DNA of 64,000 bases, from contig NZ_LMEA01000009.1 in the NCBI RefSeq assembly GCF_001425235.1, positions 480,327 to 544,326 on the forward strand. Reading direction: 5' to 3'. Each line of letters begins with the position of its first letter. The stretch's first letter is position 1. The notes beneath the pieces are model-generated. The model saw nothing but the letters and a program-made list of their open reading frames with translations, had not been told where the DNA came from and searched no databases. The DNA is from Devosia sp. Root413D1 (lineage in GTDB: Bacteria; Pseudomonadota; Alphaproteobacteria; Rhizobiales; Devosiaceae). The translations under genes were made by a program, and so were the position numbers. Of this stretch, positions 1-64,000 are shown piece after piece.

Positions 1-1025
<1,025 letters not shown>

Positions 1026-1093
1026 TGCAAATCCCGGCCCGGCGGAACATCTCGCCGCCGCCGCCATTCCTCGTTCGGAACAGGACAACAAAC

Positions 1094-2002
1094 ATGTACG
1101 ACGTCATCATCATCGGCGGCGGCTTTGCCGGCCTTGCTGCCGCAACCCAACTCGGCCGTGCCCGTCGCAAGGTGCTGGTGCTCGATACCGGCAAGCCGCG
1201 CAATCGCTTCGCCGAACACTCGCATGGCTTCCTGAGCCGCGATGGCGCCGTGCCGGGCGAGCTGCTCGCCGAGGCTCGCCGTCAGCTCGAAATCTACGGC
1301 ACCGTCGAGCTCCGCAACGCCGAGGCCATTGCGGCGTCGGGTGCGCTCGACGGCTTCAGCATCGAACTCGCCTCACACCAGCAGCTCGCCGCCCGCCGGC
1401 TGATCATCGCCCACGGCGTCACCGACGATACCAGCGGCATTCCCGGTATGGCCGAATGCTGGGGCAAGACGGTGCTGCATTGCCCCTATTGCCACGGCTT
1501 CGAGGTCGCCGATCGTCGCCTCGGCCTGATGCTGCGCGACGGCGATATCCTCGACCGCGCTCGCTTCTTTCAGGAGTGGACCAGCGACCTGACGCTGTTT
1601 GCCAATGGCGGCCCGGTCGATCCGATCGTCCGCGCGGCGCTCGCCGATATGCGGGTGAAGCTGGTCGAGGCGGCGCTGGTGCGCTTCGATCACCGGGATG
1701 GCGTGCTGCAATCGGTGGTGACCACCGCCGGATCGACGCCGCTCGACGCCATCTTCGTCCATGCGCCGATCCAGCTCGCCAGCAACCTCGGCCTCCAGCT
1801 CGGCTGCGAAACCAAGGCCGGAATGGCCGGCGATTTCTTCCTCGTCGATCACCTGCAGCAGACCAGCATTCCCGGCGTCTATGCCGCGGGCGATGCGGCG
1901 CGGCCGATGCACAATATCAGCTTCGCGGTCGCCGACGGGGCAGGGGCGGGCGTCTTCGCCCACCAGTCGCTGGTGGCTACTTCAGCGGCCCGCGGAAAAT
2001 GA
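1094..2002 (+). CDS. thioredoxin-reductase-like NAD(P)/FAD oxidoreductase
   Basis: 302 residues from the ATG at 1094, chosen because the dinucleotide-binding motif GGGFAG follows within ten residues; an upstream in-frame start at 1025 would add 23 residues without homology. The FAD-binding fold opens the protein, a CPYC redox pair lies at about residues 130-133 followed by HGFE, and the C-terminal GDAARP motif binds FAD. The architecture is that of low-molecular-weight thioredoxin reductases, but the CPYC-HGFE variant differs from the CATC of classical TrxB and resembles disulfide oxidoreductases such as the GliT group. Partner and substrate are unknown. Its 3' end overlaps the convergent gene by 26 bases. 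Confidence 0.8.
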   Translation: MYDVIIIGGGFAGLAAATQLGRARRKVLVLDTGKPRNRFAEHSHGFLSRDGAVPGELLAEARRQLEIYGTVELRNAEAIAASGALDGFSIELASHQQLAARRLIIAHGVTDDTSGIPGMAECWGKTVLHCPYCHGFEVADRRLGLMLRDGDILDRARFFQEWTSDLTLFANGGPVDPIVRAALADMRVKLVEAALVRFDHRDGVLQSVVTTAGSTPLDAIFVHAPIQLASNLGLQLGCETKAGMAGDFFLVDHLQQTSIPGVYAAGDAARPMHNISFAVADGAGAGVFAHQSLVATSAARGK

Positions 2003-2333
2003 AGAAGGCCCCGGCGAAAATCAGCAGGAAGCCGACGGCGTGGTTCCAGGTGAGCTTCTCGCCCAGAACGAATACCGCGAAGCCGGCGAACACCGTGAGG
2101 CTGATCACCTCCTGGATGGTCTTCAGCTCCGCCGCTGTGTAGGCGCCGTAGCCGATCCGGTTGGCGGGCACCGCCAGCCAGTATTCCACCAGCGCGATGC
2201 CCCAGCTGACCATCACCGCCACCCACATCGCCATGTGCGGGAATTTCAGGTGCCCGTACCAGGCGACGGTCATGAATACATTGGAGCCGATCAAGAGGAG
2301 GATCGGCATCACCGTCTGGAAGGTGAAAGGCAT
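1977..2333 (-). CDS. DMT-family small membrane protein (DUF486)
   Basis: 118 residues starting at the ATG whose complement is 2331-2333. Four hydrophobic segments span nearly the whole chain, with the GSNVFMTVAWYGHLK and EYWLAVPANRIGY blocks typical of DUF486 proteins, which are about 115 residues long. A longer open frame upstream to 2525 is Arg/Ala/Gly-rich and looks non-coding. Function is unknown; the family is related to drug/metabolite exporters. It overlaps the flavoprotein gene tail to tail. Confidence 0.8.
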   Translation of the reverse strand: MPFTFQTVMPILLLIGSNVFMTVAWYGHLKFPHMAMWVAVMVSWGIALVEYWLAVPANRIGYGAYTAAELKTIQEVISLTVFAGFAVFVLGEKLTWNHAVGFLLIFAGAFFIFRGPLK

Positions 2334-2404
2334 TGGGGGCACCAGGGTCGAATCAGTTGGCTCGCCCCATTGATCGCCGGGCCCCGTGGCGGCCGCAAGG
2401 CCGC

Positions 2405-3661
<1,257 letters not shown>

Positions 3662-3665
3662 TTAG

Positions 3666-4145
3666 ATGATCGAAGTAGATTCGTCAAGCGACGCGAAGGC
3701 GGAGCTGGTCCAGCGGCTCGGCACGCTGATCGTGCGCTGGCAGGAAGCGACGCAGCGTTATGACGAGGAGGTGGGAGCGATGTTCAAGCTCGGCCCTGCC
3801 GAGCGCCTGTGCCTCAGCTTCCTCACCAGCGGTCCGCAGACTGCCAGTGCCATCGCCCGCGCCACCCGTCTCACCCCGGCTGCTGTTACCTCGCTGATTG
3901 ACCGGCTCGAGGCGCGCAACTTCGTCCGCCGCCAACCCGATCCGCATGATCGGCGCAAGGTGCTGGTGGAACTCGCCGAGGCCACCACCGCCGTCATCGA
4001 GAAGGCCTACGCCCCGATGGCGATCGCTGGCGCCGAAGCGCTGGGCAAGCGCAGCCTCGACGAGCTGCGCCTCCTCACCGAGGTGATCGAGGAGGTCCTC
4101 GCGATCCAGAACCAGATGACCGAACGGCTGCAGTCGGGCCGGTGA
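3666..4145 (+). CDS. MarR-family transcriptional regulator
   Basis: 159 residues with a central winged helix (TASAIARATRLTPAAVTSLIDRLE followed by a DPHDRRKV wing), the hallmark of MarR repressors. It is divergent from the FAD monooxygenase, the usual arrangement for an autoregulated repressor and its target. The octamer TTAGATGA occurs twice, at 3646-3653 and 3662-3669, the second copy covering the start codon; whether this is an operator is uncertain because MarR sites are normally inverted repeats. There is no obvious Shine-Dalgarno sequence. Confidence 0.85.
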   Translation: MIEVDSSSDAKAELVQRLGTLIVRWQEATQRYDEEVGAMFKLGPAERLCLSFLTSGPQTASAIARATRLTPAAVTSLIDRLEARNFVRRQPDPHDRRKVLVELAEATTAVIEKAYAPMAIAGAEALGKRSLDELRLLTEVIEEVLAIQNQMTERLQSGR

Positions 4146-4223
4146 CCGTGCCCAGCTTCCGCCGCAAGGCCTGCCCAGACTCACCTGGCTCAGCTAGATT
4201 CGGCGGGTCAACGGAGGTCGACA

Positions 4224-4823
4224 ATGCGTGCGCTGGTCCTGTTTCCCCTGTTGCTGTTGGCGGCGCCCGCCCTGGCTGCCGACCTCGTCTGCGAGGGCCC
4301 GTTCGCCGGTGACAGTTCCGAGGCGCGGCTGATCGAAGCCTTCGGCAAGGACAATGTGGTGACTGGTGATGTCCCGGGCCCCGAGGGCTCTACCGTGCTC
4401 GCCACCACCATCTTCCCAAACGATCCCGCCAAGACCATCGAGTTCGGCTGGTGGGACGAGGAAAAGCACGAGCGCATCGCTTACTTCACCGTGCCGCCGG
4501 GTGACACCGCGCCGGGTGGCCTCAAGCAGGGCCTGACCGTCAAGGAAGTTGAAGCCCTGCATGGCGGGCCGTTCCAGCTCTACGGCTTCTTCTGGGATTA
4601 TGGTGGCGCCGCCAGCTTCGAGGGCGGCAAGCTCGCCCCGCCCGAGGGTGGCTGCTCGGTCAGCGTCCGCTTCGCCGTCGGCGACTATCCGGCCGACCTC
4701 AATGTCGATGCCATCTCCGGCGACATGCAGATCTCGTCGAGCGAGCCGCTGCTCGAAAAGGTCGATGCGCGTGTCGATACCGTCACCGTCGGCTACCCCG
4801 ATTCCGCTGCCGCGGAAGATTGA
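4224..4823 (+). CDS. exported protein of unknown function
   Basis: 199 residues. The first 18 form a clean signal peptide (MRALVLFPLLLLAAPALA, then cleavage before ADLVC). The mature part is acidic, contains two cysteines that could pair, and has no motif I recognise. GGAGG lies nine bases before the ATG. It ends 37 bases before the cobalamin riboswitch, so it is probably not part of the cobalt operon. Confidence 0.7.
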   Translation: MRALVLFPLLLLAAPALAADLVCEGPFAGDSSEARLIEAFGKDNVVTGDVPGPEGSTVLATTIFPNDPAKTIEFGWWDEEKHERIAYFTVPPGDTAPGGLKQGLTVKEVEALHGGPFQLYGFFWDYGGAASFEGGKLAPPEGGCSVSVRFAVGDYPADLNVDAISGDMQISSSEPLLEKVDARVDTVTVGYPDSAAAED

Positions 4824-4859
4824 CCGCGCCCCCTCCTGCGGCGTAACGATAACCCCACG

Positions 4860-5049
4860 TTGGTTCCTCAACCCCGTTCGGGCGAGGGGATCAAAAGGGA
4901 ACACGGTGCGGCGTACCCATCAGGGACCAAATCCGTGGCTGCCCCCGCAACTGTAAGCGGCGAGTGCCTCCGACTATGCCACTGCCATCCTTTGGGATGT
5001 TGGGAAGGCCGGAGACCACGGTGACCCGCGAGTCAGGAGACCTGCCAGC
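4860..5049 (+). promoter_or_regulatory. cobalamin (B12) riboswitch
   Basis: All conserved parts of the AdoCbl riboswitch are present in order: GGTTCC at the 5' end, AAAAGGGAACACGGTG, the GGCTGCCCCCGCAACTGT core at 4938-4955, GCCACTG near 4979-4985, GGGAAGGCCGGAG, and the closing GACCCGCGAGTCAGGAGAC with CCTGCC. It lies 110 bases upstream of cbtB and so should repress the cbtB-cbtA-cobW operon when B12 is abundant. A hairpin-forming repeat at 5061-5102 immediately follows and may belong to the expression platform. Confidence 0.96.
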
Positions 5050-5060
5050 GTCCGGGAGTG

Positions 5061-5102
5061 TTTCAGGAAAAGTTGTCAGACTTTTCCGGTTCGAAACGCG
5101 AC
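5061..5102. repeat. dispersed palindromic element, copy 1
   Basis: A 42-base unit starting TTTCAGGAAA, with a hairpin of GGAAAAGT pairing with ACTTTTCC and a tail TTCGAAACGCGAC. A close relative lies at 15530-15571. Similar GGAAAA/TTTTCC intergenic elements are common in Hyphomicrobiales genomes. This copy sits between riboswitch and cbtB. Confidence 0.6.
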
Positions 5103-5159
5103 CCCCGGAAAGAGCTCGGGCGATACGCCCACTTTCATCCGCACGGAGGGTGCAGGCTT

Positions 5160-5342
5160 ATGAATACTCAGGTCCAGACGGCGTCGGTCGCCCGTCTTTC
5201 TGTCTCGCAGCGGCTCATCGCAGGTGTGCTGGCATTGTTTATCGGCTTCGTCCTCGTCGGCGGCGTCGGTTTTGCCAGTGACATGGCCATCCACAATGGC
5301 GCGCACGATACGCGCCATGCGCTTGGCTTCCCCTGCCATTGA
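5160..5342 (+). CDS. cbtB: CbtB, small subunit of predicted cobalt transporter
   Basis: 60 residues from the ATG at 5160, preceded by GGAGG at 5145-5149. One transmembrane helix (about residues 18-38) and a C-terminal His-rich tail ending DTRHALGFPCH are the CbtB hallmarks. CbtB and CbtA form a predicted B12-regulated cobalt importer. The riboswitch upstream and cbtA 31 bases downstream fit that role. A longer frame upstream runs through the riboswitch 3' region and is not the start. Confidence 0.9.
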   Translation: MNTQVQTASVARLSVSQRLIAGVLALFIGFVLVGGVGFASDMAIHNGAHDTRHALGFPCH

Positions 5343-5373
5343 GCTGACTCAGCTCTAAGCACACGAGACATCG

Positions 5374-6141
5374 ATGAAACTCTTCCAGCGAATCTTTTTC
5401 GCTGCGGTCCTTGCCGGACTCGCAGCCGGCTTGGCCATGAGCGCCGTGCAGCAATGGCGCGTCGCGCCGCTGATCCTCGCCGCCGAAGTCTACGAGAACG
5501 CCGCCCCCGAGGCGCCGGCCGTCGCCGAGCACAGCCACGAGGCCGGCACGCCCGCGCATGAGCATGCCGAAGCCGCGCCGGCCCACGAGCATGACGAAGA
5601 CGCCTGGGCGCCGCAGGATGGCGCCGAGCGCATCGCCTACACCGTGCTGGCCAACCTCCTCGGCTGCATCGGCTTCGCCTTCGTGCTCGCTGCCGTCTCC
5701 GTGCTTTCCGGCATCGAGATCACCGCCCGCAATGGCGTGATCTGGGGGCTCAGTGGCTTCATCGCGTTGCAGCTCGCCCCGGCCCTTGGCCTGCCGCCGG
5801 AACTCCCCGGCATGCCCGCTGCAGATCTCGTCGCCCGCCAGGTCTGGTGGGTCGGCACTGCGCTCGCCACCGGCGCCGGCATCCTCGCCATCGCCAAGCT
5901 CCACAACTGGACCGGCATCGTCATTGCCGCCGTGCTGATCCTCGCGCCGCACGTCATCGGCGCACCGCAACTGGTCGGTGAACACGCCACCGCCGTCCCC
6001 GCCAATCTCGCGACCAGCTTCGCCGCGGCGACCCTCGCCACCGGCGCGCTGTTCTGGCTGATCGTCGGCCCGCTGTTCGGCTGGCTCAACGAGCGCCTCG
6101 CCAGATCTTCCGCCTTCGCCCTGAAAGGTGCCCACGCATGA
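5374..6141 (+). CDS. cbtA: CbtA, cobalt transporter subunit
   Basis: 255 residues with five to six predicted transmembrane segments. A His/Glu-rich loop (about residues 50-75, HSHEAGTPAHEHAEAAPAH) after the first helix is the likely metal-gathering segment. Family knowledge: CbtA occurs with CbtB downstream of B12 riboswitches in proteobacteria. The stop overlaps the cobW start by four bases (ATGA), indicating translational coupling. Confidence 0.9.
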   Translation: MKLFQRIFFAAVLAGLAAGLAMSAVQQWRVAPLILAAEVYENAAPEAPAVAEHSHEAGTPAHEHAEAAPAHEHDEDAWAPQDGAERIAYTVLANLLGCIGFAFVLAAVSVLSGIEITARNGVIWGLSGFIALQLAPALGLPPELPGMPAADLVARQVWWVGTALATGAGILAIAKLHNWTGIVIAAVLILAPHVIGAPQLVGEHATAVPANLATSFAAATLATGALFWLIVGPLFGWLNERLARSSAFALKGAHA

Positions 6142-7190
6142 GCAAGATCCCCGTTACCGTCATCACCGGCTTCCTCGGCGCCGGCAAGACCACCCTGGTC
6201 CGGCACCTCCTCGCCCATGCCAGGGGCAAACGCATCGCGCTGATCATCAACGAGTTTGGCGAGCTCGGCGTCGACAAGGAAATCCTCGCCGGCTGCGGTG
6301 ATGAAACCTGCCGCGAAGAGGACATGATCGAGCTGAGCAATGGCTGCATCTGCTGCACCGTCGCCGACGAGTTCATCCCCACCATGCAGGCGCTGCTCGA
6401 GCGTGAGGATCGCCCCGACCACATCGTCATCGAGACCTCCGGCCTGGCGCTGCCGCAGCCGCTGATCCGCGCCTTCAACTGGCCCGAGATCAAGTCCGAG
6501 GTGACCATCGACGGCGTCGTCACCGTCGCCGACGCGGCGGCGCTCAGCGAAGGCCGCTTCGCCAATGACGAACAGGCGGTCGACGCGCTCCGTTCCGCCG
6601 ACGCCATGCTCGACCACGAGACGCCGCTCGGCGAGCTGTTCGAGGATCAGCTGATCGCTGCCGACATGGTGATCCTCAACAAGGTCGACCTCGTCACCGA
6701 CGCCCAGCTCGACACCATCGAAGCCCACCTCAAGGCCGAGATGCGTCCGGGCACCGGCGTGGTCCGCGCCCGCAACGGCCATGTCGATGTCGCGGCGCTG
6801 CTCGGCATGGGGCTCTCGACCGAAGACAACCTCGCCGGACGCGAGAGCCATCACGAGCTCGAGCACGGTGGCGAAGGCCACGAGCACGATGATTTCGATT
6901 CCTTCTCCGTCACCCTCGACGGCGTCACCAGCAAGGATCATCTGCTCCAAACCATCGAGGCGACCATCCGCGCCCATGACGTGCTCCGTCTCAAGGGTTT
7001 TGCCGCACTCCCCGGCGCCCCGGCCCGTCTCGCCATCCAGGCGGTTGGACCGCGCGTCTCCGCCTATTTCGACCGGCCGTGGAAGCCGGGCGAGGCGCGT
7101 CGGACCGCTCTGGTGGTGATCGGGGAATCGCCGCTCGACCATGCGGCGATCACCCGGAGCCTCGAGGGTGCCATCGCGGCTGCGGCCTAA
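6138..7190 (+). CDS. cobW: CobW GTPase, cobalt chaperone for cobalamin biosynthesis
   Basis: 350 residues. P-loop GFLGAGKTT at residues 9-17, metal-binding GCICC near residue 71, ETSGLALP and NKVDL motifs, then a linker rich in His/Glu (about residues 235-255) and a CobW C-terminal domain. CobW is a COG0523 GTPase thought to deliver cobalt to the CobNST chelatase. It ends the riboswitch-controlled operon and overlaps the convergent acyltransferase gene by four bases. Confidence 0.93.
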   Translation: MSKIPVTVITGFLGAGKTTLVRHLLAHARGKRIALIINEFGELGVDKEILAGCGDETCREEDMIELSNGCICCTVADEFIPTMQALLEREDRPDHIVIETSGLALPQPLIRAFNWPEIKSEVTIDGVVTVADAAALSEGRFANDEQAVDALRSADAMLDHETPLGELFEDQLIAADMVILNKVDLVTDAQLDTIEAHLKAEMRPGTGVVRARNGHVDVAALLGMGLSTEDNLAGRESHHELEHGGEGHEHDDFDSFSVTLDGVTSKDHLLQTIEATIRAHDVLRLKGFAALPGAPARLAIQAVGPRVSAYFDRPWKPGEARRTALVVIGESPLDHAAITRSLEGAIAAAA

Positions 7191-8386
7191 CTGGCGGCGA
7201 CGACCTGTGACGCGGGCCGGATCGCTTCGGCCCGCCACGCCAGCCCGAACAGCGGGCGCAGCGGTGGCACGCGCTTGATCGCCTCGGTCAGCACCACGCA
7301 ACCGACAACCGTTGCGACGGTGATGATGCCGGCCTCCAGTCCCACCGGCAGCAGCAGGCCGCCGACCCAGAACCCTACGGCCACGATGAGGGTCTGATGC
7401 AGGATGTAGTACGGGAACACCGCCTCGGTGAGGAAGCGCAGCACGGGACCGCTGCGGTTGAGGTAGCGCTGCGCCAGCCCCAGCATCGCAACGATCGCCG
7501 CCCACATGAACACCGTGCGCGCCAGCGTCATCAGCGTCGTGAGGCCCTCGTCGGCGCGCACCGTGCCCCAGTTGAGCCGGGCCACGGCCAGCACCAGCAG
7601 CAGCCCGAGAGAGAGGGTGATCGCCGAGCCGAGGTGCCGTTGCACCGCCCCCCAGAATGCCGGGCTTTTCGCCGCGAACCAGCCGATCAGCACGATGCTG
7701 AACAGCTCCGCATGGTTGGCCCAGTCATTGTAGAAGGCATGCGTCGAGGGGAAATGCGGCGCCAGCAGCCACTCGTAACAGAGGAACGGCAGCACCGGCG
7801 CCAGCAGCAGGCGCCAGCCCAGCGCGCCGCGCCCCAGCCAGCCGAACAGCGCCTCCGCCACCCCATCGAGCGCTCTGAGCAGCGGCAGCAGCGCCACCAC
7901 GACCAGCGTGTAGGCAAGGATGTAGACCACGTACCACAGGTGGTTCCAGGTCGGCGTCAGGATCGAGAACTCCATGTCGAAGTCGAGATACTGGCCGTAG
8001 AACGCCCAGAAATCCGCGCCGGTCTCGCCCTTCCTGTAGAGCTCGAAATAGGCTTGTGGCGCGCACACCACCAGCATGCCGAAGACGATCGGCACGAACA
8101 GCCGCATGAAGCGCCGCGGCACGAACTGGCGCAGCCGGCTCCTGTCGATGGCGAAGCGCAGCGCTATGCCCGAGATGAGGAACAGCAGCGGCAGCCGCCA
8201 CGGGTTGATCAGCGCCATCACCGGCTCCAGCCACGGCCCGGCATGCGGGCTTTTCACGTGCCAGCCCCACGTCACGTAGAACATGCCGATGTGGTAGAAG
8301 ATCAGAAAACCGAAGGCGATGACGCGCAGCCAGTCGAGATCGTAGCGGCGCTCCGAACCGATGGCGGGAAGGGTCTCTGCTGACAT
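7187..8386 (-). CDS. acyltransferase-3 family membrane protein
   Basis: 399 residues, about ten transmembrane helices. The N-terminal RYDLDWLRVIAFGFLIFYHIGMF block carries the Arg and His expected in the acyltransferase-3 (OafA/MdoC-like) family, which moves acyl groups onto sugars, glucans or lipids at the inner membrane. Substrate unknown. The divergent neighbour 152 bases away encodes a membrane-bound LytTR regulator, a pairing that suggests mutual regulation. Confidence 0.85.
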   Translation of the reverse strand: MSAETLPAIGSERRYDLDWLRVIAFGFLIFYHIGMFYVTWGWHVKSPHAGPWLEPVMALINPWRLPLLFLISGIALRFAIDRSRLRQFVPRRFMRLFVPIVFGMLVVCAPQAYFELYRKGETGADFWAFYGQYLDFDMEFSILTPTWNHLWYVVYILAYTLVVVALLPLLRALDGVAEALFGWLGRGALGWRLLLAPVLPFLCYEWLLAPHFPSTHAFYNDWANHAELFSIVLIGWFAAKSPAFWGAVQRHLGSAITLSLGLLLVLAVARLNWGTVRADEGLTTLMTLARTVFMWAAIVAMLGLAQRYLNRSGPVLRFLTEAVFPYYILHQTLIVAVGFWVGGLLLPVGLEAGIITVATVVGCVVLTEAIKRVPPLRPLFGLAWRAEAIRPASQVVAAS

Positions 8387-8538
8387 GATGGCTCCAACCT
8401 CTGAGCGATTTGCGAGGTGTTCAGAGCTAGGGCAGGCCGCCGCCTTGTCCTATCGCGCTGGTGCGAGAGGCAGGCCGGTGGGACGAGCGGCGACGTGCGC
8501 CGGCGACCGTGGGGCCAGCGGCGGCCAATGGGTGACCA

Positions 8539-9378
8539 ATGGCGGCTGATCTCACCGGCGAGGCCGCACTGGAGCGCCGTGTCGCCCGCCGCGTTTTCCT
8601 CATCATGACGCTGTTCCTGATCGCCATCGGCGTGCTCAACGCCCTCGGCATTCTCACCGAAGCGCAACGCGAGAGCCGAGTGCTCGACCCCCGCGTGCCG
8701 TTCATCCTCGAATTGACCAGCGTCCTCGCCATGGTGGCGCTGGCGCCACTGGTCATCCTGTTCGAGCGCCGTGTGCCGTTCACCGCGGAGACCTGGCGCT
8801 CGGCCCTGTTCTGGCACGCGCTCGGTAGCATCGTGTTTTCCCTGCTGCACATCGTGCTGTTCATCGCACTGCGTACCGTCGCCTTCGCCTCGATCCTCGG
8901 CATGAGCTACAGCTTCTTCACCGACCTGCCGACTGACCTGCTCTACGAGTACCGCAAGGACATCTTCCCTTACTCCGTGCTGATCCTGATGCTCGGGCTA
9001 CAGCGCAGCCTCGAGGAGCATCGCCGCGAAGCCGAAGCGGCGCGGGCCGACGCCCGGCAGACCGGCAAGCTCACCCTCAAGGCCGGTGGCCGCACCATCT
9101 TCCTCGATGCCGCCTCGCTCGATTGGGCCAGCGCCGCCGGCAACTATGTCGAGATCCGCGCCAATGGCGCCACCCACCTCGCCCGCATCAGCCTGGCGGC
9201 GCTCGAGCAGCTGTTGAGCGATGCCGGCGTCGACGTCGCCCGGGTGCACCGCTCGCACCTCGTCAACCGCGCGAAGGTCCGCGAGATCGCGCCGGTCCGC
9301 GACGGCGATTTCACCATCCGCATGGCCGACGGCTCCGAACTCCGCGGCTCGCGCCGCTATCGCCAGGAGCTTGCATAA
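8539..9378 (+). CDS. membrane-anchored LytTR transcriptional regulator
   Basis: 279 residues. Four transmembrane helices (about residues 18-40, 56-76, 90-115 and 125-155) precede a short coiled segment and a C-terminal LytTR DNA-binding domain (about residues 175-279, with WASAAGNYVEI and VHRSHLVNRAKV). There is no response-regulator receiver domain, so it probably senses a membrane or periplasmic signal directly. Its TAA overlaps the next ATG, starting a chain of one-base overlaps through to cobO. Confidence 0.85.
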   Translation: MAADLTGEAALERRVARRVFLIMTLFLIAIGVLNALGILTEAQRESRVLDPRVPFILELTSVLAMVALAPLVILFERRVPFTAETWRSALFWHALGSIVFSLLHIVLFIALRTVAFASILGMSYSFFTDLPTDLLYEYRKDIFPYSVLILMLGLQRSLEEHRREAEAARADARQTGKLTLKAGGRTIFLDAASLDWASAAGNYVEIRANGATHLARISLAALEQLLSDAGVDVARVHRSHLVNRAKVREIAPVRDGDFTIRMADGSELRGSRRYRQELA

Positions 9379-9833
9379 TGGCCCGCAACATCTGGCTGTT
9401 CGTCGTCTCGCTGTTTATCGGCCCCGCCATCGGCGCCCTGGTGTTCTTCGCCTTCGCCGCCATCACCGACGGCATCATCGTGCATGCCGCCGGCCAGTCG
9501 GCGTCGAACTTCCTCGGCGAGAACTGGCCGATCATCCTCATCGCGGCCTATACCCTCGGCGCCATACCCGCTGCCATTTCCTCGGTCATCATCATGCTCG
9601 TCAGCCGCTTCCTGCCGCAGCTCTGGCAGCGCCTCGTCGCCGGCCCGGTGATCGGCGCCCTGGTCAGCGCCGCCGTCATCGGCCTCTTCCTGTTTTCCGA
9701 CGACGTCAGCTCGGTCGATGATGTCATCATCATCAGCGGTGTGGCGCTCACCGGCGCCGTATCGGCGTTCTGCTGCGTCGGCCTGATCGAGCTTTGGCAC
9801 CCGCTGCCGAAGCGCTCGGCTCCGGTGACCTGA
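9378..9833 (+). CDS. small four-helix membrane protein
   Basis: 151 residues from the ATG at 9378, which shares one base with the LytTR stop (TAATG). Four hydrophobic helices fill the chain, and I recognise no family motif. It is placed between the LytTR regulator and cobN, overlapping both by one base (TGATG to cobN), so it is cotranslated with them. A role as partner of the LytTR sensor or in metal transport is only a guess. Confidence 0.75.
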   Translation: MARNIWLFVVSLFIGPAIGALVFFAFAAITDGIIVHAAGQSASNFLGENWPIILIAAYTLGAIPAAISSVIIMLVSRFLPQLWQRLVAGPVIGALVSAAVIGLFLFSDDVSSVDDVIIISGVALTGAVSAFCCVGLIELWHPLPKRSAPVT

Positions 9834-12800
9834 TGCACCTGCTCTCCGCCCAGGCCGGTGCCCTGCAACAGGAGGGCGAGGCCATCGACCTCGCCCAGTC
9901 CCCGGCGCCGATCATCTTCGCCTCCGCCGCCGACAGCGAACTGGCCATGCTCGCCGGCGCCGCCGATCGCGCCGGCATTTCCGAGCTGCGCCTCGCCAAC
10001 CTCTTGCGGTTGAGCCACAACCTCTCGGTCGACCTGTGGCTCGAGCAGACCGTGCAGCACGCCAGCCTGGTCGTCGTCCGCCTGCTCGGCGGCCCGGCTT
10101 ACTGGCAGTATGGCGTCGACGAGCTGACCGCCCTGGCGCTGAGCGGCAAGATCCAGCTCGCCCTCCTCCCCGGCGACGCCAACCCCGACCCGATCCTGCA
10201 ACAGCGCTCCACCATCCATCCTGACGACTGGGCCAGGCTCCACAGCCTGTTCACCGCCGGCGGCCCGGACAATGCCGATACGCTGCTCAAGGCCTTCGCT
10301 GAGCTCGTGCAGTCGTCCTCCTCCCTCTCGCGGGGAGGCAAGGGTGGGGGGAGCCCCGCGCTCGAGCCGAGCAGTTCGGCGCCAAAACCCTTCCACCGCT
10401 TCGGCCTCTGGCACCCCAACCACGGCATGCTCGACGCGCTGCCGGCCTCGCCCAACCCGAACGTGCCCATCCTGTTCTACCGCGCTGCCCTCGAAGGCGC
10501 CGGCACCGGAACGCTCGAAGCCCTGATCGCCGAACTCGAAACCCGATCCGTCAATCCCGTCCCCATCGTCGTCTCGACGCTGAAGGAAGGCGCCTGTATC
10601 CGTTTCGTCCAGGCGGCCTTCGCCGCGTATCCGCCGAGCGTTATCCTCAACCTCACCGGCTTTGCCCTCGGCCTCGACGGCCTCGACGCCAAGCAGAACC
10701 CCTTCGCCGGCACCGACGCCCCAGTGATCCAGCTGCTGCAGGGTGGCCGCCCCGAGGCGCAGTGGGCCGCCGATATCCAGGGCCTCACGGCGAAGGATCT
10801 CGCCATGCAGGTGGTGCTGCCCGAGCTCGACGGCCGCATCGGCATGCTGCTGGTCGGCCATAAGCACGACGCCATCTGGCACGAGCGCACCCAATGCCCG
10901 CTCTCCGCCTACGCCCCCGACGCCGATGGCATCCGCCGCGCCGTCACGCTGGCCAAGAACTGGACGACGCTGCGGGCCACGCCGCGCGCCGATCGGCGGG
11001 TTGCGGTGGTCCTCGCCAACTACCCCATCCGCGACGGCCGCCTGGCCAACGGGGTGGGCTATGACGCGCCGCAGTCGACGGTGGAGATTTTGAAGGTTCT
11101 TGAGGGAGCGGGGTATCGCTTCGGCCCCTCACCCGGCGCTGCGCGCCACCCTCTCCCTCAAGGGGAGAGGGGCGATGTGGCACGATCCAGCCCCGGCCTT
11201 CCCTCTCCCCTTGAGGGAGAGGGTGCCTCGCGTAGCGAGGCGGGTGAGGGGCAGTTTCCGCACGACGGCAACGACCTGATTGCCTTGCTCCAAGCCGGCC
11301 CCACCAACGCCCATCCGGAGCGCGGCACCGGCATCCCGTTTCCCGTGAATCGCTACCGTGAGCTGTTCGCCACGCTCCCGGCCAAGATCCAGTCGGAAGT
11401 CACCGCCCGCTGGGGCGACCCTGCTGCCGATCCGTTCGTGCGTGGCGACGGCGCTAAATGCGCCTTCCATCTCCCGGCGATCCGCCTCGGCAACGTCGCC
11501 ATCCTGGTCCAGCCGGCCCGCGGCTATCATCTCGACGAGACCGCCAGCTATCACGATCCGGACCTCGTGCCGCCACACGGCTATCTTGCTGCCTATCTCT
11601 GGCTGCGGCACGAGTTTGCGGCCCATGCCGTGATCCACAACGGCAAGCACGGCAATCTCGAGTGGCTTCCCGGCAAGGCCACCGCGCTCGACGCCGCGTC
11701 CTATCCCGCCGCGCTCTGGGCCGAGCTGCCGCAGCTCTACCCGTTCATCGTCAACGATCCGGGCGAGGGCACCCAGGCTAAGCGCCGCACCGGCGCGGTG
11801 ATCATCGATCATCTGGTGCCGCCGCTGACCCGCGCCGAAACCTACGGCCCGCTCAAGGACCTCGAAGCGCTGCTCGACGAGTATTATGCCGCCTCCGGCA
11901 TGGACCGCCGCCGCCTCGCCGGGCTCAGGAAACGCATCTTCGATTTCACCCGCGACGCGCGCCTAGACCGCGATATCGGTCTCGTCCCGGATGAGTTCGA
12001 AACGCTGAAGCGCATCGACACCTTCCTCTGCGACCTGAAGGAAGCCCAGATCCGCGATGGCCTCCACATCTTCGGCCAATCCCCCACCGGCCGCCTCGAG
12101 CGCGACCTGATCGTCGCGCTCGCCCGAGTGCCGCGTGGAGAGACGGCGGGCGAAGCATCGCTCATCCGCGCCCTCGCCGACGACCTGAAACTCGGCTTCG
12201 ACCCGCTGACCGCCGATCTAGGCGCGCCATGGACCGGGCCGGTGCCCGCTGCTCCCCCCCTCCCAACCTCCCCCGCAAGGGGGGAGGTGCTGTCCGGTGC
12301 AGTCGGCACGATCCTGCCACAAACACCGGCCGGCACCCTCCCCCTTGCGGGGAGGGTTGGGGAGGGGGGCGCCCCTCGCACCGTCGGCGATATCGTCGAG
12401 TATCTCGAAGCGTTAGCTGTCGAACTCGTCAGCGGTCGCGCTCCCGATCCAGACTGGCACGCAACTGCGGCCGTACTCGAAACGATAGAACACGTTATCC
12501 GCCCCCGCCTCGCCGCTTCCGGCCCGAACGAGATCGCTTCCCTCCTCCTCGGCCTCGACGGCCGGTTCGTCCCGCCCGGTCCCTCCGGCGCGCCGTCGCG
12601 TGGCCGCCTCGACGTGCTGCCCACCGGACGGAACTTCTACTCCGTCGATATCCGGGCGGTGCCCACCCCCACCGCCTGGGAGCTCGGCCGGAAGTCGGCG
12701 GAAAACCTGCTGGTCCGCCACTTCCAGGATCACGGCACGCCGCTACGCTCGCTCGCGCTTTCCGTCTGGGGCACCGCCAATATGCGCACCGGCGGTGACG

Positions 12801-13798
12801 ACGTCGCCCAGGCCCTCGCCTTCATCGGCGCCAAACCGGTTTGGGACCCGTCTTCGCTCCGCCTCTCCGGCTACGAGATCATGCCGCTGGCGAAGCTCGG
12901 GCGGCCGCGTGTCGACGTGACCCTCCGCATCTCGGGCTTCTTCCGCGACGCTTTCCCCGCCCAGATCGCGCTGTTCGACAAGGCCGTCCGCGCCATCGGG
13001 GCCCTCGACGAGCCCGAGGACCAGAACCCGATTGCCGCCCGCATGCGCACCGACGCGCTGGAATTGATGAGATCCGGCGCTGACGATCGCACCGCAGCCC
13101 TCAGCGCCGGCCACCGCGTCTTCGGCTCGAAACCCGGCGCCTATGGTGCGGGCCTGCAGGGCCTGATGGATTCGGGCAACTGGGAGAGCAAGGCCAACCT
13201 CGCCGAGGCCTTTCTCAACTGGGGCCAATACGCCTATGGCGCCAATGCCGATGGCACGCCCGAGCGCGATCGTTTCGCTGCACGCCTCTCCAACATCGAG
13301 GCGGTGGTCCACAACCAGGACAATCGCGAGCACGACCTGCTCGACAGCGATGATTACTACCAGTTCGAGGGTGGCCTCGCCGTCACCGCCGAGAGCCTGA
13401 CCGGCCGGGCTCCCGCCGCTTATCACAACGATCACTCGCGCCCCGAGCGGCCGATCGCCCGCACGCTGGCCGAGGAGATTTCGCGGGTCGTGCGCTCCCG
13501 CGTCGTCAATCCGAAATGGATCGATGGGGTGAAGCGCCATGGCTATAAGGGCGCCTTCGAGATCATCGCCACCGTCGACTATATGTTCGCCTTCGCTGCG
13601 ACGACCGGCGCGGTGCAGACTCACCATTTCGATCTCGCCTTCGAGGCCTTCGTCGAAGACGATGCGACGCGTGGGTTCATCGAGGCCAACAACCGCTTCG
13701 GCTATGACGAGCTGATCGAAAAGTTCAACGAAGCCCGCCGGCGCGGCTTCTGGACCCCACGTTCCAATTCCGCTTTCGCCTATCTCGAGGACACTTGA
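9833..13798 (+). CDS. cobN: CobN, cobaltochelatase large subunit, with in-frame palindromic inserts
   Basis: 1321 residues from the ATG at 9833 (TGATG overlap); a TTG 39 bases upstream is less likely. CobN is the large chelatase subunit that inserts cobalt into hydrogenobyrinic acid a,c-diamide together with CobS and CobT (not in the window). The core motif HNGKHGNLEWLPGK and NDPGEGTQAKRR are intact, and the C-terminal part keeps the FVEANNRFGYDEL-type end. The family usually has about 1250-1275 residues; the excess is explained by three low-complexity Pro/Gly/Ser/Arg stretches encoded by palindromic repeats at 10316-10351, 11125-11251 and 12254-12369, all without stop codons. Confidence 0.96.
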   Translation: MHLLSAQAGALQQEGEAIDLAQSPAPIIFASAADSELAMLAGAADRAGISELRLANLLRLSHNLSVDLWLEQTVQHASLVVVRLLGGPAYWQYGVDELTALALSGKIQLALLPGDANPDPILQQRSTIHPDDWARLHSLFTAGGPDNADTLLKAFAELVQSSSSLSRGGKGGGSPALEPSSSAPKPFHRFGLWHPNHGMLDALPASPNPNVPILFYRAALEGAGTGTLEALIAELETRSVNPVPIVVSTLKEGACIRFVQAAFAAYPPSVILNLTGFALGLDGLDAKQNPFAGTDAPVIQLLQGGRPEAQWAADIQGLTAKDLAMQVVLPELDGRIGMLLVGHKHDAIWHERTQCPLSAYAPDADGIRRAVTLAKNWTTLRATPRADRRVAVVLANYPIRDGRLANGVGYDAPQSTVEILKVLEGAGYRFGPSPGAARHPLPQGERGDVARSSPGLPSPLEGEGASRSEAGEGQFPHDGNDLIALLQAGPTNAHPERGTGIPFPVNRYRELFATLPAKIQSEVTARWGDPAADPFVRGDGAKCAFHLPAIRLGNVAILVQPARGYHLDETASYHDPDLVPPHGYLAAYLWLRHEFAAHAVIHNGKHGNLEWLPGKATALDAASYPAALWAELPQLYPFIVNDPGEGTQAKRRTGAVIIDHLVPPLTRAETYGPLKDLEALLDEYYAASGMDRRRLAGLRKRIFDFTRDARLDRDIGLVPDEFETLKRIDTFLCDLKEAQIRDGLHIFGQSPTGRLERDLIVALARVPRGETAGEASLIRALADDLKLGFDPLTADLGAPWTGPVPAAPPLPTSPARGEVLSGAVGTILPQTPAGTLPLAGRVGEGGAPRTVGDIVEYLEALAVELVSGRAPDPDWHATAAVLETIEHVIRPRLAASGPNEIASLLLGLDGRFVPPGPSGAPSRGRLDVLPTGRNFYSVDIRAVPTPTAWELGRKSAENLLVRHFQDHGTPLRSLALSVWGTANMRTGGDDVAQALAFIGAKPVWDPSSLRLSGYEIMPLAKLGRPRVDVTLRISGFFRDAFPAQIALFDKAVRAIGALDEPEDQNPIAARMRTDALELMRSGADDRTAALSAGHRVFGSKPGAYGAGLQGLMDSGNWESKANLAEAFLNWGQYAYGANADGTPERDRFAARLSNIEAVVHNQDNREHDLLDSDDYYQFEGGLAVTAESLTGRAPAAYHNDHSRPERPIARTLAEEISRVVRSRVVNPKWIDGVKRHGYKGAFEIIATVDYMFAFAATTGAVQTHHFDLAFEAFVEDDATRGFIEANNRFGYDELIEKFNEARRRGFWTPRSNSAFAYLEDT
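10316..10351. repeat. partial GC-rich palindromic element inside cobN
   Basis: CCTCCCTCTCGCGGGGAGG followed by CAAGGGTGGGGGG, the same wording as one arm of the intergenic elements in this window. Translated in frame it gives SSLSRGGKGGGS, a low-complexity patch between two conserved CobN regions. Confidence 0.6.
11125..11251. repeat. 127-base palindromic element inside cobN
   Basis: Starts CCCCTCACCCG and ends CGGGTGAGGGG, with nested arms CCCTCTCCCTCAAGGGGAG and its inverse. It is open in the cobN frame and translates to a Pro/Gly/Arg-rich stretch (from SPGAARHPLPQGE to EAGEGQ). The layout is the same as the intergenic element at 26274-26411. Confidence 0.85.
12254..12369. repeat. 116-base palindromic element inside cobN
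   Basis: Left arm CCCCCCTCCCAACCTCCCCC and right arm ending GGGGAGGGTTGGGGAGGGG are inverse copies around a short centre. Open in the cobN frame, it encodes PPLPTSPARGEV through AGRVGEGGAP between two conserved regions. Confidence 0.85.
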
Positions 13799-14439
13799 TG
13801 ACCGACAAAGCCCCCAAGAAGACCGACCTGATGAGCGAAGCCGAGCGCGACGCCTATCACGCCGAAAAGATGCGGAAGAAGAAGGAGGCGCGGAACAAGA
13901 TCCTCGCCACCAAGACCGAGGAGCGCGGCCTGCTCATCGTCCATACCGGCAAGGGCAAGGGCAAGTCGACCGCCGCCTTCGGCATGGTGTTCCGCGCCAT
14001 CGGCCACGGCTTCAAGGTCGGTGTGGTGCAGTTCGTCAAGGGCGCCTGGAGCACCGGTGAGCGCGATGTGCTCGACAGGTTTCCCGACCAGGTGACCATC
14101 AAGGCGATGGGCGAGGGCTTTACCTGGGACACCCAGGATCGCCAGCGCGATCTCGCCGCCGCTCGCGGCGCCTGGGAAATGGCCAAGGAACTGATCGCCG
14201 ACGAGCGCTACAAGCTCATCCTGCTCGACGAGCTCAACATCGTGCTGCGCTACGACTACCTGCCGCTCGACGAAGTGCTCGAGGTGCTGCGCAACAAGCC
14301 GCGTGACACCCACGTCATCGTCACCGGCCGCAATGCCAAGGACGAGATCATCGAATTGGCTGACCTCGTCACCGAAATGACCGAGATCAAGCACCCGTTC
14401 CGCTCTGGGGTGAAGGCGCAGGCGGGGATCGAGTTTTAG
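13798..14439 (+). CDS. cobO: CobO, cob(I)yrinic acid a,c-diamide adenosyltransferase
   Basis: 213 residues from the ATG overlapping the cobN stop (TGATG). The P-loop is HTGKGKGKST (about residues 43-52), and QFVKGAWSTGERD, LLDELNIVLRYDYLP and VTGRNAKDEIIELADLVTEM are typical of the CobA/CobO ATP:corrinoid adenosyltransferases. The lysine-rich N-terminus is common in the alphaproteobacterial form. It adds the 5'-deoxyadenosyl group after cobalt insertion by CobN, its translational neighbour. Confidence 0.95.
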   Translation: MTDKAPKKTDLMSEAERDAYHAEKMRKKKEARNKILATKTEERGLLIVHTGKGKGKSTAAFGMVFRAIGHGFKVGVVQFVKGAWSTGERDVLDRFPDQVTIKAMGEGFTWDTQDRQRDLAAARGAWEMAKELIADERYKLILLDELNIVLRYDYLPLDEVLEVLRNKPRDTHVIVTGRNAKDEIIELADLVTEMTEIKHPFRSGVKAQAGIEF

Positions 14440-14459
14440 CGGGCGCGCCGCACGCACCG

Positions 14460-14647
14460 GCCCCATCTCCCCTCGGCGGGGGAGAAAGCGAAAACTTGGG
14501 CTTAGCGCAGCTAAGTCCTTAGTTTTCGCCAGAGAGGGGGTCGCGAGGAGGCACTGTGGCTCCGCATCCCCTCTCTTGCGATTTCTAAGGGCCTAGCGAG
14601 GGCTAAGCCCTTAGAAATCGCTTTCTCTCCCGCAAGGGGAGAGATGA
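14460..14647. repeat. composite palindromic element downstream of cobO
   Basis: The outer arms CATCTCCCCT and AGGGGAGAGATG bracket two inner hairpins. One is CGAAAACT...GCTTAGC with its complement ending AGTTTTCG, at about 14488-14528. The other is GCGATTTCTAAGGG with CCCTTAGAAATCGC, at about 14579-14623. No gene is visible in it. It lies between convergent genes and may act as a bidirectional terminator. Confidence 0.7.
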
Positions 14648-14670
14648 TTGAGAGGCCGGTGGATGCCCTC

Positions 14671-15002
14671 TCACTCCAGCCACCGCGTATCGAATTTCGG
14701 GTTGGCGTGGATGTGGATGCTCTTCATCGGGCCGAGCGTCCTGAACTTGTGCGGGATGTTTGCCGGCACCACCAGGATCTGGCCCGGCCCGGCCTCGAGC
14801 TCCTCGTCGCCCACCGTGAACACCGCCCGGCCCGCCTCGATGATGAAGGTCTCGGGGTAGGGATGGGTGTGGAGTCGCGGGCCGGCTCCCGCGTCGACGC
14901 TGTCGTGGAGAATCACCGTGACATTGGCCTCGCCGCCTTCCCATTCGCCCGACTGGCGGGTGGGTGCCTGGCCCAGTCCTCGCGTTGGTAGACCCGCGCC
15001 AT
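14671..15002 (-). pseudogene. small cupin protein interrupted by a frameshift
   Basis: The cupin core, with its metal-site block GPRLHTHPYPETFI and later IPHKF, reads in the frame ending at 14671. The natural start, an ATG at 15002 with a strong GGAGGG seven bases upstream and a TGATG overlap with the preceding gene, is in another frame and gives MARVYQREDWA. Joining the two at about 14965-14972 by adding one C to the GGGCC run restores a continuous 110-residue protein with DWAQAPTRQSGEWEGG. This is either a real one-base deletion or a sequencing error. Without repair, translation from 15002 stops after 29 codons. Confidence 0.75.
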
Positions 15003-15475
15003 CAGCACCCTCCTTTGAGGCTCCGCACCAACTGCTCCACCACCGGCTCCAGCTTGCCGAGGTCCACCGCCGAGTATTCCAGCTGGAAAGCCGCATAGGC
15101 GCCATCGCAAAGCGCGATCATCCGCTGGTAGAGGATGCGCTTGCCCTGCGCCCCCGAAAAGCTCGCCCAGCTCGGCGTCACCGCTTCATAGCTGATATTC
15201 CAGCCGTCAGCCTCGGCGAAGCCCTTGGCCGAGGCGACGGCGTCTTCGAAGCTGTCCTCGGTGATATTGCCGCCCCATACCAGGAGCTTGCTGGCGCCGC
15301 CGCGAAAGGCGCGGCCGTCGCCATTGTCGGCCTCCTTGCCCCACTCGAAGCCCGGCGGCACGTCGATGGTGTAGCCGAAGCGGGCATTGTCATATTGGCC
15401 CCAATCGGTGGCAAGCACCGGGGCGGCCACCGGGGCGGCAAGGGCGATGAGCATCAGGCAAATCAAAAGGCGCAT
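15002..15475 (-). CDS. exported protein of unknown function
   Basis: 157 residues from the ATG at 15475, which begins a signal peptide (RLLICLMLIALAAPVAAPVLA); an upstream start would put 14 residues in front of it. The mature part, with YGYTIDVP-like and VTPSWASFSGAQGKRILYQRM blocks, resembles the small periplasmic proteins often found in this order, but I cannot assign a function. Two cysteines are near the C-terminal half. Its stop overlaps the cupin start. Confidence 0.7.
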   Translation of the reverse strand: MRLLICLMLIALAAPVAAPVLATDWGQYDNARFGYTIDVPPGFEWGKEADNGDGRAFRGGASKLLVWGGNITEDSFEDAVASAKGFAEADGWNISYEAVTPSWASFSGAQGKRILYQRMIALCDGAYAAFQLEYSAVDLGKLEPVVEQLVRSLKGGC

Positions 15476-15529
15476 GGCGGCGAGGATCGCTCGCCATGCG
15501 CCGGCCTGCAACCTCAAACCCGGCGGCGC

Positions 15530-15571
15530 TTTCAGGAAAGCTTGCAGACCTTTCCGCTTCGAAAGCGCGAC
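15530..15571. repeat. dispersed palindromic element, copy 2
   Basis: TTTCAGGAAAGCTTGCAGAC followed by CTTTCCGCTTCGAAAG and CGCGAC. It matches the element at 5061-5102 over the whole 42 bases apart from a few changes and two one-base indels, and keeps the GGAAAG/CTTTCC hairpin. Confidence 0.6.
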
Positions 15572-15591
15572 AGAGTCAAGGACCGAGGGGC

Positions 15592-15762
15592 TCAGGCGCC
15601 CTTCATCATCACCGCGGCGGCGAGCACGATGAACGCGACGATCAGAATCCAGAACGCGTAGGCACTGACGAACGGTATCGAGACGAGGGCGCCGAGCAAC
15701 GCGATGACTGCGATGACGACGGCGACGATGAACATGGTCTGGCTAGGCGCATTGAGAGTCAT
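15592..15762 (-). CDS. 56-residue two-helix membrane protein
   Basis: Short gene with AGGAGA seven bases before the ATG at 15762. After a polar start (MTLNAPSQT) there are two hydrophobic helices, MFIVAVVIAVIALLGAL and AYAFWILIVAFIVLAAAV, separated by a SIPFVS turn, and the chain ends MMKGA. I see no known domain. The good ribosome site and clean helix pattern argue that it is real despite its size. It stands alone, between the repeat copy and a 216-base gap in which I see no gene. Confidence 0.65.
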   Translation of the reverse strand: MTLNAPSQTMFIVAVVIAVIALLGALVSIPFVSAYAFWILIVAFIVLAAAVMMKGA

Positions 15763-15978
15763 GAAAGATCTCCTGGGTCATGCACACCGGGAGACCTTAG
15801 GCGCGCCGCTGAATCGCGGCCATGCCACGCCCGGGGCTTTGCACAGCTTGTGCGGGTCCCGACCGCGTCGCCCTTAACCCAGCTAAGTACTCGCCGGCAA
15901 AAGTCGATTTTCATTGTCGGGCTAACAATTCGGCGACAATATCCCCCTAGGGTGCGTGCCGCCTTGGGGGCCCTAGCA

Positions 15979-16860
15979 GTGTCTACACCCAGATTGGAGC
16001 GGTCCATCCGCGCCATAACCCTGTTTACCATTGGCTGCCTGCTGGCGGCCTTGTTTGCGTTGCCGTCGCCGCCGGCCTACGCGCAATCCTCCGCCATCGC
16101 CCGCATTCAGGCGACCGGCAAGCTCACCGTCGCGGTGTTTTTCGAGGATGTGGTGCCGTTCTTCTATGTCGGCCCGGAGGGCAAGCTGGTCGGCGTCGAC
16201 CCCGCCATCGCCGAGGACATTGCCGAAAAGCTCGGCGTGACGCTGGAGTACAACCGCGCCGCCACCACCTTCGATGGACTGATCGACGAAGTGGTCGAAG
16301 GTCGCGCCGACATGGCGATCAGCCTGTTGAGCGATACGCTCGAGCGCGCCGCGCGCGCCAGCTTCTCTCAGAGCTATGTCAGCGTCCGCCAGTTCCTGTT
16401 GATCAATCGCCTGCAGCTCGGCCGTCTCGTCGCCGCCGATCCCGAGCGCGCCAATGACATCCCGGCGCTGCTCAACAATCCGCAGTCGCGCATCGGCGTC
16501 ATCGATGGCACCTCCTATGTCGGTTTCGTCGCCGAGGATTTTCCGGAAGCGCAGAATGTTGCCTTCAACACCTGGGCCGAAATGCTTGCCGCGGTGAAAT
16601 CCGGCGACCTGGTGGCGCTGATGTATGACGAGATCGAGATCGGCAACTGGCGGCTCGCCGATTCCGCCGGCGCCGTCGAGCTGCGGCCCTACCACCTTGC
16701 CGGCCATCCCGACACCATCGCCATCGCCATGCCGCCCGGCAATACCGACCTCAAGGCCTGGGTCGATCTCTACCTCACCAAGGCCAAGGGCAATGGCTTT
16801 CTCGATGGCGTGCTCAACACCTATCTCTACTCCAAGGACAGGGCGCTGATCGATGGCTGA
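15979..16860 (+). CDS. family-3 periplasmic solute-binding protein
   Basis: 293 residues from a GTG at 15979; GGGGG lies about eight bases upstream. A signal peptide (helix TLFTIGCLLAALFALP, cleavage after AYA) leads into a family-3 substrate-binding fold: LTVAVFFEDVVPFFYVGPEG, GVDPAIAEDIAEKLG, then EGRADMAIS and the second lobe. The family binds amino acids or related compounds. It overlaps the following symporter gene by eight bases and has no ABC permease nearby, so it may feed the symporter. A possible promoter or operator with arms ATTGTCG/CGACAAT lies at 15913-15940. Confidence 0.8.
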   Translation: MSTPRLERSIRAITLFTIGCLLAALFALPSPPAYAQSSAIARIQATGKLTVAVFFEDVVPFFYVGPEGKLVGVDPAIAEDIAEKLGVTLEYNRAATTFDGLIDEVVEGRADMAISLLSDTLERAARASFSQSYVSVRQFLLINRLQLGRLVAADPERANDIPALLNNPQSRIGVIDGTSYVGFVAEDFPEAQNVAFNTWAEMLAAVKSGDLVALMYDEIEIGNWRLADSAGAVELRPYHLAGHPDTIAIAMPPGNTDLKAWVDLYLTKAKGNGFLDGVLNTYLYSKDRALIDG

Positions 16861-18160
16861 GGTCTTGAAGGGCCGCCTCGGGCGGCTGCTCCTCCACCCC
16901 CTCGCAATCTTCAGCGGGCTCATTGCCGGCGGTGTGCTGGGCTGGCTGGATAAGGGCCAGATGCCGGTCATCGGCACGCTCGGCGATATCTACATTCGCC
17001 TCCTACAGATGTGCGTCATCCCGCTGCTGTTCACCGCGGTCGCCACCAGTCTCAGCCGGCTGTTCCTCGATGGCGCCGCCAATCGCTACTTCACCCGCCT
17101 GGTGCTGCTGATCATCGGTGGCCTTGCCGTCGCCGGGGCGCTCGGTGTCGCGCTGGGCTATTGGGGCCAGCCCGGCGGCGAGCTGCAGCTCGCGGCGCGC
17201 GAGGTCATCGGCAAGGTGATCTTCACCGCCGAAGCGGCCGGCACCGGCGTCGACCCGGCGCACAGCCAGGGCGTGTTCGCCGACCTGGTGGTCGGCATGT
17301 TCCCCGAGAACATTTTCGGTGCGCTGACCACCGGCAACAAGATCGCCATCCTGATGTTCGCCGTGCTGTTCGGCGTGGCGCTCGGCTCCATCGCGCGGGA
17401 GAAATCCGAGCGCGCCACGGCGCTGCTCGAGGCGTTCTACGACACTTTCATCAAGATCATCGAATGGCTGATGTACGTGCTGCCGTTCGGCCTGTTCTGC
17501 CTTGCCTACAGCCAGGTTTCAGCCGTCGGGCTCGACGTGCTGTTCGCCATGACCAAGCTGGTGATCTTCATCTATGCCGGCGCCATCGTGCTAATCGCGC
17601 TCTACTCGGTGCTGATCTGGTGGCGTGTCGGCGGCAGCTATCTCGCGACGCTCGGCGCGATGCGCGAAACGGTGGTCGTCGCCTTCGGCACCTCCAGCAG
17701 CTACGCCTCGATCCCCTCGGCGCTGCGCGGCCTCAAGGAGGGGCTGCGGCTCGATCGGCGGGTCGTCGATCTGGCGCTGCCGCTCGGCATCACCCTCAAT
17801 CCACCCGGCTCGACCTTCCACTTCGCCCTCGCGACGCTGTTTCTCGCCAACCTCTACGGGCTGGCGCTCGACCCAGGGCAGATGGTGTTCGTGCTGTTCG
17901 GCGCCATGCTGGCCGGCGTCGCCGCCACCGGGGCGCCCGGTGTCGCAGCTTTATCGATGATCTCGATCATCCTCGTGCCGCTCGGCCTGCCGGTCGAGGT
18001 GGCGATCATCCTCCTCGTTGCCATCGACCCGATCGTCGACCCGATTCTCACCGTGGTGAACGTCCAGGGCAATGCCGCGACGACCGCGCTGCTGGCGGGG
18101 AAGCCGGAGCGAGGGGCGGATTTGCCAACTACACCTACAGCGCCGGTGCGGCCTTTGTAG
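16853..18160 (+). CDS. dicarboxylate/amino acid:cation symporter (SDF family)
   Basis: 435 residues with eight or more transmembrane helices and the family re-entrant motifs: the serine-rich FGTSSSYASIPSALRGL block and the NPPGSTFHFALATLF block. LPLGITLNP and the late DPIVDPILTVVNVQGNA segment match the GltP/DctA fold. It carries C4-dicarboxylates or acidic amino acids with protons or sodium. The eight-base overlap with the periplasmic binding protein gene implies tight coupling, which is unusual for this transporter class. Confidence 0.9.
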   Translation: MAEVLKGRLGRLLLHPLAIFSGLIAGGVLGWLDKGQMPVIGTLGDIYIRLLQMCVIPLLFTAVATSLSRLFLDGAANRYFTRLVLLIIGGLAVAGALGVALGYWGQPGGELQLAAREVIGKVIFTAEAAGTGVDPAHSQGVFADLVVGMFPENIFGALTTGNKIAILMFAVLFGVALGSIAREKSERATALLEAFYDTFIKIIEWLMYVLPFGLFCLAYSQVSAVGLDVLFAMTKLVIFIYAGAIVLIALYSVLIWWRVGGSYLATLGAMRETVVVAFGTSSSYASIPSALRGLKEGLRLDRRVVDLALPLGITLNPPGSTFHFALATLFLANLYGLALDPGQMVFVLFGAMLAGVAATGAPGVAALSMISIILVPLGLPVEVAIILLVAIDPIVDPILTVVNVQGNAATTALLAGKPERGADLPTTPTAPVRPL

Positions 18161-18188
18161 CTACGAACGATCTTACCTACCCACCGGC

Positions 18189-18280
18189 GTCATCCCCGCG
18201 AAGGCGGGGACCCGGTGGGATGTTTCACCGTCCACCGATGCGGCGAGACCGCACTAGGTTCCCGCCTGCGCGGGAATGAC
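18189..18280. repeat. inverted-repeat element (GTCATCCC family, copy 1)
   Basis: Starts GTCATCCCCGCGAAGGCGGG and ends CCCGCCTGCGCGGGAATGAC, 92 bases in all. The wording is diverged from but related to the two near-identical copies at 33131 and 43458. It fills the gap between the convergent symporter and CDF genes. Confidence 0.75.
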
Positions 18281-18310
18281 ATCGTATGTGTGGCCCGAAG
18301 AGCTAACCCC

Positions 18311-19213
18311 TCACACCACCACGATGCCCGAGTGCTTGGCCTTGTTCTCGGGCTCGACATGGATGGTGATCTGCGCCCGCTCCACTGCCTCGCGGAGCTT
18401 CAATTCGATGCCGTCGCAGATCGCATGCGCTGCCTCAACGCTCATCGTGCCCGGCACCACCAGGTGAAAGTCGATGAAGGTCATGGCGCCGGCCTGCCGG
18501 GTGCGGATGTCATGCGCTTCGAGCGCCCCATCGGCATTGGCCGAGATGATTTCGCGGATCTGGTTGAGCAGCTTTGGCTCCACCGCCACGTCCATCAGGC
18601 CAATGACACTCTGCTTGATCAGCTCCCAGCCCGACCACAGGATCGCCAAGCCGACCAGCGCCGCAAGGATCGCATCGAGCTGCACGAAGCCGGTCGCCGC
18701 CGCCAGCAGCACGCCGATCAGGACGCCCAGCGTCGAGACCACATCGGTCCACAGGTGCCTGCCATCGGCGATCAGCGCCGGCGATTGCTCCTCGCGGCCA
18801 CGGCGCGACAGCCACCAGGCCCAGCCGGCATTAATGCCGGTCGCCAGCACGCTGACGCTGAGGCCCAGCGGATCGAGCTTGAACTCGCGCGGGTTGATGA
18901 AGCCGTAATAGGCCTCGCGGAAGATCAGCAGCGCCGCCACCGCGATGAAGATGCCGATCACCACGGCCGAAAAATACTCGGCCTTGTAATAGCCATAGGG
19001 CAGGCTGGCATCGGCCGGGCGCGCTGCGAGCCGCACCGCGATCAGCGCCACGATCGCCGTCACCACGTTGACCACGCTTTCCAGCGCATCCGAGAACAGC
19101 GCGATCGAGCCGGTCGCCCAGGCGGCATAGCCCTTCAGCGCCAGCACCAGGATGCCGACCACGAGGCTGCCATAGGCGACGCGCACCGCCAGATTTGAAG
19201 AACCGCTTGCCAT
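18311..19213 (-). CDS. cation diffusion facilitator (CDF) metal exporter
   Basis: 300 residues: six transmembrane helices then a cytoplasmic domain (about residues 205-300). TM2 has FSDALESVVNVV, the following loop PYGYYKAEYF, and TM5 ADGRHLWTDVVSTLGV, which carries the conserved His and Asp. TM2 lacks the His of zinc-specific members (Ser and Asp are present), so the metal may be Mn, Fe, Co or Ni. The gene faces the cobalamin block, but no link to cobalt is shown. Confidence 0.88.
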   Translation of the reverse strand: MASGSSNLAVRVAYGSLVVGILVLALKGYAAWATGSIALFSDALESVVNVVTAIVALIAVRLAARPADASLPYGYYKAEYFSAVVIGIFIAVAALLIFREAYYGFINPREFKLDPLGLSVSVLATGINAGWAWWLSRRGREEQSPALIADGRHLWTDVVSTLGVLIGVLLAAATGFVQLDAILAALVGLAILWSGWELIKQSVIGLMDVAVEPKLLNQIREIISANADGALEAHDIRTRQAGAMTFIDFHLVVPGTMSVEAAHAICDGIELKLREAVERAQITIHVEPENKAKHSGIVVV

Positions 19214-19369
19214 CAGCGGCCAATAGCCGAGCCCTTTCGCGCTGGCAAGTCACTGAATTTGCATGTGATTTTGAGAAGCGTTCGCATCTGGGCCGGAATC
19301 GTTTGACCCGCTATGGGCCCCTCACTACAACCCATTGATAGCGCAGCGTTCCTTGATGGACTGAGACTC

Positions 19370-19420
19370 ACGCCCGGTGCGGTCGACCCAATTCGGGGAC
19401 CAAGTCCGGGGCTGCTGGTT
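19370..19420 (+). promoter_or_regulatory. decayed cobalamin riboswitch half (putative)
   Basis: GGTGCGGTCGACCCAATTCG then GGGACCAAGTCCGGGGCTGC at 19376-19415 aligns with the intact riboswitch segment at 4905-4940 over about 40 bases with few mismatches. The GCAACTGTAAG core, GCCACTG and the 3' half cannot be found before the cbiX start at 19464. It appears to be a truncated remnant in front of the main corrin operon. Confidence 0.45.
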
Positions 19421-19463
19421 GGTCGAAAAGCGAACTCTGCCTTTGTGCAAAACAGAGGCGAGC

Positions 19464-20762
19464 ATGAATAAATCCCTGATCCTGCCGGCGGAAACCGCCG
19501 TGATGCTGTGCGGCCATGGCAGCCGCAACCAGCTCGCCGTCGGCGAGTTCGCGGTGCTGGCCGAACGGCTAAGGCAGCGCCTGCCGGGCGTTCCCGTGGA
19601 GTACGGCTATCTCGAGTTCGCCAATCCGGTGATCCATCAGGGGCTGGATAAGTTGCGGGCAGGCGGTGCCAGGCGCGTCCTTGCCGTCCCCGGCATGTTG
19701 TTCGCCGCCGGCCACGCCAAGAACGACATTCCCTCGGTGCTCAACACCTATGCCGCCGGCAAGGATGTCGAGATCACCTATGGCCGCGAGCTCGGCGTCG
19801 ATCTGAAGATGCTGCGCGCTGCCGGCGATCGCATCCAGGAGGCGATCGATGCCTCGCCCAACGAGGTGCCGCGGCACGAGACGCTGCTGGTGGTGGTCGG
19901 CCGCGGCGCTTCCGACCCCGATGCCAATTCCAACGTCGCCAAGGTCATGCGCCTCCTCTGGGAGGGCATGGGTTTTGGCTGGGGCGAGGTGGCCTATTCC
20001 GGCGTTACCTTCCCGCTCGTCGCTCCGGCGCTCGACCATGCGGTGAAGCTCGGCTATCGCCGCATCATCGTCTTTCCGTACTTCCTGTTCACCGGCGTGC
20101 TGGTCAAACGCATCTACGATGCCGCCGACGAGGCTGCGGCGAAGTACCCGCATATCGAGTTCCTCAACGCGCCCTACCTCAACGACCACCCGCTGGTGGT
20201 CGAGACCTTCATCGATCGCATCCAGGAAATGCTGGTCGGCCAGAACCTGATGAACTGCGCCATGTGCAAATACCGCGAGCAGGTGCTGGGCTTCGAGGCC
20301 GAGGTCGGTTTGAAGCAGGAGAGCCACCACCACCATGTCGAGGGCATTGGCGGCGGGCTGGAGAACTGCCCCTGCAAGGGTGATTGCGATTCATCGTGCC
20401 GCGACGAGGCCTTCTGCCTGAAGCATGGCCTGCCCTGGACGCCGCTCCACGCGCACGATCACGGCCATGACCACGGGCGTGACCACGGTCACGATCATGG
20501 CCACCCGCACACGCATCCACATAGCCACGCCCCGGTGCGCCACGCCCTCGTCGCCAACCCAGCCTTTCCGGTCATCCGTCTCGGCGGCAGCCACGATCAC
20601 GGCTACCCCGAGGATCACGGCCATCACCACGGCGACGGTGCGCACCACCACCACGATGCCGATCACCACCATCACCCCTATCCGCACGCCGATCATCCGC
20701 TCGGGCCGGTGACGCTGCCCAAGGTTCCCGGCCGCCTTGCCCGTGAAGATGGCGAGAGCTGA
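19464..20762 (+). CDS. cbiX: CbiX-type sirohydrochlorin cobaltochelatase with metal-rich tail
   Basis: 432 residues from the ATG at 19464; a longer frame upstream runs into the riboswitch remnant. Two chelatase lobes are present: CGHGSRN (His near residue 18) with PGMLFAAGHAKNDIP in the first, and VVVGRGASDPDANSN to YFLFTGVLVKRI in the second. They are followed by MNCAMCKYREQVLGFEAEVG, the Cys pair that binds an Fe-S cluster in long CbiX enzymes, a second cysteine-rich patch (NCPCKGDCDSSC), and two long His/Asp-rich runs to the end. It inserts cobalt into sirohydrochlorin in the early-cobalt route. It overlaps the next gene by one base. Confidence 0.9.
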   Translation: MNKSLILPAETAVMLCGHGSRNQLAVGEFAVLAERLRQRLPGVPVEYGYLEFANPVIHQGLDKLRAGGARRVLAVPGMLFAAGHAKNDIPSVLNTYAAGKDVEITYGRELGVDLKMLRAAGDRIQEAIDASPNEVPRHETLLVVVGRGASDPDANSNVAKVMRLLWEGMGFGWGEVAYSGVTFPLVAPALDHAVKLGYRRIIVFPYFLFTGVLVKRIYDAADEAAAKYPHIEFLNAPYLNDHPLVVETFIDRIQEMLVGQNLMNCAMCKYREQVLGFEAEVGLKQESHHHHVEGIGGGLENCPCKGDCDSSCRDEAFCLKHGLPWTPLHAHDHGHDHGRDHGHDHGHPHTHPHSHAPVRHALVANPAFPVIRLGGSHDHGYPEDHGHHHGDGAHHHHDADHHHHPYPHADHPLGPVTLPKVPGRLAREDGES

Positions 20763-21796
20763 TGCCGTTGTTCGATCGCTACATCGCGGTGGATTGGTCG
20801 GCGGCGAATACGCCGAAGCGCGGCAAGGATTCGATCTGGATCGGCGAACTCGGCCCTGAAGGCCGGGTGCCGAGCCAGAACCCACCGACCCGCCACGCCG
20901 CGATGGCAGAGATCGCCGCCCGCCTGCTTGCCGCCCGCGGGCGCGGCGAACGCACCATGCTCGGCTTCGATTTCGTCTTCGGCTACCCCCGCGGCGGCGC
21001 TACGGCGATCTCAGCTGCCACCGGCCTCTCGGACACCTCCCCCCTTGTGGGCGACTTCGAGCCGGGCCGCAGGCAAAATCGCTCCAGTGGAGCGATTTTA
21101 GGGGAGAAGGCCATGAGAGCTACGCTCGAATGGCAAGGGAGGGGGGGGCCACAGCCACCATGGCTGCAGCTCTGGTCAGCCTTGGCCGGCACCGTCGTCG
21201 ACAGCGCGGACAACAGCTCCAATCGCTTTCAGCTCGCCGAAGCGATCAACCTTCGGCTCGCCGACGGCCCGCATTTCTGGGGGCACCCGCACCAGCATAG
21301 CTACGCCGCTTTGCACCCCAAACGCCCGCCCAGCGCCTACGCAGCCATCCCCGAGCGCCGGATGGCGGAGCATTACGTCCGCAGCGCCCAGCCGGTATGG
21401 AAGCTGACCGGCGTCGGCTCGGTCGGTAGCCAGGCCATGCTCGGCATCGCCCGCCTCGCGGCCCTCCGCACCGACCCGCGCTTTGCCGCCGACATCGCCG
21501 TCTGGCCCTTCGAAACCAGCTTCGCCGACGACCTCAGCAGGCCGATCATCATCACCGAGATCTACCCCTCGCTGTTCCCGGTCAGCGCGGCCGATGGCTT
21601 GCCGCGCGACCGCGCCCAGGTCGAGGTCACCACCACACGCTTCGCCGAGCTCGACCGCGCCGGTCTCCTCCAAACCTTCCTCAACCCGCCCACCGAGCTG
21701 ACCGCCGACCAGCGCGCCATCCTTATCGCCGAGGAAGGCTGGATCGCCGGCGCCGGCCACCAGGCGCTGCTCGCTCAGTTGCGGAGCGCCGCATGA
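20762..21796 (+). CDS. DUF429-like protein in the cob operon, unknown function
   Basis: 344 residues. The N-terminus RYIAVDWSAANTPKRGKDSIW and FDFVFGYPRG suggest the RNase H-like fold of DUF429 proteins. A low-complexity insert (about residues 92-129) is encoded by a palindromic element at 21036-21148; conserved-looking sequence resumes at PPWLQLWSALAG. The gene overlaps cbiX by one base and cobH by four, so it is cotranslated with corrin enzymes, yet it has no assigned step. A role in cobalamin synthesis is inference from position only. Confidence 0.7.
   Translation: MPLFDRYIAVDWSAANTPKRGKDSIWIGELGPEGRVPSQNPPTRHAAMAEIAARLLAARGRGERTMLGFDFVFGYPRGGATAISAATGLSDTSPLVGDFEPGRRQNRSSGAILGEKAMRATLEWQGRGGPQPPWLQLWSALAGTVVDSADNSSNRFQLAEAINLRLADGPHFWGHPHQHSYAALHPKRPPSAYAAIPERRMAEHYVRSAQPVWKLTGVGSVGSQAMLGIARLAALRTDPRFAADIAVWPFETSFADDLSRPIIITEIYPSLFPVSAADGLPRDRAQVEVTTTRFAELDRAGLLQTFLNPPTELTADQRAILIAEEGWIAGAGHQALLAQLRSAA
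21036..21148. repeat. palindromic element inside the DUF429-like gene
   Basis: Left arm CCTCCCCCCTTGTGGG, right arm CAAGGGAGGGGGG, with an inner hairpin AAAATCGCTCC-AGT-GGAGCGATTTT at about 21073-21097. It is open in frame. It is of the same kind as the intergenic elements and the cobN inserts. Confidence 0.75.
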
Positions 21797-22416
21797 GCTA
21801 CCTCCGCGATCCCGCTGCCATCTATGCGCAGAGCTTCGCCACCATCGAGGCTGAAGCCGATCTCTCGTCGCTTGCGCCCGAACTTCACCCCGCCGCCATC
21901 CGCATGATCCATGCCTGCGGCATGGTCGATCTCGCAGCCGACATCGTCGGCGATCCCGCTGTTGCGGCGGCTTCTCAGGATGCGCTGCGCGCAGGCGCCC
22001 CCGTCCTCTGCGATTGCGAGATGGTCCGCTCCGGCATCATCCGCCGCCATCTGCCTGAATCCACCGAGCTCGTCCTCACCCTCAACGATCCCGCCGTGCC
22101 GGCACTGGCTGCCTCGCTCGGCACCACCCGCTCGGCCGCCGCCGTCGAGCTCTGGCGCCCCCGCCTCGCCGGCGCCGTCGTGCTGATCGGCAATGCCCCG
22201 ACCGCGCTGTTCCACCTCATCGAACTGATCGCGGCCGGCGGCCCGCGCCCCGCCGCCATCATCGCCGCGCCGGTTGGTTTCGTGGGGGCGGCTGAAAGCA
22301 AGGCCTTGCTCGCGTCCAACGCGCTTTCTATGCCATTCCTCACGGTGCGCGGTCGCCGCGGTGGCTCGGCCGTCGCCAGCGCCGCCTTCAACGCCATTTC
22401 GAAAGACCTCGCATGA
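21793..22416 (+). CDS. cobH: CobH, precorrin-8X methylmutase
   Basis: 207 residues. MIHACGMVDLAADI carries the active-site His (residue 40), and the chain continues with CDCEMVRSGI, GNAPTALFHL and APVGFVGAAESK blocks typical of CobH/CbiC. It moves the C-11 methyl group to C-12, forming hydrogenobyrinic acid. ATGA overlaps with both neighbours place it in one translational unit. Confidence 0.96.
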   Translation: MSYLRDPAAIYAQSFATIEAEADLSSLAPELHPAAIRMIHACGMVDLAADIVGDPAVAAASQDALRAGAPVLCDCEMVRSGIIRRHLPESTELVLTLNDPAVPALAASLGTTRSAAAVELWRPRLAGAVVLIGNAPTALFHLIELIAAGGPRPAAIIAAPVGFVGAAESKALLASNALSMPFLTVRGRRGGSAVASAAFNAISKDLA

Positions 22417-23768
22417 CCGCCTGGCTGCACATCATCGGGGTAGGGGAGCGGGGGCCGAACGAGCTGCCGGCATCCTACAAGCTGCTGCTCAACTATGCCG
22501 ATACCGTCGTCGGCCCGGCCCGCTTCCTCGCCGATCTCCAGCCGGTGACCCGCCCCAACGCCAGCGCCGACCTGTTCAACCCCGAATTCGTCACCAAGCG
22601 CAGCTTCGAGGCCGTGGCCCGGGCACTGGCCGGCGAGGAGCCCGATCATTCGCCTGCTGCAACCTATGCCGATGGCCGCACGCTGATCGAATGGGAGCCG
22701 CCGCTCGAGAGCATGATCGAACAGGTGATGGCGCTGCGCGAGACCCCCACCGTCATCCTCGCCTCGGGCGATCCGATGTGGTTCGGCATCGGCGCCACGC
22801 TGACCCGTTACCTGCTGCCCTCCGAGTTCGTCATCCACCCCCACCCCTCGGCCTTCCAGCTCGCCGCGTCGCGGCTGCACTGGCCGCTGCAGTCGGTCGC
22901 CACCCTGTCGCTGCATGGCCGGGCGGTGGAATCGATGCACCCGCATCTCCTCCCCGGCAACCGCATCCTGGCGCTCACCGCCGATCACACCACCGTCGAC
23001 CTCGCCATCGAGCTGCTGGTCGATCGCGGCTATGGCCGCAGCCTCGTCACCACGCTCGAGAATCTCGGCAGCCCCGACGAGAAGATCACCGCCGACGAGG
23101 CAGAGAGCTTCAACAGCCGTGATATCGACGATTTCTACGTCCTCGCCATCGACTGCGTGCCCGATTTCACCGCTCCGCTGCTGCCCCCGGTTCCCGGCCT
23201 GCCCGACGAGGTCTTCGTCACCGATGGCCAGCTGACCAAGCGCGAGGTGCGGGCCGCCACCCTCGCCAAGCTCGCCCCGTTCCCCGGCGCGCTGCTCTGG
23301 GATGTCGGCGCCGGCTCGGGCTCCATCGCCATCGAGTGGATGCGCGCGGCCCGCGACGCCAAGGCCATCGCCTTCGAGCGCCAGGGCGAGCGCCTGCAGA
23401 TGATCGCTCTCAATGCCGCCGCGCTCGGTGTGCCAAACCTTGAAATCGTCAGCGGTGAGGCGCCGGGGACCTTCGGCCGCACAGCCCCGCCCGATGCCAT
23501 CTTCATGGGCGGCGATGTCGGCAATGACGACCTGTTCGATGCCTGCTGGAGCGCCCTGAAACCCGGCGGCAGGCTGGTCGCCAACGCCGTTACCCTCGAT
23601 GCCGAGCACGCCCTCTATTCGCGCCATCTGCAGCTCGGCGGCGAGCTGACCCGCATTGAGATTTCCTCGCTCGACCGCGTCGGCGGTCATCGCGCCTTCA
23701 AGCCGCGCATGGCGGTAACGCAATGGCTGGTCACCAAGGCAATGCACGGCCTCGTGGTGACGCCATGA
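22413..23768 (+). CDS. cobL: CobL, precorrin-6Y C5,15-methyltransferase (decarboxylating)
   Basis: 451 residues with two domains. The first, about residues 1-210, is a CbiE-like tetrapyrrole methylase (IIGVGERGPNELP, LASGDPMWFGIGATL). The second, about 215-440, is a CbiT-like class I methyltransferase with the SAM motif WDVGAGSGSIAIEW and the FMGGDVGND block. The fused form methylates C-5 and C-15 and removes the acetate carboxyl. It is somewhat longer than the roughly 410 residues of Pseudomonas denitrificans CobL. Four-base overlaps on both sides. Confidence 0.95.
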   Translation: MTAWLHIIGVGERGPNELPASYKLLLNYADTVVGPARFLADLQPVTRPNASADLFNPEFVTKRSFEAVARALAGEEPDHSPAATYADGRTLIEWEPPLESMIEQVMALRETPTVILASGDPMWFGIGATLTRYLLPSEFVIHPHPSAFQLAASRLHWPLQSVATLSLHGRAVESMHPHLLPGNRILALTADHTTVDLAIELLVDRGYGRSLVTTLENLGSPDEKITADEAESFNSRDIDDFYVLAIDCVPDFTAPLLPPVPGLPDEVFVTDGQLTKREVRAATLAKLAPFPGALLWDVGAGSGSIAIEWMRAARDAKAIAFERQGERLQMIALNAAALGVPNLEIVSGEAPGTFGRTAPPDAIFMGGDVGNDDLFDACWSALKPGGRLVANAVTLDAEHALYSRHLQLGGELTRIEISSLDRVGGHRAFKPRMAVTQWLVTKAMHGLVVTP

Positions 23769-24502
23769 AAACCGAACCCACCACCGGTACGCTGCACCTC
23801 GTGGGCGTCGGCCCGGGGGATCCCGAACTGCTGACCTTGAAGGCGGCTCGGATTATCAGTTCCGCCCAAGTGGTCGCCTTCCCCCAGACCGAGAGCGGGA
23901 CGACGATGGCGTTAGACATTGCTCGCGGTCATGTCGCCCCGTCCGCGGTGCTTGAGCCGATCAGCATCCCGATGACCATTCGCATGCCGAACGGCGAGTT
24001 CACCTCGAAAGAGGAGCACTATCTGGCTGCAGCAGCCATCATCGAGGGGCACCTTCTTGCGGGCCGCGACGTTGTCTACCTCTGTGAAGGTGATCCGCTA
24101 TTTTACGGAACCTCTATCTACGTCGGCACCGGGCTTTGGGACCGCTTCCCCGTCAAAGTCGTACCGGGCATAACCTCGATGAATGCGGCCGCCGCCGCGA
24201 TCCCCTTTCCGCTGGTTGCCCGCTTCGAGTCACTCACGGTGTTGACTGGGCCCAGTCCTGACGAAATCTTGCTGCCCAGCATCGACGACGCCGGGTCGGT
24301 GGTCATTCTCAAAGTCGGTCGTCACTACGATCGGCTGCGGGCGCTGCTGGAAAAGACTGGTCGAGCCGAATGGGCATGGCTTGTCGAGAATGTCGGCGGG
24401 GAGCGGCAACGCATTGTTCGCGTTCGCGACGCGGAGCCGGGCCCCAAACCCTACTTCTCACTGCTGCTCTGCTACTCAGGAGCGGAGTTCTGGCTCGAAT
24501 GA
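23765..24502 (+). CDS. cobI: CobI, precorrin-2 C20-methyltransferase
   Basis: 245 residues from the ATG overlapping cobL. GVGPGDPELLTLKAA at the N-terminus, CEGDPLFYGTSIY in the middle and VVPGITSMNAAAAA are the tetrapyrrole methylase motifs of CobI. Codon use differs from its neighbours: TTA, ATA, CTA, GTA, GGA and TCT codons occur here and are close to absent in cobH or cobL. This suggests replacement of the gene by one from another source while the operon overlaps (ATGA at both ends) were kept. Confidence 0.93.
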   Translation: MKTEPTTGTLHLVGVGPGDPELLTLKAARIISSAQVVAFPQTESGTTMALDIARGHVAPSAVLEPISIPMTIRMPNGEFTSKEEHYLAAAAIIEGHLLAGRDVVYLCEGDPLFYGTSIYVGTGLWDRFPVKVVPGITSMNAAAAAIPFPLVARFESLTVLTGPSPDEILLPSIDDAGSVVILKVGRHYDRLRALLEKTGRAEWAWLVENVGGERQRIVRVRDAEPGPKPYFSLLLCYSGAEFWLE

Positions 24503-26271
24503 CTCCCGCCATCATCATCTTCGCCGATACCGGCCTCGATACCGCCAACCGCATTGCCGAGGCGACCGGTGGTGAGATCTACAGCTGCGGGCAGGGCGGC
24601 GCCGACGCGCTGAAACTGTTGCCGCGGCTGTTCTCCGAAGGCCGCCCGATCATTGGGGTCTGTGCTGCCGGCATCCTGATCCGGCTGCTCGCCTCGAGCC
24701 TCGAGAACAAGCAGAAGGAACCGCCAGTGCTTGCCGTCTCGCTCGGCGGCGCCAGCATCGTGCCACTGCTTGGCGGCCATCGCGGCGCCAACCGGCTGGC
24801 GCGCGAACTCGCCGACGAACTGGGCGGCCATCCGGCCATCACCACGGCGTCGGACAGCAAGTTCCTCCACAGCCTCGATGAGCCGCCTCCGGGCTGGGTG
24901 CTCGGCACCCCGCACGACGCCAAGCCCGCCATGATGGCGCTGCTGCTCGGTGCCAAGCTGCAGATCGAGGGTGAAGCGCCATTTCTCGCCGAAGCCGGCT
25001 ACCCGGTCTCTTCGATGGGTGCGGTCAAGGTGTTGGTCTCCGAGCAGAAGCTGCGCATCGAGCGCGGCGTCGTCTATCACCCCAAGACGCTGGTCGCCGG
25101 TGTCGGCTGCGAGCGGGGCGCCGACGCCGAGGAGGTCATCGGCCTCATCGATTTCGCCCTGCGCCAGCAGAACCTGGCGCCCGAAAGCCTGGCCGCCATC
25201 GCCTCGATCGACATCAAGGCCGACGAGCCGGCGCTGCTCGAAGCCGCGCGGCACTTCAAGGTGCCACTGCGGCTGTTCTCGGCTGCTGAACTCCTCCAGG
25301 AGCGCTACCGCCTCAAGTCGCCGTCCGACTATGTCGAGGAGACCGTCGGCACCCCCAGCGTCGCCGAGGCGGCGGCGCTGAAGGCCGGCCCGCTGGTGGT
25401 CGAGAAGCTGAAATCCGACCGCGCCACCTGTGCCATCGGCAAGGCGCTGCACCCGATCGATCCCGAAGGCTTCGGCCGTCGACCGGGCGTGCTGCACCTC
25501 GTCGGCATCGGGCCGGGCGAAGCCGTCTCGCGTACCGCTGCGGCGGTGAACGCGCTCGAACAGAGCACCGATTGGGTCGGCTACGAGCTCTACATCGATC
25601 TTGTCGCCGATCTCCGCCGCGGCCAGGTCGAGCATCGTTACGGCCTCGGCGAGGAAGAGAGCCGGGTCCGCCACGCCCTCGAGCTCGCGGCCGAGGGCAA
25701 GGTGGTTTCGCTGGTCTGTTCCGGCGACGCGCAGATCTACGCCATGGCGGCGCTCGCCTATGAGCTGCTCGACGCCACCGGCCCGCGCGCCGTCTCCGAG
25801 GTCGCCCGCCGCGTCAACCTCGAAACCCACCCTGGCGTCTCCGCCTTCCAGGCCGCGTCCGCCGCGGCCGGCGCGCTGATCGGCCACGATTTCTGCTGCA
25901 TCTCGCTCTCCGACCTGCTCACCCCACGCCAGGACATTCTGAAGCGGCTCGACGGCGCCGCCCGCGCCGATTTCGTCACCGCGCTCTACAACCCGCGCTC
26001 GCAGCGCCGCACCGACCTGATCGAGGAGACCAAGCGCATCTTCCTCGAGCACCGCCCGCCCTCGACCCCGGTGATCATCGGCTCCAATCTCGGTCGCCCC
26101 ACCGAAAAGGTTCGCGTCGTCGCGCTGGCCGATCTCGATCCGACCGAGATCGACATGCTGACCATCGTGATGATCGGCTCCAGTAGCTCGCGCACCTTCC
26201 AGCGCGGCTCCGGCACCGTCGCCTACACCCCACGCGGCTACGCAGCCAAGGGGGCTGGCGATGGGCAGTAA
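24499..26271 (+). CDS. cobJ: CbiG-like / CobJ fusion (precorrin-3B C17-methyltransferase)
   Basis: 590 residues from the ATG overlapping cobI. The first half (about 1-300) is CbiG-like: GVCAAGILIRLLA and LGGHRGANRLAREL in the N-terminal part, then a LVAGVGCERGADAEE C-terminal CbiG domain. The second half (about 335-590) is CobJ: HLVGIGPGEAVSRTAAA, CSGDAQIYAMAAL, ETHPGVSAFQAAS and FVTALYNPRSQRRTD. CobJ drives ring contraction. CbiG opens the ring lactone in the early-cobalt route; in the aerobic route this domain corresponds to CobE-like helpers. Confidence 0.94.
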   Translation: MTPAIIIFADTGLDTANRIAEATGGEIYSCGQGGADALKLLPRLFSEGRPIIGVCAAGILIRLLASSLENKQKEPPVLAVSLGGASIVPLLGGHRGANRLARELADELGGHPAITTASDSKFLHSLDEPPPGWVLGTPHDAKPAMMALLLGAKLQIEGEAPFLAEAGYPVSSMGAVKVLVSEQKLRIERGVVYHPKTLVAGVGCERGADAEEVIGLIDFALRQQNLAPESLAAIASIDIKADEPALLEAARHFKVPLRLFSAAELLQERYRLKSPSDYVEETVGTPSVAEAAALKAGPLVVEKLKSDRATCAIGKALHPIDPEGFGRRPGVLHLVGIGPGEAVSRTAAAVNALEQSTDWVGYELYIDLVADLRRGQVEHRYGLGEEESRVRHALELAAEGKVVSLVCSGDAQIYAMAALAYELLDATGPRAVSEVARRVNLETHPGVSAFQAASAAAGALIGHDFCCISLSDLLTPRQDILKRLDGAARADFVTALYNPRSQRRTDLIEETKRIFLEHRPPSTPVIIGSNLGRPTEKVRVVALADLDPTEIDMLTIVMIGSSSSRTFQRGSGTVAYTPRGYAAKGAGDGQ

Positions 26272-26273
26272 GC

Positions 26274-26411
26274 AAGGCCCCCTCACCCGGATCGCTTTGC
26301 GATCCGACCTCTCCCCTCAGGGAGAGTTGAGCTGGGGCGCGATCCAACGTCCTCCTCACCTCTCCCTTTGGGGGAGAGGTCGCCGCGAAGCGGCGGGTGA
26401 GGGGGCCTTCT
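26274..26411. repeat. 138-base palindromic element between cobJ and cobM
   Basis: Perfect 16-base terminal inverted repeats, AAGGCCCCCTCACCCG and CGGGTGAGGGGGCCTT, with internal arms CCTCTCCCCTCAGGGAGAG and CCTCTCCCTTTGGGGGAGAGG. It starts three bases after the cobJ stop and ends 16 bases before cobM, separating genes that elsewhere in the operon overlap. Confidence 0.85.
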
Positions 26412-26427
26412 TCAGCCTTGGTAACAA

Positions 26428-27210
26428 ATGACCGTCTACTTCATCGGCGCCGGCCCCGGCGCGCCCGATCTCATCACGCTGCGCGGCCAGCGCCTCATCG
26501 AGCGCTGCGAGGTCTGCCTCTATGCCGGCTCGCTGGTCCCCGCCGAGATCGTCGCCGCCGCCCCTGAAGGTGCACTGGTCCGCGACACGGCGCCGATGCA
26601 TCTCGACGAGATCATTGACGAGATCATCAAAGCCAATGACGCCGGCAAGGATGTGTCGCGCGTCCATTCCGGCGATCCTTCGATTTACGGCGCTGTCGCC
26701 GAGCAGATGCGCCGCCTCGATGCACTCGACATCCCGTATGAGGTGGTGCCTGGTGTTCCCGCCTTCGCCGGCGCTGCCGCCCGTATCGCGGCCGAGCTGA
26801 CGTTGCCGGAGATATCGCAGACCATCATCCTCACCCGTACTTCGGGCAAGGCTTCGGCCATGCCTGAGTCGGAGAGCCTCGAGATCCTGGGCTTGTCGAA
26901 GGCAACGCTCTGCATCCACCTGTCGATCCGCAATCTCGGCTATGTCGAGACCGCGCTGACCCCGAATTACGGGGCCGACTGCCCGGTGGTGATCATCTAC
27001 CGCGCCACCTGGCCGGACGAGGAAGTGATCTTCACCACGCTCTCCGAGATGAAGGCGCGCGTCCGCGAGGAGAAGATCACCCGCACCGCGCTCATCCTCG
27101 TCGGCCGCGTCCTCGGCGAAACCCGCTTCCGCGAGTCCAAGCTCTACGACGAGAGTTTTGCCCATGTGCTGCGCAACGCCGGCAAGAAGAAGCTGAGGGC
27201 AGGGGGATGA
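26428..27210 (+). CDS. cobM: CobM, precorrin-4 C11-methyltransferase
   Basis: 260 residues. YFIGAGPGAPDLITLRG, VSRVHSGDPSIYGAVAEQM and VVPGVPAFAGAAA are the CobM/CbiF signatures, with TRTSGKASAMPE and HLSIRNL downstream. It methylates C-11 of precorrin-4. It is the last gene on this strand in the block; cobK is convergent 26 bases further. GGTAACAA precedes the start, so the ribosome site is weak. Confidence 0.95.
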   Translation: MTVYFIGAGPGAPDLITLRGQRLIERCEVCLYAGSLVPAEIVAAAPEGALVRDTAPMHLDEIIDEIIKANDAGKDVSRVHSGDPSIYGAVAEQMRRLDALDIPYEVVPGVPAFAGAAARIAAELTLPEISQTIILTRTSGKASAMPESESLEILGLSKATLCIHLSIRNLGYVETALTPNYGADCPVVIIYRATWPDEEVIFTTLSEMKARVREEKITRTALILVGRVLGETRFRESKLYDESFAHVLRNAGKKKLRAGG

Positions 27211-27236
27211 TGGCCGCGAGGGCCCGCGCCAGCCTC

Positions 27237-27971
27237 TCAGATATTCGACCCCAGCTTCAGCGCCGCGATCGCTTGCCCGACCGTCGGCACCTCGTGCGCC
27301 GGCGGCAAAGCCGGCCGGGCGATCATGAACACCGGGAGCCGCAGCCGCAGCGCCGCCTGCAGCTTCGCCTCGGTCTGCGCCCCACCGGAATTCTTGCAGA
27401 TCAGGTGGGTGATTCCCTGGTCCTGCATCATCTGGAACTCGCCATTGAAAAAGAATGGCGGCCGCGCCAACAGCGACGTGGCGTTGACCGGCAGTTCCTT
27501 TTCCGGCGGCTCGATCGAGCGCACCACGAAGCTGCAATCGGTGCGCTTCAGATAGACGTCGAGCTGGGTGTGCCCGACGGTCAGCAGCGCCCGCGCCCCC
27601 TTGGGCAGGCTGGCCGCCGCCTCCTCGGCATTGGCGACATGCTTCCAGAACGCATATTGCGGCTCGCTCCAGGCCGGCCGGGTCAGCCGTACCAGTCGCA
27701 TCTCAGCCAGCTCCGCCGCCCGCACGGCGTTGCGCTTGATCTCTTCGGCATAGGGGTGCGTGGCGTCGACCAGCCGGTCGAAGCGCTCGGTGATGATGTA
27801 GTTGCCCATCCCGTCGCCGCCGCCAAACCCACCAATGCGCACCTCGCCCGCTGGCAACAGCGGATCGCTGGTCCGGCCCGCCAGCGACGTGGTCACCGCG
27901 TGGCCCATCTTGGTCAATTGCGCAGCAAGCTGCCGCGCCTCTTCGGTCCCGCCGAGGATCAGGATCTTCAT
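27237..27971 (-). CDS. cobK: CobK, precorrin-6A reductase
   Basis: 244 residues. LILGGTEEARQLA at the N-terminus binds NADPH; VDATHPYAEEIKRNA, LTRPAW and ICKNSGGAQTEAKLQAA are conserved CobK/CbiJ blocks. It reduces precorrin-6A to 6B. It lies opposite the main operon, convergent with cobM and divergent from cobB across 128 bases that should hold both promoters. Confidence 0.94.
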   Translation of the reverse strand: MKILILGGTEEARQLAAQLTKMGHAVTTSLAGRTSDPLLPAGEVRIGGFGGGDGMGNYIITERFDRLVDATHPYAEEIKRNAVRAAELAEMRLVRLTRPAWSEPQYAFWKHVANAEEAAASLPKGARALLTVGHTQLDVYLKRTDCSFVVRSIEPPEKELPVNATSLLARPPFFFNGEFQMMQDQGITHLICKNSGGAQTEAKLQAALRLRLPVFMIARPALPPAHEVPTVGQAIAALKLGSNI

Positions 27972-28099
27972 CTATTTGTATTCCCCAAGTCCGGCGCCCA
28001 ACTGGGCCGCAGCGCCGCCAGTACCCCCCGGTCCGGTTGCGATAACTCTATCTTAACCGCTAGTCCCAAGATTTTGCAGCATAATCTTCGCGTGCCAGG

Positions 28100-29410
28100 A
28101 TGAATGGCCTGATCGTCGCCGCGCCCCGCTCCGGCTCGGGCAAGACTACACTCACCCTGGGCCTCCTCGCCGCACTGACGCGTCGCGGCTTGAGTGTCGC
28201 GCCGGCCAAGACCGGCCCCGACTATATCGACACCACCATCCTCGCCCGCGCCGCCGGCCGTCCGGCCATCAACCTCGACCCCTGGGCCATGTCGCCCAAC
28301 CGCCTGCGAAGCCTCGCCTCACACCACGCCGCCGCTGCCGACCTGCTGCTCGTCGAAGGTGTCATGGGCCTGTTCGACGGCGCTGCCGACGGCCGTGGCT
28401 CGACCGCCGACCTCGCGGCTGCCCTCGGCCTGCCGGTAATCCTGGTGCTTGATGCCGAGCGTCAATCGCAGTCGATCGCCGCCCTCGCGCACGGCTTCGC
28501 CACCTGGCGCCCGCAAGTGAAAGTCACCGGCCTGATCGTCAACCGCGCCGCCTCCACCCGCCACGAAGCCATGCTCCGTGCCGCGCTGGCAGCTGTCGAC
28601 ATCCCGCTCCTCGGCGTCGTCCCCAGGCGCGACGCCCTTGCACTCCCCGACCGCCACCTGGGCCTCGTCCTCCCCGACGAGATCGCCGGCTTCGACAAGG
28701 TCGTCGCCACCGCCGCCGAAGCGGTGGAGGACTATGTCGACCTCAATCACCTCTTGGCACTGAGCTTGCCGCTCCACTCTGTTCACGGGGGAGGGGAGCC
28801 GCTTCCCCCTCTCGGCCAGCACATCGCCATCGCCCGCGACGACGCCTTCGCCTTCCTCTACGCGCATTGGCTCGATGACTGGCGCGATGCCGGGGCCAGC
28901 CTCAGCTTCTTCTCCCCGCTCGCCGACGAAGCGCCCGACACCACGGCCGATGCCGTCTTCCTCCCCGGCGGTTACCCCGAACTGCACGCCGCCCGCCTCG
29001 CCGCTGCAGAGACTTTCATGCGCGGCCTGCGGGCGAGCGCCGAGCGGTCGGCGCTGATCTATGGCGAATGCGGGGGCTTCATGGTGCTCGGCGCCGCCCT
29101 CACCGACAAGGCCGGTGCGGCTTATCCGATGTCCGGGCTCTTGCCGCACGAAACCCGCATCGACCGCCCCAAACGGGTCCTCGGCTATCGCCGCCTCGCC
29201 CACCAAAGCCCGCTGCCGTTCCCGCAACACCTCGCTGGTCACGAGTTCCACTATTCATCCGCCCGCAAGACCCGTGGCACGCCATTGTTCAGCGCCACCG
29301 ACGCGCTCGGTGAGGCGCTGCTGCCGATGGGGCTGGTCGAGGGCCGCGTCATGGGGTCGTACGCCCACGTGATCGATGTGGCTCCAGAAGCAAGCGCCGG
29401 CGCGGGCTGA
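28100..29410 (+). CDS. cobB: CobB, hydrogenobyrinic acid a,c-diamide synthase
   Basis: 436 residues. P-loop APRSGSGKTTLTLGL, then TGPDYIDTTIL and EGVMGLFDG, form the ATP-dependent amidase half; PGGYPELHA and YGECGGFMVLG, with the catalytic Cys, form the glutamine amidotransferase half. It amidates the a and c side chains with glutamine. In the linker at about 28786-28813 (HGGGEPLPPLG) there is a small GGGGGAGGGGA/TTCCCCCTC hairpin that may be a remnant of the palindromic elements. Confidence 0.95.
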   Translation: MNGLIVAAPRSGSGKTTLTLGLLAALTRRGLSVAPAKTGPDYIDTTILARAAGRPAINLDPWAMSPNRLRSLASHHAAAADLLLVEGVMGLFDGAADGRGSTADLAAALGLPVILVLDAERQSQSIAALAHGFATWRPQVKVTGLIVNRAASTRHEAMLRAALAAVDIPLLGVVPRRDALALPDRHLGLVLPDEIAGFDKVVATAAEAVEDYVDLNHLLALSLPLHSVHGGGEPLPPLGQHIAIARDDAFAFLYAHWLDDWRDAGASLSFFSPLADEAPDTTADAVFLPGGYPELHAARLAAAETFMRGLRASAERSALIYGECGGFMVLGAALTDKAGAAYPMSGLLPHETRIDRPKRVLGYRRLAHQSPLPFPQHLAGHEFHYSSARKTRGTPLFSATDALGEALLPMGLVEGRVMGSYAHVIDVAPEASAGAG

Positions 29411-29495
29411 CCCCCACCCCTGTCCCCTCCCCGCAAGGGGGAGGGAGACCCCAACACGGCGATCTCAGTCTGCGTCTCCCTCCCCCTTGCGGCAG

Positions 29496-29726
29496 GGCTA
29501 TCGCATATGGGGGACTGACAGTAGTTGGGTGGCCTTCTCCCCTTGTGGGAGAAGGTGGCCGAAGGCCGGATGAGGGGTCCGCGCAACGAAGTGTAGCGCG
29601 GTCGGAGCGTAAGCGACGAGCGACTGAGTGCGTGGAGAGAACCCCTCATCCGCCCTTCGGGCACCTTCTCCCACAAGGGGAGAAGGCACTCACACAACGG
29701 CCGGTGGCTTTCCATATGCGATAGCC
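29496..29726. mobile_element. MITE-like unit with 15-base terminal inverted repeats
   Basis: Bounded by exact inverted copies of GGCTATCGCATATGG. CCCCTTGCGG occurs just outside both ends (about 29483-29492 and 29729-29738), which could be a target duplication or simply the two arms of the host palindrome. There is no transposase inside, so mobility would depend on an enzyme from elsewhere. Confidence 0.45.
29534..29687. repeat. inner palindromic element with about 45-base arms
   Basis: Left arm begins CCTTCTCCCCTTGTGGGAG and continues through CCGGATGAGGGG; the right arm runs from CCCCTCATCC to CAAGGGGAGAAGG. The central part is about 65 bases with no open frame of note. Confidence 0.75.
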
Positions 29727-29790
29727 ATGCCCCTTGCGGGGAGGGATCAAGGGGGGCGGCCAACCATCGACGGCTAGACGACAGGAGGCG

Positions 29791-30552
29791 TCAGCTCTTC
29801 TCAGGCTTCCGGATCATGTATGTGTCCATGATCCAGCCGTTCCGCGCCTGCGCCTCGCGGCGCTTCGAATCGATCTCGTCCATCACCTCGGACACCTTTC
29901 CGGCAACAAGAAGCTCGTCCGCCGTCCCGAGATAGGCGCCCCAGAAGATCTCGGCTTCGCTCTCGGCGAACCGCCGGAACACCTGGTGGTTGTCCAGCAT
30001 CACCACGGCGCTGGTCAGTTCGTCCGCCTCGCCTTCGCCGACCCGACGGCCGGTGGTGATGGTCACCGCCTCGCCGACCCGGTTCAGCGTCACCTGGTGT
30101 TGGGCGGCCAGTGCCTGCGGCGCCGAAATCCCGGGGATCACCTCGATGGCGATTGGGCAGCCGGCCGCCTGCATATCCCTGAGGATGCGCAGCGTTCCGT
30201 CATAGAGCGCCGGGTCGCCCCAGACGAGGAACGCGCCGACGCCCGTCTCGGGCAGCTCGGCGAACATTTGCCGGTAGGCAAGCTCGAGCTTATCCCGCCA
30301 CTCCTCGACGCTTTCGCGATAGTCGGGCGTCGCCGCCTTGCGGCGCGACGGGATGGCGAACTCCACCAGCCGGTAGCGCGGCTCGCTGACGAACTGCTCG
30401 AGCATCGCCAGCCGGATGGCGTTGAGCCCGGCCTTCTCCTCGCCCTTGTCGGGCATGAAGAACACCTCGGCGCGGTTCATCGCCTTGATCGCCTGAAGCG
30501 TGAGGTAATCCGGGTTGCCGGCCCCGATGCCGATGACGAGGATGGTGCGCAT
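29791..30552 (-). CDS. cobF: CobF, precorrin-6A synthase (deacetylating)
   Basis: 253 residues. IGIGAGNPDYLTLQAIKAMN, AFLVWGDPALYDGTLRI and EVIPGISAPQALAA are the tetrapyrrole methylase motifs in the CobF version, which methylates C-1 and releases acetate. CobF exists only in the aerobic pathway, so it fixes the route used. It stands alone on the minus strand and is divergent from cobQ with a 45-base gap. Confidence 0.95.
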   Translation of the reverse strand: MRTILVIGIGAGNPDYLTLQAIKAMNRAEVFFMPDKGEEKAGLNAIRLAMLEQFVSEPRYRLVEFAIPSRRKAATPDYRESVEEWRDKLELAYRQMFAELPETGVGAFLVWGDPALYDGTLRILRDMQAAGCPIAIEVIPGISAPQALAAQHQVTLNRVGEAVTITTGRRVGEGEADELTSAVVMLDNHQVFRRFAESEAEIFWGAYLGTADELLVAGKVSEVMDEIDSKRREAQARNGWIMDTYMIRKPEKS

Positions 30553-30597
30553 CCGTCCTCCCTATCGGATCGCTGCGTCACCCGCTAGAACCGCAGC

Positions 30598-32046
30598 ATG
30601 GCGAAATCCCTGATGTTCATGGGCACCGGGTCCGATGTCGGCAAGTCGCTGCTGGTGGCAGGCCTTTGTCGCGCCTACACAAATCGCGGGCTGCGCGTCG
30701 CGCCGTTCAAGCCGCAGAACATGTCCAACAATGCCGCCGTCACCGCCGATGGCGGCGAGATCGGCCGGGCTCAGGCGTTGCAGGCAAGGGCAGCCCGACG
30801 CGCCCCCGTCACCGCCATGAACCCGGTGCTGCTGAAGCCCGAGGGTGAGACCGGCTCGCAGCTGGTGCTGCGTGGCCAGCGCATCGGCAGCTTCCCGGCC
30901 CGCGAGTACTGGAAGAAGCGCGGCGAGCTGCTCCCTCAGGTGCTCGCCGCCCATGGCGAGCTTGGCTCGGACACCGACCTGATCGTCGTCGAAGGCGCGG
31001 GCAGCGCCTCCGAGGTCAACCTCCGCGCCAACGACATCGCTAATTTCGGTTTCGCCCGTGCCGCCGATGTGCCGGTGATCCTTGCCGGCGATATCCAGCG
31101 CGGCGGCGTCATCGCCGCCCTGGTCGGCACTTTCGCGGTGATCGATCCCGCCGATGCCGCATTGATTGCCGCGACACTGGTGAACAAGTTCCAGGGCGAT
31201 CCGGCCTTGTTCGAAGACGGCAGGCGCTTCGTCGCCGAACGTACCGGGGTGCCCTGCCTCGGCCCGGTTCCGTATTTCAGCGATGCACGAAAACTTCCGG
31301 CCGAAGACGCGCTGGCGCTCGAGGAGCAGCAGAGGCCGGGGCAGGGCGGCTATCGCATCGTCGTGCCGCGCCTGCCGCGCATTGCGAACTTCGACGATCT
31401 CGATCCGCTGCGGCTCGAGCCCGGCGTCAGCCTCGAAATCGTCCAGCCAGGGCGCCCGCTGCCCTATGGCGAGCTGATCATCCTCCCCGGCTCCAAGGCC
31501 ACGCGCAACGATCTCGCGGCGTTGCGCGAGTACGGTTGGGACATCGATATCCTCGCCCACCATCGCGCCGGCGCCCGCGTGCTTGGTCTTTGCGGCGGCT
31601 TCCAGATGCTGGGCCATACGGTGTTCGATCCCCTGGGACTCGAGGGCGTGGTCGGCACCTCGGCCGGCCTTAACCTCCTCGACATCGACACCGTCCTCGG
31701 CCCCACCAAGGAGCTGCGGGTCGAGCAGGCGACTTCGGCCCTGACCGGCGACCCGCTGGTGGGCTACCACATGCATATGGGCGTCACCCGCGGCCGCGGC
31801 CTCGAGCGCCCCTTCGCCCGTATCGGCGATGCGACTGACGGCGCGGTGAGCGCCGATGGCACGGTGATGGGGACATATCTCCACGGCCTGTTCGCCGCCG
31901 ACGCCTTCCGCCGCAACTTCCTGGGTTCGGCCGCCGCGACCTCGGCGCTGGCCTACGAGGCCACCATCGAGGCGACCCTCGACGCGCTCGCCGCTCACCT
32001 CGAGCGGCACCTCGACCTCGAAGCGCTGCTGGAGCTGGCGCGATGA
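30598..32046 (+). CDS. cobQ: CobQ, cobyric acid synthase
   Basis: 482 residues. The N-terminal half has [19 protein letters not shown] and [12 protein letters not shown] for ATP and substrate binding, then [19 protein letters not shown]. The C-terminal amidotransferase half has [11 protein letters not shown] and [11 protein letters not shown] with the catalytic Cys, and a late GTYLHGLF. It amidates the b, d, e and g side chains of adenosylcobyrinic acid diamide. Confidence 0.96.
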
Positions 32047-32158
32047 GGGCCGTTTCGGTTGTCGAATCTCTCCCCGCGGTACGGGGGCGCAGTCGGCGTC
32101 CCTCCCCCGCAAGCGGGAGAGGGAACCTGACTGCCGGCTTTGGGAGAGGGCACCCCTG

Positions 32159-33112
32159 ATGCAAGCCCTCCTCGCTCCCCTGGCGCTGCTGCTCGAGCGC
32201 CTCGTCGGTTACCCCAACGGTCTTGTCGCCCGCATCGGCCACCCGGTGATGTGGATCGGCAGGCTGATCTCGCTGCTCGACCTGCGGCTGAACCGCGACG
32301 TCAACCGCCGCGGCAAGGGCGTGCTGGCGCTTATTATCCTGCTCGCCGTTACCGGCCTCGTCACCGTGGCTATCGCCTGGCTCTGCCGTCTCATCCCCTA
32401 TGGCTTTATCCTCGAAGCCATTCTCGCCTCCACCTTCCTGGCACAGAAGGCGCTGGGCGATGCCGTGCGCTTCGTCGCCGCCGCGCTGCGCCGTAGCCTG
32501 CCCGAGGGGCGCACCGCGGTGAGCCACATTGTCGGCCGCGATCCGCAAGCGCTCGACGAGCCCGGCGTCGCCCGCGCCGCCATCGAGTCGCTGGCCGAAT
32601 CCACCTCCGATGCGGTAGTCGCGCCGCTGTTCTGGCTTGTCCTGTTCGGCCTGCCGGGCATCGCGCTCTACAAGGCGGTGAACACCGCCGACTCGATGAT
32701 CGGCCACAAGACCGAGCGGCACCTCGAATTCGGCTGGGCCAGCGCCCGCTTCGACGACCTGCTGAACCTGATCCCCGCTCGTCTCACCGCTTTGCTGATC
32801 GCCGGTGGGGCCTTCTTCATCAAGGGCGCGCATCCGGAGCTGGCCTGGTCCACGGCGCTGCGCGATGCGAGAAAGCACGAAAGCCCCAATGCCGGCTGGC
32901 CCGAAGCCGCGATGGCCGGCGCGCTCGGCTTCCGCCTCGGCGGCCCCCGGAGCTATGACGGCGACGTGGTGGATCTGCCGAGTTTTGGCGATGGTCGGGC
33001 GGAACTCGGAGCCGACGACATCGAGCGCTCGCTCAGGCTCTACGCCATGACGCTCAACCTGACGCTGGCGGTGACGGTGCTGGTGGCGCTGGTGGTTTGG
33101 CGGCTAAGCTAG
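32159..33112 (+). CDS. cobD: CobD/CbiB, adenosylcobinamide-phosphate synthase
   Basis: 317 residues with several transmembrane helices. HPVMWIGRLISLLD, the REAL-like VGRDP block, ESLAESTSDAVVAPLFW, AVNTADSMIGH and FGWASARFDDLLNLIPARLTA are diagnostic of CbiB. It attaches aminopropanol (or its phosphate) to cobyric acid at the membrane. The gap from cobQ (32047-32158) holds a short GC-rich palindrome remnant (CCTCCCCCGCAAGCGGGAG). Confidence 0.94.
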   Translation: MQALLAPLALLLERLVGYPNGLVARIGHPVMWIGRLISLLDLRLNRDVNRRGKGVLALIILLAVTGLVTVAIAWLCRLIPYGFILEAILASTFLAQKALGDAVRFVAAALRRSLPEGRTAVSHIVGRDPQALDEPGVARAAIESLAESTSDAVVAPLFWLVLFGLPGIALYKAVNTADSMIGHKTERHLEFGWASARFDDLLNLIPARLTALLIAGGAFFIKGAHPELAWSTALRDARKHESPNAGWPEAAMAGALGFRLGGPRSYDGDVVDLPSFGDGRAELGADDIERSLRLYAMTLNLTLAVTVLVALVVWRLS

Positions 33113-33130
33113 CTCTCACCCCCACCACGG

Positions 33131-33210
33131 TGTCATCCCAGCGAAAGCTGGGACCCATTTCGCCGCCCGTGCCAGCCGATAGTTGGGTCCCAGCTTTCGC
33201 TGGGATGACA
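33131..33210. repeat. inverted-repeat element (GTCATCCC family, copy 2)
   Basis: 80 bases with perfect 27-base arms; the left arm begins TGTCATCCCAGCGAAAGCTG. It is nearly identical in its arms to the copy at 43458-43536; only the loop differs. It lies between the convergent cobD and cobP genes. Confidence 0.9.
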
Positions 33211-33253
33211 TCGAGTTTGAGGTACGATCTCAACCCAAGCACCGGCCGGCTGC

Positions 33254-33811
33254 TCAGGCCTCATGCACCCGCCGCTGCAGCACTTCTGCCTCCGGCGCCG
33301 ACCCCTTCAGCACCATCGGCAGCCCGGCCACCACGAAATAGGCATCGTCGCAGATCTCGGCGATCCGCTGATGCGCCGACCCGGCGAGGTCGCGGAACAT
33401 TCGCGCCATCGCATTATCCGGCACGATCCCCAGCCCCACCTCGTTCGAAACCAGGATCACCCGGGCGCTGGTCGTCGCCGCCAGCGTCGCCAGCAATTCG
33501 TCCACCGCCGCCGCCACGTTTTCGTTGGCGACGATCAGGTTGGTGATCCACAGCGTCAGGCAATCGACGAGGATGGCATCATGCGCTTTGGCGGCCTGCA
33601 TGATAGCGGCGCTCAGCCGCAGCGGCTCCTCGATGGTGGCGAAAGCCTGCGCCCGCTGCTGCTTGTGGCTCTCCACCCGCTCGCGCATTTCGGCATCGAG
33701 CGCCTGCGCTGTTGCGAGATAGGCCGGGCGCGTCCCGGCCCGCATTGCCAGCCGCTCGGCAAAGCCGGTCTTGCCCGAGCGTGCGCCGCCCAGCACCAGA
33801 ACATGACCCAT
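33254..33811 (-). CDS. cobP: CobP/CobU, cobinamide kinase and guanylyltransferase
   Basis: 185 residues from the ATG at 33811, right before the P-loop VLGGARSGKTGFAE; the upstream extension is basic and non-conserved. ATAQALDAEMRERVESHKQQR, ILVDCLTLWITNLI and VSNEVGLGIVP are the CobU signatures. It phosphorylates adenosylcobinamide and then adds GMP in nucleotide-loop assembly. It ends the cob block. Confidence 0.94.
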   Translation of the reverse strand: MGHVLVLGGARSGKTGFAERLAMRAGTRPAYLATAQALDAEMRERVESHKQQRAQAFATIEEPLRLSAAIMQAAKAHDAILVDCLTLWITNLIVANENVAAAVDELLATLAATTSARVILVSNEVGLGIVPDNAMARMFRDLAGSAHQRIAEICDDAYFVVAGLPMVLKGSAPEAEVLQRRVHEA

Positions 33812-34043
33812 TTGTTGGCCTCCTTGCCGTCCTTGCTGCCATGGAGCAATGCGCTGCGCCGGGCTTCGATCCATCGGCGGCGGACTCTGGCCGCATGCGA
33901 GCCATGCGGCAAGCGACCTTTCCAGCCGCTTTCCTTTGCTTATTCTACTTTCGTCTAGAAACCTTTGGCATTAAGGTCCGCGCCGGACTCGGGGGGCTCC
34001 TGGGTCGGCAAGCCATTAGTTGTCGCGAAGGAGTGCGCGTTCG

Positions 34044-34970
34044 GTGCCTAGGTACTATCTCGGGGTGGATGGTGGCGGCACCAACTGCCGCATCCGCCTC
34101 GCCAACGAGAACCTCGAAACCCTGGCCGACGCTGCCGGTGGTCGCTCGAACCTGCAGATCGAGGCCGGCGAGCCGGCTTTCCGCTCCATTACCGAGGGCA
34201 CCAAAGAGGTGTTCCAGAAAGCCGGTATCGATATCGCCGAGGCGGCCAATACCTATGCCTGCTTCGGCATGGCCGGCGGCCGGCTGCCTTCGGCGCGCGA
34301 GGCCTTCGAGCAGCGCCCCTGGCCCTTCGCCAAGGTTCGCGTCTATGACGACATCGATATCGCCCGCGCCGGCGCCCATGGTGGCGAGGATGGTGCGGTA
34401 ATCATCGTCGGCACCGGTTCGGCTGCCCTGGCCATGGTCAATGGCCAGCGCCACCAGTGCGGCGGCTGGGGCTTTCAGATCGGCGACCAGATGTCGGGCG
34501 CCATTCTCGGCCGCGAACTGGTGCGCCGCTCGGTCGAAGCTGCCGACGGCCTGCGGTCCGCCTCGCCGCTGACCGAAGCGGTGATCTCCAAGCTTGGCGG
34601 TTCGATCGATACGGTGATGGATTGGTCCTTCCCGCAAGACCCGCGCGGCCCGATGCCGGCCGGCAACGGCGCCCCGTCGACCCTGCTCGGCCGGGCGCCC
34701 GCCGAATTCGGCGCGCTGATCCCGCTGTTCTTCGATTTCTACGAAGCGGGCGATCCGGTGGCCAAAGAACTGATGGAGCTCGAGCTGAGCTACATCGACA
34801 CCTATGTGCGCTGGTTCAAGGCGCGCGGCGTCACCCGCATGGCCGCCGTCGGCGGCTTCGGCACCCGCCTCTACCCGCTGATGATCGAGCGCCACGGCGA
34901 CTTCATCGTCCGCCCCGTCGACGAGCCGCTGCACGGCGCCGTCATCCTTGCCAAGCAGAATTTCGCCTGA
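34044..34970 (+). CDS. BadF/BcrA-type sugar kinase (N-acetylglucosamine kinase-like)
   Basis: 308 residues from a GTG at 34044 with AAGGAG about ten bases upstream. The ASKHA fold is visible: LGVDGGGTNCRIRLA (phosphate 1), AHGGEDGAVIIVGTGSAALA (phosphate 2) and AAVGGFGTRLYPLM (adenosine). Relatives phosphorylate N-acetylglucosamine or glucosamine. It opens the zwf-pgl-edd gene set with a 12-base gap to zwf, the place where many bacteria have glucokinase, so it may phosphorylate glucose or an amino sugar entering this route. Confidence 0.8.
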   Translation: MPRYYLGVDGGGTNCRIRLANENLETLADAAGGRSNLQIEAGEPAFRSITEGTKEVFQKAGIDIAEAANTYACFGMAGGRLPSAREAFEQRPWPFAKVRVYDDIDIARAGAHGGEDGAVIIVGTGSAALAMVNGQRHQCGGWGFQIGDQMSGAILGRELVRRSVEAADGLRSASPLTEAVISKLGGSIDTVMDWSFPQDPRGPMPAGNGAPSTLLGRAPAEFGALIPLFFDFYEAGDPVAKELMELELSYIDTYVRWFKARGVTRMAAVGGFGTRLYPLMIERHGDFIVRPVDEPLHGAVILAKQNFA

Positions 34971-34982
34971 GTTTGAGTTGCC

Positions 34983-36494
34983 ATGAACTACCTCGATAGG
35001 AGCTTGAAGAGCGTGTCCAGCCGTATCATCCCGGTCCAGCCCTTCGATTACGTGGTGTTCGGCGCCACCGGCGATCTCACCAAGCGCAAGCTCATTCCGG
35101 CGCTCTACCATCGCTTCAAGGATGGGCAGTTCGACGAGCACAGCCGCATCATCGGCGTGTCGCGCACCAAGCTGACCGATGCCGAGTTCCAGAAGCTCGC
35201 CCGCGAGTCGATCGAAACCTTTGTCGAAAAGTCCTACCAGGACAAAAAGACCATCGACCGTTTCATCGGCACCTTCTCCTACGTCCCTAACGACGTCACC
35301 GACGAGGCGCATTGGGGCGATCTATCGAAGAACCTGCGCGAGGATCCCAAGGTGGTCCGCGCCTTCTACCTCGCCATTGCGCCCGACCTGTTCGGGCCGA
35401 CCTGCGAGTACATCCTCAAGAAGGGCTATTACCGGCGCGATGCCCGCGTGGTGATCGAAAAGCCGCTCGGCCACGACCTCGCCTCCTCGATCGAGATCAA
35501 CGACGAAGTGTCCAAGATCTTCAAGGAAGATCAGGTCTACCGCATCGACCACTACCTCGGCAAAGAGACGGTGCAGAACCTCCTCGCGCTGCGCTTTGCC
35601 AACATCCTGTTCGAGCCGATCTGGAACTCCGCCCATATCGACCACGTGCAGATCACCGTCGCCGAGTCCGTCGGCGCCGGCACCCGTGGCTACTACGACG
35701 AATCCGGCGCGCTGCGCGATATGGTGCAGAACCACATCATCCAGCTGCTCTGCCTCGTCGCCATGGAGCCGCCGGCTTCCGACGCCGCCAACGCGCTGCG
35801 CGACGAAAAGCTCAAGGTGCTGCGCTCGCTGAAGCCGATCACCGGCGCCGATGTCGGCCGCGTCACGGTGCGCGGCCAGTATCGCGGTGGCAGCGTCGAT
35901 GGCACCGCCGTCGCCAGCTACCAGGACGAACTGCCCGAGGAGAAGAAGGGCTCGCGCACCGAGACCTTCGTCGCCATCAAGGCCGAGATCGAGAACTGGC
36001 GCTGGTCGGGCGTGCCGTTCTACATCCGCACCGGCAAGCGGCTGGTGTCGCGCGCCTCGGAAATCGTCATCCAGTTCCGCAACATCCCGCACTCGATGTT
36101 CGACCATGCCCAGGGGGCGCCCAAGCCCAACCGGCTGGTCATCCGCATCCAGCCCGATGAAGGCGTGAAGCTGTTCCTGATGATCAAGGATCCGGGCCCA
36201 GGAGGTATGCGTCTCAGAGAAGTGCCGCTGAACCTCAGCTTCGCCGAAACCTTCGCCGAGCGTACGCCGGAAGCCTATGAGCGCCTGCTGCTCGACGTCA
36301 TCCGCGGCCAGCAGACCCTGTTCATGCGCCGCGACGAGCTCGAGGCCGCCTGGGAGTGGGTCGATCCGATCCGCAATGGCTGGGATCTCGCCAATGACGC
36401 GCCGCAGACCTACACGGCCGGCACCTGGGGCCCGACCGGCGCCATCGCGCTGATCGAGCGCGACGGCCGCACCTGGCACGAGGACGGGCATTGA
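34983..36494 (+). CDS. zwf: glucose-6-phosphate 1-dehydrogenase
   Basis: 503 residues. NADP-binding VVFGATGDLTKRKLIPAL near the N-terminus and the catalytic block YRIDHYLGKETVQNLLALRF are intact; EKPLGHDL and the late GPTG segment are also typical. It oxidises glucose 6-phosphate to 6-phosphogluconolactone. Its last codons overlap the pgl start. Confidence 0.97.
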   Translation: MNYLDRSLKSVSSRIIPVQPFDYVVFGATGDLTKRKLIPALYHRFKDGQFDEHSRIIGVSRTKLTDAEFQKLARESIETFVEKSYQDKKTIDRFIGTFSYVPNDVTDEAHWGDLSKNLREDPKVVRAFYLAIAPDLFGPTCEYILKKGYYRRDARVVIEKPLGHDLASSIEINDEVSKIFKEDQVYRIDHYLGKETVQNLLALRFANILFEPIWNSAHIDHVQITVAESVGAGTRGYYDESGALRDMVQNHIIQLLCLVAMEPPASDAANALRDEKLKVLRSLKPITGADVGRVTVRGQYRGGSVDGTAVASYQDELPEEKKGSRTETFVAIKAEIENWRWSGVPFYIRTGKRLVSRASEIVIQFRNIPHSMFDHAQGAPKPNRLVIRIQPDEGVKLFLMIKDPGPGGMRLREVPLNLSFAETFAERTPEAYERLLLDVIRGQQTLFMRRDELEAAWEWVDPIRNGWDLANDAPQTYTAGTWGPTGAIALIERDGRTWHEDGH

Positions 36495-37189
36495 ACGCGA
36501 CCCGGCGCAGCTTCGGCACCAAGGAAGACCTGGCGCTCGCGCTCGCCGAGACCGTAGCCGAACATTTGAACGATGGCATCGCCGCCCGCGGGCAGGCGGT
36601 GCTCGCCGTTTCCGGCGGCTCGACCCCGGCACGGTTCTTCGCCGTGCTGGGCCGCCGCAAGGATATCGACTGGGAAAAGGTCACCGTCACCCTGGTCGAT
36701 GAGCGCTGGGTGGACGAGACCAACGACCGCTCCAATGCGCTCCTGGTCAACGAGAAGCTGCTGCAAGGCCCGGCCGCCTCGGCGCATTTCGTGCCGCTCT
36801 ATTCGGGCGGCGACGAGCCGACCGACGCTGCCATCGCTCGCACCAATATCGCGGTCAACGCCCTGCCGACGCCATTCGACGTGGTGATCCTCGGCATGGG
36901 CAATGACGGCCACACCGCATCGTTCTTTCCCGGCGGCGACAACCTCGCCGCGGCGCTGACCGGCGAGGGGCCGGCCCTCGCCATCCGGGCGCCGGGGGCA
37001 GGGGAGCCCCGGGTGACGCTGGTCCTCAGGCGCCTTCTCGACGCCTCGGGGCTCTATCTGCATATCGAGGGGGAGGAGAAGCTGGCGACGCTCGAAAGGG
37101 CTGCGTCGGAAGGTCCCGTTGAGGACATGCCGATCAGGTCTATTCTGCGTCAAAGCCAGACACCGCTGACTATCTTCTGGAGCCCCTGA
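36491..37189 (+). CDS. pgl: 6-phosphogluconolactonase
   Basis: 232 residues, starting at a TTG that overlaps the zwf stop (TTGA). [12 protein letters not shown] and [14 protein letters not shown] are the SOL/DevB-type lactonase motifs. It hydrolyses the product of Zwf to 6-phosphogluconate. No better start is seen nearby and the overlap supports the rare TTG. Confidence 0.92.
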
Positions 37190-37223
37190 GAGAGTGTTCA
37201 GGCGCTCCCCCAAGGAGCATGAA

Positions 37224-39038
37224 ATGTCCGTCGTCAAGATCGTCCAGGAAGTCACCGACCGCATCGCGGCGCGGAGCGCCGGTTCACGTCGCGAATATCT
37301 CGATCGCATCGAAGGCGCGCGGGTAGCGGGCGTGCATCGCGCCGCGCTTGCCTGCGGTAACCTGGCGCATGGCTTTGCCGCCTGCTCTCCGTCCGACAAG
37401 GCCAAGCTCGCCGGCTCCAAGGCGCTGAACCTCGGCATCGTCACCTCGTACAACGATATGCTGAGCGCCCATCAGCCCTACGAGACCTATCCCGAGATCA
37501 TCAAGGATGCGGCCCGCCAGATCGGCGCCACGGCGCAGGTGGCGGGTGGCGTGCCGGCCATGTGCGACGGCGTCACCCAGGGCCAGCCGGGGATGGACCT
37601 TTCGCTGTTCAGTCGCGACGTCATCGCCATGGCCACGGCCATCGCGCTCAGCCACAACATGTTCGATGCCGCCGTCTATCTCGGCATCTGCGACAAGATC
37701 GTCCCCGGCCTGATGATCGGCGCGCTGACCTTCGGGCACCTGCCCGCCGTGTTCGTCCCCGCCGGCCCGATGCCCACCGGCATCTCCAACGACGAAAAGG
37801 CCAAGGTCCGCCAGCTCTATGCCGAGGGCAAGGTCGGCCGTGCCGAACTGCTGGAGTCGGAGGCCAAGTCCTACCACTCGCCCGGCACCTGCACCTTCTA
37901 CGGCACGGCCAACTCCAACCAGATGCTGATGGAGATCATGGGCCTGCATCTGCCGGGCGCCAGCTTCGTCAACCCCAACACGCCGTTGCGCGAAGCGCTG
38001 ACCCGCGAGGCGGCAAAGCGCGCCCTGTCGCTCACCGCCGAGGGCAATGACTACACCCCGATCGGCCACATCGTCGACGAGAAGGCCATCGTGAACGGGC
38101 TGGTCGGGCTGCTGGCGACCGGTGGTTCCACCAACCACACCATGCACCTCGTCGCCATCGCTGCCGCGGCCGGCCTCAAGGTCACCTGGGAAGATATGTC
38201 GGATTTGTCCGGCGGCGTGCCGCTGCTGGCTCGCGTCTATCCAAACGGCATTGCCGACGTGAACCATTTCCACGCCGCCGGCGGCATGGGCTTCATGATC
38301 CGCGAGCTGCTCGAAGCCGGGTACCTCCACGAAGACGTCAAGACCGTCTGGGGCGCCGGCCTCTCCGGCTACACCGTCGAAGCCAAGCTCATGGAAGATA
38401 AGCTCAGCTTTACGCCCTCGCCGGCCGTCTCCGGCAACCCCAAAGTGCTGGCGCCGGTGAAGGACGCCTTCTCGGCCAATGGCGGCCTCAAGGTGCTGTC
38501 GGGCAATCTCGGCAAGTCGGTGATCAAGGTCTCCGCGGTGAAGCCCGAGAACCGCGTCGTCGAAGCCCGAGCCCGGGTGTTTCACACCCAGGAAGGGATG
38601 CTCGCCGCCTTCAAGGCCGGTGAACTCACCGGCGACGTCATCGCCGTGGTCCGCTTCCAGGGCCCGAAATCGGTCGGCATGCCCGAGCTGCACAAGCTCA
38701 CCCCGCAGCTCGGCATCCTGCAGGATCGCGGCCACAAGGTCGCGCTGGTCACCGATGGCCGCATGTCCGGTGCCTCGGGCAAGATCCCGGCTGCCATCCA
38801 CATGACCCCGGAAGCCAGCGACGGCGGCGCCATCGCCAAGATCCGCGACGGCGACCTGATCCGGCTCGACGCCAACGAGGGCACGCTGACCTTCATCGGC
38901 GACGAGAAGGAATTCTTCTCCCGCACCCCGGCGACCGAGGATCTTCGCCGCGAGCACTACGGCATGGGCCGCGAACTCTTCGCCGGCTTCCGCGCCCTGG
39001 TCGGCACCGCCGACCGCGGCGCGAGTGTGTTCGGCTAG
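37224..39038 (+). CDS. edd: phosphogluconate dehydratase (Entner-Doudoroff)
   Basis: 604 residues from the ATG at 37224 with AAGGAG before it. [50 protein letters not shown] and [18 protein letters not shown] are IlvD/Edd motifs, with conserved cysteines for the Fe-S cluster. It forms 2-keto-3-deoxy-6-phosphogluconate. The aldolase gene eda does not follow; a palindromic repeat and an unrelated gene do. Confidence 0.96.
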
Positions 39039-39060
39039 CAAGCCACAGTCCTCTCAGTGA

Positions 39061-39110
39061 TCCTCCCCCGCGTGGCGGGGGAGGGGGACCGCCGCAGGCG
39101 GTGGAGGGGG
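39061..39110. repeat. GC-rich palindromic element after edd
   Basis: CTCCCCCGC-GTG-GCGGGGGAG followed by ACCGCC-GCA-GGCGGT: two adjacent hairpins. Likely a terminator-like repeat of the same family as the others. Confidence 0.6.
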
Positions 39111-39236
39111 CGGCTCCAAACACCAGCGCTTCTCGGCCGCACAGGCCACCCCGATGCTGACGCAATCGACGTCTTATCTGCAGCCGCGCACGGGGACACG
39201 CGCGGGGGGAGATGGGCTGTGGGTTGGAAGGCGGCC

Positions 39237-40139
39237 ATGCCAGCGCTGCGGATACTCGCTGCGCTGGCCTTGCTGGCGCTCCTCGGTATCTCGCTGGTGC
39301 CGGCGTTCGGTCCCTGGCCCGGAGACATGATCGCGCCATTTCGACTGCAGCTCGCGGTCGCGGCCCTTGTCGGTTTGAGCGCAGCAGCGGCGCTCAAAGA
39401 CCTGCGATTGGTCGGCTTGGCCGGAATCGTCGTGGCGGCGACTGTCGTGCCGATCGCCACGCGGCTGATCGATCGCTCGGTCCTGCCCGAGACTGCGCCG
39501 GGTCGGCCCCTCAGCCTCGTCGTCGCCAACGTGCTTTGCGACAACACCCAGTATGACCGCGTCGTCGCGCTGGTGCGCGAACAGCAGAGCGATATCTTCG
39601 CCGCCGTCGAGACGACGCCGGAATGGGTGGCGTCGCTGGACGAGCTGAAGGATCAGTATCCCCACAGCTTCGCGCCAACGACGCTCGGCGTCTTTGGCGT
39701 GGCCCTCTACGCCAAACGCCCGTTCTCGGCGACGCTCCTCTACGCTGGCCGCCGGCAATTGCCGCTGCTGCGGGCCGATTTCGGCGATATGGTGGTCTAT
39801 GTCGCGCACCCGATGCCGCCTGCCAACGCGCGGCTCACCGCCGACAATCGCGACTACATCGAGGCCTTAGCGGCAGCGGTCGGCGCCGAGACGCATCCGG
39901 TGATCATCGCCGGCGACCTGAACACCACGCTCTGGTCGAACAACATCGAGCCGTTGCTTCGCCAGCCCATGCAATGGCCGGCTAACTCGGGGCTCGCCTA
40001 CTCCTGGCCGACGGCGAGGCCATGGATGGCCATCCAGATCGACCAGGTGCTGACGAGGGGAATGACCGCCGGCAGTTACCGGACGCTCGGCGATGTGGGA
40101 TCAGATCACTATCCGGTTCGGGTCGATCTGGTGATCTGA
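39237..40139 (+). CDS. membrane-anchored endonuclease/exonuclease/phosphatase protein
   Basis: 300 residues from the ATG at 39237; a GTG at 39219 with a GGGGGAG site is an alternative start. Three N-terminal hydrophobic segments (about residues 1-85) precede an EEP-fold domain: VVANVLCDN, AAVETTPEWV, GVALYAKRPF, VIIAGDLNTTLWS with the metal-binding Asp and Asn, and the final VGSDHYPVRVDL. Such proteins act on phosphodiesters outside the cytoplasm; the true substrate is unknown. Confidence 0.82.
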   Translation: MPALRILAALALLALLGISLVPAFGPWPGDMIAPFRLQLAVAALVGLSAAAALKDLRLVGLAGIVVAATVVPIATRLIDRSVLPETAPGRPLSLVVANVLCDNTQYDRVVALVREQQSDIFAAVETTPEWVASLDELKDQYPHSFAPTTLGVFGVALYAKRPFSATLLYAGRRQLPLLRADFGDMVVYVAHPMPPANARLTADNRDYIEALAAAVGAETHPVIIAGDLNTTLWSNNIEPLLRQPMQWPANSGLAYSWPTARPWMAIQIDQVLTRGMTAGSYRTLGDVGSDHYPVRVDLVI

Positions 40140-40185
40140 TACGGAGTCGGGCCCATAACCGGGTTGTGGATACTGTGCCACGCTT

Positions 40186-40206
40186 GCTGCCGATGTGATC
40201 GGCAGC
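40186..40206. terminator. hairpin after the endonuclease-like gene
   Basis: GCTGCCGAT-GTG-ATCGGCAGC, a perfect nine-base stem with a three-base loop, 47 bases past the stop. No T-run follows directly, so termination is only likely. Confidence 0.45.
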
Positions 40207-40320
40207 GCCCAGAAAATTCTTGTTCCTATTTTAAGGCGCGTGCACTGTTGCAAGAGGGGGCCGGTGCTGATTTGCCCGGCTGTGACGGTTGCCCTGGCAA
40301 CTGATCGACAGGAGGGAAGC

Positions 40321-41229
40321 GTGCTTGCAAGAATTGCCATTGCCGCGTTGGCGTCGGCTTCGATGGTCTCGGGCGCGCTCGCCTGGGATGGGGCGAGGGC
40401 CTATCACCTGCGTCCGGGCGGGGCGAGCGACATCAGCCTGGCGCTGAACCTGCTCCATGTCGAGAACACCCTCCTCGGACTCGGGGACACCACGCTGGAT
40501 GTGGGGGTGCTGACCCCGACCTATCGCAAGACCTTCGACATCATGGGCGATGTCGGCTTCGTGCTGATCGGACTGCCGGTCGGCGGCATGACGTTCGACT
40601 CGTTGGCCCCCACCGTCGACACTGGTATTGCCCAGGGCGATCTGGTGCTCGGCGCGGGTGTGGGACTGGTGGGGATGCCGGCCCTCGCCCCCATGGACTA
40701 CGCCATGCACAAGCCGGGCTTCCAGGCCATGGTCGAGGGTAAGCTGTTCCTGCCCACCGGCGATTATGATGCCAACCGGATGGTGAACCTGGGACAAAAT
40801 CGCTGGACGTTCCAGGCCAGCCTTCCCATCAGCTATGCGCTGGGCGACAATATGATCGATCCGGAGCTGACCACCTTCGAAATCCGGCCAGTAGTGGTGA
40901 TCTTCGGCGACAACGAGGATCCCTTCGTTGGTACCGGCGCCAACGTGATAAGCCAGGCCCCGATCTTCGGCCTCGAAGGCCATATCACCCGCAATTTCGG
41001 CAACAGCATCTGGGCCGCTGTCGATGCCTACTACGAGACCGGCGGCGAGACCTCGTGGGATGGTGTCGCGAAGGGCGACGGGGTGGAGACGCTGGCGCTC
41101 GGCGCCACCCTCGGCCTGGTGCTCAGCCCGAATGTCGCGACCCGCATGACCTATCGCCACACTGTCTATTCCAGTGACCCGGACCTCTCGGGGCACGCCC
41201 TCGAGATCACCGCTGCCTATCTGTTCTGA
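40321..41229 (+). CDS. outer-membrane beta-barrel protein (phenol MetA-pathway family)
   Basis: 302 residues from a GTG at 40321, with GGAGGG a few bases upstream. A signal peptide ends near SGALA, and the mature chain is rich in alternating hydrophobic strands (GFQAMVEGKLFLPTGDYD, LALGATLGLVLSPNVATRMTY) and ends in AYLF, an outer-membrane insertion signal. It resembles the transporter-like family seen in phenol degradation operons, but no aromatic genes are adjacent. A longer frame upstream starts in non-coding sequence. Confidence 0.75.
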   Translation: MLARIAIAALASASMVSGALAWDGARAYHLRPGGASDISLALNLLHVENTLLGLGDTTLDVGVLTPTYRKTFDIMGDVGFVLIGLPVGGMTFDSLAPTVDTGIAQGDLVLGAGVGLVGMPALAPMDYAMHKPGFQAMVEGKLFLPTGDYDANRMVNLGQNRWTFQASLPISYALGDNMIDPELTTFEIRPVVVIFGDNEDPFVGTGANVISQAPIFGLEGHITRNFGNSIWAAVDAYYETGGETSWDGVAKGDGVETLALGATLGLVLSPNVATRMTYRHTVYSSDPDLSGHALEITAAYLF

Positions 41230-41232
41230 CGC

Positions 41233-41715
41233 CTACTCGGAGGCGGCCGCGTAGGCCGCCTCCATCTTGGCGAAAGCCGACACGGCCGGCTGCGGCGCGC
41301 CCAGGTGGATGTGCCGCAACTCGTCCATGAACTCTTCCCAGAGCTGCGGGCCGCCATCCTCGAGCACCTGTGCGCCGGTCGCGAGGTCCGCTGCGGGCAG
41401 GGTGTGGCGCAGCCCCCAACTGCCCATCACCGCCATCAGCGGCACCAGTTCGATCGCCTTCTCGGTCAGCGAATAGACCACGCGCTGCTTGTGGCTGGGG
41501 TCCCGGCTGCGGGTCAGCAGCCCATTGGCGGTGAGCCGCTTCAGCCGGTCGGTGAGGATGTTGGAGGCGATCCCCTCGATGCTCTCCGTCAGGTAGGAGC
41601 GGAAGCTGCGCGGCCGGCCACCGAACATCGAGTCGCGCAGGATGATCAGGCTCCAGCGATCGCCAAAAGTTTCGAGCGTATTGTTGATCGGGCACCCTGC
41701 GCGTCGGTAGCTCAT
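41233..41715 (-). CDS. HxlR-family transcriptional regulator
   Basis: 160 residues. CPINNTLETFGDRWSLIILRD and FGGRPRSFRSYLTESIEGIASNILTDRLKRL are the HxlR winged helix, and the N-terminal Cys is the redox-sensing residue in several relatives. It diverges from a dihydrofolate-reductase-like gene with a 127-base gap containing GCAAAAACTGGTTGCAAAA (41727-41745), a possible operator. Confidence 0.88.
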   Translation of the reverse strand: MSYRRAGCPINNTLETFGDRWSLIILRDSMFGGRPRSFRSYLTESIEGIASNILTDRLKRLTANGLLTRSRDPSHKQRVVYSLTEKAIELVPLMAVMGSWGLRHTLPAADLATGAQVLEDGGPQLWEEFMDELRHIHLGAPQPAVSAFAKMEAAYAAASE

Positions 41716-41726
41716 CGAAATCCGTC

Positions 41727-41745
41727 CGCAAAAACTGGTTGCAAA
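41727..41745. promoter_or_regulatory. possible HxlR operator
   Basis: GCAA-AAACTGG-TTGC with an AAAA extension, 12 bases upstream of the HxlR start. Short and imperfect; assigned by position only. Confidence 0.3.
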
Positions 41746-41842
41746 ATAGAGGTGGTTTCCAGCCGAGCCCGACTGTTAGCACAGGGACCGGCGCAAATGA
41801 ACGCGACCCCTTCGGATCGCCGCCGCTCGACAGGAGCCACGC

Positions 41843-42385
41843 ATGGCCAAGCTCATATTTGGAATGATGCAGTCCCTCGATGGCTATGTCGCCGGCGCCG
41901 AGGGCCAGCCCGGCCTGCCGATGCCCGACGACGCGCTCCACCTCCATTTCAGCTCCCAGCTCAGCGGCTTCTCCGGCAGCCTCCTCGGCCGGCGCATGTA
42001 CGAGATCATGCGCTACTGGGACGAGGAGGAAGCTGAAGAGGGCGAGGCCGGTCTCGCCTTCGCCACAGCCTGGCGGGCGAAGCCGAAATGGGTCGTCTCA
42101 CGCACCCTGAAATCGGTCGGGCCGAACGCGACGCTGCTGAGCGGCGATCTCGAAGCGTCCATCAAGGCGCTGAAGGCCGAGCAGGAGGGCGTTATCGACG
42201 TCGCCGGCCCGGAGCTGGCGGGAGGCTTGAGCGCGCTTGGCCTCATCGATGAATACCAGCTCTACCTCCGGCCCTTTGTGCTTGGCCGCGGCAAGCCATT
42301 CTTCCACGGCCCCCGGCCGCCGCTCCGCCTCCAATCCAGCGAACAGATCGGCGATACGATGCGGCTCGTCTACGTCCCCGCCTGA
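41843..42385 (+). CDS. dihydrofolate-reductase/RibD C-terminal family protein
   Basis: 180 residues. LIFGMMQSLDGYVAGAEGQP at the start, GRRMYEIMRYWD, SRTLKSVGPNATLL and DVAGPELAGGLSALGLIDEY show the RibD C-terminal fold common in YwjB-like proteins. These use NADPH on unknown substrates. It is the likely target of the divergent HxlR repressor. Confidence 0.85.
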   Translation: MAKLIFGMMQSLDGYVAGAEGQPGLPMPDDALHLHFSSQLSGFSGSLLGRRMYEIMRYWDEEEAEEGEAGLAFATAWRAKPKWVVSRTLKSVGPNATLLSGDLEASIKALKAEQEGVIDVAGPELAGGLSALGLIDEYQLYLRPFVLGRGKPFFHGPRPPLRLQSSEQIGDTMRLVYVPA

Positions 42386-42419
42386 ACGGCAGGCAGACCT
42401 GGCAGGACGGAGAACTGCA

Positions 42420-42521
42420 ATGCGGAACAGAGCCGCGATGAAGGCCGCCGTAGCCGGATCGGCGGTCGCCGAAGCGGCCGTTGGGCAAACCCTGCGCAAG
42501 GGAGCGCGAGCGCTATGCTGA
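42420..42521 (+). CDS. possible 33-residue upstream peptide
   Basis: ATG at 42420 with GGAG about eight bases upstream; basic and Ala-rich (MRNRAAMKAAVAGSAVAEAA to LRKGARALC). It overlaps the MBL start by seven bases (ATGCTGA), so it could couple translation. No homology can be judged; chance is possible. Confidence 0.3.
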   Translation: MRNRAAMKAAVAGSAVAEAAVGQTLRKGARALC

Positions 42522-43360
42522 GCTGGCAGGTCGGGCGGGTGAAGATCACTCGCATTGTCGAAATGGATCTGCCGATCCCGGCCTCGTTCATGGCCGGCGC
42601 TACACCCGAGGCGCTGCGCCGGCTGCCCTGGCTTTATCCGCACTTCGTCAGCGCTGACGACAGCACCCTCAACCTCAGCGTGCATGCGCTGCTGGTCGAG
42701 GCGCCCGGGCTGCGGCTGGTGGTCGATACCTGCGTCGGCAACGATCGGCCGCGCGAGTTCACCGGCGGCGAGGCCCTGTCGACACCGTTCCTCGCGCAAC
42801 TGAGCGAGGCGGGCTGGTCGCGCGACGGCGTCGATGCGGTGGTCTGCACCCATCTCGATGTCGACCATATTGGCTGGAACACCATGCTCGAAGCGGGCAG
42901 GTGGGTGCCGACCTTCCCGCGGGCGCGTTACCTGATCGGCCGGCAGGAATATGAGTTCTGGAAGGGCGTCGACGAAGCCGAGCAGGTGGCGGCGATGGCG
43001 GACAGCATCAAGCCGATCTTCGATGCCGGCCTCGTCCAACTGGTCGAACAGGATCACGTGCTCTCACCCGAAGTCCGGCTCACCCCGTCGAACGGCCACA
43101 CCCCGGGCCATGTCAGTGTGTTGATCGAGTCCGACGGCGCACGAGCGGTGATCACCGGCGACATGACCCACCATCCCTGCCAGATGGCGCACCCCGACTG
43201 GACGCTCGCCGACATCGACTCCAAGCTCGCGATCGACACCCGTTCGCGGCTCTTCGCCGAATGGGCCGACCAGCCGATCCTGGTCATCGGCACCCACTTC
43301 GCCGCCCCAACGGCCGGACACATCCACCGCGACGGCGACGCGTTCCGGTTCGAGGTTTAG
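42515..43360 (+). CDS. metallo-beta-lactamase-fold hydrolase
   Basis: 281 residues. The metal motif reads CTHLDVDHIGWN, so the second position of HxHxDH is Asp; the other ligands appear present in NGHTPGHVSVL (His), ITGDMTHHPCQ (Asp) and GTHFAAPTAGH (His). Relatives are lactonases and esterases of the methyl-parathion-hydrolase type. It sits alone downstream of the RibD-like gene on the same strand. Confidence 0.85.
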   Translation: MLSWQVGRVKITRIVEMDLPIPASFMAGATPEALRRLPWLYPHFVSADDSTLNLSVHALLVEAPGLRLVVDTCVGNDRPREFTGGEALSTPFLAQLSEAGWSRDGVDAVVCTHLDVDHIGWNTMLEAGRWVPTFPRARYLIGRQEYEFWKGVDEAEQVAAMADSIKPIFDAGLVQLVEQDHVLSPEVRLTPSNGHTPGHVSVLIESDGARAVITGDMTHHPCQMAHPDWTLADIDSKLAIDTRSRLFAEWADQPILVIGTHFAAPTAGHIHRDGDAFRFEV

Positions 43361-43457
43361 GTCCCTTCACTATTGAGCTGAGGCGCCAGCTGAGTGATCG
43401 CAGGTGAGCGTGGCTCTCAGTGCTCGAAATGACCCACTGCAAGTACCCCACCCTCGG

Positions 43458-43536
43458 TGTCATCCCAGCGAAAGCTGGGACCCAACTCGCCGCAGCGCAG
43501 GTGGATGAATGGGTCCCAGCTTTCGCTGGGATGACA
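43458..43536. repeat. inverted-repeat element (GTCATCCC family, copy 3)
   Basis: 79 bases with perfect 27-base arms, the left arm starting TGTCATCCCAGCGAAAGCTG as in the copy at 33131. It lies in the 248-base gap between convergent genes; nothing else is visible there. Confidence 0.9.
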
Positions 43537-43608
43537 GCCGGTGGCTGCGGTAGTTCAGTGCCACTTGCAGCCAATGACCAAACGCTTTCGCGCCGCATCA
43601 GGCAAGCT

Positions 43609-44052
43609 TCACTGGTCTTTCGGCCTGTAATCGAGCGTCGGCCAATCGCTGCTGGCAAGCCACTGCAGCAAGTGCTCCCGGAACGGCAGCGCGGCAACCA
43701 CGGCGCCCGTCCGCCACCACCAGACCACATCGGCCGCCTGCTCTCCGGCAATCGACGGATAGACATAGAGGCAACCGAGGTATTCGCCGGCCCGGCTTTC
43801 GATCACCCAGGCGAAACTGCGCCGGGCCTCGAACTCCCGTTGATGCCAGGCGAGATCGATCAGGTTCTTCTCTTTGGTCAGGCCATCCGGCCAGCTCGAT
43901 CCCGGGTTCGCGGCCTTGATGTCGGCCGCGCTCTGCATCACGGCATTGAAGTCCCGCTCCAGATCGCTGACCGACAGAGCCCGCAGCGTGACCTCGCCGA
44001 GGACATGCACGGCCGGGATCGAGCGGTCCTTGAACGCGGGGTGCGGCCTCAT
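43609..44052 (-). CDS. GNAT-family N-acetyltransferase (probable)
   Basis: 147 residues. LRALSVSDLERDFNAVMQS, FAWVIESRAGEYLGCLYVYPS and the C-terminal WPTLDYRP suggest a GNAT fold; the acetyl-CoA loop is not obvious. It overlaps the phosphotransferase gene by four bases, so the two are cotranslated. Confidence 0.65.
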   Translation of the reverse strand: MRPHPAFKDRSIPAVHVLGEVTLRALSVSDLERDFNAVMQSAADIKAANPGSSWPDGLTKEKNLIDLAWHQREFEARRSFAWVIESRAGEYLGCLYVYPSIAGEQAADVVWWWRTGAVVAALPFREHLLQWLASSDWPTLDYRPKDQ

Positions 44053-44804
44053 CCGGTCACCCCGGCGACCGGTCGAACCTCGGCCAGCCGCCTGACCGAA
44101 TAGTCATCCTTCCAGCACACCGCCGCTTCCCAGGCTGCCGAGGCCTGGGCGACGATGTCCTGCGCCTCGGCCTCGAAGCCGGCGGCGTTATGAGGCAGGT
44201 CGAGATCGAGATCGGCGATGTCGACATGTGCTTCGTCCCAATCGATCAGCGCCACCCGGTCGCCGGTCATTCTCACGTTGCCGGGGTTGGGATCGCCATG
44301 CACCGCGCTCATTGGCCGCCCGGCAAGCCGCGCCCAGGCGGCCCGGCAGCGAGCCACCGCCTCGGCCGGCATCGCATTGAGATTGATCCGCGTTCCGGTG
44401 TCCGCCACCAGCAGGTCGGTCGAGGAGCGCCAGCCCGGGCGTTGCGGCCAGCCCGCTGTCAGACGATGCAGCTCGCGCAGCGTTTCGGCCACCCGGCGCC
44501 AGTCGCCCGCCGATTGCGGCGGCCCGCCCTCCATGTACTTCATCACCACCAGGCCATCCGCGAACAGGCGTCCATCCGTGGTCGGGATCGGCGCCGGTAC
44601 GACGAGGCCGTTGCGCTCGAGATGCTGCAGCAACTCGGCCTCCCAGGCGAGGTCGGCGTCACCCCGCTTGCCGAGCCGCGCCACCGCCAGTTCTCCGCCG
44701 ATCCGCACGCTCCAGATGTCGTTGGCGACGCCCCCCTTGAGCCGTTCGACCCGCACCGCATCATTTCCCCACAGCCCGAGCGCTTCCCAACCCACCTGCA
44801 ACAT
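44049..44804 (-). CDS. aminoglycoside-phosphotransferase-like kinase
   Basis: 251 residues from the ATG at 44804; upstream in-frame sequence is Arg/Pro-rich. The kinase fold shows SVRIGGELAVARLGKR near the start, the catalytic VHGDPNPGNVRM and the metal-binding LIDWDEAHVDIADLDL. The family phosphorylates small molecules; resistance is not implied. The ribosome site is poor, leaving the start uncertain. Confidence 0.78.
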   Translation of the reverse strand: MLQVGWEALGLWGNDAVRVERLKGGVANDIWSVRIGGELAVARLGKRGDADLAWEAELLQHLERNGLVVPAPIPTTDGRLFADGLVVMKYMEGGPPQSAGDWRRVAETLRELHRLTAGWPQRPGWRSSTDLLVADTGTRINLNAMPAEAVARCRAAWARLAGRPMSAVHGDPNPGNVRMTGDRVALIDWDEAHVDIADLDLDLPHNAAGFEAEAQDIVAQASAAWEAAVCWKDDYSVRRLAEVRPVAGVTG

Positions 44805-44966
44805 CCCTCGATATGCAAAGACCGGCCGCTTGTGCGGCCCCGGCCCCGAACAACGCCGATCAGGCACCTGCCGATGACGGGTGCGAAGTCGGCGTGCCGC
44901 CAATCACTCTTGAGGCCATGCGCCGGTCAACCCCCATTCCGCAGCTTGACACTTCCGCTGCAATGC

Positions 44967-44984
44967 TGAATTGAATTCAATTCA
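44967..44984. promoter_or_regulatory. 18-bp palindromic operator for the TetR regulator
   Basis: TGAATTGAATTCAATTCA is a perfect palindrome 19 bases before the TetR ATG. TTGACA at 44946-44951 is a good -35 box, which puts the palindrome over the -10 region: the expected place for autorepression. Confidence 0.75.
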
Positions 44985-45003
44985 AGATTGGGAGCGCCCG
45001 TGA

Positions 45004-45576
45004 ATGACCAACACCCGCCAAAACCTCATCGCCGCTGCCCAGGCCGAGCTCATCGCCGGGCACGGCCACCTCGAGATGCAGGCGGTCGCCAGGCGGGCCA
45101 AGGTCTCGGTCGGGCTCGCTTACCACCACTTCGGCTCGAAGAGCGGGCTGATCGCGGCGGTGGTGGAAGCATTCTACGCCGAGCTGAATGCCGCGGCTTT
45201 CGACAATGCCGAGTTTCCCATCGGCAACTGGGCCGAGCGTGAAAAGGCGCGCATCGGTGCCTACGTGGCGTTCCACTACGCCCACCCGTTTGCGCCCCTG
45301 GTGATCGGCGCGCTGAGCCGGTCGCCTGAGGTGCTCGATGTCGAGACAGCTTTCACCAACCAGACCCTCACGGGCGGCGAAGCCATGATCCGGGCGGCGC
45401 AGCACGATGGCATCGTTCGGCCGGACCTCGACCCCGCGTTGACCATCGCCTTGATGAGCGGCGGCATCCGGCAGGCGATGCTCGGCGCCCTGACGCGGGA
45501 GGATCGGCCCACCCCAGACGCGCTCACCGAAGCGATCTGGAGCTTCATGGCCGCGGCGCTGCGCCCGGCCAGCTGA
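45004..45576 (+). CDS. TetR-family transcriptional regulator
   Basis: 190 residues. The N-terminal helix-turn-helix is canonical: [21 protein letters not shown] then [24 protein letters not shown]. The C-terminal ligand domain is unassigned. A perfect palindrome overlaps its promoter. The stop is 16 bases from the fabA-like gene, so both are one operon and the regulator likely controls that dehydratase in response to an acyl compound. Confidence 0.9.
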
Positions 45577-45592
45577 CCGCGAGAGATCCATC

Positions 45593-46129
45593 ATGCCGAC
45601 GCCGCTCGACTTTCACCGCCCGCAGCCCGCCTACGACCGCAGCGAACTGCTCCGCTCGTCCGCCGGCGGCTATTTCGGTCCCGGCAATGCCCAATTGCCG
45701 GCGCCGCCGATGCTGATGATGGACCGCATCACCGCCATCAGCCACGATGGTGGCGCCTACGGCAAAGGTCACGTCATTGGTGAGCTGGCGATCACCCCCG
45801 AGCTCTGGTTCTTCGCCTGCCACTTTCCCGGTGATCCGGTGATGCCCGGGTGCCTCGGGCTCGACGCCATGTGGCAGATCATCGGTTTCTGGCTGGGCTG
45901 GTCGGGGCTGCCGGGCAAGGGCCGAGCGGTCGGTGTCGGCGAGATGAAGTTCCGCGGCCAGATCACCCCTGAGACGCGCCTCGTCCGTTACGAGGTCAGC
46001 ATCCGCCAGGTTCGGCGCGGAAGGCTGCCGATCGGTGTCGCCGATGGCAGCGTCTATGCCGACGAGTCTTGCGTCTATGTCGCGAGGGACATGCGCGTCA
46101 CCCTGATCGGCGGCACCACGTCCGAATAG
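45593..46129 (+). CDS. fabA: FabA-type 3-hydroxyacyl-ACP dehydratase/isomerase
   Basis: 178 residues, the usual FabA length. [28 protein letters not shown], the active-site His in [23 protein letters not shown] with the second catalytic Asp, and [12 protein letters not shown] are all present. FabA makes trans-2-decenoyl-ACP and isomerises it to the cis-3 form for unsaturated fatty acids. In many alphaproteobacteria it is paired with fabB; here its partner is a TetR regulator. Confidence 0.9.
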
Positions 46130-46212
46130 CCACGGCGGCGGTTCTGGTCCCCGGCATTGTCTCGCTGCCGTCTCAGAGGCAGGGTAGGCGGACAGGCGCC
46201 AACCAGCCCTTA

Positions 46213-46287
46213 GGTCCCCTCCCCGCAAGGGGGCGACAGCCTCGATGCCAGTGTCTTGGTCTCCCTCCCTTACGGGGAGGGGTGGGG
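46213..46287. repeat. GC-rich palindromic element after fabA
   Basis: CCCCTCCCCGCAAGGGG at the left and CCTCCCTTACGGGGAGGGG at the right, inverted around a 36-base centre. It lies between convergent genes. Confidence 0.65.
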
Positions 46288-46348
46288 CACACGCACCGGC
46301 ACACGTTGATTCCATCGTCGTCAGCCACACCTGACGAGCCCGCGAACC

Positions 46349-46807
46349 CTAAGTCGCCTCGAGCTTCGCCCGCACGCTGTCGCGCATCCTGGCCATGCGC
46401 TGCTGCATCTCCATCACCCCGTCGATATCCTCACCGCTGGCCAGCGCCAGTTCCACCGCGGCCATTTGGCCGTCGGCCTTGAGGGCGAGCCCGGCCTCGG
46501 TGATCTCGATATCGAGCACGCGCTCGTCGTCCCTGTTGCGGGTGCGCTTCACCAGTCCCGCCGCCTCGAGCTTCTTGAGCAGTGGCGTCAGCGTGTTCGA
46601 TTCCAGCATCACCAGGTCGGTGAGTGCCTTCATCGTGATCTTGCCGTTTTCCCACAGCACCATCATCACCACGAATTGCGGGTAAGTGAGGCCGAGCTTG
46701 TCCAGCATCGGCCGGTAGAACCGGCTGAAGGCGTGGCTCAGCGAATAGGCTGAGAAGCACAGCAGCAGATCGAGCTTCAACTGCTCGGCGATCGCTTTCT
46801 TGTCCAT
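46349..46807 (-). CDS. OhrR-like MarR regulator
   Basis: 152 residues. LDLLLCFSAYSLSHAFSRFYRPML and LTYPQFVVMMVLWE closely follow the OhrR pattern, including the N-terminal Cys (residue 17) that senses organic peroxides in OhrR. The wing DDERVLDIEITEAG is normal. The divergent gene is an alpha/beta hydrolase, not Ohr, so the signal or target may differ from classical OhrR. Confidence 0.88.
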   Translation of the reverse strand: MDKKAIAEQLKLDLLLCFSAYSLSHAFSRFYRPMLDKLGLTYPQFVVMMVLWENGKITMKALTDLVMLESNTLTPLLKKLEAAGLVKRTRNRDDERVLDIEITEAGLALKADGQMAAVELALASGEDIDGVMEMQQRMARMRDSVRAKLEAT

Positions 46808-46843
46808 CGGATGTCTCCAGTCGTGCCTTCTATATAGAGCGTA

Positions 46844-46929
46844 TGCGATCTAATCGCAAGCGATCAATGCATGGCAGCCATGCAGGATCATGCGTTGTCC
46901 GAAATTCAATCGCGTGCGATTTAATCGTC
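46844..46929. promoter_or_regulatory. operators between OhrR-like gene and hydrolase
   Basis: TGCGAT-CTA-ATCGCA at 46844-46858 is a perfect inverted repeat, and TGCGAT-TTA-ATCGTCA at 46915-46930 is a second, nearly identical copy. A separate 17-base perfect palindrome, TGCATGGCAGCCATGCA, lies between them at 46868-46884. Confidence 0.7.
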
Positions 46930-46968
46930 ATCGCAATGACGCGACCGACTTTCAAACGGGAGATTGAA

Positions 46969-47802
46969 ATGACCGCGAACCTCGAAACCTCAGCAGCCTT
47001 TGCCGCCGCCAATGCCGCAAAGAGCAAGACTGCCCTGTTCATCACCGGCGCCTGGATGCACACCTCGAGCTGGGACAAGCTGCGCTCGGTGTTCGAAGCC
47101 GCCGGCTACAAGACCCTGGCTCCGGCCTGGCCCTACCTCGAAGGCAACCCGGCCGAGCTTCGCGCCCACCCCGACAAGCGGCTGGGCGGCCTGACCTTCA
47201 AGAAGATCGTCGATCACTATGCGTCGATCATCGACGGCCTCGACGAACAGCCGGTCATCATCGGCCACTCGATGGGCGGCCTCATCACCCAGCTGCTGCT
47301 CGATCGCGGCTACGGCATCGCCGGTATCGCCATGGATCCCGGTCCGATTGCCGGTGCGTTGCCCGGCCCGGTCTCGCTGCTCGCCGCCCTGCCGCCGATC
47401 TTCGCCGGCCCAGGCAATAGCCAGACGATTACCCGCGAGGGCTTTGCCAAGAACTTCGCCAACACTCTGACTGCCGCCGACCAGCAGATCGCCTATGACG
47501 ATTACGTCGTGCCCACCCCGACCAACATCTTCTACCAGGCCGCCGGCATGTTCGGCACCGCGGTGAAGGTGAAGGCGCGGAAGCAACCTCTGCTGGTGAT
47601 CTCGGCCGAACACGACCGCACCGTCACTCCATATCTCGCCAAGGCGATCTTCAACATCCAGAAGAAGTCCCCGGCCCGCACCGATTTCCACCAGTTCGCC
47701 GATCGCTCGCACTTCCTCGCCGGCGAGAAGGGCTGGGAAGAAGTCGCCCACTACGCCCTCGACTGGGCCAACGAAGTCACCGCGGCTCCGTCTATCCACT
47801 GA
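46969..47802 (+). CDS. alpha/beta hydrolase
   Basis: 277 residues from the ATG at 46969 with GGGAGA upstream. ALFITGAWMHTSSWDKLRSVF, VIIGHSMGGLITQLL (nucleophile Ser in GHSMG), PLLVISAEHDRTVTP (Asp) and FADRSHFL (His) complete the catalytic triad. It resembles signalling-type hydrolases of unknown substrate. The divergent OhrR-like regulator with two operator copies suggests peroxide- or quinone-induced expression. Confidence 0.85.
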   Translation: MTANLETSAAFAAANAAKSKTALFITGAWMHTSSWDKLRSVFEAAGYKTLAPAWPYLEGNPAELRAHPDKRLGGLTFKKIVDHYASIIDGLDEQPVIIGHSMGGLITQLLLDRGYGIAGIAMDPGPIAGALPGPVSLLAALPPIFAGPGNSQTITREGFAKNFANTLTAADQQIAYDDYVVPTPTNIFYQAAGMFGTAVKVKARKQPLLVISAEHDRTVTPYLAKAIFNIQKKSPARTDFHQFADRSHFLAGEKGWEEVAHYALDWANEVTAAPSIH

Positions 47803-47820
47803 GTGTTCGGTGGCTCCCTT

Positions 47821-47847
47821 ATCCTCCCCCGCCACGCGGGGGAGGAT
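47821..47847. repeat. 12-bp stem GC-rich hairpin
   Basis: ATCCTCCCCCGC and GCGGGGGAGGAT as perfect arms around CAC, 18 bases after the hydrolase stop. It may terminate that transcript. Confidence 0.6.
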
Positions 47848-47962
47848 CACCGACAGAGCGGCACTCGCCACACCTCGCCCATTCCCCCAAGCCGGGGAAT
47901 CTCGTACCCATCGAACTACGCCCCACGGACGAGGTATCGCCCTGGGGGCAGGGGAGGGGAAG

Positions 47963-48550
47963 TTGATCCGCCGGACCACCCGTATTGCAGCTGCCGCCCT
48001 GGCGCTTGCCGCTCTCGCGGCCTGTTCCTCGATTCCCCTCGGCACTGCCGCCAAGCTTCGCGGCCTCGACTACCTCAACGACGATGTCGCGAACCTGCTG
48101 CTGGCCTTCGACCTGCCCCCCTCGCTCGAGCCGGTGCAGGGCGCCTCCACCATCGGCTTCGACATCACCACGCCATCGAGTGGCGAGCGCCACATCAAGG
48201 CGACGCTGGTCGCGGCCGATGCCGGTGATCTCGCCGGCACGCTCCCGCCACCCACCGGCGAGCGCAACTACTACCTGTTCGGCTTCTCCGACCCCGACAA
48301 GCAGGCGATCCGCGAAGCCCAGGCCTGGGCCAAAACCCTGCCCGCCGGCAACAATGCGCTGTCCATCTCGCTGAGCCCAAAACTCTGCCGCACCGAGCCG
48401 ATCGATCCGGCCAAAACCACCATCTCCGCCCTCATCGCGCTGCCTGGTGTCCCCGGTCTCGCCCCGCTGCTCAGCAACCAGCCGCTCTCGAGTGTCCTCG
48501 CCAGCGCCCCGATCAAGGATGTCCCGCCTTGTACCGGCCATTCGGGGTAG
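47963..48550 (+). CDS. putative lipoprotein of unknown function
   Basis: 195 residues from a TTG at 47963 with a strong GGGGAGGGGA just before it. The signal helix RIAAAALALAALAACSS contains a lipobox (LAAC), so the mature protein should be lipid-anchored. The rest has ITTPSSGERHIKATLV and two further Cys (LCRTEP, PPCTG). No family recognised. Confidence 0.65.
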   Translation: MIRRTTRIAAAALALAALAACSSIPLGTAAKLRGLDYLNDDVANLLLAFDLPPSLEPVQGASTIGFDITTPSSGERHIKATLVAADAGDLAGTLPPPTGERNYYLFGFSDPDKQAIREAQAWAKTLPAGNNALSISLSPKLCRTEPIDPAKTTISALIALPGVPGLAPLLSNQPLSSVLASAPIKDVPPCTGHSG

Positions 48551-48573
48551 AGCGTTACTGCGCGTGAAGCAGT

Positions 48574-49488
48574 TCAGCCGGGCGTTTCAGACATCTGGCC
48601 TCGATAGCGCAGCGCCTCGACGAAGGCGGTGAAGGCCGGCGAAGGCTGGCGGCGGTTGGGGTAATACAGATGAAAGCCCTGCCAGAGCGGTGACCAGTCG
48701 GCCAGCACCTCGACCAGCTCGCCACTCTCGATGTACCTGCGCGCCATGAACTCCGGCACGTTGCCGAGCCCATGCCCGTCGAGCGCCGCGTCCAGCACTG
48801 GCAGGATGGAGTTGAAGATCAACTGTCCTTCCACCCGCACGTTGAGCTCGCGGCCGTCCTTCCTGAACTCCCAGGCATAGAGGCTGCCGGCACTGGTCAG
48901 CCTGAGGTTGATGCACTGGTGCCTGGTGAGCTCGTGCGGCGTCAATGGTGGCGGGCGCCGCTCGAAATATTCAGGCGTCGCCACCACGCTGAACCGCCAG
49001 TCCGGACCGATCCGCACCGCGATCATGTCCTTGGACAGCGCCTCGCCCAGTCGCACCCCGGCATCGAGCCGCTGCTCGACGATATCGACAAAGCCGTTCT
49101 GGATTGCCAGTTCCACCGTGATGTCGGGGTACTGCCGAAGGAAGGTCCTCAGCATCGGTCGGAACACCGACGCCACCACCGAGTCGCCGCACGAGACCCG
49201 GATGGTGCCGGCCGGCCGGTCGCGCAGCTCGCTGAGCGCCGCGATCTCCGCTTCGATCTGTTCGAAATGCGGCCCGACCGAGTTTACCAGCCGCTGCCCC
49301 GCCTCGGTCGGCGACACACTGCGCGTCGTCCGCGACAACAGCCGCAGACCCAGCCGCGCTTCCAGCCCCTTCACCGAATGGCTGAGCGCCGACGGCGTCA
49401 CTCCCAGTTTCGCCGCCGCCCGGGTAAAGCTCTGCTCCCGCGCCACGGCGAGAAAGGCCTGAATGTCATCGATTGGGCTGCGCGCCAT
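48574..49488 (-). CDS. LysR-family transcriptional regulator
   Basis: 304 residues. [36 protein letters not shown] is the LysR helix-turn-helix, followed by a complete effector domain ([15 protein letters not shown] to the C-terminus). It diverges from the cupin, dehydrogenase and aldo-keto reductase genes, its probable targets. ATTATTCATCCTAAT at about 49516-49530 has the T-N11-A pattern of LysR sites. Confidence 0.92.
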
Positions 49489-49583
49489 TGCTGAGCCGTG
49501 CTCACAACTTCATGGAGATTATTCATCCTAATCGACGGTCGGGCCGCTGGCTACATTGGCCCGTCAGCAAGGAGTGCACTGCC

Positions 49584-49988
49584 ATGGAGATCTATCGCGC
49601 CGGCAGCCGGCCCTCGGGCAAGGGACCGACCGACTGGTTCACCGGAACGGTCCGGATCGATCCGCTGTTCAATCCGGCCGCGCCCGATCGCGTACAGGGC
49701 GCCAGCGTCACCTTCGAGCCCGGCGCCCGCACCAACTGGCACACCCATCCGCTCGGCCAGACCCTGGTGGTCACGCACGGCGCCGGTCGGGTGCAGCGCT
49801 GGGGCGGCCCGGTCGAAGACATCCGCCCCGGCGATGTCGTCTGTTTCGCCCCCGGCGAGAAGCATTGGCATGGTGCCGCCCCGCAAACCGCCATGACCCA
49901 TCTCGCCACCCAGGAGGTGGCGAACGGCAAAGTCGTCGACTGGCTCGAGCCCGTCACCGAAGCCCAGTACGCGGCGACGACGCGGTAG
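49584..49988 (+). CDS. small cupin-domain protein
   Basis: 134 residues from the ATG at 49584, AAGGAG upstream. [22 protein letters not shown] and [13 protein letters not shown] give the two cupin metal motifs. Related cupins are often found with reductases under LysR control. First gene of the likely cupin-ADH-AKR operon. Confidence 0.88.
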
Positions 49989-50020
49989 CCCTGGCCCCCG
50001 ATTTCCGAAGGACCCCGATC

Positions 50021-51037
50021 ATGCTCGCCACCATCCTCCACGCTCCGGGCGATGTCCGCGTTGAACAGCGCGACGAACCGAAAATCCTCAAACCCACCGA
50101 TGCGATCATCCGCCTCTCGGCCACCTGCATCTGTGGCTCCGACCTCTGGCCGTTCCGCGGCGCCAACGAGGTTACTTCGCCCATGGCCATGGGCCATGAA
50201 TATTGCGGCGTGGTGGTCGAGGTCGGCAGCGAGGTGAGGACCGTGCGGCCGGGCCAGTTCGTCGTCGGCTCGTTCGTCCTCTCCGACAATACCTGCCCGC
50301 ACTGCCGGCATGGCTTCCAGTCCTCCTGCGAACAGCGCGAGTTCATGACCGGCGGCCAGGCCGAGTTGGCGCGCGTGCCGCTCGCCGATGGTACGCTGAT
50401 CGCCACTGCCGAGATGCCCCCCGACGACCTGATCCCGAGCCTCCTCGCCGCCTCCGACGTGCTCGGCACCGGCTGGTATGCGGCTGATGCCGCCCGCGTG
50501 CAGGCCGGCTCGACCGTGGTCGTCGTCGGCGATGGGGCGGTAGGGCTGATGGGGGTGCTGGCGGCAAAACAACTCGGCGCCGACCGCATCATCGCCATGA
50601 GCCGACACAGGTCGCGGCAGGATCTGGCGCTCGACTACGGCGCCACCGATATCGTCGCCGAGCGCGGCGAAGCCGGCGTGGCGCGGGTCCGCGAGCTCAC
50701 CCAGCGCATTGGCGCCGACGCCGTACTGGAATGCGTCGGCACGCAGCAATCGATGCAGACGGCCATCGACTGCGCCCGCCCGGGCTCGATGATCGGTTAT
50801 GTCGGCGTCCCGCACGGCGTGACCTTCGACGGCCAGTCGCTGTTCTTCGCGCAGCGCGGCATGATTGGCGGACCGGCCCCGGTGCGCCGCTTCCTGCCGC
50901 AGCTGATGGAGCTGATCCTCACCCGCAGGATCAACCCCGGAAGAGTGTTCGACCTTGAACTACCGCTCCGCGATGCCGCTCAGGGCTATCGCGCCATGGA
51001 CGAGCGCCGCGCCATCAAGACGCTGCTCCGTCCGTAA
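50021..51037 (+). CDS. zinc-dependent alcohol dehydrogenase (MDR family)
   Basis: 338 residues from the ATG at 50021. Catalytic zinc site CICGSDLWPFRG with GHEYCGVVVEVG, structural zinc cysteines in NTCPHCRHGFQSSCEQ, and the NAD(P)-binding VVVVGDGAVGLMGVLAA. Substrate not assignable. It lies 32 bases after the cupin gene. Confidence 0.92.
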   Translation: MLATILHAPGDVRVEQRDEPKILKPTDAIIRLSATCICGSDLWPFRGANEVTSPMAMGHEYCGVVVEVGSEVRTVRPGQFVVGSFVLSDNTCPHCRHGFQSSCEQREFMTGGQAELARVPLADGTLIATAEMPPDDLIPSLLAASDVLGTGWYAADAARVQAGSTVVVVGDGAVGLMGVLAAKQLGADRIIAMSRHRSRQDLALDYGATDIVAERGEAGVARVRELTQRIGADAVLECVGTQQSMQTAIDCARPGSMIGYVGVPHGVTFDGQSLFFAQRGMIGGPAPVRRFLPQLMELILTRRINPGRVFDLELPLRDAAQGYRAMDERRAIKTLLRP

Positions 51038-52036
<999 letters not shown>

Positions 52037-52067
52037 CCGTTCCCGCCGCCTTTCGTCGGGGACCGGA

Positions 52068-52553
52068 CTACGGAACGATGATCTCCGCCCCGGTCTTCAC
52101 CCGATCCAGCGCCACCAGGGTGCGAAAGCTCGCCACCGCCTCGTTCTGTGCGAACAGCCGCCGCGTCGTCGCCTCGTAGCTCACCATGTCGGGCACGACG
52201 ATGATCAGGACGAAACTGGTGCCGCCGGTGACGTAGTAGCACTGCTGCACTTCCGGCGCGTCGCGGAACAACGTCTTCGCCGTATCCACCGTCTGCAGCC
52301 GCTCGTTGCCGAGGTGCACTTCGACGATCGCCGTGATTCCCATTGCCACAGCGCCTGTATCGAGCACTGCGACGTTCTTCTCGATCACCCCCGCCGCTTC
52401 CATCGCCGCGATCCGGCGCTGCACCGCCGCCGCGGAGAGGTTCACCGCCTCGGCAATGCTGCGCTGCGGGGTCTTGTTGTCGCGCTGGATGATCCTCAGG
52501 ATGGCGCGATCGAAACTGTCGAGCTTGCGGGCCGGAACTTTGGCTTGGGTCAT
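52068..52553 (-). CDS. Lrp/AsnC-family regulator
   Basis: 161 residues from the ATG at 52553. LDSFDRAILRIIQRDNKTPQRSIAEAVNLSAAAVQRRI is the AsnC helix-turn-helix, followed by a complete RAM ligand domain (VEVHLGNE, CYYVTGGTSFVLIIVVPD). It diverges from an EamA exporter 91 bases away, typical of Lrp-type regulators and amino acid exporters. Confidence 0.92.
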   Translation of the reverse strand: MTQAKVPARKLDSFDRAILRIIQRDNKTPQRSIAEAVNLSAAAVQRRIAAMEAAGVIEKNVAVLDTGAVAMGITAIVEVHLGNERLQTVDTAKTLFRDAPEVQQCYYVTGGTSFVLIIVVPDMVSYEATTRRLFAQNEAVASFRTLVALDRVKTGAEIIVP

Positions 52554-52644
52554 GGGTGAGTTTTTGTTGCATTTGGGGGCGCAATCAAGAGCGCAACGCT
52601 CGGCTGCCTGATGATATCCCTCGCGCAATTCTTGCGAGGCCAGT

Positions 52645-53625
52645 ATGAGCACCACCACCGCAGCACCGTCGGGCGCCTACCGGACCTCTCTCGGCCTCGC
52701 CTTCGGCGTCGGCGCCGGGGCGCTGTGGGGTCTGGTGTTCCTCGCTCCGGAACTGGTGCGCGGCTTCAGTCCGCTCGAGCTCGCTGCCGGGCGCTACCTC
52801 GCCTATGGCGTCATTTCCGCCCTGCTGATCCTGCCGCGCTGGCGCGCGCTCCGCCAAGTCCTCACCCACCGCGACTGGCTCTCGCTGTTCTGGCTCTCGC
52901 TGGCCGGCAACACGCTCTACTACATTCTCGTCGCCTCAGCGGTACAGCTCGGCAGCGTCGCCATGGCCTCGCTGGTCGTCGGCTTCCTGCCGGTCACCGT
53001 CACCCTTATCGGCAGCCGCGATCGCGGTGCCGTGCCGCTGCGTGCGCTGCTGCCTTCGCTGCTGCTCTGCGCGGCTGGTGCCCTCGCCATTGGCTGGCAG
53101 GCTATCGGCGCGACCACCGCCGGTACCGAGCTGCTTGGCCTCATCTGCGCCTTCGGGGCGCTCGCCTCGTGGACCGCCTACGCGGTCGGCAACAGCCGCT
53201 GCCTCGCCCGGCTGCCGCATCTGTCGGCGCATGACTGGAGTCTCCTCACCGGGGTCGTCACCGGCGCCCAGGCCTTGCTGCTGGTGCCCCTCATCGCCCT
53301 GATCCAACCGCAGCACGCGCCGACCGAGTGGCTGCACTTCGCCGGCGTTTCCATCGGCGTCGCCATCCTGGCGTCGATCTGCGGCAACGCGTTGTGGAAC
53401 CGGATGAGCCGGCTGCTGCCGCTCACCCTGGTTGGGCAGATGATCGTGTTCGAGACGGTGTTCGCGCTGCTCTACGGCTTTCTGTGGGAGCAGCGCTGGC
53501 CGCAGCCGCTGGAACTGCTCGCCGGTGCCTTCGTCCTCGCCGGCGTGATATCGTGTCTCCGGGCGCATCGCGGTCACGGCGCCCCGGCCACGCACGCAGA
53601 CGCCGAGCAGCGGGCGACAGGCTGA
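52645..53625 (+). CDS. EamA/DMT-family transporter
   Basis: 326 residues, ten transmembrane helices in two EamA repeats (about residues 15-150 and 165-305). GALWGLVFLAPELV and LTLVGQMIVFETVFALLYGFLWEQ are family blocks. It probably exports an amino acid or metabolite under the divergent Lrp regulator. Confidence 0.88.
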   Translation: MSTTTAAPSGAYRTSLGLAFGVGAGALWGLVFLAPELVRGFSPLELAAGRYLAYGVISALLILPRWRALRQVLTHRDWLSLFWLSLAGNTLYYILVASAVQLGSVAMASLVVGFLPVTVTLIGSRDRGAVPLRALLPSLLLCAAGALAIGWQAIGATTAGTELLGLICAFGALASWTAYAVGNSRCLARLPHLSAHDWSLLTGVVTGAQALLLVPLIALIQPQHAPTEWLHFAGVSIGVAILASICGNALWNRMSRLLPLTLVGQMIVFETVFALLYGFLWEQRWPQPLELLAGAFVLAGVISCLRAHRGHGAPATHADAEQRATG

Positions 53626-53650
53626 GACCCGCCGCCCTCTGCTTGTCGTC

Positions 53651-54133
53651 CTACTTCAGCACAACGATGGCTTCGACCTCGAACAGCATCGGATCGATCG
53701 CCAGCTTGGGCACCGGCACCAGGGTCTGCGCCGGCAGCGTCTCGCCGAACATCGCCTTGACGGTCTCGGTCAGCACGCCGAGCTTCGACATGTCGTGGTC
53801 GACCACGAAGATCGTCAGCTTGGCCACCTGGTCCGGCGTCGCCCCGATCCCCTCCAGCGCCGCACCAAGATTGACATAGGCCTGCTTCACCTGCGCGGCG
53901 AAGTCTGGGGACAGACCGCCGGTGCTGTCCTGCCCGCCCTGTCCCGAGATATAGGCGATCCTCGCGCCCGCCGGCACGATCACCGCCGTGCTGTAGCCGT
54001 TCGGGGTGGGGTCGAACAGGTTCGGTGGATTGACGATGCTGAGCCTGGTTTCGTCCGCCATCGTTGCGGTGGATGCGCCTGCGGTCATGATGAATAGCCC
54101 TCCGATAAGCAGCTGGGTGAGTGTGCGTGACAT
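53651..54133 (-). CDS. RidA-family protein with a signal peptide
   Basis: 160 residues from the ATG at 54133. A signal peptide (TLTQLLIGGLFIMTAGASTATMA) precedes a RidA/YjgF domain: IAYISGQGGQDSTG, QVKQAYVNLGAALEGIGAT and FEVEAIVVLK. Cytoplasmic RidA deaminates reactive enamines; an exported version is less usual. It diverges from a TetR regulator across palindromic operators. Confidence 0.82.
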   Translation of the reverse strand: MSRTLTQLLIGGLFIMTAGASTATMADETRLSIVNPPNLFDPTPNGYSTAVIVPAGARIAYISGQGGQDSTGGLSPDFAAQVKQAYVNLGAALEGIGATPDQVAKLTIFVVDHDMSKLGVLTETVKAMFGETLPAQTLVPVPKLAIDPMLFEVEAIVVLK

Positions 54134-54215
54134 GGTGTTTCTCGTAGCTCCGCGGACCCGCGACAGGGTCGCGGCCGACAGGGGTTGAGCGTTGATCGAT
54201 TTCGCCGTACGTCTG

Positions 54216-54259
54216 ACTCGTACAGTGTACGAGTGTTTGACATCGTACGATGTACGAGT
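54216..54259. promoter_or_regulatory. tandem TetR operators
   Basis: ACTCGTAC-AGT-GTACGAGT at 54216-54234 is a perfect inverted repeat, and CATCGTAC-GAT-GTACGAGT at 54241-54259 repeats it with changes in the left arm. Spacing is 25 bases, the same face of the helix within about half a turn. TTGACA at 54237-54242 may be a -35 box. Confidence 0.75.
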
Positions 54260-54323
54260 CAATCGGGCAGGGTCGACATTTGTCGTCGGGCTCGCCTAGA
54301 TCGACGCCGACAGCGAGGACCAC

Positions 54324-55001
54324 ATGCCAGCCAAACCCAGTGGCGCCCCACAGAGGCGCTCCCGCAACACCGGCGCAGCGACCGCCTCGGGCGGCCCGCC
54401 GCTCTCGCTGGAGCGCATCATCGCCACGGCCGTGGAGTTGCTTGATACCCAGGGGGTTGATGGCCTGTCGATGCGCCGGCTGGCCGATCGGCTTGGCGCC
54501 GGCGCTATGAGCCTCTATTGGCATGTGGGGAACAAGGAGGAGGTGTTCGACCTCGCGTTAGACGCCGTCCTCGCCTACCACCCGCCTGAAGCTGAAGCCC
54601 ATGGCTGGCGCGCCAATGTCGTCCACATGCTCGAGGATTGGCGCGCCGCCATGCTGCGCCATCCCTGGTCGGCCGCGCTGTTGCCGCGCCGCGCCCTCGG
54701 GCCGAGCATGCTGGGGCGCCTCGAACTGCTGAGCCAGACCCTGTCGCGCGCCGGCGTTGCCGATGCCGACCTGAACGTCGCGATCTGGTCGGTGTGGAAC
54801 TACGTGATGGGCGCCACCATCACCCGCGGCAGCTTCGACCGCTCCCCCGATGACCTCGCTGCGGCGCAACGCCGTCTCACCGAGCTCGGCGAGCGCTACC
54901 CCAGCATCGACCGCTCCCGCCTGCTGCTCGACAGCGATTGGGACGGCGCCTTCAAGAAAGGCCTCGACCTGTTGCTCGATGGGCTGACCCCGAAGCGGTG
55001 A
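54324..55001 (+). CDS. TetR-family regulator (TetR_C type)
   Basis: 225 residues. After a basic tail, LERIIATAVELLDTQGVDGLSMRRLADRLGAGAMSLYWHVGNKEEVFDLALD gives the helix-turn-helix in the form seen in tetracycline-repressor-like proteins, followed by a TetR_C-like domain. Divergent from the RidA gene, with tandem operators in between. Confidence 0.9.
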   Translation: MPAKPSGAPQRRSRNTGAATASGGPPLSLERIIATAVELLDTQGVDGLSMRRLADRLGAGAMSLYWHVGNKEEVFDLALDAVLAYHPPEAEAHGWRANVVHMLEDWRAAMLRHPWSAALLPRRALGPSMLGRLELLSQTLSRAGVADADLNVAIWSVWNYVMGATITRGSFDRSPDDLAAAQRRLTELGERYPSIDRSRLLLDSDWDGAFKKGLDLLLDGLTPKR

Positions 55002-55010
55002 GGGGCCGAC

Positions 55011-55044
55011 TTGACTTCAATTCGATGATTAGCTAATCATCGAA
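55011..55044 (+). promoter_or_regulatory. promoter with 24-bp palindrome, SdpR-like gene
   Basis: TTGACT (-35, 55011-55016) and TAATCA (-10, 55034-55039) with a 17-base spacer. A perfect 24-base palindrome, half-site TTCGATGATTAG, covers 55021-55044. The expected transcript start falls at about the ATG itself. Confidence 0.6.
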
Positions 55045-55046
55045 TC

Positions 55047-55343
55047 ATGAGTTTGGTGTTCAAAGCCCTTGCCGATCCGACCCGCCGCCGCGTGCTGCAA
55101 CTGCTGCAAGCGGGGCCGATGAGTGCGGGTGAGCTCAGCAGACATTTCGACGTCTCCAAGCCCACCATGTCGGCGCATTTCGCCGTGCTGAAGGACGCCG
55201 ACCTGGTGCATGCCGAAAAGGCTGGCAAGTCCATTATCTATCACCTGAAACTATCGGTGCTCGAAGAGGCGCTGCTGGGTTTTGCGCATTCGTTCGGCAT
55301 CGGGACCGAGGCAACGCCGACAAAGCTGGAGACCGTGCGATGA
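55047..55343 (+). CDS. ArsR/SdpR-type regulator
   Basis: 98 residues. FKALADPTRRRVLQLLQAGPMSAGELSRHFDVSKPTMSAHFAVLKDADLV is the winged helix; there are no metal-binding Cys, and IIYHLKLSVLEEALLGF matches the SdpR group. It overlaps the SdpI-like gene by four bases. No Shine-Dalgarno is visible before the ATG, consistent with a leaderless message. Confidence 0.9.
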   Translation: MSLVFKALADPTRRRVLQLLQAGPMSAGELSRHFDVSKPTMSAHFAVLKDADLVHAEKAGKSIIYHLKLSVLEEALLGFAHSFGIGTEATPTKLETVR

Positions 55344-55723
55344 AGAAGGAAATCCTCGTAGCCCTCGCCTGGGCAACCGCCATCGTAATCGTGGCGCTGG
55401 CCGCACGGTTCGCGCGCGAGCACGGCTACATCGATCCGGAAACGACGAAGCGGGTCGTCGCGATGAACGGGCTGGTGATTGCCTATTACGGCAACCGGGC
55501 GCCCAAGGCGATCGCGCCCAGCGCACTGGCGCGGCAAGTCGCCAGGTTCTCCGGCTGGGTGCTGGCGCTGAGCGGTCTCGTCTACGCCGGCTTCTGGGCC
55601 TTTGCCCCGCTCCCCCTGGCCATGACCATCGGAACCGGCGGCCTCGCCGCCGGCGTGATCATGGTGATTGGCTACTGCATCGGCCTCAGGACCAAGCTCG
55701 GAAACGACGGCCGCGCCGCCTGA
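55340..55723 (+). CDS. SdpI-like membrane protein
   Basis: 127 residues, three to four helices. NGLVIAYYGNRAPKAI and RQVARFSGWVLALSGLVYAGFW resemble the SdpI/YhfL C-terminal part (GNxxPK and RxxxFSGW). SdpI-SdpR pairs confer immunity to a toxin in Bacillus; in proteobacteria their role is unclear. Coupled by ATGA overlap to the regulator. Confidence 0.65.
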   Translation: MKKEILVALAWATAIVIVALAARFAREHGYIDPETTKRVVAMNGLVIAYYGNRAPKAIAPSALARQVARFSGWVLALSGLVYAGFWAFAPLPLAMTIGTGGLAAGVIMVIGYCIGLRTKLGNDGRAA

Positions 55724-55786
55724 GGGGTCCGTTCTGACTGGATGCCAACCTTGCACCGGCGGCGCCGGTGCCCGAAGTGAGCTGCC

Positions 55787-57343
55787 TTAGAACCCGCCAC
55801 CCGTCTTGAAGCCGCCGCTGGTGCGGTTGCCGCTGGAGCCGGTACGGGGGCGCGAGAAGCCGCCGCCACCACCACTGGAACCGCCGCCGCCAAAGCCGCC
55901 ACCGCCGCTGCCGGGGAGCCGCCCCCAACCGCCGCCAAAACCGCCGTCGCGACGGCCGCCCGAAGCGCCGCCGCCGAAGCTCGAATCCGGCCAGCTGAAG
56001 CCGCCGCCCGAATTGCCGCCCCACGGCGAGTCCTGCCGCTGCTGTTGCGGCTGCACCCCGCCGGTCCAGTTCTGGCTGCGCCGCCACTGGCCCCAATAGT
56101 CGGCCGCGGTGATGCCGCCACGCAGAAAATCGTTGAGCAAATCGCCGACCAGCTTGTCCTCGCGGAAGGTCGAGCGCGGGTTATCGAAATTCTGCTTCTT
56201 GAACTCGTACTGGATATCCTCGAGCTCGCGCCGCCGCGCTGCCAGCGTCTTCAGCCGGGCTTTCTGCTCGCGGCTGTCGCCGTCTTCCTCGATGGCCCGC
56301 TGGCGGGATTCGTCGATCTGCTTGACGATGGTGTCGTCCTGCCCGGTCTCGGTGGCCCGCGCTTCGGCGAGCAGCGTCTGGATGTCCTCGCGGCCCAGCG
56401 CTTCGGCCAGCCCGCTCACCGCCGCGCTGAACGCCGGGTCGCTCCCCTGCGCCAGTTCGCGCTGCGCCCGGGCGCGCTCGTCGCGCTTGTCCTCGGCCCC
56501 GACCATCTCCTGGTCGATCGCCGCGATCCGCGCCTCGGCCTTCTCCAGCAGCTCGCGCGTCGGCCGCCCACCGGCCGCGTCCACCGCCGCCTTTTCGAGC
56601 TTGGTCACTTCTTCCTGCGCCGCCATCGCGATCTGCTCCTGGCGGTCGGCATGCTCACGCAGCCTGAGCGGGATCTCGTTCAGCATGGCGAAATTCGCCC
56701 GCGCCTCGGGGAAGCCGACCAGCCCGGCGATCAGGCCGTCGAAATACTGGATCAGGTTGTTCTCGCGGTAGTTCTTGGTCCCGAAGCCGCGCTCCCACAG
56801 ATACATGAACAGCTGGTCGTCGCGGTAGGGCTTGCCCTTCTGCTCGCGGTCCGCCTCGGCCTGCTGGGTCTTGCGCAGGCTCTCTTCGGCGATGTGCGCC
56901 AACTGCTCGGCGGCCTTGCGCCTTTCCGCATATTCAGGGTTCTTCACCGCTTCCACGGCTACCCGGTCGGCCAGCGCCTTCAGCTCGGCCTGCGCCTTGT
57001 CGACTGCTGCCGCCTGCTCGGTCCGTTCCTTGGCGAGCGCCGCGATCTGCTTGTCGAGCCCCTTGAGTTCGCCTTCCGCCGCGCTGAGCTCCGCGCCGTG
57101 CCGGCTCAGCATCTCGCGTGCCTTTACCTCGGCCTGGCTCAACCGGCCGGCCAGCGCCGCCTGCGAGGCCGGGTCGAGCCGTACTTCGGCCAGCTGCCGC
57201 AGCAGCTCGCTCTCGGTTTCCTTGAACTTGGTGACGAGTTCAGCCGAGCGCGCCAGGCGCTTGGCGATCTCGTCCTCCTCGCGGCGGATGTCGCGCAGCG
57301 CCTCGTCGAGGGAGCGCAGGGCCTCGGGTCCGGAAAGGCTCAT
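55787..57343 (-). CDS. long coiled-coil protein with Gly-rich tail
   Basis: 518 residues. About residues 1-170 and 225-370 are charged heptad-like helices (IRREEDEIAKRLARSAELV, KAQAELKALADRVAVEAVK); a central globular part (YRDDQLFMYLWERGFGTKNY, about 175-220) follows the first coil. The last 110 residues are Gly/Ser/Phe/Trp-rich (GGGFSWPDSSFGGG and repeats). No catalytic motif. Part of a three-gene set with the next two genes. Confidence 0.75.
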   Translation of the reverse strand: MSLSGPEALRSLDEALRDIRREEDEIAKRLARSAELVTKFKETESELLRQLAEVRLDPASQAALAGRLSQAEVKAREMLSRHGAELSAAEGELKGLDKQIAALAKERTEQAAAVDKAQAELKALADRVAVEAVKNPEYAERRKAAEQLAHIAEESLRKTQQAEADREQKGKPYRDDQLFMYLWERGFGTKNYRENNLIQYFDGLIAGLVGFPEARANFAMLNEIPLRLREHADRQEQIAMAAQEEVTKLEKAAVDAAGGRPTRELLEKAEARIAAIDQEMVGAEDKRDERARAQRELAQGSDPAFSAAVSGLAEALGREDIQTLLAEARATETGQDDTIVKQIDESRQRAIEEDGDSREQKARLKTLAARRRELEDIQYEFKKQNFDNPRSTFREDKLVGDLLNDFLRGGITAADYWGQWRRSQNWTGGVQPQQQRQDSPWGGNSGGGFSWPDSSFGGGASGGRRDGGFGGGWGRLPGSGGGGFGGGGSSGGGGGFSRPRTGSSGNRTSGGFKTGGGF

Positions 57344-57346
57344 GAC

Positions 57347-57492
57347 AGAACCTGCACAGTGACTCGCTGCGCCGAGTCAGATGGTGCGGAGCACCCGAGA
57401 ACCGGAGCGGAGCGTATGCCAATACGTGAGCACCGGAAGCGCAGGGTCTCCGTGCCAGATAGCCGGCGCAGTAGCGTCGATGTGCAGGTTCT
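57347..57492. repeat. 12-bp inverted repeats bounding an intergenic gap
   Basis: AGAACCTGCACA at 57347-57358 and its exact inverse TGTGCAGGTTCT at 57481-57492 bracket the whole gap between the coiled-coil gene and the DUF6384-like gene. A GACTCG/CGAGTC hairpin (57361-57378) lies inside. Confidence 0.55.
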
Positions 57493-58433
57493 CACCACCG
57501 TGTCACCGCTCCACCCAGCACGGGCATGACGTAGTCGACGTCGAGGAAGCCGTATTCCTTCAGCCCGAGGATATTGCGCTGCAGGATGCCGTCATCCTTC
57601 TTGTCGCTCTCCACTGCGCGATAGGTGCTTTCCGGCACCCGCACACCCCAGACGGCGACGTTCTCGGTCTCGCTGTTTTCCTCGTTGGTGACCGGCAGCG
57701 TCAGCGGCTTGCCGTCATCGCCGATCGCCTCGACCACCACGTAGTAGTTGGTCGCCGCCGTATTGACCTCGGGGAAGGTCCAGAACCCGGTTTTCTGCCC
57801 CTCGCGGTTGACGATCCTCAACTGGTATTCCTGCCGGATCTGGTCGCGCAGCCCGGTGAGCGAGGCGATTGCCTGCTCGGCGCCGGCGCGGTTGCCTTCG
57901 GCCGCGGCGGTCTTGCCGCGCCCCCGTATCTGCTCGGCCTCGGTCACCGCCTGCTGCACCTTGGTCTCTTCGAAGATCGACTGGTACAGCGCATCCATCT
58001 CGGCCGGCAGCTTCTCGCTGAGCTCGACCCGCGCCCCTTCGACCTGCGCCTGTTGGTACGGCCGGTAGGCGAAGAAATAGCCGCCCAGACCAACCACCAG
58101 GATCAGCGCGATCGCCAGTGCCGCCGGGCCCCATTTCTTGCGGCCGACATAGAGCTTGGCGAGGCTGACCCCAAGGCTCGGCTTGGGCGGCGTGTAAACG
58201 AAGCGGCTCTCGTCGAGCGCTTTCACGCCCGCCATGAGCACTGCGTCGGTCACCTCGATGCCCTGCTGCTGATAGATCTCGCGCAGCTTTTCGATCAGCT
58301 GCTTCTCGCGGGCATCGCCCGCGAGTTCGCGTTCGACCAGGTCCTGCCGGTGACGGAGCGTGTCGACCACGTCCATCGCCAGCATCACCTCGTCCAGCGG
58401 GGCCTTCTCGGCGGTCGCCGTCGTCGTGCTCAT
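57492..58433 (-). CDS. DUF6384-like protein, single membrane helix
   Basis: 313 residues. A helical cytoplasmic N-terminus (VMLAMDVVDTLRHRQDLVERELAGD, about 1-100) leads into one clear transmembrane helix (AALAIALILVVGLGGYFFAY, about 118-137), a coiled segment (about 140-205) and a beta-rich domain with YRIVNREGQKTGFW-like sequence and ENVAVWGVRVPE. The family has no known function. It is 24 bases downstream of the TelA-like gene. Confidence 0.75.
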   Translation of the reverse strand: MSTTTATAEKAPLDEVMLAMDVVDTLRHRQDLVERELAGDAREKQLIEKLREIYQQQGIEVTDAVLMAGVKALDESRFVYTPPKPSLGVSLAKLYVGRKKWGPAALAIALILVVGLGGYFFAYRPYQQAQVEGARVELSEKLPAEMDALYQSIFEETKVQQAVTEAEQIRGRGKTAAAEGNRAGAEQAIASLTGLRDQIRQEYQLRIVNREGQKTGFWTFPEVNTAATNYYVVVEAIGDDGKPLTLPVTNEENSETENVAVWGVRVPESTYRAVESDKKDDGILQRNILGLKEYGFLDVDYVMPVLGGAVTRW

Positions 58434-58457
58434 GGTCGAGCCCGTTCGCGCTCCAAA

Positions 58458-59645
58458 TTAGGCCTTCTTTTCTTCGAGGATCAGCGCGTTGCCGTCGGCA
58501 GCCAGCTGCGCCAAACGGCGCTTGCCGTCTTCGACCGCATCGCGGATCTCGGCCGAGTTCTTGGTCGCTGCATCGCGCATCTCGTTGATGATGACGCGCG
58601 ACTTTTCCTGGAACGTCACCACCGAGTCGACCAGCTTCTTGACCGCATCGGCGCGGATGGTCGGACCGTACCCGGCCCGCACCGCCGCTTCGCCCACCCG
58701 GTCGCCGATCTCCGAGAGCGTTTCGAGGCTCTTGGACATGCCTTCCTTCATGGCGTTCAGCGTCTCGGTCGATTCATGCAGGCCGAACAGCCCGGTGAAC
58801 GAGGCACTGAGCGCGGTGAACACCGTCTCGTTGGTCGAAAAGAACGAAATCGCCTGCTGGTAGACGCGCTCCTTGGCCTGCGTCGTCTGCATCAGCCGCG
58901 CCATTACCACTTCGGAAGTGGAGTAGGAGATGGTGAGGTTGTCGCTCAGGTCCTTGGCGATCTGGTAGCGGCGCTCCTCGTTCTGCAGGTCGCGCAGCTT
59001 CTCGTCGCGGTCCATCTCGAGCTTGGCGCGATCCGCCGGCGTGCCGGCGGTGAACGCCGCGAGTGCGTCGCCGGCCGCCTTCAGGATCACCTTCTTGTCG
59101 TCGAGCTTCTTGGTCGCGACGTCGAGCAGTTCGAGCGCCATCACTTCGGACTGCTTCAGCGCGCCGCGGAAATCGCGATAGGCCTCGAGGATGGTGTGCT
59201 CGCGGTCGACCTGGTTCTTGGTCTCCTTGGAGACATCGAGATAGATGTTGCGGATCTTGTCGAAACGCGAGGCGATGTCGCCGCGGCTGACCTTCATCCA
59301 GACGTTGGAAACCCGCTCCATCAGGTCGAGCTTGCCGTCGTCGAGCTGGTCGACCATGCCCTTGGCGTCGTCGCGGATCGAGTTGAAGCCGTTGGTGATG
59401 TCTTCGTAGCGCTCGCCGACATTCATCGCCGCGACCTGGCTGCGCACCACCTCGTTGAAGGCGCTCGCCTGGGTCAGCGTGCGGCCGATCAGGATGACCT
59501 TGTTTTCGTCGAGGCCGGTGATCTCGTTCAAGAGACCAGTGATCGGCTGCTCGCCTGTCTGCTCGGGCCAAATGCCGAGCTGCTTGATCGCCCCCATCGC
59601 CTTGTCGAGATACTGCAGGGGCTTTTCCATCACTTCAGTGGCCAT
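58458..59645 (-). CDS. helical protein, remotely TelA-like
   Basis: 395 residues from the ATG at 59645. Nearly all helix: ITGLLNEITGLDENKVILIGRTLTQ, ITNGFNSIRDDAKGMVDQLD, then long helices to the end. Length and the middle block (SEVVMARLMQTTQAKERVYQQA and TVFTALSASFTGLFGLHESTETL) recall TelA/YaaN proteins, but this is a weak resemblance. First gene of the set; GTCACC-TTGG-GGTGAC (59668-59683) lies 22 bases upstream. Confidence 0.7.
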   Translation of the reverse strand: MATEVMEKPLQYLDKAMGAIKQLGIWPEQTGEQPITGLLNEITGLDENKVILIGRTLTQASAFNEVVRSQVAAMNVGERYEDITNGFNSIRDDAKGMVDQLDDGKLDLMERVSNVWMKVSRGDIASRFDKIRNIYLDVSKETKNQVDREHTILEAYRDFRGALKQSEVMALELLDVATKKLDDKKVILKAAGDALAAFTAGTPADRAKLEMDRDEKLRDLQNEERRYQIAKDLSDNLTISYSTSEVVMARLMQTTQAKERVYQQAISFFSTNETVFTALSASFTGLFGLHESTETLNAMKEGMSKSLETLSEIGDRVGEAAVRAGYGPTIRADAVKKLVDSVVTFQEKSRVIINEMRDAATKNSAEIRDAVEDGKRRLAQLAADGNALILEEKKA

Positions 59646-59882
59646 TTGGATGCGTTTCCCTCTATCGGTCACCTTGGGGTGACATGATTCACGTTCTCGG
59701 CGTCAGTTGCCAATGTTGCTTATATCGGCCGCGCCTGTTTTGCGCGATATGGTGCTTAAAAGCCTCACGAAAAGGGCATCAGCAGAAGTTTGCGACAACC
59801 GTTGCAGCGCCGCCGCGGTTGTCCATCCCGATCCCGCGCACTAGCTTGGTTTCGGACGGCACAATGGCGAGGAAATGACGGC

Positions 59883-60344
59883 ATGGAATTCGGCGGCAGG
59901 TACCTCGTTTCGGCGCCCCGGCTCGCGGTCTGGCGGGCGCTCAACGACACCCAGGTGCTGAAAGCCATCATTCCCGGCTGCCGTCGCATCGACTGGACCG
60001 GCGAGACCACGCTGGAGCTGGAGATCGAGGTCAATCTCGGCCTGATGCAGCCGGTGTTTTCCGGCGACCTGGAGCTGCGCAACGTTGTGCCGGCCGAGAG
60101 CTACACGCTTGCCGGCAAGGGTCGCGGTGGGCTGCTCGGCAAGGCCGAGGCCGCCGCCGACATCGTGCTTTCAGATGCCGGCGAGCACACCCAATTGGTG
60201 TTTACTGCCAATGGCGGGGCCGATGGCGGCATCATGAAGCTGGGCAAGTCGCTGATCGGCAACTCCGCGCAGAAGCTCATCGACGGCTTCTTCGAACGCT
60301 TCGGCGAAGCCATGGGCGTCGAGGTGAAGCCGATCTCGGGGTGA
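59883..60344 (+). CDS. CoxG/SRPBCC-family protein
   Basis: 153 residues from the ATG at 59883. MEFGGRYLVSAPRLAVWRALNDTQVLKAIIPGC and LRNVVPAESYTLAGKGRGGLLGKAEA are typical CoxG sequences, and FGEAMGV closes it. CoxG helps assemble CO/xanthine-dehydrogenase-type enzymes, none of which is nearby. The 237-base gap before it shows no gene. Confidence 0.85.
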   Translation: MEFGGRYLVSAPRLAVWRALNDTQVLKAIIPGCRRIDWTGETTLELEIEVNLGLMQPVFSGDLELRNVVPAESYTLAGKGRGGLLGKAEAAADIVLSDAGEHTQLVFTANGGADGGIMKLGKSLIGNSAQKLIDGFFERFGEAMGVEVKPISG

Positions 60345-60392
60345 GGGTGTCATCACCTCGCCGCGCACGCGCGTAAACCTTCCCCGCACGAA

Positions 60393-60412
60393 TTTTGCCC
60401 ACTTGGTCAAAA
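60393..60412. promoter_or_regulatory. possible operator for the BMP transporter operon
   Basis: TTTTGCCCAC-TTGGTCAAAA is an inverted repeat with two mismatching pairs. A weak promoter follows (TTGCAG at 60429, TGTATT at 60453). No regulator gene is in view. Confidence 0.45.
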
Positions 60413-60526
60413 TTTGCGCAGCTCCCTCTTGCAGAGCGCCGGTTTGCAGGATTGTATTCCTCCCAACGCGCCGGGCTGTCAGGGCGGCATGTGCCGTTGC
60501 CGGACGCGATACAGGGAGACTGATCC

Positions 60527-61519
60527 ATGAACTATTTCACCAAGCGCATTTCTGCGCTCGCGGCTGGCGTGGCGCTGTCGGTGCTCGCCGCTGGTGCTGC
60601 GCTCGCCGATCCGGCGGTCATTTACGACCTGGGCGGCAAATTCGATAAGTCCTTCAACGAGGCGGCCTATAACGGCGCCGAGGCCTGGAAGAAGGAAACC
60701 GGTGGCAGCTTCACCGATCTCGAGCTGCAGAACGATGCGCAGCGCGAGCAGGCGCTCCGCCGCTTCGCTTCGCAGGGCGCCAACCCGATCGTGATGGCCG
60801 GCTTCTCCTGGGGCACCGCGCTCGGCACTGTCGCCGCCGAGTTCCCCGATACCCACTTCGTGGTGATCGACGCCGTCGTCGATGCGCCGAACGTGCAGTC
60901 GATCATCTTCGACGAGCACACCGGTTCGTTCCTCGTCGGCGCCATCGCGGCGCTGAAGTCGGCTACCGGCACCGTGGGCTTCGTGGGCGGCATGGACGTG
61001 CCGATCATCCACAAGTTCTACTGCGGCTACGCCCAGGGCGCCAAGGCCGCCAAGGCCGACGTGAAGATCATCGAAAACTATACCGGCACCACCCCGGCCG
61101 CCTGGAACGACCCGGTCACCGCTGGTGAGCTGACCAAGGCGCAGTTCGACGCTGGCGCCGACGTGGTCTTCGCCGCCGCCGGCGGTTCGGGCCTCGGCGT
61201 GCTGCAGGCCGCTGCCGACGCAGGCAAGTTCTCGATCGGCGTCGACAGCAACCAGAACTACCTGCACCCCGGCTCGGTGCTGACCTCGATGCTGAAGCGC
61301 GTCGACGTCGCCGTGCAGAGCTCGCTCACCGACGCGAACTTCAAGCCCGGCCTTACCGTGCTCGGCCTCAAGGAAAACGGCGTCGGTTATGCTCTCGACG
61401 ACAACAACAAGGCGCTGATCACCGACGATATCAAGACGGCGGTCGACAAGTTCTCGGCTGACATCCAGTCGGGCGCGATCACCGTCCACGACTACACCGC
61501 CGACAACACCTGCCCGTAA
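60527..61519 (+). CDS. BMP-family nucleoside-binding protein
   Basis: 330 residues. A signal peptide ends after AGAALA; DPAVIYDLGGKFDKSFNEAAYNGAE, EHTGSFLVGAIAALKSATG and VGGMDVPIIHKF are BMP/PnrA motifs, with Asp and Phe residues that line a nucleoside site in relatives. It delivers nucleosides or similar compounds to the transporter encoded next. GGGAGA precedes the ATG. Confidence 0.93.
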   Translation: MNYFTKRISALAAGVALSVLAAGAALADPAVIYDLGGKFDKSFNEAAYNGAEAWKKETGGSFTDLELQNDAQREQALRRFASQGANPIVMAGFSWGTALGTVAAEFPDTHFVVIDAVVDAPNVQSIIFDEHTGSFLVGAIAALKSATGTVGFVGGMDVPIIHKFYCGYAQGAKAAKADVKIIENYTGTTPAAWNDPVTAGELTKAQFDAGADVVFAAAGGSGLGVLQAAADAGKFSIGVDSNQNYLHPGSVLTSMLKRVDVAVQSSLTDANFKPGLTVLGLKENGVGYALDDNNKALITDDIKTAVDKFSADIQSGAITVHDYTADNTCP

Positions 61520-61529
61520 GGTCCCTCGC

Positions 61530-63140
61530 GTGACCGAACCCGTGCAGAACGGCGACAACCTTCAGCAGCGGCCTTCCGGGGCCGCTGCATCTGATCTGGC
61601 CCAGACCGATCTGGCGATCGAGCTGACCGGCATCAACAAGCGCTTCGGCGCCGTGCATGCCAACAAGGACATCGACCTGAAAGTCCGTCGCGGCACGGTG
61701 CATGGCATCGTCGGCGAAAACGGCGCCGGCAAGTCGACGCTGATGTCGATCCTCTATGGCTTCTACACTGCCGATAGCGGCGAGATCCGCGTCAACGGCA
61801 CCCCCCATGCCATCACCGACAGCCGCCACGCGCTGGCGCTCGGCATCGGCATGGTGCACCAGCACTTCATGCTGGTCGACAACTTCTCCATCCTCGAGAA
61901 CGTCGTACTCGGCGCCGAGGATAGCGCGCTGCTCGGCCCCAGCCTCGATCGCGCGAAGAAGGAACTGACCCGCCTCGCCAAGGAATACCGCCTCGACGTC
62001 AATCCCGATGCCATCATCGAGGACGTCTCGGTCGGCACCCAGCAGCGCGTCGAAATTCTGAAGGCGCTCTATCGCGGCGCCGATGTCTTGATCCTCGATG
62101 AGCCGACCGGGGTGCTCACCCCGGCCGAGGCGGACGACCTGTTCCGCGTGCTCCGCACCCTGCGCGACCAGGGCAAGACCATCATTCTCATCACCCACAA
62201 GCTGCGCGAGATCATGGCCATCACCGACTATGTGTCGGTCATGCGCCAGGGCGCCATGGTGGATACGCTCAAGACCTCGGAGACCAACCCCGAGCAGCTG
62301 GCCGAGCTGATGGTCGGCCGCCGCGTGCTGCTGCGTGTCGAAAAGACCGCCGCCAAGCCGGGCGATACCTTCCTCTCGGTCGAAAACCTCGTGGTCAAGG
62401 ACGACCTCGGCGTCACCCGGGTCAAGGATGTGAGCTTCACCGTGCGGGCCGGCGAGATCGTCGGCATTGCCGGGGTCGCCGGTAACGGGCAGTCCGAACT
62501 GCTCGAATCCGTTTCCGGCATGCGCGACCAGGCGAGCGGCATTGTCCGCCTGAAGGGCACGCCACTGTCGCTCGAAGGCGATGACGGCGCACATCGTGCC
62601 CGCAAGGCCGGTCTCGCCCACGTGCCCGAAGACCGCCAGCGCATGGGCCTGATCACCGCCTTCGAAGAATGGGAAAACGCCATGCTCGGCTACGAGGATG
62701 ACCCGGCCTATGGCAAGGGCATCATCCTCGACATCCCGGCAGCGCAGGCCCAGGCCCGCGAGCGCATCAAGAAGTTCGACATCCGCCCGGCCAACGAGCG
62801 GCTGAAGACCGCCAACTTCTCCGGCGGCAACCAGCAGAAGATCGTGCTCGCTCGCGAGATGGAGCGCAACCCGGACGTCTTGATCGTCGGTCAGCCGACC
62901 CGCGGCGTCGATATTGGCGCCATCGAGTTCATCCACAACCAGATCATCAAGATGCGCGATGCCGGCAAGGCGATCCTCGTGGTCTCGGTCGAGCTCGACG
63001 AAATCCGTTCGCTGGCCGACCGCATCCTCGTGATGTTCGATGGCCACATCGTCGGCGAAGCCGACCCCGCCACCGCCACCGAAGGCGAGCTCGGCCTGAT
63101 GATGGCCGGCGTCACCGACAAAAAGGCGGCAGCCGAATGA
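61530..63140 (+). CDS. ABC transporter ATPase, two nucleotide-binding domains
   Basis: 536 residues. First domain: Walker A GENGAGKSTL, LLVDNFS-type Q-loop, Walker B LILDEPTGVL; signature VSVGTQQRVEI. Second domain (about 285-536): GVAGNGQSEL instead of a full Walker A, NFSGGNQQKIVLAREM and LIVGQPTRGVDIGA. This asymmetric pair is normal for the sugar/nucleoside ABC class. It overlaps the permease gene by four bases. Confidence 0.95.
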   Translation: MTEPVQNGDNLQQRPSGAAASDLAQTDLAIELTGINKRFGAVHANKDIDLKVRRGTVHGIVGENGAGKSTLMSILYGFYTADSGEIRVNGTPHAITDSRHALALGIGMVHQHFMLVDNFSILENVVLGAEDSALLGPSLDRAKKELTRLAKEYRLDVNPDAIIEDVSVGTQQRVEILKALYRGADVLILDEPTGVLTPAEADDLFRVLRTLRDQGKTIILITHKLREIMAITDYVSVMRQGAMVDTLKTSETNPEQLAELMVGRRVLLRVEKTAAKPGDTFLSVENLVVKDDLGVTRVKDVSFTVRAGEIVGIAGVAGNGQSELLESVSGMRDQASGIVRLKGTPLSLEGDDGAHRARKAGLAHVPEDRQRMGLITAFEEWENAMLGYEDDPAYGKGIILDIPAAQAQARERIKKFDIRPANERLKTANFSGGNQQKIVLAREMERNPDVLIVGQPTRGVDIGAIEFIHNQIIKMRDAGKAILVVSVELDEIRSLADRILVMFDGHIVGEADPATATEGELGLMMAGVTDKKAAAE

Positions 63141-64000
63141 GTAGCGCCATCCTCAAACCGCTGCCGCGCTGGGCCGACGTGGTCCTGTTGCCGATTCTCA
63201 ACCTGGCGCTGGCCTTCATCGTTTCCGGCCTCGTCGTGCTCGCCATCGGGCAGGATCCGCTGGCGGCGCTCAACGCCATCGTCACCGGCGCCTTCGGCAA
63301 TGGCTACAATTTCGGCTACACGCTCTACTACTCGACCAACTTCATCTTCACCGGCATTGCGGTGGCGGTGGCCGCCCATGCCGGGCTGTTCAACATCGGC
63401 GGGAACGGCCAGGCCTATATCGCCGGCCTCGGCGTCATCGCCGTGGCGCTGCCGCTGCAGTTCCTGCCCTGGTGGATCACCTTCCCCATCGCCGTCGTCG
63501 CCGGCGCGGCGGTGGGTGGGCTCTGGGGCTTCATTCCCGGGTGGCTGCAGGCCAAGCGCGGCTCGCACGTCGTCATCACCACCATCATGTTCAACTTCAT
63601 CGCCGCGGCGATCATGGTCTACATGGTGGTGAACGTGTTGAAGCCGGCGGGCATCCTCGCGCCAGAATCGGCGATGATCGCCCCCGAAGGCCGCATGCCG
63701 AAACTCGGCGCCTTCATTCCGTGGTTCAAGAACACCGACGTCAACTTCACGCTGCTGCTGGCGTTGCTCTGCCTCGTCGGCGCCTACATCCTCATCTGGC
63801 ACACCCGCTTCGGCTTCGCCATGCGGGCGCTGGGTCAGAACCCGACGGCCACCCGCTATGCCGGCATGTCCAACAGCCGCATCATCATGATCGTCATGAC
63901 CATGTCCGGCGCGCTCGCCGGCATGGTGGCGGTCAACCAGGTGGTCGGCGTGCAGTACCGGCTGGTGCTCGATTACGTCGCCGATGCCGGCTTCGTCGGC
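63137..64000 (+). CDS. ABC permease of the nucleoside transporter, 3' end outside window
   Basis: At least 288 residues, still open at the last base. Multiple helices with GIAVAVAAHAGLFNIGGNGQAYIAGLG, RGSHVVITTIMFNFIAAAIM and RALGQNPTATRYAGM, typical of the BPD_transp_2 permeases that pair with BMP binding proteins. The ATGA overlap couples it to the ATPase. Confidence 0.95.
   Translation, partial: MSSAILKPLPRWADVVLLPILNLALAFIVSGLVVLAIGQDPLAALNAIVTGAFGNGYNFGYTLYYSTNFIFTGIAVAVAAHAGLFNIGGNGQAYIAGLGVIAVALPLQFLPWWITFPIAVVAGAAVGGLWGFIPGWLQAKRGSHVVITTIMFNFIAAAIMVYMVVNVLKPAGILAPESAMIAPEGRMPKLGAFIPWFKNTDVNFTLLLALLCLVGAYILIWHTRFGFAMRALGQNPTATRYAGMSNSRIIMIVMTMSGALAGMVAVNQVVGVQYRLVLDYVADAGFVG

Follow-up and report, generated by a model that had tools for sequence, protein, structure and literature searches.

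In-frame REP dimers in variable linkers of CobN from Devosia sp. Root413D1 and a possible role of the predicted nuclease DUF559 in their spread

Translated palindromic repeats are known from other bacteria. Two publications describe palindromes lying in frame in Rickettsia proteins, in several families and sometimes with more than one insertion per protein (PMC3733652, PMC10969869), and REPs within ORFs, like such in-frame Rickettsia palindromic elements (RPEs), have thus already been reported (PMC3733652). The same work portrays CGTC REPs as common in alphaproteobacteria, mostly arranged as dimers and in some cases located within ORFs, with 8–9 bp stems that begin with AT and with a CCA tail; according to it, RAYT proteins are absent and a search for the CGTC-REP transposase failed (PMC3733652). 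In REP/REPIN systems with a RAYT (REPtrons), inverted dimers occur genome-wide together with a mostly resident gene that is flanked by cognate units. According to PMC8266576, TnpAREP is usually present in a single copy, and there is no evidence that it moves.

The DNA analyzed here is a 64,000-nucleotide stretch (the window) of a 5.85 Mb genome, in which a preliminary description had placed a 127-base inverted repeat of an intergenic type in frame within cobN. Its coordinates, 11125–11251, proved exact, and the cobN ORF runs uninterrupted across the element, henceforth S2:

9833..13798, + strand, cobN, cobaltochelatase large subunit (ATG at 9833, stop at 13796–13798; 1321 codons before the stop, all inserts included)
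11125..11251, + strand, S2 element, two REP units that form an inverted dimer in frame in cobN (127 bases)
11125..11134, + strand, outer box of the first S2 unit, CCCCTCACCC, the complement of the G-box
11149..11171, + strand, hairpin of the first S2 unit (23 nt)
11201..11223, + strand, hairpin of the second S2 unit, inverted (23 nt)
11242..11251, + strand, outer G-box of the second S2 unit, GGGTGAGGGG

In a profile search, the cobN product matched the Pfam CobN-Mg_chel profile over residues 139–1312 (1138 bits). The arms of S2 found by repeat search measure 31 nt and are 94% complementary, and in the CobN reading frame the element is read as ...FGPSPGAARHPLPQGERG...SPLEGEGASRSEAGEGQ.... The linker that holds it has 63 residues, as opposed to 21 in 69 of the 77 named and in all nine order-rank CobN, a net gain of 42 codons, or 126 nt. 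Four palindromic hairpins were observed in cobN as a whole, compared to a mean of 0.17 and a maximum of one in 60 codon shuffles. Across the 126 nt from 11128 to 11253, three of the six frames are stop-free, matching a shuffled expectation of 2.88; retention in frame thus needs selection only, and no special coding design. A low-complexity linker devoid of mobile DNA was considered and rejected, as the DNA is palindromic and its families are repeated in the genome.

As an insertion, S2 has withstood comparison with distant homologs. A hairpin at this site occurs in 0/77 named and 0/9 order-rank CobN, from which the linker residues are missing as well, so that the pattern of the same residues without a palindrome, which would speak against an inserted palindrome, is not what distant CobN present. 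One partial named record, from Devosia geojensis, starts inside the S2 linker and carries a REP there. The element is not an isolated insertion, but one of three such sites in cobN, which are filled by other palindrome families in relatives:

10317..10351, + strand, S1, a single REP unit in cobN, decayed but in frame (intact form in genomes G011, G014 and G017)
12254..12369, + strand, S3, a second in-frame REP dimer in cobN, of another family (hairpins at 12266–12288 and 12335–12357)

The S3 linker spans 65 residues here versus 33 in 54 of the 77 named CobN and, as judged from the aligned proteins, S1, S2 and S3 all occupy variable linkers. No clear further in-frame copy came to light elsewhere in the same genome: in eight further regions inspected by eye, none of the REPs was clearly internal to a gene, those in frame being placed upstream of the apparent gene start.

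Relatives have the same linkers filled in other ways. We aligned 118 CobN sequences (from 16 of the 19 genus genomes, 16 of family rank, nine of order rank and 77 named), leaving out G003, G008 and G013, in which cobN is in pieces, and three of 80 named loci that represent duplicate genomes. At least one hairpin in the S1–S3 linkers is present in 11/16 genus, 7/16 family, 1/9 order-rank and 3/77 named CobN. Within the genus, 38 hairpins lie in 7.7 kb of linker versus four in the remaining ~54 kb, and in family-rank CobN 24 lie in the linkers versus three elsewhere. One and the same linker harbors different palindrome families in different species. The named CobN contain 22 hairpins outside the three linkers, yet within the ORF; a fourth site near residue 787 holds an in-frame REP pair in seven Rhizobiales CobN (from Rhizobium, Hoeflea and relatives; L188, L194, L204, L209, L211, L222 and L239), and a fifth, near residue 540, a REP in the partial D. 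geojensis CobN (L186). As the linkers of relatives thus contain other palindrome families or nothing, we conclude that permissive CobN linkers are recurrently invaded and that the inserts then decay in frame. G006 and G016, the only genus genomes without DUF559 (PF04480), have no linker hairpin in CobN; G004, G010 and G015 do have DUF559, yet no linker hairpin that passes the filter used.

The CobN of one relative, G005, contains at the S2 site a whole DUF559 domain, in frame and between two inverted palindromes (L018; the contig measures 4,617 bp and the genome has 7% contamination). We therefore tested DUF559 genes for palindrome flanks. PF04480 gave 76 matches in 17 of the 19 genus genomes and matches in 46 of 150 genomes sampled evenly across the phylum, and we assembled a set of 135 distinct copies (70 from the genus, 38 from the family or order and 27 from the phylum sample), which comprises the copies fetched, while more exist. 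With seven copies near a contig end left out (n = 128), a polypyrimidine hairpin was found within 170 bp of DUF559 on both sides in 75 cases, on one side in 46 and on neither in seven (121/128 with any). Counted by flank, 196 of 256 DUF559 flanks carry such a hairpin, versus 9 of 988 windows at least 600 bp away at the same loci. An earlier count without controls agrees in direction (57 both, 24 one, two none; n = 83, six edge copies left out). The association extends to plasmids, as all five named plasmid copies, drawn from 44 matching records (Shinella, two Azospirillum, Sinorhizobium and Deinococcus aetherius), have a hairpin within 120 bp, on both sides of the gene in the A. lipoferum and Deinococcus cases. 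The arrangement in G005 CobN has a counterpart in the HsdM methyltransferase of G089 (L262), in which a whole palindrome-DUF559-palindrome unit is in frame (N6_Mtase at residues 193–476, DUF559 at 501–608).

The units flanking a DUF559 gene are inverted, matched copies of each other: the mean local score is 36.4 with the own partner versus 18.8 with other partners, and the own partner is the best match in 21 and among the top three in 33 of 58 flank pairs. The flanking REPs also follow the sequence of the gene. DUF559 identity correlates with flanking-REP similarity (Mantel rho 0.294, null around 0 with sd 0.03, none of 500 permutations as high; rho 0.285 for pairs below 70% identity) among 118 copies, 17 of the 135 having been left out because they lacked a usable unit or an open frame. 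Across 61 relatives, the number of DUF559 copies correlates with the number of palindromes counted by two patterns (rho 0.84, and 0.78 with genome size held; 0.71 in the genus, 0.63 in the rest of the family and 0.82 in the rest of the order), statistics that ignore shared ancestry. The median is 2.5 palindromes per genome without (n = 20) versus 103 with DUF559 (n = 41).

The exact REP types match DUF559 loci in part. The type that flanks the own-genome DUF559 gene L159 is present in 51, 49 and 27 copies in three genomes whose DUF559 bears that flank, and in 38, 24, 18 and 13 copies in G003, G004, G013 and G015, genomes in which we saw no DUF559 bearing precisely this flank. The S2 type (TTGAG) is more frequent in genomes that have the orthologous DUF559 locus of L107, L109 and L090 (Mann-Whitney p 0.01, 7 vs 12 genomes); however, G017 has 31 TTGAG copies and the locus was not found there, while in G011 the locus is present with zero TTGAG copies. 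None of the six own-genome DUF559 genes has the TTGAG type at its flanks.

REPs outside cobN in the window include the following intergenic elements:

26278..26405, no strand assigned, intergenic REP dimer of the S2 class
29425..29686, no strand assigned, intergenic REP hairpins of the S2 class, including a dimer at 29533–29686
39062..39084, no strand assigned, REP hairpin identical to the flank of the own-genome DUF559 gene L159
47819..47849, no strand assigned, REP hairpin of the 39062 type, inverted

At 26278–26405, the window and G014 carry different REP families, and G011 carries none. Around 29470–29780, the REP dimer is part of a longer element whose ends resemble GGCTATCGCATATG / CATATGCGATAGCC and which interrupts another REP that is uninterrupted in G014; a short repeat marks the junction, and the arrangement resembles the insertion of an IS-type element into a REP. 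A further REP family is represented at 14470–14660 by a hairpin with a long second stem (GCGAAAACTTGGGCTTAGC...), and the same sequence lies beside the DUF559 gene of L143. Three palindromes, at 33111–33230, 43458–43536 and 18192–18211, belong to the CGTC-1 kind, with the sequence TGTCATCCCAGCGAAAGCTGGGACCCA or a variant of it. The four own-genome GIY-YIG genes examined have neither a CGTC-like palindrome alongside nor DUF559-like palindrome flanks, and on this ground we rejected the idea that GIY-YIG nucleases drive the CGTC-like palindromes found in the window.

DUF559 genes mostly stay put: 43 of the 70 genus copies fall into 11 groups with both flanks common between genomes (88 pairs), and the gene is thus mostly resident. 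Such residence would also be seen if linkers simply tolerated the cobN palindromes as ordinary REPs and DUF559 were a passenger, either because both are intergenic or through recombination between REPs. Some genomes moreover hold palindromes with no DUF559 detected (G032, 43 + 57 by the two patterns; G029, 9 + 15; G033, 0 + 19; G040, 17 + 1). Still, we consider a passenger role rather unlikely, because other genes of the window have a hairpin in only 8 of 108 flanks and never on both sides (0/54), the four GIY-YIG genes have no such flanks, and the units beside DUF559 are matched inverted pairs that track its sequence.

An active part of DUF559 in REP spread would liken these elements to a REPtron, with which they share inverted dimers throughout the genome and a gene that mostly stays in place between cognate units, here DUF559. 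They differ in that a GTAG tag accompanies only 1 of 205 DUF559-linked hairpins and in that no Y1/RAYT protein occurs in the genus: the RAYT-type transposase profile (PF01797) matched in 0/19 genomes, while a control search matched in 5/14, and RAYT-driven spread of these REPs was consequently rejected. With CGTC REPs they have in common the alphaproteobacterial host, the predominance of dimers, the location of some copies inside ORFs and the lack of a RAYT, but CGTC is found beside 22 of the 205 hairpins and the S2 stem starts with CCCTCTCC. By sequence, then, the S2 class fits neither published superfamily, GTAG or CGTC. The likeness in principle to RPEs that the preliminary description had seen agrees with what a review says of these elements (PMC10969869), and S2 is likewise an in-frame ORF palindrome in an alphaproteobacterium, with several families and more than one insertion per protein here too. 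Going by descriptions of RPEs, it is of another, GC-rich sequence class; in addition, a single gene has its linkers refilled at the same places in different species, and this class is associated with a gene for a nuclease.

DUF559 is under purifying selection (dN/dS 0.06–0.23 in 12 of 13 pairs, the other being lost to a stop codon), and several acidic and His positions, residues of a catalytic type, are at least 99% conserved across 118 copies. When a profile built from six copies was compared with solved structures, just two chains reached E ≤ 0.01, namely 3hrl ('Endonuclease-Like Protein') and, with E 4e-6, 3r3p ('Mobile intron protein'), the latter of which we take to be I-Bth0305I; matches with E > 0.01, toxin chains among them, were discarded as chance. 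I-Bth0305I is classed as an EDxHD homing endonuclease in PMC3943268. DUF559 has conserved acidic and His residues and, going by profile and conservation only, is predicted to be a nuclease with an EDxHD/Vsr-like fold and active site. In contrast to I-Bth0305I, no intron or intein was noticed around DUF559, which instead goes with a pair of palindromes; in CobN and HsdM, the reading frame continues through the entire DUF559 unit.

A Vsr-like fold, as predicted, would suit a host-side enzyme that acts on REPs by cruciform processing or hairpin mismatch repair, and that permits their spread rather than causing it. Such a function has been proposed for a DUF559 protein of Caulobacter, VsrA: a methyltransferase mutant depends on it for its response to DNA damage, which the authors read as mismatch repair (PMC12907096). 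Pure repair would, however, leave the inverted REP pairs that flank the gene itself unexplained, and whole DUF559 units sit inside genes; we therefore find a purely host-side role doubtful and rather suggest that DUF559, as a mostly resident Vsr/EDxHD-type enzyme, mobilizes REPs and so plays a RAYT-like role with an unrelated protein.

The history of S2 bears on whether the linker inserts are kept for a function. Between G000 and G014, S2 differs at 3 of 126 sites, compared to 15.3% in the rest of cobN (33.6% at third positions), and no element-free 126-nt window of the gene is as similar. A function retained by selection, whether that of a flexible linker of use to the protein or of an RNA hairpin that regulates from within the cobN message, could account for this similarity. 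In a tree of linker-free cobN, however, G000 groups with G011 (98), whose S2 site holds a different element; G012, placed next to G002 (100), has only a remnant, with both S2 ends kept, 84 nt of the interior missing and the frame intact; and G006, G009 and G016 have no insert at S2. Because close relatives lack the element, old age of S2 under strong constraint is less likely, and a functional insert seems to us very improbable. In our reading, copies have entered this one site repeatedly, or exchange has taken place. No target-site duplication of the kind asked of a MITE was seen at S2 or at 26278–26405, where the flanks have diverged. An assembly or sequencing artefact has next to no probability: palindromes do break draft assemblies, and a very long perfect fold-back centered on a REP hairpin at the end of G004 contig 107 (L313) is probably such a case, but the same S2 element is present in G014, a one-contig genome, and other relatives carry other in-frame elements at the same sites.

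Based on these results, we propose that REP dimers invade cobN linkers and decay there, and that the predicted nuclease DUF559 spreads its cognate REPs, an explanation to which we assign a probability of roughly 65%. Each REP unit combines a hairpin of polypyrimidine type with a G-box, which is GGGTGAGGGG or a variant of it, and in most cases with a second stem that varies. The units insert into cobN at variable linkers, selection retains in-frame, stop-free insertions, and retained inserts decay in frame into plain Pro/Gly/Arg linkers. The palindromes, their return to the same linkers, their diversity and decay, and the association of the class with DUF559 genes are observed, whereas mobilization by DUF559 is deduced from them. 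DUF559 may nick or cut target DNA, that is, old REPs or linkers, and repair of the cut target by copying from a REP-bearing template would then move REPs more often than the gene. No event of REP movement was observed in the genomes compared.

We found no published report in the open-licence literature that ties this palindrome class to DUF559. The chances seem to us about even that a third REP system exists throughout the phylum with DUF559 as its enzyme, a counterpart of REPIN-RAYT that is driven by a nuclease and seen in Pseudomonadota and a Deinococcus. DUF559 would then be a mostly resident homing nuclease of the EDxHD type that spreads cognate palindromes, also into linkers of working proteins, in which REPs, and rarely the whole unit, would be translated in frame without splicing. 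How short palindromic repeats spread without a RAYT is an open question, to which the DUF559 link contributes a testable role. For DUF559 itself, which its Pfam entry lists as of unknown function, the results link a predicted nuclease of ~110 residues to a large class of palindromes. Finally, cobN amounts to a natural experiment, in which the same joints of an enzyme are refilled with translated mobile DNA that decays into ordinary linker.
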